Shown: one piece after another, positions 1 through 21,320 of the stretch
How the letters are laid out: each line of letters starts with the position of its first letter
Numbering within the stretch: the first letter of the stretch is position 1
Virus record (IMG/VR): IMGVR_UViG_3300032291_001980
Location: 1-21,320 of that record
Source of the DNA: a virus
DNA: 21,320 nt
Reading direction: 5' to 3' (one strand)
Program-made: the position numbers and the translations under genes
Notes under the pieces: generated by a model
Told to the model about the DNA's origin: nothing
What the model saw: the letters and a program-made list of their open reading frames with translations, nothing else
Databases searched by the model: none

Positions 1-241
1 AGCAGTTATCTCATCTCTCACAATATGCAACCAAGCATCTACTGCTGCAACCTTCCGCGTTGCTGTACGCCCTGGTGGTGCAACTCTGGCTGCTGTTCAC
101 TATGTAGCCTATGACGTTGCTGTGGGTGCTGCAGATACTACTGCTTTGACTCTAGGCATTACACTTGCTACTACAGACGTAGTAACTGTCTATGCTTCAA
201 CTGCAAACATCTCATTCCACGCCTACGGAGACGAGTCCTAA
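1..241 (+). CDS. C-terminal part of a phage structural (tail-fibre-like) protein, 5' truncated
   Basis: The frame starting at base 2 is open from the window edge to a TAA at 239-241 and gives 79 residues with no internal stop. The text is Ala/Thr/Val rich and reads like the small beta-domain found near the end of actinophage tail and baseplate proteins: an ICNQAST..TFRVAVRPGGA stretch, then HYVAYD, then ALTLGITLATTDVVTVYAS. It abuts the TTG start of the next tail gene with no gap, so it belongs to the same structural operon. The start lies outside the window, so length and full domain content cannot be given. The structural role is inferred from family resemblance and neighbours. Confidence 0.7.
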   Translation, partial: AVISSLTICNQASTAATFRVAVRPGGATLAAVHYVAYDVAVGAADTTALTLGITLATTDVVTVYASTANISFHAYGDES

Positions 242-823
242 TTGTCTATAACTAGAGCAAAGACCTCTAGTATCGCACAGGGGCCTTCAACTAATAGAAA
301 CCTTCTCGCTGGCAATCCTGTCATCCTGCCTGGAAGTTATGAGTCTATTCAGACCGTAACTGTAGGTGCTGGTGGTCAATCAACTATTACATTTAGTTCA
401 ATCCCAAGCACCTATAAACATTTACAAATTCGCGGTATAGCAAGAGGAACAGATAGTTCTTTAAGAGCATTGTTTTTATCTATAAACAGCACAGTAAATG
501 TAGTCAGAAGCCACTATCTTTATGGTGATGGTGCGACAGCATCAGCAGGTAGTCAGACAGCAAACCAAGTTGGATGGGGATTAGGGTCGGGTCAATTAGC
601 AAGCGCTTTTTCTGTTGCTGTAATAGATATTTTGGATTATGCCAATACTAATAAAAATAAAGTTACTCGTTCTTTAGCAGCAAATGACCTTAACGGTTCA
701 GGAAATATTGCTTTATTCTCTGAACTGTTTGATACAACAGTAGCAATTAACGCGGTTAACCTTACTTTAGAAGTCGGTAATTTTGCTCAATACTCTTCCT
801 TCGCTCTGTATGGGATACTCTAA
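242..823 (+). CDS. Tail-appendage paralog A (copy 1)
   Basis: A 193-aa protein with a TTG start directly after the upstream TAA; a GGAGACG sequence lies upstream. It is the first of six paralogs that share two hallmarks: a central SIPxxYxxLxL motif (here SIPSTYKHLQIRGIAR, about residues 53-68) and a C-terminal LYGI (here ALYGIL at the end). Between them are a YGDGATAS-type motif and a VIDILDYANTNKNK segment. It pairs specifically with the gene at 2460-2969, which shares YKHLQIR-x-IAR, VIDILDY and NGSG-x-I-x-LFS. It lacks a signal peptide or transmembrane segment. Such single-domain beta-rich proteins occur at the distal end of phage tails; a receptor-binding or decoration role is inferred. 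Confidence 0.75.
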   Translation: MSITRAKTSSIAQGPSTNRNLLAGNPVILPGSYESIQTVTVGAGGQSTITFSSIPSTYKHLQIRGIARGTDSSLRALFLSINSTVNVVRSHYLYGDGATASAGSQTANQVGWGLGSGQLASAFSVAVIDILDYANTNKNKVTRSLAANDLNGSGNIALFSELFDTTVAINAVNLTLEVGNFAQYSSFALYGIL

Positions 824-1315
824 ATGCCAATTACTTACACACCGATAGCGACTACAACACTTGGCAGCAATACTGCCACAGTTACTTTCAGCAGTATCCC
901 TGCGACCTACACAGACTTAGTTTTAGTCGCTAACACTAAGAACACCACAACAGGGGTTAATTCGCTTCAAATGGCTTTCAATTCCGACACCGCATCAAAC
1001 TACAGTTTTACTATCCTTTACGGTGACGGAACTTCCGCTACATCTGCTCGTTATTCATCTCAAACCGTAGGCGTGGCAGGTTGGGATAGCACTACAAACT
1101 TTACTCCAACGATTATTAACATTCAGAATTATGCAAATACTACAACTTTTAAGACAGCAATATCACGCTCATCAGATGCAGGTGGTCGAGTTACTGCGTT
1201 CGTCAATTTATGGCGTAAAACTCCAGAGGCTATAACTACCGTCAGCCTTACTTCACAAAGCAGCCAATTCGTTACAGGCTCAACCTTTACCCTATACGGC
1301 ATACTCAAGGCTTAA
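824..1315 (+). CDS. Tail-appendage paralog B (copy 1)
   Basis: A 163-aa protein whose ATG follows the previous TAA with no gap. It has the family layout: SIPATYTDLVLV near residue 25, YGDGTSATSAR in the middle, and a TLYGILKA end. Its closest relative in the window is the gene at 2973-3479 (shared TYTD, NYS, YANT-x-T-x-KT and NLWR). The text matches a domain seen repeatedly in distal tail proteins of environmental phages. No catalytic motif is visible. Likely a virion component, probably part of a fibre tip or baseplate decoration; the fold is unassigned from sequence alone. Confidence 0.75.
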   Translation: MPITYTPIATTTLGSNTATVTFSSIPATYTDLVLVANTKNTTTGVNSLQMAFNSDTASNYSFTILYGDGTSATSARYSSQTVGVAGWDSTTNFTPTIINIQNYANTTTFKTAISRSSDAGGRVTAFVNLWRKTPEAITTVSLTSQSSQFVTGSTFTLYGILKA

Positions 1316-1325
1316 GGAGACTACA

Positions 1326-1835
1326 TTGGCATTTACATATAGCAAACTAGCCGAGACAACCGTTGGTGCTGGTGGTGCATCAGCCATCACCTTCAATAAT
1401 ATTCCGCAGAACTATACCGACCTAGTATTAAAGATTTCAGGCAGAATAAGTATTGCTCAAATCTATGGCGCTTTCTGGTTAAACATTAACGGAACTACAA
1501 CTAACCGTACTTACCGTTATCTAGAAGGCAACGGCGCTAGCGCATCTAGTGGCTCTGGAACTAATACAAATATCTCAACTGGTGAAGGTAATAGCAATAC
1601 TGCTAACACTTTTGCTAATGTTGAACTGTACTTTCCTAACTACACTTCTAGCAACTACAAGTCTTGGAGTACTGACTCGGTAGGCGAGAATAACGCAACT
1701 ACTTCCTATATGGATTTGTATGCAAGTCTTTGGTCTAATGTTGCAGCAATAAATCAATTAAGTATTCTTCCTGAGTCTGGAACAATTCAGCAATACAGCA
1801 CAGCCTATCTCTACGGAATACGGGTAGAAATTTGA
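1326..1835 (+). CDS. Tail-appendage paralog C (copy 1)
   Basis: A 169-aa protein with a TTG start preceded by a strong AAGGAG ribosome-binding site 5-6 nt away. Family motifs: NIPQNYTDLVLKISGR near residue 25, GNGASASSGSG in the middle, a GENNATTS segment and a YSTAYLYGI end. It pairs with the gene at 3479-3982, which shares IPQ-x-YTDL, SGR, NENNATS, LWS and QYSTA-x-LYGI. Its stop overlaps the TTG start of the following HNH endonuclease gene by three bases, so the endonuclease is translationally coupled to it. Probable distal tail protein. Confidence 0.75.
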   Translation: MAFTYSKLAETTVGAGGASAITFNNIPQNYTDLVLKISGRISIAQIYGAFWLNINGTTTNRTYRYLEGNGASASSGSGTNTNISTGEGNSNTANTFANVELYFPNYTSSNYKSWSTDSVGENNATTSYMDLYASLWSNVAAINQLSILPESGTIQQYSTAYLYGIRVEI

Positions 1836-2383
1836 GTGCAGTTTCTTTTGTTACTTGCTCCGTAGATGAGTGTGAGAACAAAGCATTTGCTAGGACTTGG
1901 TGCAATAAACACTACATAAGATGGCGCACTTATGGAAACCCAACAGTACCCCTTAGGGAGAAGAAGCCATTGGAATGTACGGTTGATAAATGTAGTGATA
2001 AATACCTTGCGTCAGGTTATTGTACTAAGCATTATAGTAGAGTTCGTAATCATAATAATGTAGATGCTGACAATAGAAAAACAGGAAGAAAGTGGGTCAA
2101 CTCTTCTAGTGAATATATTTTAGTATCCGCACCAGAACACCCTAATGCAAACCATAGCGGCAGGATTCCTGAACATAGATTAATTATGTCTTTACATCTT
2201 GGTCGCCCTTTGGTTGACAAAGAAAATGTTCATCACATCAATGGTGATAAAAAAGATAATAGAATAGAAAACCTAGAACTATGGACTGTACATCAACCTA
2301 AGGGACAACGGGTTTCCGATAAGGTTGCATATGCAATAGAGATTCTTTCTTTATACGCACCAGAAAGATTGGCAGGTAACTAA
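1832..2383 (+). CDS. HNH endonuclease with two N-terminal zinc fingers (homing type)
   Basis: A 183-aa protein. Residues 9-27 and 49-67 form two fingers with identical spacing, C-x4-C-x9-C-x2-H. The C-terminal half carries an HNH_3-type nuclease core: EHRLIMSLHLGRPL, then VHHINGDKKDNRIENLELW (His134-His135, Asn143). Free-standing HNH genes of this type usually cleave an allele that lacks them and spread by repair. The TTG start overlaps the stop of the upstream tail gene. The gene lies exactly between two copies of a three-gene tail cassette and appears to have displaced the start of the downstream tail gene. That it acts as a homing endonuclease is inferred from family and position; the cut site is unknown. 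Confidence 0.88.
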   Translation: MSAVSFVTCSVDECENKAFARTWCNKHYIRWRTYGNPTVPLREKKPLECTVDKCSDKYLASGYCTKHYSRVRNHNNVDADNRKTGRKWVNSSSEYILVSAPEHPNANHSGRIPEHRLIMSLHLGRPLVDKENVHHINGDKKDNRIENLELWTVHQPKGQRVSDKVAYAIEILSLYAPERLAGN

Positions 2384-2459
2384 AATTTCCATAACTAAAC
2401 TAACCACCAACGGTATAGCAGGGGCTAAGTACGATACCGTATCTGCAGACAACTACTAT

Positions 2460-2969
2460 ATGGAGCCGATTGCTACTAACTTGCTTAGTAGTGGTGTTGC
2501 AGACTTTACCTTTACTAATATCCCGCAGGGATATAAGCACCTACAAATTAGATTTATTGCTAGAACTGCTAGAGCAAGTTTTCAAGATGACAATATGGCT
2601 ATGCAATTAAATGGTGATACTGGTACTAACTATGCCTATCATCAGTTAAGCGGAGAGGGTTCAGCCGCGTCTGCGTCTGCAGTAACAACAAATGCGGATA
2701 TGCGTGTTGGCAGACTAACTGCTGCAACTGCTAATGCTGCAAATTTTGGTGTTGGAGTTATAGATATTCTTGATTACTCTAATGTAAATAAGTTTAAGAC
2801 ACTACGAACTCTAAGTGGAAATGAATTTAACGGTTCAGGAACTATTACTTTGTTTTCTGGCTTGTGGCAAAATACTGCTGGAATAACTTCTATAAGATTA
2901 TTTTCACAAACTGGGTCAAATAATTTACAGGCAAATTCCCGCTTCTCACTTTACGGAATCCGAGGATAA
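2460..2969 (+). CDS. Tail-appendage paralog A' (copy 2), 5' end altered by the HNH insertion
   Basis: From the first ATG (2460) the protein has 169 aa, with NIPQGYKHLQIRFIAR near residues 24-39, VIDILDYSNVNKFK, NGSGTITLFS and a SLYGIRG end. It is the closest relative of the gene at 242-823. No ribosome-binding site precedes the ATG. The frame is open for another 25 codons upstream to 2385, and this extension (SITKLTTNGIA) aligns with the N-terminus of the 242 gene (SITRAKTSSIA). The position matching that gene's TTG start is now ATT (2385), only two bases after the HNH stop, with AGG about 8 nt before it. The true start may therefore be a rare ATT codon at 2385, or the protein may be N-terminally shortened. 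Confidence 0.7.
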   Translation: MEPIATNLLSSGVADFTFTNIPQGYKHLQIRFIARTARASFQDDNMAMQLNGDTGTNYAYHQLSGEGSAASASAVTTNADMRVGRLTAATANAANFGVGVIDILDYSNVNKFKTLRTLSGNEFNGSGTITLFSGLWQNTAGITSIRLFSQTGSNNLQANSRFSLYGIRG

Positions 2970-2972
2970 CAA

Positions 2973-3479
2973 ATGTCTAAGACTGCTACCTATTCGCTGA
3001 TTGCAAGTTATACAACAACTGGCAGCGTTTCTACCTATACCTTTTCTTCAATCCCAAGCACTTACACAGACATTATTGTGGTTGCAAATTTTCAACTTTC
3101 AACAGAAACAGGGTTTCGTGGCAGAGTTAATGGCGATACTGGCTCTAATTATTCTTTAACAAACCTTGGTGGCAACGGAACTGCTGCTTCAAGTGGGCGA
3201 GAAAGCAATGCTACAAACTGGGTACTTGGCGGTTTTCCTACAAACGCATCAACGGCTTATGATAACAATGCAATTATCCACTATATGGATTATGCAAATA
3301 CCTCAACCTATAAGACAGTAATAAATCGCTTTAATAGTGCAAGTAAAGAAACTATGGCAAATGCTAATTTATGGCGTAACACCGCAGCCATTAACTCAAT
3401 TACTCTTTATGTAGCATCAGGCAATTTTGTTAACGGTTCTATATTCAAACTCTACGGGATACAGGCAGGTAATGCTTAA
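2973..3479 (+). CDS. Tail-appendage paralog B' (copy 2)
   Basis: A 168-aa protein with an ATG start and GAGGATAAC as ribosome-binding site, three bases after the previous stop. Family motifs are SIPSTYTDIIVV (about residues 26-37), GGNGTAASSGR, MDYANTSTYKT, NLWRNTAAIN and a KLYGIQ end. It is most like the B gene at 824-1315. The TAA overlaps the ATG of the next gene by one base. No signal peptide, membrane segment or enzyme motif is visible. Probable distal tail component in the repeated cassette. Confidence 0.75.
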   Translation: MSKTATYSLIASYTTTGSVSTYTFSSIPSTYTDIIVVANFQLSTETGFRGRVNGDTGSNYSLTNLGGNGTAASSGRESNATNWVLGGFPTNASTAYDNNAIIHYMDYANTSTYKTVINRFNSASKETMANANLWRNTAAINSITLYVASGNFVNGSIFKLYGIQAGNA

Positions 3480-3982
3480 TGGCGCTACAATTATATAGGA
3501 TTGCTACCGTAGAAGTTGGCTCTGCTGGTTCAGCAAGTATTGCTTTTAGTTCTATACCACAAGGTTATACTGATTTGAAGTTAGATTTTAGTGGGCGCAC
3601 AAACTACACAGGTGCTGCAAATGATGGCGTAACACTTGCTTTTAATGGTTCAACGGCTAATTTTACTACTCGTTTTCTTTTTGGTGATGGCAGCGCTGCT
3701 GCCTCTAGCACTTCTGGAAGTTATACTGCAGGAATTACGGGAGCAAACGCAACCACTAATGCCTTTGGTAGTGGCAGTATTTATATACCTAATTATGCAG
3801 GTGCTACAAATAAATCAGTATCTTTAGATACAGTAAATGAAAACAATGCAACATCTGCTTTACAATTATTAGGTGCAACTCTTTGGTCGGTAACTTCTGC
3901 AATTAATTCAGTAACGATTACACCTAGTTTTGGCACACTTTGGAATCAATACTCAACAGCAACACTCTACGGAATCCTTTAG
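3479..3982 (+). CDS. Tail-appendage paralog C' (copy 2)
   Basis: A 167-aa protein with its ATG in a TAATG overlap. Motifs: SIPQGYTDLKLDFSGR (about residues 25-40), LFGDGSAAAS, VNENNATSA, LWSVTSAINS and QYSTATLYGIL at the C-terminus. It pairs with the C gene at 1326-1835 and completes the second A-B-C set. It is the last of the paralogs; the next gene starts after a short spacer with its own ribosome-binding site. Probable virion tail protein, function inferred. Confidence 0.75.
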   Translation: MALQLYRIATVEVGSAGSASIAFSSIPQGYTDLKLDFSGRTNYTGAANDGVTLAFNGSTANFTTRFLFGDGSAAASSTSGSYTAGITGANATTNAFGSGSIYIPNYAGATNKSVSLDTVNENNATSALQLLGATLWSVTSAINSVTITPSFGTLWNQYSTATLYGIL

Positions 3983-3994
3983 AAAGGGAGACAA

Positions 3995-4225
3995 ATGACA
4001 ACACCAACAGCGATTGAAGTTGACTGCTCAACAGGAGTAGTTACAGAACGCGAACTAACAGCAGAAGAAATCACTCAGCGTGAAGCAGATGCAGCAGCAT
4101 TTGCAGCAGCAAAAGCAGTAGAAGATGCAGCCAAGGCTGCAGCAGAAGTTGCTAAGGCATCAGCACAGGCTAAGTTAGCAGCACTAGGTTTGACTGCTGA
4201 CGAAATCGCAGCACTATCTAAGTAA
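3995..4225 (+). CDS. Small Ala-rich helical protein, tail-module associated
   Basis: A 76-aa protein with an AAAGGGAG ribosome-binding site 5 nt before the ATG. An N-terminal short beta-like part (EVDCSTGVVTERELTAEE) is followed by a long Ala/Lys/Glu helix (about residues 28-62) and a C-terminal LGLTADEIAALSK. Small proteins with this order are common just after tail-fibre genes in tailed phages and resemble detached fibre C-termini or assembly chaperones. It lies between the paralogous appendages and the large minor tail protein. Exact role is not known. Confidence 0.7.
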   Translation: MTTPTAIEVDCSTGVVTERELTAEEITQREADAAAFAAAKAVEDAAKAAAEVAKASAQAKLAALGLTADEIAALSK

Positions 4226-4309
4226 ATGGATACTCTAGTAACAGACATAGTTCCGTTACTACGGGACATAGATGATGCCATGGATGAATCAGAAGAACAA
4301 ATTTACTAA
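4226..4309 (+). CDS. 27-aa acidic microprotein
   Basis: ATG follows the previous TAA directly; the frame reads MDTLVTDIVPLL then RDIDDAMDESEEQIY and stops at TAA 4307-4309. It fills the gap exactly up to the AAGGAG ribosome-binding site of the next gene, and its acidic text is not random-looking. It could be a translational coupler or a small tail assembly factor. It has no recognisable family, and its expression is unproven. Confidence 0.45.
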   Translation: MDTLVTDIVPLLRDIDDAMDESEEQIY

Positions 4310-4318
4310 GGAGATATA

Positions 4319-6553
4319 GTGGCTACCCCCGATATCACGGAAGATTTACCCTTAAACATTGGTAATCCTGGTGTTGCAGGTTTCTGGACTAATAACGCAG
4401 AGGACTATGACGTAGCCTTTGGCGGCCTACCGTTCTTCTTAGCACCAACAGATGTTAATCCATACCAAAGAGAAACTGCACCTTATCGCAAGGAACAGTT
4501 TGATAACTCACGCGAACCTGGTGAGCAGTCTCTTACTGGTTGGTGGATCCGTTCTCAATCATCATTCCATGGTGGATCTGGCATTAACTTCTATGATCCT
4601 ACTGCTGGTGAGTCTGTTGGATATCGTTTCAAAGACTCTCAAGGCGTGGATGTCTGGACTAAAGGACAGGTATCACTTCTCAAAGAGACTACCAATACTC
4701 ACGTAACAACTGGTGCTGTAGTTGGAACTGACCATCAACATCCTCAACAACACGCACGTTCAATTCAATGGTCTGGCGTAAACGGTGTATTGCTACACGA
4801 TGAGTTTGATGTAGATAAGATTTACCCAGCAATTACTGTATCGATTAGCAATAAGGCTTTAACATCTAACGTAGCAACACTTACTACACCTACAGCCCAC
4901 GGACTTACAGTAGGTATGACTATTACAATTACAGGGGTAGATGCTACATTTAATGGTGATTACCGCATTACAACTGTACCCACAGCAACTACATTTACCT
5001 ATGCTAAGACAGCATCTAACGTAACTTCTACTGCTGTATCTCCAGTTGGTGCTGGTGTAACTAACCCAGTAATTCATTACATTGATTATATCTCTGGAAC
5101 TGACCGCAAAGTATTCGCTATCTGTGATGATGGAGTCAACGCTTATTGGGTAACTAATAAGACAGTTGGCGGTAATCAACGCATTACTATGTTTAAGAAG
5201 CCACTATCAGGTGACTCAATTACTGGTTCATCTAACCCATCTGCAACAGGTGACGTTACCCAGATGTTCCAAGATGCAAATATAGAAATTGTATACGCAG
5301 CCATGGAGTTCGTCAAAGACCGTATTGTACTCTGCGTTAATAACATAGTCTATGAATTATCAACTAACGCAACAAGCCTGCCTAGCGCCATCTATACCAA
5401 TCCCAACACAAATTATCATCACACAAGCGTAGCCGCTTCTGGCCCTGCTATTTATACTGCTGGACATTCTGGAATATATTCTACTATTCACAAGTACACG
5501 CTAGGCACTAACGGCTCCATGCCGGTGCTGACACAGGCTGTTGTTGCTGCTGAATTTCCGCCAGGAGAGATAGTAGAAAAACTATATTACTATCTTGGCT
5601 ACATGATGATTGGTACTAGCAAAGGTGTGCGAGTTGCTGAGATTAACGATCAAGATGGCTCTCTTGCCTATGGCCCACTAATCGTAGAGACAACTCAAGC
5701 AGTGTATGACTTTGTTGCTCGTGATCGTTTCGTATGGGCTACTACTGGAGTAGGAACTAACGCAGGACTTACTCGCATTGATTTAAGCCAACTCATTGAA
5801 GGTGAAGCGCTTCGCTTTGCTTATGCTAATGACATTATTGGAATTCAAAATGGTTCCCACGAAACTACTGCTGTCGCCTTTATCGGAACTACCAACCGTC
5901 TAGCCTTTGCTACCGCATATGACAGTACTGACGGAGCAATTTATTTAGAGTCTGCAAGCACTCTTGTTTCTACAGGATATGTAACTACTGGTGCTATCCG
6001 TTACGGAACTTTAGAACCTAAGAACTATAAGTTTATCCGCGCGCGTGGAGACTATTCGTACGGCGCTATGGATATTCAATCCATTGATAGTACTTCTAAC
6101 ACTTATAATATTATTACTTACAACGCTAGCATTGGAACGCCAGAGGCTGCTACAACTAACCCAGAAGGCCCACAAGAGTTCCTATCGTACAAGTTTACGC
6201 TCTCACGCAGCGCAAGCGATACCAGTAGAGGCCCTATATTTAAGGGATACCAAGCAAAAGCACTACCTGCCACTAAGCGCCAGAGACTGATTCAGTTTCC
6301 AGTCTGGTGTTACGATATCGAAAAAGACAGATACAACGTGCAAACTGGATATGAAGGCCGTGCGTGGGAGCGTATTCAAACTCTCGAAGAAGTAGAAGCG
6401 CAGGGAGACATTGTAAACGTACAGGACTTCACCACTGGTGAGCGTATCCAAGCAATCATTGAGCGCATTGACTTCTCACGCAAGACTCCACCTAGCGGTC
6501 AGTTTGATGGATTCGGTGGTCTACTTCTAGTAACAGTGCGGAGCGTCTTATAG
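4319..6553 (+). CDS. Large minor tail protein (propeller-like, with inserted beta domain)
   Basis: A 744-aa protein with a GTG start and an AAGGAG ribosome-binding site 6 nt upstream. Residues about 1-130 (WTNNAEDYDVAFGGLPFFLA, GWWIRSQSSFHGG-x-GINFYDP, GVDVWTKGQV) are typical of an actinophage minor tail protein. Residues about 171-245 form an inserted beta domain (ALTSNVATLTT..HGLTVGMTITITGVDATFNG) that recurs in many phage structural proteins. From about 250 to 520, strands ending in YWVTN-, TAGH- and WATT-like turns suggest repeated blades. The C-terminal part ends in FDGFGGLLLVTVRSV. It is the last large structural gene before the lysis cassette and overlaps the next start by one base (TAGTG). 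Function as tail protein is confident; receptor role is inferred. Confidence 0.82.
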   Translation: MATPDITEDLPLNIGNPGVAGFWTNNAEDYDVAFGGLPFFLAPTDVNPYQRETAPYRKEQFDNSREPGEQSLTGWWIRSQSSFHGGSGINFYDPTAGESVGYRFKDSQGVDVWTKGQVSLLKETTNTHVTTGAVVGTDHQHPQQHARSIQWSGVNGVLLHDEFDVDKIYPAITVSISNKALTSNVATLTTPTAHGLTVGMTITITGVDATFNGDYRITTVPTATTFTYAKTASNVTSTAVSPVGAGVTNPVIHYIDYISGTDRKVFAICDDGVNAYWVTNKTVGGNQRITMFKKPLSGDSITGSSNPSATGDVTQMFQDANIEIVYAAMEFVKDRIVLCVNNIVYELSTNATSLPSAIYTNPNTNYHHTSVAASGPAIYTAGHSGIYSTIHKYTLGTNGSMPVLTQAVVAAEFPPGEIVEKLYYYLGYMMIGTSKGVRVAEINDQDGSLAYGPLIVETTQAVYDFVARDRFVWATTGVGTNAGLTRIDLSQLIEGEALRFAYANDIIGIQNGSHETTAVAFIGTTNRLAFATAYDSTDGAIYLESASTLVSTGYVTTGAIRYGTLEPKNYKFIRARGDYSYGAMDIQSIDSTSNTYNIITYNASIGTPEAATTNPEGPQEFLSYKFTLSRSASDTSRGPIFKGYQAKALPATKRQRLIQFPVWCYDIEKDRYNVQTGYEGRAWERIQTLEEVEAQGDIVNVQDFTTGERIQAIIERIDFSRKTPPSGQFDGFGGLLLVTVRSVL

Positions 6554-6753
6554 TGACAGCAACAGATTGGGCAGCGTTAGCAGTTGCCGTAACCACAATA
6601 GTAGGAAGTTTTATTGGATCAGTGCGCTGGCTTGTTAAGCACTATCTGAGCGAACTTAAAAATAACGGGGGATCATCAGTCAAAGACCAAGTTGAAAGGC
6701 TGGAAGCCCGCGTTGACCAAATTTACATCCTTCTTTGCGAGAAAGACAAGTAG
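6553..6753 (+). CDS. Small membrane protein with C-terminal coiled coil (holin-associated type)
   Basis: A 66-aa protein with a GTG start overlapping the previous TAG. The N-terminus has one transmembrane segment (about residues 6-26, [19 protein letters not shown]), then a basic WLVKHYL, a NNGGSS linker and a short amphipathic helix with heptad-like spacing ([15 protein letters not shown]). Proteins of this shape lie next to lysis genes in many actinophages and are often annotated as membrane or holin-like proteins. The 3' end overlaps the start of the next gene in another frame. Confidence 0.72.
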
Positions 6754-8170
6754 AAAATTAAGCGTTTTACTTCTTGTATTTGGCACATCATTCTTTTATT
6801 TATCGACAGCAAACGCAGTAAATACTGGTCAGGTAACGATCACTTGCGCTGATCCTGCTGGAGTTGGAAAAGATTTTATTGTTGGCTGGAATAACGAAGA
6901 ACAGTTCTTTCAAGGTAAGGGTGATATTGCTAGATTATTCTGCGAAGGTGGTTTTGCTGGAGCGTTTAGAACTTTCGTAAGCACATCAGTTACCGATATG
7001 TCTTTGCGTTTCTATGCTGGTGCAGTGCCAGTTGAAAGCCCTACTGTTGTAGTAGAGCCAACTCCTAGTCCTTCTCCGTCTCCTTCTGAGACTTCCACTG
7101 TTGTGAATACTCCATCGGAAACTGAGACCGCACCCGTCGCTGAGACAACAACCGTTGTATCGCCGACGCCGCCTGCAGTCGATACTTCAACTCCCGTATC
7201 TGAAAATACTGACTCAGTGACAGTAACCCAAGATACAACGACAGTAGTAGTAGAAACCCCGACAGTAGTTGATACTTCGACAGCGACATTACAACCCCCA
7301 ATTATTCCAGAACCTACACCTATTGTAGTACCTGAGCCACCTGTTGTTAGACCTGAGCCTGTGGTAACTCCTGATCCACCAGCGCCTGCTCCGCAACCTG
7401 AGCCTCAACCAGAACCTCAGCCAGTTCCTGCTCCAGAACCAGATCCTGTACCAGAACCTGCCCCTGAACCCGTTCCTGTTGAAGATCCCAGCCCAGAACC
7501 TGCGCCCGAGCCTGATCCCATTCCTGAACCTGAGCCACTGCCAGACCCAATACCTGAACCTGCTCCTGAGCCAGAACCCGAAGTCGCTCCTGAGCCTGCT
7601 CCAGAGCCTGAATTAATTCCTGAGCCAGCACCTGAACCTCCTATTGAAGAAGAACCTGCGCCAGAATTAGCGCCAGAGCCTCCTATGGTAGCAGATGAAA
7701 ACGCTACAGAGGAAGAGAAGGCTGCAGTTGCAGAAGCAATTATTGAAGCAGCAGGTGATGCACCAGTAACAGCAGCAGCAATCGCAGATGCTGGACTCAC
7801 ATACTCAGACCTACCTCCAGAGACTCCTGTTGAGGTGCGTCAAGATGAAAACGGTAACGAAGTAGTTATCACAGCAGAGGTAGCAGCAGCACTCTTAGTG
7901 CTCGAAAGCCCTGCAGAACTTATTAATGCGATCTTCACAGATCCTGCTCAAGCCTTGCTTGCCATTGGCAGCATTGGTGCAGATATGTCTGATGAAGAAC
8001 GAACAGAATCAGAACAGACAATCGTTGCAGCAGTTATCGCTGGACAGGCTGCCATTGGTGCAGCAGGTATGGCAGCAGGAGCCGCATCATCAGGTAGTAC
8101 TGGTGGAGGCGGTTCGTCAGGCGGAGGCGGGGGATCATCAGACTCTAAAGGCGTTAGGAGACGCAAGTAA
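6713..8170 (+). CDS. Secreted protein with long Pro-Glu repeat rod and Gly-rich basic tail
   Basis: No ATG is available. TTG at 6713 (GGAAG upstream) and TTG at 6692 are the candidate starts; with 6713 the product is 485 aa. A signal peptide is clear: basic ARKTSRK, hydrophobic [15 protein letters not shown], then STANA as a cleavage site. The mature N-terminus (about 70 aa) has two Cys (TITCADPAG and RLFCEGG) that could form a disulfide. A Ser/Thr/Pro/Val linker leads to about 130 residues of PEP/PAPEPDP-type repeats, an Ala/Glu helical part, an Ala/Gly hydrophobic stretch, a Gly/Ser run and a final RRRK. The rod resembles the Pro-rich spacer of TonB-like proteins in composition only. Its site between tail and holin genes suggests a surface or cell-wall-spanning part in lysis or virion attachment; the function is unknown. 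Confidence 0.75.
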
Positions 8171-8343
8171 TGAAAATACTAAGAGACATGGTTGAACAAC
8201 TCTGGACACTACTGGGCATGTTTATTGCTTGGGTAGTACTCGATGGGTCAGCCAAACAAGTAGTCGGTGTTGCCATTTTTGCAACCCTATTCTTTTGGGC
8301 TGTTACATACCCAATCAGAAACCCTATGGACAAGGACGAATAA
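8170..8343 (+). CDS. Small two-helix membrane protein (holin candidate)
   Basis: A 57-aa protein with ATG overlapping the upstream TAA (TAATG). Two hydrophobic segments, LWTLLGMFIAWVVL (about 11-24) and VVGVAIFATLFFWAVTY (about 31-47), are joined by a short DGSAKQ turn; the C-terminus is charged (MDKDE). Size, two membrane helices and position two genes before the endolysin fit a class II-like holin or accessory holin. The next start overlaps its TAA by one base. Three neighbouring small membrane genes compete for the holin role. Confidence 0.65.
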   Translation: MKILRDMVEQLWTLLGMFIAWVVLDGSAKQVVGVAIFATLFFWAVTYPIRNPMDKDE

Positions 8344-8585
8344 TGGATACATTTAAGAATGTAATGATGAGAATCTTTGCTGTGATTGCAGCAGAGTCTC
8401 TCGGTGTTATTGGTGCTGGCTCTTTGGTAGGTATCGAAGTATGGCAGGCAGCAACACTTGCTGGTGCGCTTGGCGCAGCACGAGTGCTTGAAGCACTAGC
8501 CCGTTTCTACCTAGCAGACGGAAGCCTTACATCAGAAGAAATCAACGCAGCCTTTGCTAAGGTTGACAAGAAAGCAAGTGAATAA
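8343..8585 (+). CDS. Putative holin
   Basis: An 80-aa protein with its start at the TAATG overlap (8343); an in-frame GTG-type extension to 8229 overlaps the previous gene and is not supported. The hydrophobic part runs over about residues 8-45 (IFAVIAAESLGVIGAGSLVGIEVW, then ATLAGALGAARVLEAL). The C-terminus, ADGSLTSEEINAAFAKVDKK, is a charged tail of a kind seen in actinophage holin-type proteins. It lies directly before the endolysin and overlaps it by one base, so it should be co-translated with it. Role: timed membrane permeabilisation for endolysin release, inferred. Confidence 0.68.
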   Translation: MDTFKNVMMRIFAVIAAESLGVIGAGSLVGIEVWQAATLAGALGAARVLEALARFYLADGSLTSEEINAAFAKVDKKASE

Positions 8586-9097
8586 TGGGACAACGCATGG
8601 ACTTTATCGCCACTGCTCGTGGTGAGATGGGCTACATTGAAGGCCCAAAGGACAACGAGACCAAGTATGGAGCCTTTACTAAGGCTAACTTCCTGCCTTG
8701 GTGTGGCTCATTCGTCAACTGGTGTGCTAATGAAGTGGGTCTAAAGATCCCTAACTGCGTATCAACAGTTGTTGGCGCTAAAGCATTTGAAAAGAAGGGT
8801 CAATGGGAAAAGGCTAGCGATACTGCACAGCCACTTCCAGGAGACATCGTATTCTTTGACTTCCCTAACGATGGTGTAGATCGCATCTCACATATTGGTA
8901 TCGTAGTCAAGGACAACGGAGACGGAACAGTTACCTGCATCGAAGGCAATACTGCCCCAGATAAGAAGGGCGACCAGCGCAACGGTGGTCAGGTCTGCCT
9001 CAAGGTACGCGCCTTTAAGAAGAAGAATGGTTCTAAGTTACGCAAGTCACAAGCAGTAACAGTGGTTGGCTTCGGCAAGCCAGTGTTCAAGTCCTAA
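8585..9097 (+). CDS. CHAP-domain endolysin (peptidoglycan amidase/endopeptidase)
   Basis: A 170-aa protein with an ATG in a TAATG overlap. It is a single CHAP/NlpC-P60-type cysteine peptidase: catalytic Cys40 in LPWCGSFVNWC, a PLPGDIVFFDF strand (about 83-93), His103 in ISHIGIV, and an acidic/Asn third residue region CIEGNT (about 118-123). The family cuts peptide cross-links or the amide bond in peptidoglycan. No separate wall-binding domain is present beyond a basic C-terminus (RAFKKKNGSKLRK), which may hold it to the wall. It sits in a holin-endolysin cassette. Confident as lysis enzyme; the precise bond cut is not readable. Confidence 0.87.
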   Translation: MGQRMDFIATARGEMGYIEGPKDNETKYGAFTKANFLPWCGSFVNWCANEVGLKIPNCVSTVVGAKAFEKKGQWEKASDTAQPLPGDIVFFDFPNDGVDRISHIGIVVKDNGDGTVTCIEGNTAPDKKGDQRNGGQVCLKVRAFKKKNGSKLRKSQAVTVVGFGKPVFKS

Positions 9098-9106
9098 GGA
9101 GAAACA

Positions 9107-9301
9107 ATGAATACAGATAAACTAATTGCAATAGCAACAACCTACGCTCGTGCAGCAGTGCCATCAGTGGTGGCGCTTTATGCAGCAGGTGTGACTGACC
9201 CTAAGACATTGGCTTACGCATTTGCCTCTGCCTTCATAGCACCCCTCTGGAAGGCTTTAGACCCTAAGGCTAAGGAATTTGGGCGCGGAAGCAAGGCTTA
9301 A
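9107..9301 (+). CDS. Small membrane-associated protein, lysis cassette
   Basis: A 64-aa protein with a strong AAGGAG ribosome-binding site 5 nt before the ATG. It has two weakly hydrophobic helices (LIAIATTYARAAVPSVVALYAAG and TLAYAFASAFIAPLWKAL) and a basic end (KAKEFGRGSKA). Similar short proteins follow endolysins in actinophages and are usually called holin-like or hypothetical. It is the last gene of the rightward structural-lysis block, followed by the terminator. Confidence 0.65.
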   Translation: MNTDKLIAIATTYARAAVPSVVALYAAGVTDPKTLAYAFASAFIAPLWKALDPKAKEFGRGSKA

Positions 9302-9345
9302 ACAGCCCTTTTAAGACCCCTAGCAGCCCCGTAGAGACAAGGAAA

Positions 9346-9387
9346 CCCCCTACCTAAGTAGAAATACTCAGGATAGGGGGCTTTTTT
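9346..9387 (+). terminator. Rho-independent terminator of the tail-lysis operon
   Basis: Long hairpin: CCCCCTA and CCTAAGTA pair across a GAAA loop (9361-9364) with TACTCAGG and TAGGGGG, with one mismatch and one bulged A, followed by CTTTTTT. The hairpin sits between convergent genes, so it may also stop the leftward operon (only three T on that side). Confidence 0.9.
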
Positions 9388-9392
9388 GTCTT

Positions 9393-9569
9393 TTACCCAC
9401 CCGTAGAGTAAAAGCCAGTTCCCTTGAACTGCACAGCAGGTGCTGAATAGACCCTTGATGAGGTCATTCCACACTGCGGACAGTTGATCTCAGTCTCGCG
9501 CTCGCGGTAGGAGCGGATCGTTTCAAATAGGTGTTCGCATTTATTACACTTGTACTCGTAGGTAGGCAC
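9393..9569 (-). CDS. FmdB-type zinc-ribbon protein
   Basis: A 58-aa protein read from GTG at 9569, with GGGAG about 7 nt upstream; a longer frame to 9608 overlaps the upstream gene and is not supported. Text: VPTYEYKCNKCEHLFE, INCPQCG, and a C-terminal FKGTGFYSTGG. This is the FmdB regulatory-protein zinc ribbon (Cys8, 11, 30, 33; conserved FKG-x-GFY end). Such proteins occur widely in bacteria and actinophages; the role is unclear, possibly nucleic-acid or protein binding. It is the last of four overlapping leftward genes and ends next to the terminator. Confidence 0.82.
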   Translation of the reverse strand: MPTYEYKCNKCEHLFETIRSYRERETEINCPQCGMTSSRVYSAPAVQFKGTGFYSTGG

Positions 9570-9571
9570 GG

Positions 9572-9697
9572 TTATCTCCCTGGAGGGAAGCAGTAGCAAT
9601 CCCAACATTGATATTCATCGCCGTCTACGATAGTAAAAGCATCTTCTTCGCTATTGATTACTTTGTCGCACAACTGACATTTCTCGTATTCAACCAT
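9572..9697 (-). CDS. 41-aa Cys-rich zinc-ribbon microprotein
   Basis: ATG at 9697 overlaps the TAA of the upstream gene (TAATG), and its own TAA lies two bases before the next GTG. The sequence MVEYEKCQLCDKVINSEED .. YQCWDCYCFPPGR has CxxC pairs at residues 7-10 and 31-34 (plus Cys36), as in a zinc ribbon or small treble-clef. Tight coupling on both sides supports translation. No function can be named. Confidence 0.62.
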   Translation of the reverse strand: MVEYEKCQLCDKVINSEEDAFTIVDGDEYQCWDCYCFPPGR

Positions 9698-9807
9698 TAG
9701 TGAGGCTCCCAACATGATAGGCATTGTTTACAGTAACTGGTCTCGTCACAGATATCACAGGTAGTGTGATCTGTCCAAGTATCGCATAATTCGCACGGCA
9801 TTTTCAT
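9697..9807 (-). CDS. 36-aa Cys-rich microprotein
   Basis: ATG at 9807 in an ATGA overlap with the upstream stop; TAA at 9699-9697 overlaps the next ATG. Seven Cys in 36 residues are arranged CELC, CDIC, CKQC-x2-C, which would make a compact zinc cluster. Second ATG at 9801 is an alternative start. Supported by the overlaps and Cys spacing; function unknown. Confidence 0.58.
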   Translation of the reverse strand: MKMPCELCDTWTDHTTCDICDETSYCKQCLSCWEPH

Positions 9808-9980
9808 TTGGTCATGTCCCTTGCGTAAGAAGTTAGGTGGATAAACCCACACTGATTACAAACGTATGGGTGTTGGTTGAGCCACTTGTGTTTCTTCAAG
9901 AAAGACTTAGCGTGGGACTTGCAAGCCCAGCGCCTTTTAGTGGCACATACTTCGGGTGATGTTTTTAGTTTAGTTGTCAT
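9804..9980 (-). CDS. 58-aa basic zinc-ribbon protein, first gene of leftward operon
   Basis: ATG at 9980 lies six bases after a good extended -10 element, so the mRNA is probably leaderless. Sequence: VCATKRRWACKSHAKSFLKKHKW, then YVCNQCGFIHL; Cys12/20 and Cys41/44 could bind zinc, and the central part is strongly basic (RNA- or DNA-binding is possible). Its TGA overlaps the next ATG (ATGA). No named family recognised. Confidence 0.62.
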   Translation of the reverse strand: MTTKLKTSPEVCATKRRWACKSHAKSFLKKHKWLNQHPYVCNQCGFIHLTSYARDMTK

Positions 9981-9986
9981 GCGCCG

Positions 9987-9995
9987 ATCATAACA
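9987..9995 (-). promoter_or_regulatory. Leftward extended -10 promoter (leaderless)
   Basis: On the minus strand the sequence TGTTATGAT (TGn plus TATGAT) ends six bases before the ATG at 9980, placing the transcription start at or next to the ATG. There is no clear -35. The divergent promoter at 10193-10201 shows the same TGTTAnnnT pattern and the same six-base spacing. Confidence 0.65.
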
Positions 9996-10121
9996 CAGGT
10001 GTATAGTCCGATGTGCGGTGAAAGCCGTGGGGCGGAAACTTCAAATGATGGATGACGGCAAATGCCTGAATACAGCATCGCTCCCCTGAACCACCAAATT
10101 TTTTTTGGGGGGTAGGGGGGC

Positions 10122-10159
10122 GTTTCTTAAAATCCGGATTCAGGCAGGTTTTAAGAAAC
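10122..10159. repeat. 11-bp perfect inverted repeat (operator or hairpin)
   Basis: Left arm GTTTCTTAAAA (10122-10132) and right arm TTTTAAGAAAC (10149-10159) are exact reverse complements around a 16-base spacer. No T-run follows in either direction, so it is not a standard terminator. It lies about 35 bp before the rightward promoter, a likely place for a regulator site. Confidence 0.7.
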
Positions 10160-10192
10160 CCGTGTCGTCGGGTCTCCCCCTAGTCTGGGGTG

Positions 10193-10201
10193 TGTTACAC
10201 T
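10193..10201 (+). promoter_or_regulatory. Rightward extended -10 promoter (leaderless) for the replication operon
   Basis: TGTTACACT (TGn plus TACACT) ends six bases before the ATG at 10208. No ribosome-binding site lies between, which fits a leaderless transcript as is common in actinobacteria. It matches the opposing promoter at 9987-9995 in sequence and spacing. Confidence 0.65.
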
Positions 10202-10207
10202 CTACCT

Positions 10208-10948
10208 ATGAACTCATTACCTGAACATATCTCTTACTCGTCCCTATCTACTTATCAAGAGTGCGGTTGGAAGTATTATCTAACCAAAGTCGAAAAGCAC
10301 TCAGAGGGTCATGCCGTCTGGTTCACTGGCGGTTCTGCCGTCCACAAGGCTACCGAAGTCTATGACCTAGAAGGTGGCGATCTCGAAACCATCTGGAACA
10401 ATGTCTGGTTCCAACAAGTCAAAGAAGATGAAGAAGCCAACGGCGACATGAGCGAGTGGCAGTTTGCCAAGCGTGAAGATATGTCGTGGTGGTATGGCGA
10501 AGGCATCTGGATGCTTGAGCGTTGGATTAAGTTCCGCAACTCTGGCTGGTCTATTTATAAAGATTTTATCGAAAAGGAATATGAAATTCCTATCGAAGAT
10601 ACCGTAGTCAAGATGGCTATTGACCGTGTAATGGTTGACTTTGAGGGCAACTTAGTCCTGCTTGATATCAAGACAGGTGCTTCTAGTCAGCGACACCCAC
10701 TACAATTAGCCGTCTATGCTTGGGCTTTGAAGAAGCACGGCGTGATCGTAGATCGTGCTGGCTTCTGGGATGCGCGTACAGGACATGTAACTCAGTGGAG
10801 TCTAGATAACCTACATGAAGATCGCATTGAAGATATACTCAATACCTTCGATAAGGCGCGCAAGGAAACTATCTTCTTGCCTAACCTTAATAATTGTGGC
10901 AGATGTGGTGTAATATCCCACTGCAAGTTTTTAACCACACAACGATAG
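10208..10948 (+). CDS. Cas4/RecB-like PD-(D/E)XK exonuclease with Fe-S cluster cysteines
   Basis: A 246-aa protein from ATG 10208; an in-frame GTG at 10190 would place the start inside the promoter. Domains in order: SYSSLSTYQECGWKYYL at the N-terminus, GSAVHKATE (about 42-50), the nuclease core AIDRVM (Asp139) and LVLLDIKTG (Asp153, Lys155), then LQLAVYAW. Cys19 plus three C-terminal cysteines (230, 233, 239) give the one-plus-three arrangement that holds a 4Fe-4S cluster in Cas4 and AddB nucleases. Role: processing of DNA ends in phage recombination or replication. First gene of the rightward replication operon; no cas1/cas2 genes nearby, so not CRISPR adaptation here. Confidence 0.88.
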   Translation: MNSLPEHISYSSLSTYQECGWKYYLTKVEKHSEGHAVWFTGGSAVHKATEVYDLEGGDLETIWNNVWFQQVKEDEEANGDMSEWQFAKREDMSWWYGEGIWMLERWIKFRNSGWSIYKDFIEKEYEIPIEDTVVKMAIDRVMVDFEGNLVLLDIKTGASSQRHPLQLAVYAWALKKHGVIVDRAGFWDARTGHVTQWSLDNLHEDRIEDILNTFDKARKETIFLPNLNNCGRCGVISHCKFLTTQR

Positions 10949-10957
10949 GAGAAACAA

Positions 10958-11386
10958 ATGACTGGTAACTTCCAAGTCAGCAGTAAACTACCCGATGGTC
11001 GTATCTTCGTGGTAGCCTCAGAGACCTATGCTGGTTTCTGTGAAGCACTAGAGAGTGCTGTAGGCATCGAGGAGTCGCAAGACCTCTTGAAGGAAATGGC
11101 ACAGTCTCTAATAGGAGCACCTTCAAACGGTGTTCAGGCAGTACAAAATATCCGAGAAGGGCTTGGAGCAAGCATCATCCACACAGCACATCCAGTGACT
11201 GGTGGAGCGAGTAACACTGGTGCGCCAACTTCACGATCCTGCTCACACGGTGTAATGTCTAAGCGCACTGGCGCTGGAGCAAAAGGCCCATGGAAGGCAT
11301 TTATGTGTCCTTCACCTAAGGGAACTCCAGATCAGTGTGAGCCTGTATGGGTTCGCCGTAATGATGCAGAGTGGGCTTCTTTCTAA
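10958..11386 (+). CDS. Protein with C-terminal Cys/His zinc-ribbon-like motif, possible ssDNA-binding
   Basis: A 142-aa protein with a GGAGAAACA ribosome-binding site. The N-terminal half (about 1-70) is mixed alpha/beta (GRIFVVASETYAGFCEAL). After a loose Gly/Thr linker the C-terminus has SCSHGVMSKRTG, KGPWKAFMCPSP, DQCEPVWVRR, giving Cys-His and two further Cys as possible zinc ligands. Proteins with this ending often stand beside the Cas4-like nuclease in actinophages, and a single-strand DNA role has been proposed for similar genes; here it is inference only. Confidence 0.65.
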   Translation: MTGNFQVSSKLPDGRIFVVASETYAGFCEALESAVGIEESQDLLKEMAQSLIGAPSNGVQAVQNIREGLGASIIHTAHPVTGGASNTGAPTSRSCSHGVMSKRTGAGAKGPWKAFMCPSPKGTPDQCEPVWVRRNDAEWASF

Positions 11387-11458
11387 ATGGGAGCAGCCCT
11401 TACAGGGCTATTCGTAGCACTAGCGATCATAATCGTATTGGAGATGCATAGAAGATGA
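11387..11458 (+). CDS. 23-aa single-pass membrane microprotein
   Basis: ATG directly after the previous TAA; stop TGA overlaps the next ATG (ATGA). The product MGAALTGLFVALAIIIVL plus EMHRR is one hydrophobic helix with a positive C-terminus. Coupling on both sides and the fill of the gap suggest it is translated. Function unknown. Confidence 0.5.
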   Translation: MGAALTGLFVALAIIIVLEMHRR

Positions 11459-12243
11459 GAACTCTAGCCCGTGCAGTAGGCAGTGTAGATATTGGTGGCG
11501 AACCTTTGCCGTCAGTATTCCGCACTTTCGATGCTAACAAGGTCGTTATTCGGCGATCTGAAATATCGATGATTGCAGGAACTCCAGGCGCAGGTAAATC
11601 TACGCTGGCACTTGCGATTGCTTTACGGGCTAAAGTTCCAACTCTGTATATCTCAGCCGACACAAACGCCCACACAATGGCTATGCGTCTGCTATCAATG
11701 ATAATCAACAAGCCTCAAAGTGAAGCAGAGATGCTTTTAGTTGATGATGTTGAGAACTCAAGAAAAATCATAAATAATTCTTCGGGTCATATCTTTTGGT
11801 CATTTGAGTCAGCACCAACGCTGTCCGATCTTGACCAAGAGGTAGAAGCATTCGAAGAATTGTGGGGGTGTGCGCCGACTCTCATTGTTGTTGATAACCT
11901 TATGGATATCGCCAATGATGGAGGGGAAGAGTTTGCTGCTATGCGTTCCACAATTAAAGAGTTGAAATATCTCGCAAGAGATACCAACGCTGCTGTATTG
12001 TTACTGCACCACACCAAAGAGTCGTATCTGGGGAATCCGTGCCAACCACGTTCTGCTTTGCAGGGCATGGTCGCGCAGTTGCCTGCTCTTATCTGTACTG
12101 TCGGATCTAATGCTCCTGGTTTTATCGCCGTAGCACCAGTGAAGAACAGATACGGTAAGGCAGATCCAACAGGGGATACGGCTTTTTGGTTGCAGTTCAA
12201 TCCAGAAATGATGGATGTTTCAGATATACCTGAGAGGGTATGA
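11455..12243 (+). CDS. DnaB/RecA-fold replicative helicase-like ATPase
   Basis: A 262-aa protein. Walker A GTPGAGKST is at residues 42-50, a TLYISADTN strand follows, Walker B is TLIVVDNLMDI (about 141-151), and a VLLLHHTKE motif comes next, followed by a Gln-containing sensor region. This is the RecA-like C-terminal domain of DnaB-type helicases without the usual N-terminal primase-binding domain (full DnaB is about 450 aa), a form common in small actinophage replication modules. It should unwind DNA or act as a recombination ATPase. It sits before the primase genes in the same operon. Confidence 0.82.
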   Translation: MRTLARAVGSVDIGGEPLPSVFRTFDANKVVIRRSEISMIAGTPGAGKSTLALAIALRAKVPTLYISADTNAHTMAMRLLSMIINKPQSEAEMLLVDDVENSRKIINNSSGHIFWSFESAPTLSDLDQEVEAFEELWGCAPTLIVVDNLMDIANDGGEEFAAMRSTIKELKYLARDTNAAVLLLHHTKESYLGNPCQPRSALQGMVAQLPALICTVGSNAPGFIAVAPVKNRYGKADPTGDTAFWLQFNPEMMDVSDIPERV

Positions 12244-12443
12244 TGAAAGACATCAATGACCTATACCCAGATTATACAAGGGCGATGGATATCCGTGGTG
12301 AACCCACCACGGTATGCATCTGTGGATGTTTCGTTTGGAATCTAAAGGTATCGTTCGATGAGGATGGTACTATCGGAATGTATTTCAGAGATATGGAGTG
12401 TGTTGACTGTGGAACACGGGCAACCGCACCGATTGAGGAGTAA
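12240..12443 (+). CDS. 67-aa zinc-ribbon protein
   Basis: Start ATG in an ATGA overlap with the helicase gene (a second ATG follows at once). Cys pairs CICGC (about 26-30) and CVDC (about 54-57) frame a beta-strand middle (FVWNLKVSFDEDGTIGMYF), typical of a rubredoxin-like zinc ribbon. The protein is otherwise acidic. Role unknown; several like it occur in this window. Confidence 0.68.
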   Translation: MMKDINDLYPDYTRAMDIRGEPTTVCICGCFVWNLKVSFDEDGTIGMYFRDMECVDCGTRATAPIEE

Positions 12444-12445
12444 AA

Positions 12446-12871
12446 ATGAAACGACTGAAAATATACGCTTGGCTAATGTCTGTTGTAGTCTTTGTGGGAA
12501 CCTTGCCTCACGCTGTGGGTGCGATACTTACCAAGACTCATACACGGACTATAGAGATGGTTCCACCATGCGAACCGAGCATTTCTTATATGAAGAAGAT
12601 AGCAAAACAGGTAGCGAGAGGGAAAGTTCTTGCTACATACCGAAGCAACTATGAGTGGAAAGCACTTCACAAGTTATGGGATCGAGAGTCTCGTTGGGAT
12701 TACACGGCAAATAACCCACGATCTAGCGCATACGGCATTCCCCAGATGCTGACAATGCCTGAGGACACTCCCCAGACTAAGCAAATTGATTTAGGATTGA
12801 AATATATTAAACATCGCTACGGTAGCCCATCAAGGGCGCTGGCGTTCCATAATGCAAATGGGTGGTACTAA
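12446..12871 (+). CDS. Secreted lytic transglycosylase-like protein
   Basis: A 141-aa protein. The N-terminus has a signal peptide: basic KRLKIYAW, hydrophobic LMSVVVFVGTL, then AVGA as a likely cleavage site near residue 26. The C-terminal half is a transglycosylase/aggregation-promoting-factor type domain: LWDRESRWDY (Glu81 as catalytic acid), NPRSSAYGIPQM, IDLGLKYIKHRYGS and a terminal ALAFHNANGWY. The family cuts the glycan chain of peptidoglycan. It sits within the replication operon, away from the lysis cassette, and would be exported by the host. It may loosen the wall locally or act in superinfection control; not seen directly. Confidence 0.78.
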   Translation: MKRLKIYAWLMSVVVFVGTLPHAVGAILTKTHTRTIEMVPPCEPSISYMKKIAKQVARGKVLATYRSNYEWKALHKLWDRESRWDYTANNPRSSAYGIPQMLTMPEDTPQTKQIDLGLKYIKHRYGSPSRALAFHNANGWY

Positions 12872-13213
12872 TTGTCTAATGCAGCAAAAGCCAAAGGCTC
12901 TAAAGCCGAACGCGATGTAGTCACTTATCTAATTGAGAACGGATTCCCGTACGCCGAAAGGCGTTTAGCAGGGGCGCAAGAAGATAAGGGCGACATCGCT
13001 GGAGTCAATGGTGTCTGCATAGAAGTTAAAGATCACGCCAAGATGGTTCTATCTGGTTGGATTGAAGAGATGATACTAGAGACTAAGCATGCAAAGGCTT
13101 GGACTGGTGTTGTTATTCATAAACGAAAAGGTAAAGGCTCGCCTGCCGATTGGTATGCTAGTATGCCTGTATCAGTCTGGTTAGAACTATTAAAGAAGGC
13201 TATTGATAAATGA
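12872..13213 (+). CDS. PD-(D/E)XK Holliday-junction-resolvase-like nuclease
   Basis: A 113-aa protein with a TTG start right after the previous TAA. N-terminal KGSKAERDVVTYLIENGF contains the conserved Glu of archaeal Hjc-like nucleases; DKGDIAGVNGVCIEVKDH supplies Asp, Glu and Lys of the active site (about residues 41-53). The C-terminus is short and amphipathic. Likely resolves branched DNA in phage recombination or before packaging. It overlaps the next gene by four bases (ATGA). Confidence 0.78.
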   Translation: MSNAAKAKGSKAERDVVTYLIENGFPYAERRLAGAQEDKGDIAGVNGVCIEVKDHAKMVLSGWIEEMILETKHAKAWTGVVIHKRKGKGSPADWYASMPVSVWLELLKKAIDK

Positions 13214-13590
13214 AGTATGACAAGCCAAGCATGACGGCGGTTCTCGAGTACTACGGTGCTCGGGTTCCGACCCGTCGTGGTTGGTTCTCTATGAAGTGTC
13301 CATTCCATGATGATAGCCATGCATCTGCATCTGCTAACACTGACGATGGAGCCTTCTGTTGCCACGCTTGCCAGATGAAAGGCGACGGGTATGCTATTAT
13401 TATGAACAAAGAGGGAGTCGAATTCCGTGAAGCAATCAGCATCGCACAGAGAATACTTGACGCGCGCGGCGAAGTACTACCACAGCGCTCTACACGAAGC
13501 GGAGGATTACCTCGCAGAACGGGGAATAACTCTGGAGCAAGCCCAGAAAGTTCGCTTGGGCGTCGTGCTCGAGCCACTAACGGGTCATGA
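13210..13590 (+). CDS. DNA primase N-terminal part (CHC2 zinc-binding domain)
   Basis: A 126-aa protein. Zinc-binding domain of DnaG primases: SMKCPFHDDSHASA, then FCCHACQMKGDG; ligands Cys30, His33, Cys51, Cys54. FREAISIAQRIL follows, then a basic Ser/Gly/Arg tail of low complexity to residue 126. The last 164 bases overlap the catalytic gene (13427-14047) in another frame. This split, with a zinc-domain gene ending in a basic tail, may give two interacting subunits, or a ribosomal frameshift could join them. Confidence 0.85.
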   Translation: MKYDKPSMTAVLEYYGARVPTRRGWFSMKCPFHDDSHASASANTDDGAFCCHACQMKGDGYAIIMNKEGVEFREAISIAQRILDARGEVLPQRSTRSGGLPRRTGNNSGASPESSLGRRARATNGS

Positions 13591-14047
13591 AGCCTATACG
13601 AATCGCTTGGCGATTCCGTATATTACGCGTTCGGGGGTGGTTGACCTTAGATTCAGGTCAATGGACTTATCCGAACCAAAGTACATGGGTCTATCGGGTG
13701 CTACCACGCATCTCTATAATGTCAGTGCCTTCTTCAAAGCATCGTCATATATATGTATATGCGAAGGCGAAATTGATACGATCACACTCGATGTCACTTG
13801 CGGTATACCTGCGGTGGGAGTCCCAGGAGTCAACAACTGGAAGAAGCACTACTCAAGGCTCCTAGCCGACTTTGATAAGGTATTCTTATTCGCAGACGGT
13901 GATAACGCTGGAACAGAGTTTGGTAAGTCTCTTTCTAGAGAACTACCTAATCTTACTGTAGTACAGATGCCTGAGGGAGAAGATGTTAATTCTATGTACC
14001 GCACACATGGTGCGGATTACTTTAGAACTAAGATAGAAGGTGCATAA
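13427..14047 (+). CDS. DNA primase catalytic part (TOPRIM domain)
   Basis: A 206-aa protein with a GTG start and GAGGGAG about 9 nt upstream. The start region (AAKYYHSALHEAEDYLAERGI) continues the usual DnaG sequence after the zinc domain. Core motifs are IPYITRSGVVDLRFRS, the TOPRIM Glu motif CEGEIDT (about 112-118), GIPAVGVPG and the metal-binding FADGDNAG (about 155-162). It makes RNA primers with the zinc-domain protein. It is shifted +1 relative to the 13210 frame. The helicase-interaction domain of full DnaG is missing. Confidence 0.87.
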   Translation: MKQSASHREYLTRAAKYYHSALHEAEDYLAERGITLEQAQKVRLGVVLEPLTGHEAYTNRLAIPYITRSGVVDLRFRSMDLSEPKYMGLSGATTHLYNVSAFFKASSYICICEGEIDTITLDVTCGIPAVGVPGVNNWKKHYSRLLADFDKVFLFADGDNAGTEFGKSLSRELPNLTVVQMPEGEDVNSMYRTHGADYFRTKIEGA

Positions 14048-14388
14048 TGTTAATGCCAGTTGACGGACACTTTAGTTGTCAGGACGATTGCGACTTCACC
14101 ACCTGTAATGTATTTGAATTCCTTGACCACTGTGGTGTTGAGTTCGGTTGGGAAGTAAAACTTAGCAAGCGCTACTCATTTGATCTATTCACCTTCTTAA
14201 AGATCCTTAATGAACTTGTAGATCAAGGCGATTTAGATGGCATCTTTGACCATGTACAGAGCGCTACAACCCTTATGGTCAATGCATCTGATGATGAACT
14301 AGAAGATTACATTGAAGAGGCTGTTGTAGCCTCAGAGATGAAAGACATAATCAACGGCGCAGAAAGGCTCCTCAAAGACAATGAGTAA
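14047..14388 (+). CDS. Hypothetical acidic protein
   Basis: A 113-aa protein with a TAATG start overlap. Two N-terminal Cys pairs (CQDDCDF, TTCNVFEFLDHCG) and a helix-rich, strongly acidic C-terminal half (SDDELEDYIEEAVVASEM). No family is recognised. Context in the replication operon and overlap with the next gene (ATGAGTAA) support it as real. Confidence 0.62.
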   Translation: MLMPVDGHFSCQDDCDFTTCNVFEFLDHCGVEFGWEVKLSKRYSFDLFTFLKILNELVDQGDLDGIFDHVQSATTLMVNASDDELEDYIEEAVVASEMKDIINGAERLLKDNE

Positions 14389-14689
14389 AGCGGAAACGAT
14401 AGAAGATCCAACCAAATTCGAACTAGACTTGTGGAGCAACGTCGATGAACTTACTAACTTACTGCTCAGAAAGCATAACGATTACGGCCCAAAGAATATC
14501 TCTCAAAGCCCAGGAGGCCCCCTCAACGGGCTTAGGGTCAGAATGTGGGACAAGATCGCACGTATCAATCACCTACTCGAAAGTGGTAAGGACGCAGAAA
14601 ATGAGTCACTACAAGACTCCTACGCCGACCTTGCAAACTATGCTATAATCGGACTAATGGTACTGAAAGGACAATGGCCTGATGAATAA
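14381..14689 (+). CDS. DUF1599-like (nucleotide-modification-associated) protein
   Basis: A 102-aa helical protein. Conserved text LLLRKHNDYGPKNIS, GLRVRMWDKIARINHLLESG and ESLQDSYADLANYAIIGLMVL fits the DUF1599 / nucleotide modification associated domain 1 family, which is MazG-like in build (acidic residues on helices for nucleotide binding). It may act on nucleotide pools or modified bases. It overlaps both neighbours by eight bases. Family assignment is good; the reaction is not established. Confidence 0.72.
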   Translation: MSKAETIEDPTKFELDLWSNVDELTNLLLRKHNDYGPKNISQSPGGPLNGLRVRMWDKIARINHLLESGKDAENESLQDSYADLANYAIIGLMVLKGQWPDE

Positions 14690-14897
14690 ACTAAAATTCT
14701 ATCCTAAACCAAGACCACTATTAGCGAAGCCTTTTGAGTGGATTATGAGGGGTTCTTACCATACACATTTATGGCTAAATGGTAACTCCGATTGGTATGT
14801 ATTAGATACGCATGAATTAGATGATATTATTATAGATTTTTATAACAATGGCATGGCAAAAGAATTAGCAGAAGAAAAAACAGGAGCATACAAATGA
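14682..14897 (+). CDS. Hypothetical 71-aa protein
   Basis: ATG overlaps the previous stop by eight bases; TGA overlaps the next ATG (ATGA). Basic N-terminus (KLKFYPKPRPLLAKP), Trp/Tyr-rich centre (HLWLNGNSDWYVLDTHELDDIIIDFY) and a charged helix at the end. No domain recognised. Confidence 0.55.
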   Translation: MNKLKFYPKPRPLLAKPFEWIMRGSYHTHLWLNGNSDWYVLDTHELDDIIIDFYNNGMAKELAEEKTGAYK

Positions 14898-15175
14898 AAA
14901 TATTCGGCCCATATAAAGGAAGCAAACAAAATGGTGGACGCCCAATCTACGTTATCAAGCGTAAGAAAAAAGATGGCACTACTGAAACTACATCTACAAA
15001 TAAGGCTCGCTTGGATTTTAAGCGCGCTACAGGAAAGAAACTAAAGCGTAATCAGGAAGTAGATCACATTGATAATGGTGGTCGTGCTGGTAAAGATGGG
15101 ATATCTAACCTACGCATCCTGTCCAAGAAGAAAAACGTAGGCTTAGAAAATAAGAGACGAGCCAAGAAAAAGTGA
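14894..15175 (+). CDS. Small HNH-type endonuclease
   Basis: A 93-aa very basic protein. The core VDHIDNGGRAGKDGISNLRILSKKKN (residues about 56-81) has the Asp-His pair and the NLR-x-L segment of HNH nucleases; the N-terminus (YVIKRKKKDGTT) is beta-like and may bind DNA. The C-terminus is Lys/Arg rich. In actinophages such proteins serve in homing or packaging; here it sits in the replication operon and overlaps both neighbours by four bases, so it is more likely an operon member than a recent insert. Confidence 0.75.
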   Translation: MKIFGPYKGSKQNGGRPIYVIKRKKKDGTTETTSTNKARLDFKRATGKKLKRNQEVDHIDNGGRAGKDGISNLRILSKKKNVGLENKRRAKKK

Positions 15176-15912
15176 AAAACATAGTCTGTATTTCTGATCT
15201 TCAAGTCCCATATCACGATGTAGAAGCCACGAAGGCAGTGGCGAAGTTCATTCAATGGTATCAACCAGAGACAGTCGTATCCTGTGGTGACGAAATGGAT
15301 ATGCAGACTATTTCAAAATGGAGTAAGGGAACCGAACTAGAGTTCGAACGATCTATTGGTCGTGACCGTGATCTTACTCGTCAAGTCTTGTATGACTTAA
15401 CCGTTGAACATATGGTGCGTAGTAATCATACGGATCGATTGTTCACAACAGTTGCTATGAGAGCGCCAGGACTTCTTGGTTTGCCTGAGTTGCAATTAGA
15501 AAACTTTCTTGGACTTAAAGAACTTGAGATCCAATATCATTCTGACCCATACGAACTAGCCCCAGGCTGGTTGCTTATGCATGGTGATGAAGGAAACGTA
15601 CAGCCTACGGCTGGCGCTACTGCATTGGGTTTAGCGAAACGCTCAGGTATGTCTGTAGTGTGTGGTCACACGCATCGCATGGGTCTCACACATCAGACTC
15701 AAACATATCGTGGTGGTAAGCCTAAAACTATTTGGGGTATGGAACTTGGTAATCTTATGGATTACCGTAATGCAAAATATATCAAGGCAGGGTTGTTCAC
15801 TTGGCAACAGGGCTTTGGTATCTTGCATGTGGACGGTAAGAACGTCACACCGCAGTTAGTTCCTATCATTAACAATTCATTTACTGTGGATGGAAAAACA
15901 TTTAAGTGGTAG
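15172..15912 (+). CDS. Metallophosphoesterase (calcineurin-like)
   Basis: A 246-aa protein with a GTG start in a GTGA overlap. Metal-ligand motifs appear in the usual order: ISDLQVPYHD (Asp9, Gln11, His15), CGDEMD (about 38-43), RSNHTDR (Asn85-His86), LLMHGDE (His137) and VCGHTHRMG (His166, His168). Gln in place of the first-motif His (DLQ for DxH) is a known variant in phage and Mre11-like members. It may hydrolyse phosphodiester bonds in DNA, RNA or nucleotides. Its stop overlaps the sigma-like gene. Confidence 0.85.
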   Translation: MKNIVCISDLQVPYHDVEATKAVAKFIQWYQPETVVSCGDEMDMQTISKWSKGTELEFERSIGRDRDLTRQVLYDLTVEHMVRSNHTDRLFTTVAMRAPGLLGLPELQLENFLGLKELEIQYHSDPYELAPGWLLMHGDEGNVQPTAGATALGLAKRSGMSVVCGHTHRMGLTHQTQTYRGGKPKTIWGMELGNLMDYRNAKYIKAGLFTWQQGFGILHVDGKNVTPQLVPIINNSFTVDGKTFKW

Positions 15913-16607
15913 TAGATACAGACAAATACGATCAACTTGTAGCGCATATCGCCTATGAGTTTAGCCGTAAGTTTCACATGATTGATGCCGATGATGTGCG
16001 ACAGGAACTATGGATATGGTTCTTGGAACACCCTAACAAGGTAAAGACATGGGAAGCATTAGACGGCAAGCAGTCTATTAAGTTGATTGCTAGATCGTTG
16101 CGTAACGCGGCTAAGGACTACTGCCAGAAGCAGAAGGCTCAGGCTGTGGGCTATCGTGTAGAGGACAACTACTACTACGACAGAGAACTGATCGAAGCGC
16201 TATTACCTTCTGTTATCAGGGGTGATCTTGTAGCACCATCTATTCAAGACTTAGGGTATATTACTGGCAAGAAGGTAGCCTCCGAAGGTGGCAACTGGTT
16301 CGCTATGGTCGCAGACATACAGCGTGGGTTTGCTAAGTTAGATGAAAAGCAGATGAGTATGTTGTATCTTCGTTTCGGCGATGGATGTGATAACAAGACC
16401 TTTGCTAACGAGTTAGGCATCTCAGAAGATGCAGCACGTATGAGAGTTAACAGATCAGTGAACAACTTAATAAATATTCTTGGTGGCAGTAAGCCACGCA
16501 GGGAACGGGACTACACGGAAGAGGAAGCCAATGCAAGAGAACTTGAGCCAGACACCGCAGATATTTCAATGGCTGGAGACGAAGTTAGCGGACAAGACTT
16601 GGACTGA
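15906..16607 (+). CDS. Sigma-70-like factor
   Basis: A 233-aa protein with a GTG start overlapping the phosphoesterase gene by seven bases. A region-2-like part (about 8-80: HMIDADDVRQELWIWFLEH, then SIKLIARSLRNAAKDYC) and a region-4-like helix-turn-helix (about 158-205: FAKLDEKQMSMLYLRFGDG, then FANELGISEDAARMRVNRS) resemble ECF-type sigma factors. The two parts are joined by about 70 residues (DNYYYDRELIEALLPSVI and on). The C-terminus is acidic. It could direct host RNA polymerase to phage promoters. Its target is unknown; the shared TGTTAnnnT promoters are one candidate set. It could also be a terminase- or recombination-type HTH protein. Confidence 0.7.
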   Translation: MVVDTDKYDQLVAHIAYEFSRKFHMIDADDVRQELWIWFLEHPNKVKTWEALDGKQSIKLIARSLRNAAKDYCQKQKAQAVGYRVEDNYYYDRELIEALLPSVIRGDLVAPSIQDLGYITGKKVASEGGNWFAMVADIQRGFAKLDEKQMSMLYLRFGDGCDNKTFANELGISEDAARMRVNRSVNNLINILGGSKPRRERDYTEEEANARELEPDTADISMAGDEVSGQDLD

Positions 16608-16893
16608 CGCCCAAGATCCTGAGTTTGTTAAATCGCTCGAACAGATCAAGACTGTAATAGAAAGTCTTTCTGCACAGATATATATCTTCGTAGATTACTT
16701 TGAACAGTATTGCAACGCTGTTGCCAACTCTCCTATCTTTAATGATACAGCGGCTAGGTCTGAACCGCAGAACGGCGAGGTCTCTCCAACACAAACTCCT
16801 GCTCAGACCCCTGTTCGCGCTGCCGCCAACCGCGCTGAGCGCCGTAGCAAGCGCGTTACCCCGTTCCAAGCGCAAGGGATAGATAACGCATGA
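16531..16893 (+). CDS. Hypothetical protein with basic C-terminal tail
   Basis: A 120-aa protein from ATG 16531, chosen because GAGGAAG lies 5 nt upstream; an upstream GTG-frame extension to 16480 lacks this. It overlaps the sigma-like gene by 77 bases. An N-terminal helical part (QIFQWLETKLADKTW, VKSLEQIKTVIESLSAQIYIFVDYFEQY) leads to a Pro/Thr/Gln linker and a RAAANRAERRSKRVTPF basic tail. No family recognised. It may be a small regulator or structural accessory. Confidence 0.6.
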   Translation: MQENLSQTPQIFQWLETKLADKTWTDAQDPEFVKSLEQIKTVIESLSAQIYIFVDYFEQYCNAVANSPIFNDTAARSEPQNGEVSPTQTPAQTPVRAAANRAERRSKRVTPFQAQGIDNA

Positions 16894-17051
16894 TCTGCAC
16901 ACCATGTAAGTCAGCAGGCTTAGCCAACTCCACTGGAGATTTCGCTATCGCTATTATGCTGCACCAGAATTGTATTGTCGGTTGTTTTTGCCAGCATAAG
17001 ACAGGCGATCACTGGCTAAAGAAGGCAAAGAAAAAGCCCCCCACCAATTAA
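16890..17051 (+). CDS. 53-aa Cys-rich protein, last gene of the replication operon
   Basis: ATG in an ATGA overlap with the previous gene. CTPCKSAG near the N-terminus and NCIVGCFCQHKTGDHW in the middle give two Cys pairs plus His, as in a small zinc finger; the end is Lys-rich. Its last codons (KKPPTN and stop) lie inside the hairpin that terminates the opposing operon. Similar short CxxC proteins are encoded by many actinophages; function unknown. Confidence 0.58.
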   Translation: MICTPCKSAGLANSTGDFAIAIMLHQNCIVGCFCQHKTGDHWLKKAKKKPPTN

Positions 17052-17061
17052 GGTGAGGGGC
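17029..17061 (-). terminator. Rho-independent terminator of the leftward accessory operon
   Basis: On the minus strand, GCCCCTCACC and GGTGGGGGGC form a 10-bp stem (one G-U pair) around a six-base loop and are followed by TTTTTCT. The stem overlaps the 3' end of the rightward gene 16890-17051 and touches the palindrome at 17063. Confidence 0.85.
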
Positions 17062-17062
17062 G

Positions 17063-17079
17063 TGTACGATTATCGTACA
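17063..17079. repeat. 17-bp palindrome, copy 1 of 7
   Basis: TGTACGATTATCGTACA: 8-bp arms around one central base. This copy is at the end of the leftward operon, two bases from the terminator hairpin. The TAA stop of gene 17070-17186 comes from the palindrome centre. Confidence 0.9.
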
Positions 17080-17186
17080 GTTGCTATTCTTAGGTGAGAT
17101 ATCCAGAAGCACTCCATACATACGGGGAAGCCTTCTAGAGTTGTATCTGTTACGGGTATGCGCGTTTTACAATTAGGACATTTCAT
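17070..17186 (-). CDS. 38-aa zinc-ribbon microprotein
   Basis: ATG at 17186 follows the previous TAG directly. MKCPNCKTRI at the start and VCMECFW in the middle give two CxxC pairs, a minimal zinc ribbon. The stop codon is formed by the centre of the palindrome. It is the last gene before the terminator. Function unknown. Confidence 0.6.
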   Translation of the reverse strand: MKCPNCKTRIPVTDTTLEGFPVCMECFWISHLRIATVR

Positions 17187-17378
17187 CTAGTGTATCGTTG
17201 GTGCATAGATCGGCACTACATTAGCATTGACTAACTTATCACCATGAGATATTGCTTCCTCTGCGGTTGAAAAAATACCGTAGACAGCGGTATCTCCTTC
17301 TGGCGCATTAGTAATAGTTATCCAACCTAACTGCATCATAGAGTCGCTTGCACGATGTACCTCTATTGTTGTAGTCAT
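17187..17378 (-). CDS. Hypothetical 63-aa protein
   Basis: ATG at 17378 with AAAGGA about 6 nt upstream, preceded by palindrome copy 2 and a promoter, so it is the first gene of the last sub-cassette. MTTTIEVHRASDS, GWITITNAPEGDTAVYGIFSTAEEAISHGDKL: a short beta-beta-helix layout with no Cys, reminiscent of small single-domain phage proteins. No family recognised. Confidence 0.6.
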   Translation of the reverse strand: MTTTIEVHRASDSMMQLGWITITNAPEGDTAVYGIFSTAEEAISHGDKLVNANVVPIYAPTIH

Positions 17379-17395
17379 TACTATCCTTTCGCTAG

Positions 17396-17412
17396 TGTAC
17401 GATTATCGTACA
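17396..17412. repeat. 17-bp palindrome, copy 2 of 7
   Basis: TGTACGATTATCGTACA, 17 bases upstream of the ATG at 17378 and just after the 5'-terminal hairpin of the transcript predicted from the promoter at 17460-17488. Confidence 0.9.
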
Positions 17413-17415
17413 GTA

Positions 17416-17454
17416 GGTGAGTGGCTACAAGCATCGGGCAAGTAGCCACCCACC
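17416..17454 (-). promoter_or_regulatory. 5'-terminal mRNA hairpin
   Basis: GGTGaGTGGCTAC (17416-17428) and GTAGCCACcCACC (17442-17454) pair over 12 of 13 positions around a 13-base loop. On the minus strand it begins at about the predicted first transcribed base and is followed by the palindrome. No T-run follows, so it is not an ordinary terminator. Confidence 0.65.
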
Positions 17455-17459
17455 CTCTT

Positions 17460-17488
17460 AGTATAGCCTAACTAGAGTGCTAAAGCAA
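17460..17488 (-). promoter_or_regulatory. Leftward promoter within the accessory operon
   Basis: Minus strand TTGCTT (17488-17483), 17-base spacer, TATACT (17465-17460). The -35 lies in the 3' end of gene 17472-17591. The start of transcription would be at about 17453. Confidence 0.65.
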
Positions 17489-17591
17489 GTATCGGCACTA
17501 TGACCGCGATTATCCCAACGGACAACCACAGCATAAAGATCAACTGCTCTACCACACTTTCTACTTCGTAGTTATCATCTTCGTTTAACAT
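17472..17591 (-). CDS. 39-aa single-pass membrane microprotein
   Basis: ATG at 17591 with a very strong AGGAGG ribosome-binding site about 8 nt upstream, located over the end of the WhiB gene. Acidic N-terminus MLNEDDNYEVESVVEQ, then one long hydrophobic helix LIFMLWLSVGIIAVIVPILALAL to the C-terminus. The strong RBS argues for real translation. It may act on the host membrane; function unknown. Confidence 0.65.
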   Translation of the reverse strand: MLNEDDNYEVESVVEQLIFMLWLSVGIIAVIVPILALAL

Positions 17592-17593
17592 AG

Positions 17594-17932
17594 TTAACCC
17601 TCCTGTAATTTAACACCCTCAACCCAGCCTTGACTAGACATAGGTATCGTAGTGTGAAACGGAATAACGCTCTTACCGTCTTGCAACTTAGAGCGTTCAG
17701 AAGGGTCTAACCCTGCCCAGATACCATGTAACCCAGAGTAACGCAGTGCGTACTCTAAGCACTCAGGATTAGCAGGACATGAGCGACAGATCGCCTTCGC
17801 CTGCATTGACTCCTCGTTGCGGTAATGGCTAGAGTCGGTAGCATATTTGCGTTCAGGGAACCACATATCGGGATCACTGGACGCGCATAAGGCTTGCTCT
17901 TCAAAGAAGGCGACATGGTGATGATTACTCAT
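17594..17932 (-). CDS. WhiB-family Fe-S transcriptional regulator
   Basis: A 112-aa protein. The four Cys of the 4Fe-4S cluster are present: Cys16 (ALCASSDPDMWFPE), then Cys49, Cys52 and Cys58 (CRSCPANPEC), followed by LEYALRYSGLHGIWAGL with the G-[IV]-W-G/A-G turn (70-75) and a basic SERSKL. WhiB proteins exist only in actinobacteria and their phages and act by binding sigma factor region 4 and promoter DNA. In phage TM4 a WhiB protein alters host division and blocks superinfection. The start overlaps the upstream gene by eight bases. A sigma-like gene is present in the same genome (15906-16607). Confidence 0.93.
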   Translation of the reverse strand: MSNHHHVAFFEEQALCASSDPDMWFPERKYATDSSHYRNEESMQAKAICRSCPANPECLEYALRYSGLHGIWAGLDPSERSKLQDGKSVIPFHTTIPMSSQGWVEGVKLQEG

Positions 17933-18086
17933 ACTGGTCTACTTCCCCTCTAGCATCAGCCATACTTACTGCACCGATCTTTGCCATAGCACAACTGTGG
18001 CAGTAGTTTCGTTCAGCGTAATCATGCACAGCCACTTGGATCAGTGTCCTGCATGAATAACACTTACACGATCTATATTTATCCAT
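17925..18086 (-). CDS. 53-aa Cys-rich zinc-finger protein
   Basis: ATG at 18086 with GAGGAAGGA upstream, directly after palindrome copy 3. CKCYSCRTL (Cys7, 9, 12) and YCHSCAMAKIG (Cys29, 32) form a zinc-finger-like set. The stop overlaps the WhiB ATG (ATGAGTAA), so it is coupled to WhiB translation. The start overlaps the end of gene 18079-18288 by eight bases. Function unknown; could be a small regulator working with WhiB. Confidence 0.62.
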   Translation of the reverse strand: MDKYRSCKCYSCRTLIQVAVHDYAERNYCHSCAMAKIGAVSMADARGEVDQYE

Positions 18087-18288
18087 TTATTCCTTCCTCT
18101 GTACGATTATCGTACACAGTGGGCAGTTGTCCTGCCAACTCTTGATAGTGCGTGGCTCGCACCATCAGTTTTGCATGGTCTTGCGACCTTCCTTCACGAA
18201 GCGCTTGTTGCGCGTCATGTAGGAATAACTCGGCGCGTACGCCGTAGTAGTATGGAGTAGGTGGCACTGGTACATGAGGCTTACTCAT
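18079..18288 (-). CDS. Hypothetical 69-aa protein ending in palindrome-encoded peptide
   Basis: Start ATG 18288, chosen because it shows the same ATGAGTAA overlap with the upstream gene as its neighbours; a longer frame to 18303 exists. MSKPHVPVPPTPYYYGVRAEL, then a helix (LHDAQQALREGRSQDHAKLMVRATHYQELAGQL). The C-terminus VYDNRTEEGING is read through palindrome copy 3 plus the next gene's ribosome-binding site. The same YDNRTEEG ending occurs in gene 20661-20888. Confidence 0.6.
   Translation of the reverse strand: MSKPHVPVPPTPYYYGVRAELFLHDAQQALREGRSQDHAKLMVRATHYQELAGQLPTVYDNRTEEGING
18100..18116. repeat. 17-bp palindrome, copy 3 of 7
   Basis: TGTACGATTATCGTACA, 13 bases upstream of the ATG at 18086 and inside the coding end of gene 18079-18288 (encodes VYDNRT on the minus strand). 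Confidence 0.9.
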
Positions 18289-19135
18289 AGGTAGCCCACC
18301 CACCTTTGGTAGGGTAGTTGGGTTCCCATGTATTCCATAGGGTCTTTTCTACTGAGTCCTTATCGTAGCCTGAACCCTTGTAGCATAAGCACTCGGTTAC
18401 ATAGGTTTTGCAATCTACGCAAGTACCACACTGCTTGCAATAGCCGTCTATCATCTGAGAAGCCTCGAAGAAAGACTCGCAAGTTTCGCAATCTACCCAC
18501 TTCTCAGCCTTATCATCTTTAAGTCCGTAGGAATACGGACTAGCAAAGCCAGATGAAGGGGTTGATAGATAGCAACTCTGGTTAGACCACCAGACACCGC
18601 TACTATCCTTCCAACCCTTGTTCTCGTGCAGTATATAGCACTGGTGCTTAGCGCGTGGATCAACGGTAAGGATTACAACCTTAGAGCCTTGCGTGAAGTC
18701 CTCTAAGATATTCCAGACCTGATCGTTATCTAGGGCAGTTACGCCACCGATAGCAGGCAAGATATCCTCAGCGAAGATACGCGTATCGCTACGAGTATCA
18801 CCTACTGGCTCAAGCACTGGCAAGATACCGTTATGGGCTAGATAAGTCTGCGTGTTACCTATTCCAACTTGGAAAGGGTGGCAGTTATCTACGGTGGTCG
18901 AACCATGAGTAGCGTATCGGGCATGCCATGTAGCATAACCTTCTGGATACTTCTCTCTCATCTCTAGGAAGCGTGAGATCGAAGCATCTGCGTTCATGGT
19001 GCGTTCTACATGGATACGGTTCTCGCTAGGGATAACGATAGCGAAGCCGAAGCCGTCTGGATTATTGAGAGCAGAGTTTTCTAACTTCTCTCGTGTGGGT
19101 ATTAAATTAGGCGGGATTACACATAGCATACACAT
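18281..19135 (-). CDS. Class-II glutamine amidotransferase-like protein with C-terminal zinc ribbon
   Basis: A 284-aa protein. The N-terminal Ntn-hydrolase domain (about 1-205) has Cys2 as nucleophile after Met removal (MCMLCVIPPN), PDGFGFAIV (26-34), WHARYATHG (70-78), DNCHPFQVG (83-91), YLAHNGILP (98-106) and SDTRIFAEDI, all expected positions of class-II GATases. These release ammonia from glutamine for a partner synthetase. The C-terminal 70 residues have eight Cys (CETC, CKQC-x2-C-x2-C, CLC), a double zinc ribbon. It stands directly downstream of the amidoligase-like gene, a likely partner. Start ATG 19135 follows palindrome copy 4. Confidence 0.8.
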   Translation of the reverse strand: MCMLCVIPPNLIPTREKLENSALNNPDGFGFAIVIPSENRIHVERTMNADASISRFLEMREKYPEGYATWHARYATHGSTTVDNCHPFQVGIGNTQTYLAHNGILPVLEPVGDTRSDTRIFAEDILPAIGGVTALDNDQVWNILEDFTQGSKVVILTVDPRAKHQCYILHENKGWKDSSGVWWSNQSCYLSTPSSGFASPYSYGLKDDKAEKWVDCETCESFFEASQMIDGYCKQCGTCVDCKTYVTECLCYKGSGYDKDSVEKTLWNTWEPNYPTKGGWATYE

Positions 19136-19150
19136 AGCATTACTCTTTTC

Positions 19151-19167
19151 TGTACGATTATCGTACG
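19151..19167. repeat. 17-bp palindrome, copy 4 of 7
   Basis: TGTACGATTATCGTACG (last base differs), in the 33-base gap between the amidoligase stop (19169) and the amidotransferase start (19135). Confidence 0.9.
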
Positions 19168-19168
19168 G

Positions 19169-20668
19169 TTAGTCGATCTCTTGGACGGGCGTATCATTAT
19201 CGAAGGTGCTTTGGATAGCATTGACTAGATTAGGATATGTCTCCGCTTGGTCGGCTACGAAGCGTACGAAGTGAATCCATTTTAGGGCGTTGTTGTTGCC
19301 GTTCACCTTGAGATCACGAGTGTACTCAACGGAAGCGTGAACCAACTCAACAGCAGACAGCACGCGCGCAGGTTTAAGCGAGCCTCGAAAGACTCGGACT
19401 TCCAGCGTTTTCTCGTTCTGACTATTGACCGCCTCATAGCGATCATCTTGGCTACCATACTTAACGCGGTTAGCAAGGCTACCCTTATCGTTAAACTTGG
19501 CATAGTGAGATGAGCGCCCTGCAAGGCGTTCGATCTGGCGTTGGTTGTCGTAGATCAGTTTAATAAACCGCAACTCGTGGGCTTGCGACTTTACTATGTC
19601 TGATCTATTAAGCACCTCACCGAAGGCAGTACGGCTCACATGTACATGCAGACCGCAGGTATTGGTATGCCATGAACGGAAGCCCTGCTTGCGCAGACCA
19701 GTTAAGGTTTCCCAATTAAACTTCTTTTGCAACTCCTCCAGAGAGTGAGGGTGCGACACGATCTCGAACCCTTCCTCCAGTGAGCCGTCATTTTTAAGGT
19801 ACACGCGTGGGCTAAGATGATCAACCACATACGAAGCACCTGCTCTCCGACTATTACCCTCGGACTCCACTTCTAACTCAAAGCCAAAGTAATACTTAGC
19901 CTGACCAAAGAAGTGAGGGCGTGGGCGATAACTATAATCGTGGATAAGGTTGCTACTTATATCCTCATCGCACTCATGGCTATTTTCTGACCAGTATTGC
20001 TCACTGCACTCACTGCACTCATAGACATTGTTCTCATAGCAACGATAACAGTAGCGACTACCGTTAAAGGTACGAGAGTCTGCGTTTAACTCGTACGAAC
20101 TGCACTCATCACAGTAGAAGAAGGCGGCTTCGCCGTACTCTTGCTTCACTTCGGTAACGCATTTCGGACAGATAACATCTCCCAGATACTTATCAAAGTC
20201 TGTAAAGACTAGTCCGTCTCGGCTTGCTTGGTAATCATATGAGGCATGAGTAACGGTGCATCTATCGCAAGATGTAGTGCAACAAGCATGGGCTTGGATA
20301 GTATTGCCCTCTCCGTCAAACACTTCTAACTTACGGTAACTAGCCGTACCGAAAGGGTGATAGCAGACATGGCAGTTATCCTCATCAAACTTAGGCAAGG
20401 TTATTGCTTCTCTCATATTCCGCATATCCTGAGACTCGGAATACATCACCTCATATTTAGCATGCCACTCTTCGCTAAGCCCAGTTAATTCTGATACGGA
20501 TCGCAAAGTGTCTTGGAACTTCTGAACTAAACAGTATCCACAACCTATGAAGTTGTGAACCATTGAGTTGGCGTATAGGTGGCGTGGCTTCTGGCACCTC
20601 TCGCACACTCCAGTTTCTATGAAAGCCCAAGTGTTGCTAGGGCTAAACACAGTATCGTTATTAGGCAT
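19169..20668 (-). CDS. Cys-rich amidoligase-family protein (Amidoligase_2-like)
   Basis: A 499-aa protein with a GAAGGAG ribosome-binding site. Residues 1-235 hold about nine Cys pairs (22/25, 43/46, 99/102, 134/137, 167/170, 186/189, 207/210, 218/221, plus 129/130 and 233), i.e. a chain of zinc ribbons. Residues about 255-450 match the glutamine-synthetase-like amidoligase core: YYFGFELEVESEG (259-271), KNDGSLEEGFEIVSHP (292-307), NTCGLHVHVSR (336-346) and TLEVRVFRGSLKP (421-433). The family is predicted to form amide bonds between a carboxyl group and an amine using ATP, in peptide, protein or wall modification. The amidotransferase next to it fits as a partner. The substrate is unknown. 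Confidence 0.8.
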   Translation of the reverse strand: MPNNDTVFSPSNTWAFIETGVCERCQKPRHLYANSMVHNFIGCGYCLVQKFQDTLRSVSELTGLSEEWHAKYEVMYSESQDMRNMREAITLPKFDEDNCHVCYHPFGTASYRKLEVFDGEGNTIQAHACCTTSCDRCTVTHASYDYQASRDGLVFTDFDKYLGDVICPKCVTEVKQEYGEAAFFYCDECSSYELNADSRTFNGSRYCYRCYENNVYECSECSEQYWSENSHECDEDISSNLIHDYSYRPRPHFFGQAKYYFGFELEVESEGNSRRAGASYVVDHLSPRVYLKNDGSLEEGFEIVSHPHSLEELQKKFNWETLTGLRKQGFRSWHTNTCGLHVHVSRTAFGEVLNRSDIVKSQAHELRFIKLIYDNQRQIERLAGRSSHYAKFNDKGSLANRVKYGSQDDRYEAVNSQNEKTLEVRVFRGSLKPARVLSAVELVHASVEYTRDLKVNGNNNALKWIHFVRFVADQAETYPNLVNAIQSTFDNDTPVQEID

Positions 20669-20888
20669 CTACTTCTCCTTCTTCTGTACGATTATCGTAC
20701 GCATTGTCTGATCTCTTTAGGTGAGTGGTAGTGCGGTATCCGATCTCTTGGACTTCGCGCCATGTAAGGAAGGTTAGAGCGTGGGCTATGAATAGGTTAG
20801 CCTCTGCCCCTGCTTGCAGGATATCGTAGACGAACTCCTGCTTCTGATAGTGAGTAGCCTTGATACCGCCGAGACGATAACTAGCCAT
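20661..20888 (-). CDS. Hypothetical 75-aa protein ending in palindrome-encoded peptide
   Basis: ATG at 20888 in a TAATG overlap with the upstream gene; its stop overlaps the amidoligase ATG (ATGCCTAA). Text: MASYRLGGIKATHYQKQEFVYD, helical LQAGAEANLFIAHALTFLTWREV, then RSDNAYDNRTEEGEVDA. The last residues are translated from palindrome copy 5 and the following ribosome-binding site, as in gene 18079-18288. No family recognised. Confidence 0.6.
   Translation of the reverse strand: MASYRLGGIKATHYQKQEFVYDILQAGAEANLFIAHALTFLTWREVQEIGYRTTTHLKRSDNAYDNRTEEGEVDA
20685..20701. repeat. 17-bp palindrome, copy 5 of 7
   Basis: TGTACGATTATCGTACG, 16 bases upstream of the amidoligase ATG (20668) and inside the coding end of gene 20661-20888. 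Confidence 0.9.
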
Positions 20889-21058
20889 TACATGCCCTGC
20901 TTGTCTATATCTTGCTCGGCTTGGAAGTAAGCCTCGCGCCAGTAATTGCGCGACTCGGTGAGTCGGTGGTTCGCAACGGCTGTGCTTACGAGCAGACCAA
21001 CCGTAACTGTGAGCGCGATAGTGATAGCCACTATGTCGCTCATTAGTAGAGTTACCAT
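20888..21058 (-). CDS. 56-aa single-pass membrane protein
   Basis: Start ATG 21058 is chosen because GAAAGG precedes it and palindrome, hairpin and promoter lie upstream; an in-frame ATG at 21121 would place them in the coding part. Sequence: MVTLLMSDIVAITIALTVTVGLLVSTAVA forms one membrane helix (about 8-29), then a charged helix RLTESRNYWREAYFQAEQDIDKQGM. It is the first gene after the main leftward promoter, so probably expressed early. Function unknown. Confidence 0.6.
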   Translation of the reverse strand: MVTLLMSDIVAITIALTVTVGLLVSTAVANHRLTESRNYWREAYFQAEQDIDKQGM

Positions 21059-21080
21059 AACCTGACCTTTCAGTAGTTGC

Positions 21081-21097
21081 CGTACGATTATCGTACA
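21081..21097. repeat. 17-bp palindrome, copy 6 of 7
   Basis: CGTACGATTATCGTACA in the predicted 5' UTR of the leftward operon, 22 bases before the ATG at 21058 and three bases after the 5'-terminal hairpin. Confidence 0.9.
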
Positions 21098-21099
21098 GC

Positions 21100-21123
21100 G
21101 AGTAGATATAGGAATATCCACTC
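21100..21123 (-). promoter_or_regulatory. 5'-terminal mRNA hairpin
   Basis: GAGTAGATAT (21100-21109) and ATATCCACTC (21114-21123) form a 10-bp stem (one G-U pair in the minus-strand RNA) with a four-base loop, starting at about the first transcribed base. Confidence 0.65.
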
Positions 21124-21127
21124 TCTA

Positions 21128-21156
21128 AGAATACGGCATGGGGGTGGCTAAGTCAA
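21128..21156 (-). promoter_or_regulatory. Main leftward promoter
   Basis: Minus strand TTGACT (21156-21151), 17-base spacer, TATTCT (21133-21128): a close match to the vegetative sigma-70/SigA consensus, giving a start at about 21121. Confidence 0.78.
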
Positions 21157-21320
21157 ATGAAATACGACTACGACCACCGAGCGACTACGGCTACCGATAC
21201 GCCCACGCCAACACAAACCTCTCCGCCGTACGACTATCGTACGCAGTTCGCAGAGCGACTATTTCTATCTCCCGAACGCCCAACACAAACTCGCCCGACA
21301 CAAAGTGTCGGACACAAACT
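21157..21320 (+). CDS. Possible rightward gene, 3' end outside the window
   Basis: ATG at 21157 opens a frame without stop to the window edge (54 codons): MKYDYDHRATTATDTPTPTQT, PPYDYRTQFAERLFLSPERP, TQTRPTQSVGHK. There is only a weak ribosome-binding site (GGGGGTGG, about 10 nt upstream) and no clear rightward promoter. The frame passes through palindrome copy 7 (YDYRT). A competing leftward frame is open from the edge to a TAG at 21193-21191 and also reads the palindrome as YDSRT. Which strand codes cannot be settled here. Confidence 0.3.
   Translation, partial: MKYDYDHRATTATDTPTPTQTSPPYDYRTQFAERLFLSPERPTQTRPTQSVGHK
21211..21320. repeat. ACACAAA direct repeats and a 7-bp inverted repeat at the window edge
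   Basis: ACACAAA occurs at 21211, 21283, 21298 and 21312, the last three spaced 15 and 14 bases. CCGACAC (21295-21301) and GTGTCGG (21305-21311) form an inverted repeat with a three-base loop among them. The array may continue beyond the window. Confidence 0.55.
21227..21243. repeat. 17-bp palindrome, copy 7 of 7 (variant centre)
   Basis: CGTACGACTATCGTACG: one base next to the centre differs (C for T), breaking one arm pair. On the minus strand it is followed by GGAGAGG, an RBS-like sequence at the spacing seen at other copies. Confidence 0.85.

Follow-up and report, generated by a model that had tools for sequence, protein, structure and literature searches.

What do two adjacent genes in an environmental phage genome make together, and what controls them? 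The window analysed here is a whole virus contig of 21,320 bp with 45.2% G+C, and its right arm carries a leftward gene cluster, probably a single operon, of small genes, a gene for a WhiB-like protein, one for a glutamine amidotransferase (GATase) and, upstream of the latter, one for an amidoligase. The last two genes almost certainly form an enzyme pair. Both lie on the minus strand, the GATase 33 bp downstream of the amidoligase, stop to start. An earlier note, made from the sequence alone, had the coordinates, the motifs and the 33-base gap all correct; it did not give the strand. The features of the pair and its regulator-like neighbour are:

19169..20668, minus strand: first enzyme of the pair, a GS-fold amidoligase (Amidoligase_2) of 499 aa (PF12224, Foldseek, invariant catalytic residues)
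19970..20605, minus strand: residues 22-233 of the amidoligase, a predicted zinc array near the N-terminus with five probable four-ligand sites, partly LIM-like (ligand conservation, weak LIM profile matches)
19226..19924, minus strand: residues 249-481 of the amidoligase, its GS-like catalytic domain, with GFELEVE, KNDGSL, CGLHVHVSRT and LEVRVFRG
18281..19135, minus strand: second enzyme of the pair, a class-II (Ntn) glutamine amidotransferase of 284 aa (PF13230, Foldseek, MCMLC start)
18566..19132, minus strand: residues 2-190 of the GATase, its Ntn catalytic domain, with Cys2, R73, T76, H86, N102, G103 and D117
18383..18490, minus strand: residues 216-251 of the GATase, a predicted zinc tail at the C-terminus with two probable four-Cys sites (Cys conservation; pattern as in Marvin gp106)
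17594..17932, minus strand: WhiB-like regulator, in the operon of the pair (PF02467, E 2.1e-17)

The first protein had been proposed to be an amidoligase of the glutamine synthetase (GS) fold, and profile, structure and conservation all agree with that assignment. It matches PF12224 with 24.4 bits (cut-off 22), a family also matched by 51 of 53 relatives at E<=0.01. An AlphaFold model built from the alignment of its relatives has a mean pLDDT of 88 and a GS/GCS-like fold; when it was compared with the PDB using Foldseek, only proteins of the glutamine synthetase superfamily were returned down to an E value of 1e-3, the best being YbdK, glutamine synthetase, GmaS, Dop and PafA (E 1e-6 to 1e-4). 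The whole-chain TM-scores of these matches are low (0.23-0.29), which we attribute to the approximately 230 N-terminal residues of the zinc region, for which there is no counterpart. The GS-fold residues E264, E266, E268, D294, E302, H341, H343, N415, E423 and R425 are invariant in 66 sequences, and with them the acidic, HxH and ExR active-site motifs of Amidoligase_2.

The assignment of the second protein to the class-II GATases is likewise supported by the profile search and structure prediction that the earlier note had proposed for both proteins. It matches PF13230 with 37.8 bits (cut-off 23), a family also matched by 56 of 56 relatives, and its AlphaFold model, likewise from an alignment of relatives, has a mean pLDDT of 85 and the Ntn fold. 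All 73 GATase relatives start with MCMLC, which places the cysteine nucleophile directly after the initiator methionine, and the catalytic and glutamine-binding residues listed above are all invariant in 56 aligned sequences. The best Foldseek matches in the PDB are the glutaminase domain of GlmS/GFAT, followed by PurF and EgtC (E 4e-8 to 1e-4).

These fold matches bear on what the pair does. The GATase fold is also used by hydrolases such as EgtC, which in ergothioneine synthesis removes the glutamate that a gamma-glutamyl ligase has joined to an amine. The two phage proteins could similarly write and erase a modification, the GS-fold enzyme joining glutamate or another carboxylate to an amine and the Ntn protein serving as the amidohydrolase that removes it. 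The top fold matches of the ligase are indeed carboxylate-amine ligases of the YbdK type, EgtC is among the matches of the GATase, and the residues recognising a gamma-glutamyl group would be identical in both cases. The GATase, however, is best matched by the glutaminase domain of GlmS/GFAT and by PurF, and we consider such opposing activities unlikely.

A second property shared by the two proteins is their richness in cysteine. The amidoligase contains 20 cysteines, including eight strict CxxC motifs, and the GATase 13. Grouped by spacing, they suggest five probable zinc sites on the amidoligase (C22 C25 C43 C46; C99 C102 H127 C130; C134 C137 C167 C170; C186 C189 C207 C210; C218 C221 H231 C233) and two on the GATase tail (C216 C219 C233 C236; C239 C242 C249 C251). 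The amidoligase groups are nearly invariant in a 53-sequence alignment and the eight cysteines of the GATase tail are kept in 71-73 of 74 sequences. In both proteins, conservation of the putative ligands comes close to that of the active sites. Five four-ligand groups give a better description of the amidoligase than the "about nine N-terminal Cys pairs" of the earlier note. The term "zinc ribbon" is only approximate, since groups 2 and 3 of the amidoligase have their ligands in the LIM order (C-C-H-C / C-C-C-C) and its profile gives a weak match to LIM proteins (E 0.017).

How consistently the two genes occur together was examined in viral contigs. A scan for the GATase yielded 73 loci and a scan with the amidoligase alignment 578 relatives, of which the best 80 were used; after de-duplication 105 distinct loci remained. 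The genes are adjacent in 98 of these and fused in one, and the contig ends in the other six. The earlier note would have given up its proposal had the two genes rarely co-occurred in other phages; they are adjacent in 98 of 98 distinct loci with room for both, in addition to the fusion. The gap between them is 29-36 bp in one set of relatives, while in the other the stop and start codons overlap or lie 1-3 bp apart, as expected for translationally coupled partners. Such near-obligatory adjacency and coupling fit the subunits of one enzyme better than a pair that writes and erases. When the pair was compared with that of near relatives, dN/dS was 0.11-0.28 in nine of ten cases and 0.52 in the tenth, where dS was only 0.09; judged by these ratios, the pair is under purifying selection. 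The fusion (L158:2443-4023) joins the amidoligase domain in frame to a GATase without residues 1-11, including Cys2. Loss of the GATase in this contig was considered and rejected, as what is found is an in-frame fusion without the catalytic Cys2 segment, either a natural deletion or an assembly join.

The GATase query found no match in 84,980 cellular genomes, and in the same genomes the amidoligase was found on two distant MAG contigs, both with a GATase alongside (L173 and L174, labelled Patescibacteria and Eubacteriaceae). When the whole region was compared with phage records at the nucleotide level, no match was obtained.

The amidoligase-GATase pair is already known as a phage module, of which the one described here is a further member, and its novelty is therefore less than had been implied. 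The order of the two genes in the window is also found in mycobacteriophage Marvin, MEP402 and ctgrD200, as well as on the two bacterial MAG contigs. Marvin (Marvinvirus) gp105 and gp106 share order, orientation and approximately 35% identity with both proteins, as well as Cys clusters at the ligase N-terminus and the same eight-Cys pattern in the GATase tail. In contrast, the Marvin ligase has fewer N-terminal cysteines and an extra C-terminal extension, both Marvin proteins fall below the Pfam cut-offs, and the genome context differs. To our knowledge, no biochemistry has been reported for this amidoligase-GATase clade. Adjacent amidoligase and GATase genes are likewise present in the Methylophilales (OM43) phages MEP401 and MEP402 (PMC10580990), with 27-31% identity, but these infect a Gram-negative marine host and their GATase has no zinc tail. 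The biochemistry of the module was predicted by Iyer et al. 2009; we refer to this work and to Mageeney 2012 as cited in PMC10580990. According to the same source, the module of phiEco32 has been suggested to alter the cell wall so as to prevent superinfection, and that of Marvin to act in secondary metabolism and phage-host interaction. A paper on protein interactions of Giles was set aside as irrelevant, its mention of an amidoligase concerning a domain of the host CTP synthetase.

More distant clusters combine the same two enzyme families with further enzymes. Rhizobium phage RHph_N3_13 and LUZ24-like Pseudomonas phages carry both families in one cluster but have an additional ATP-grasp gene, and UFV-P2 also has a PF14395 ligase; the Rhizobium phage proteins lack the Cys clusters. 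This combination of amidoligase, GATase and ATP-grasp, together with the action of the GS-fold relatives PafA and Dop on isopeptide bonds, could be taken to mean that the ligase joins an amino acid, a polyamine or another amine to a protein carboxylate, leaving the GATase only a side role. Against this, no ATP-grasp gene or second ligase was found in relatives of the window, a search that is not decisive, since neither for RimK nor for PF14395 was there a positive control that worked on such divergent proteins. We regard this use of the ligase as quite improbable. Clostridioides phage AR1086-1 has a related amidoligase without a zinc region and with no recognisable GATase among the flanking genes examined; some members of the family may therefore act without one.

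Taken together, we hold it to be fairly probable that the pair is a two-subunit glutamine-dependent amide synthetase acting on the carboxylate of a target. Removal of the initiator methionine would expose the N-terminal cysteine of the GATase, which would split glutamine and pass the ammonia to the GS-fold amidoligase; the latter would use ATP to convert the target carboxylate, via an acyl phosphate, into an amide. The seven predicted zinc sites would most likely serve to bind the target, to join the two subunits, or both. From the comparisons above we thus infer that the pair has glutaminase and ligase activities, forms a complex, transfers ammonia, binds zinc and amidates its target. The zinc sites favour a macromolecular target over a small metabolite, and the target is probably macromolecular; the arrays suggest a protein or nucleic-acid target, or docking of the subunits. 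That phages of Gram-negative methylotrophs also carry the pair argues for a target that is not restricted to actinobacterial chemistry. The earlier note had named a host protein, a peptidoglycan peptide or a metabolite as candidates. The benefit to the phage may be host take-over, superinfection exclusion or protection. The module occurs in phages of unrelated hosts and, in this analysis, on about 100 distinct environmental virus contigs.

If nucleic acid were the target, the pair might hypermodify bases of the phage DNA, with the zinc domains binding DNA. Besides the zinc arrays themselves, the window encodes a DUF1599 protein ("nucleotide modification associated domain 1"; PF07659, 32.4 bits) at 14381-14689. 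This gene, however, sits in the replication module, far from the pair, and no gene of a base-modification pathway is present among the 25 of 32 families listed for a 41.9-kb relative of the window. Base hypermodification is thus very improbable, and an amide synthetase remains the reading we favour.

The second part of the question, how the pair is controlled, led to a set of perfect palindromes in the same gene cluster. They and the terminator of the operon are located as follows:

21227..21243: palindrome at the contig's right end
21081..21097: copy preceding the small gene 20888-21058
20685..20701: copy shortly before the start of the amidoligase gene
19151..19167: copy TGTACGATTATCGTACG, between the two pair genes, just upstream of the Shine-Dalgarno region of the GATase
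18100..18116: copy preceding the small gene 17925-18086
17396..17412: copy preceding the small gene 17187-17378
17063..17079: last copy, immediately ahead of the operon's terminator
17036..17061, minus strand: terminator-like hairpin closing the leftward operon, 10 pairs, 8 of them G-C, then TTTTTCTTTG

All seven copies of TGTACGATTATCGTACG lie in 17063-21243, with none elsewhere in the window and zero for a reversed-pattern control, and five of the seven are 14-23 bp upstream of start codons of the leftward cluster. We rejected the possibility that they are terminators in general, as a terminator scan lists just a single copy and assigns it to the strand opposite the operon's. A comparison with Rfam gave no match to a known RNA family.

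In relatives, the same gap or gene cluster carries a palindrome with other letters but matched arms, although some relatives have the pair without palindromes. At least 12 arm types were found (GTACGA, GTACGG, GGTCGG, GTTCGG, GTTAGG, GTTTGG, GTCTGA, GCAGGA, GTTGGA, GTAGGA, GTGCGA and GTGGGG), mostly in 4-11 copies per locus, compared with at most two in shuffled sequence. Six near-complete contigs each contain their own palindrome type and none of the three other types tested there, all copies being in this region. Several hundred copies are perfect and 11 have a single mismatch (four G-U, seven non-pairing), too few to choose between an RNA hairpin and a DNA operator.

A candidate for the protein that recognises these sites is encoded at the head of the cluster. 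It is about 200 aa long (L084:1703-2299, minus strand; L005:215-850, plus strand; L020:5268-6065, plus strand), has no Pfam match and no convincing PHROG match, and a search of 50,697 phage records with one member gave no match. By comparison with L005, a close relative that is approximately 90% identical to the window in both pair proteins, the corresponding gene of the window would fall just past the contig end. Among 146 loci, many of which share a contig and overlap, 75 carry palindromes together with the head protein, 57 neither, 11 only palindromes and three only the protein. The 11 loci with palindromes alone start no more than about 700 bp ahead of the ligase, which cuts off the position of the regulator, and the three with the protein alone come from two contigs with a palindrome whose spacing is one base wider.

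The association extends to sequence divergence. Among loci whose GATases have a similarity of at least 0.9 (normalised bit score), the median similarity of the putative regulators is 0.72 when the palindrome type is the same and 0.05 when it differs, a comparison of non-independent locus pairs that serves as description and carries no valid p-value. Intermediate regulator similarities (0.53-0.66) belong to the similar types GCAGGA, GTTGGA and GTAGGA. Regulator similarity thus follows palindrome type and not GATase similarity, which indicates that the regulator moves with the palindrome. By association, the head protein is a candidate cognate regulator of the palindromes.

These observations are reminiscent of the stoperators of cluster A mycobacteriophages (PMC6550527, PMC9283540), which are likewise many phage-specific sites across operons with a motif that tracks the regulator. 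Here, in contrast, the sites are perfectly palindromic and occur only within a single gene cluster, whereas stoperators are asymmetric (PMC6550527), and the candidate regulator matches no known family. Moreover, the cluster A phages with stoperators are temperate and have an integrase or a partition locus, whereas no integrase (PF00589 or PF00239) was matched in 32 contigs here, many of them fragments, with positive controls. We lean towards the view that an exchangeable, stoperator-like regulon carries the enzyme pair as cargo in freshwater actinophages that are apparently lytic. In this regulon an undescribed head protein would recognise phage-specific palindromes before the Shine-Dalgarno regions of successive genes, and at least 12 arm types would have evolved or been swapped with their symmetry kept. 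If so, related phages would be mutually orthogonal. This palindrome-regulator system is the more novel finding compared with the enzyme pair and, if confirmed, would provide a new regulator family with a natural set of orthogonal recognition specificities.

The window stems from a freshwater phage, and the WhiB-like gene in the operon marks it as actinobacterial. Its 41.9-kb relative has a terminase that shares 58% identity with the terminases of OX376640 and OX376641. These are the cultivated 'Ca. Planktophila' phages LanE43-AprE7 and -AprF5, in which many genes of the window have counterparts (helicase 67%, primase 58%, sigma factor 41-42%, WhiB 39%). The enzyme pair, the palindromes and the candidate regulator are all absent from both cultivated phages. 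The pair is thus accessory and not essential in this lineage; the isolates manage to lyse their host without it. With the related Planktophila phages lacking the pair and the Mycobacterium smegmatis phage Marvin carrying it, the question of its function becomes testable.

Several other genes of the window deserve mention. A sigma-70-like factor at 15906-16607 (PHROG 354, E 3e-22), common to the cultivated Planktophila phages, is a possible gene-expression switch. Four tiny genes at 9393-9980 (minus strand) are rich in Cys pairs, and one of them matches Zn_ribbon_8 (E 5e-13). Finally, about six adjacent genes at 242-3982 encode similar proteins of approximately 170 aa with a common motif resembling SIP.TY.DL, probably tail or receptor-binding modules, a run that is interrupted by a Cys-rich protein at 1832-2383.
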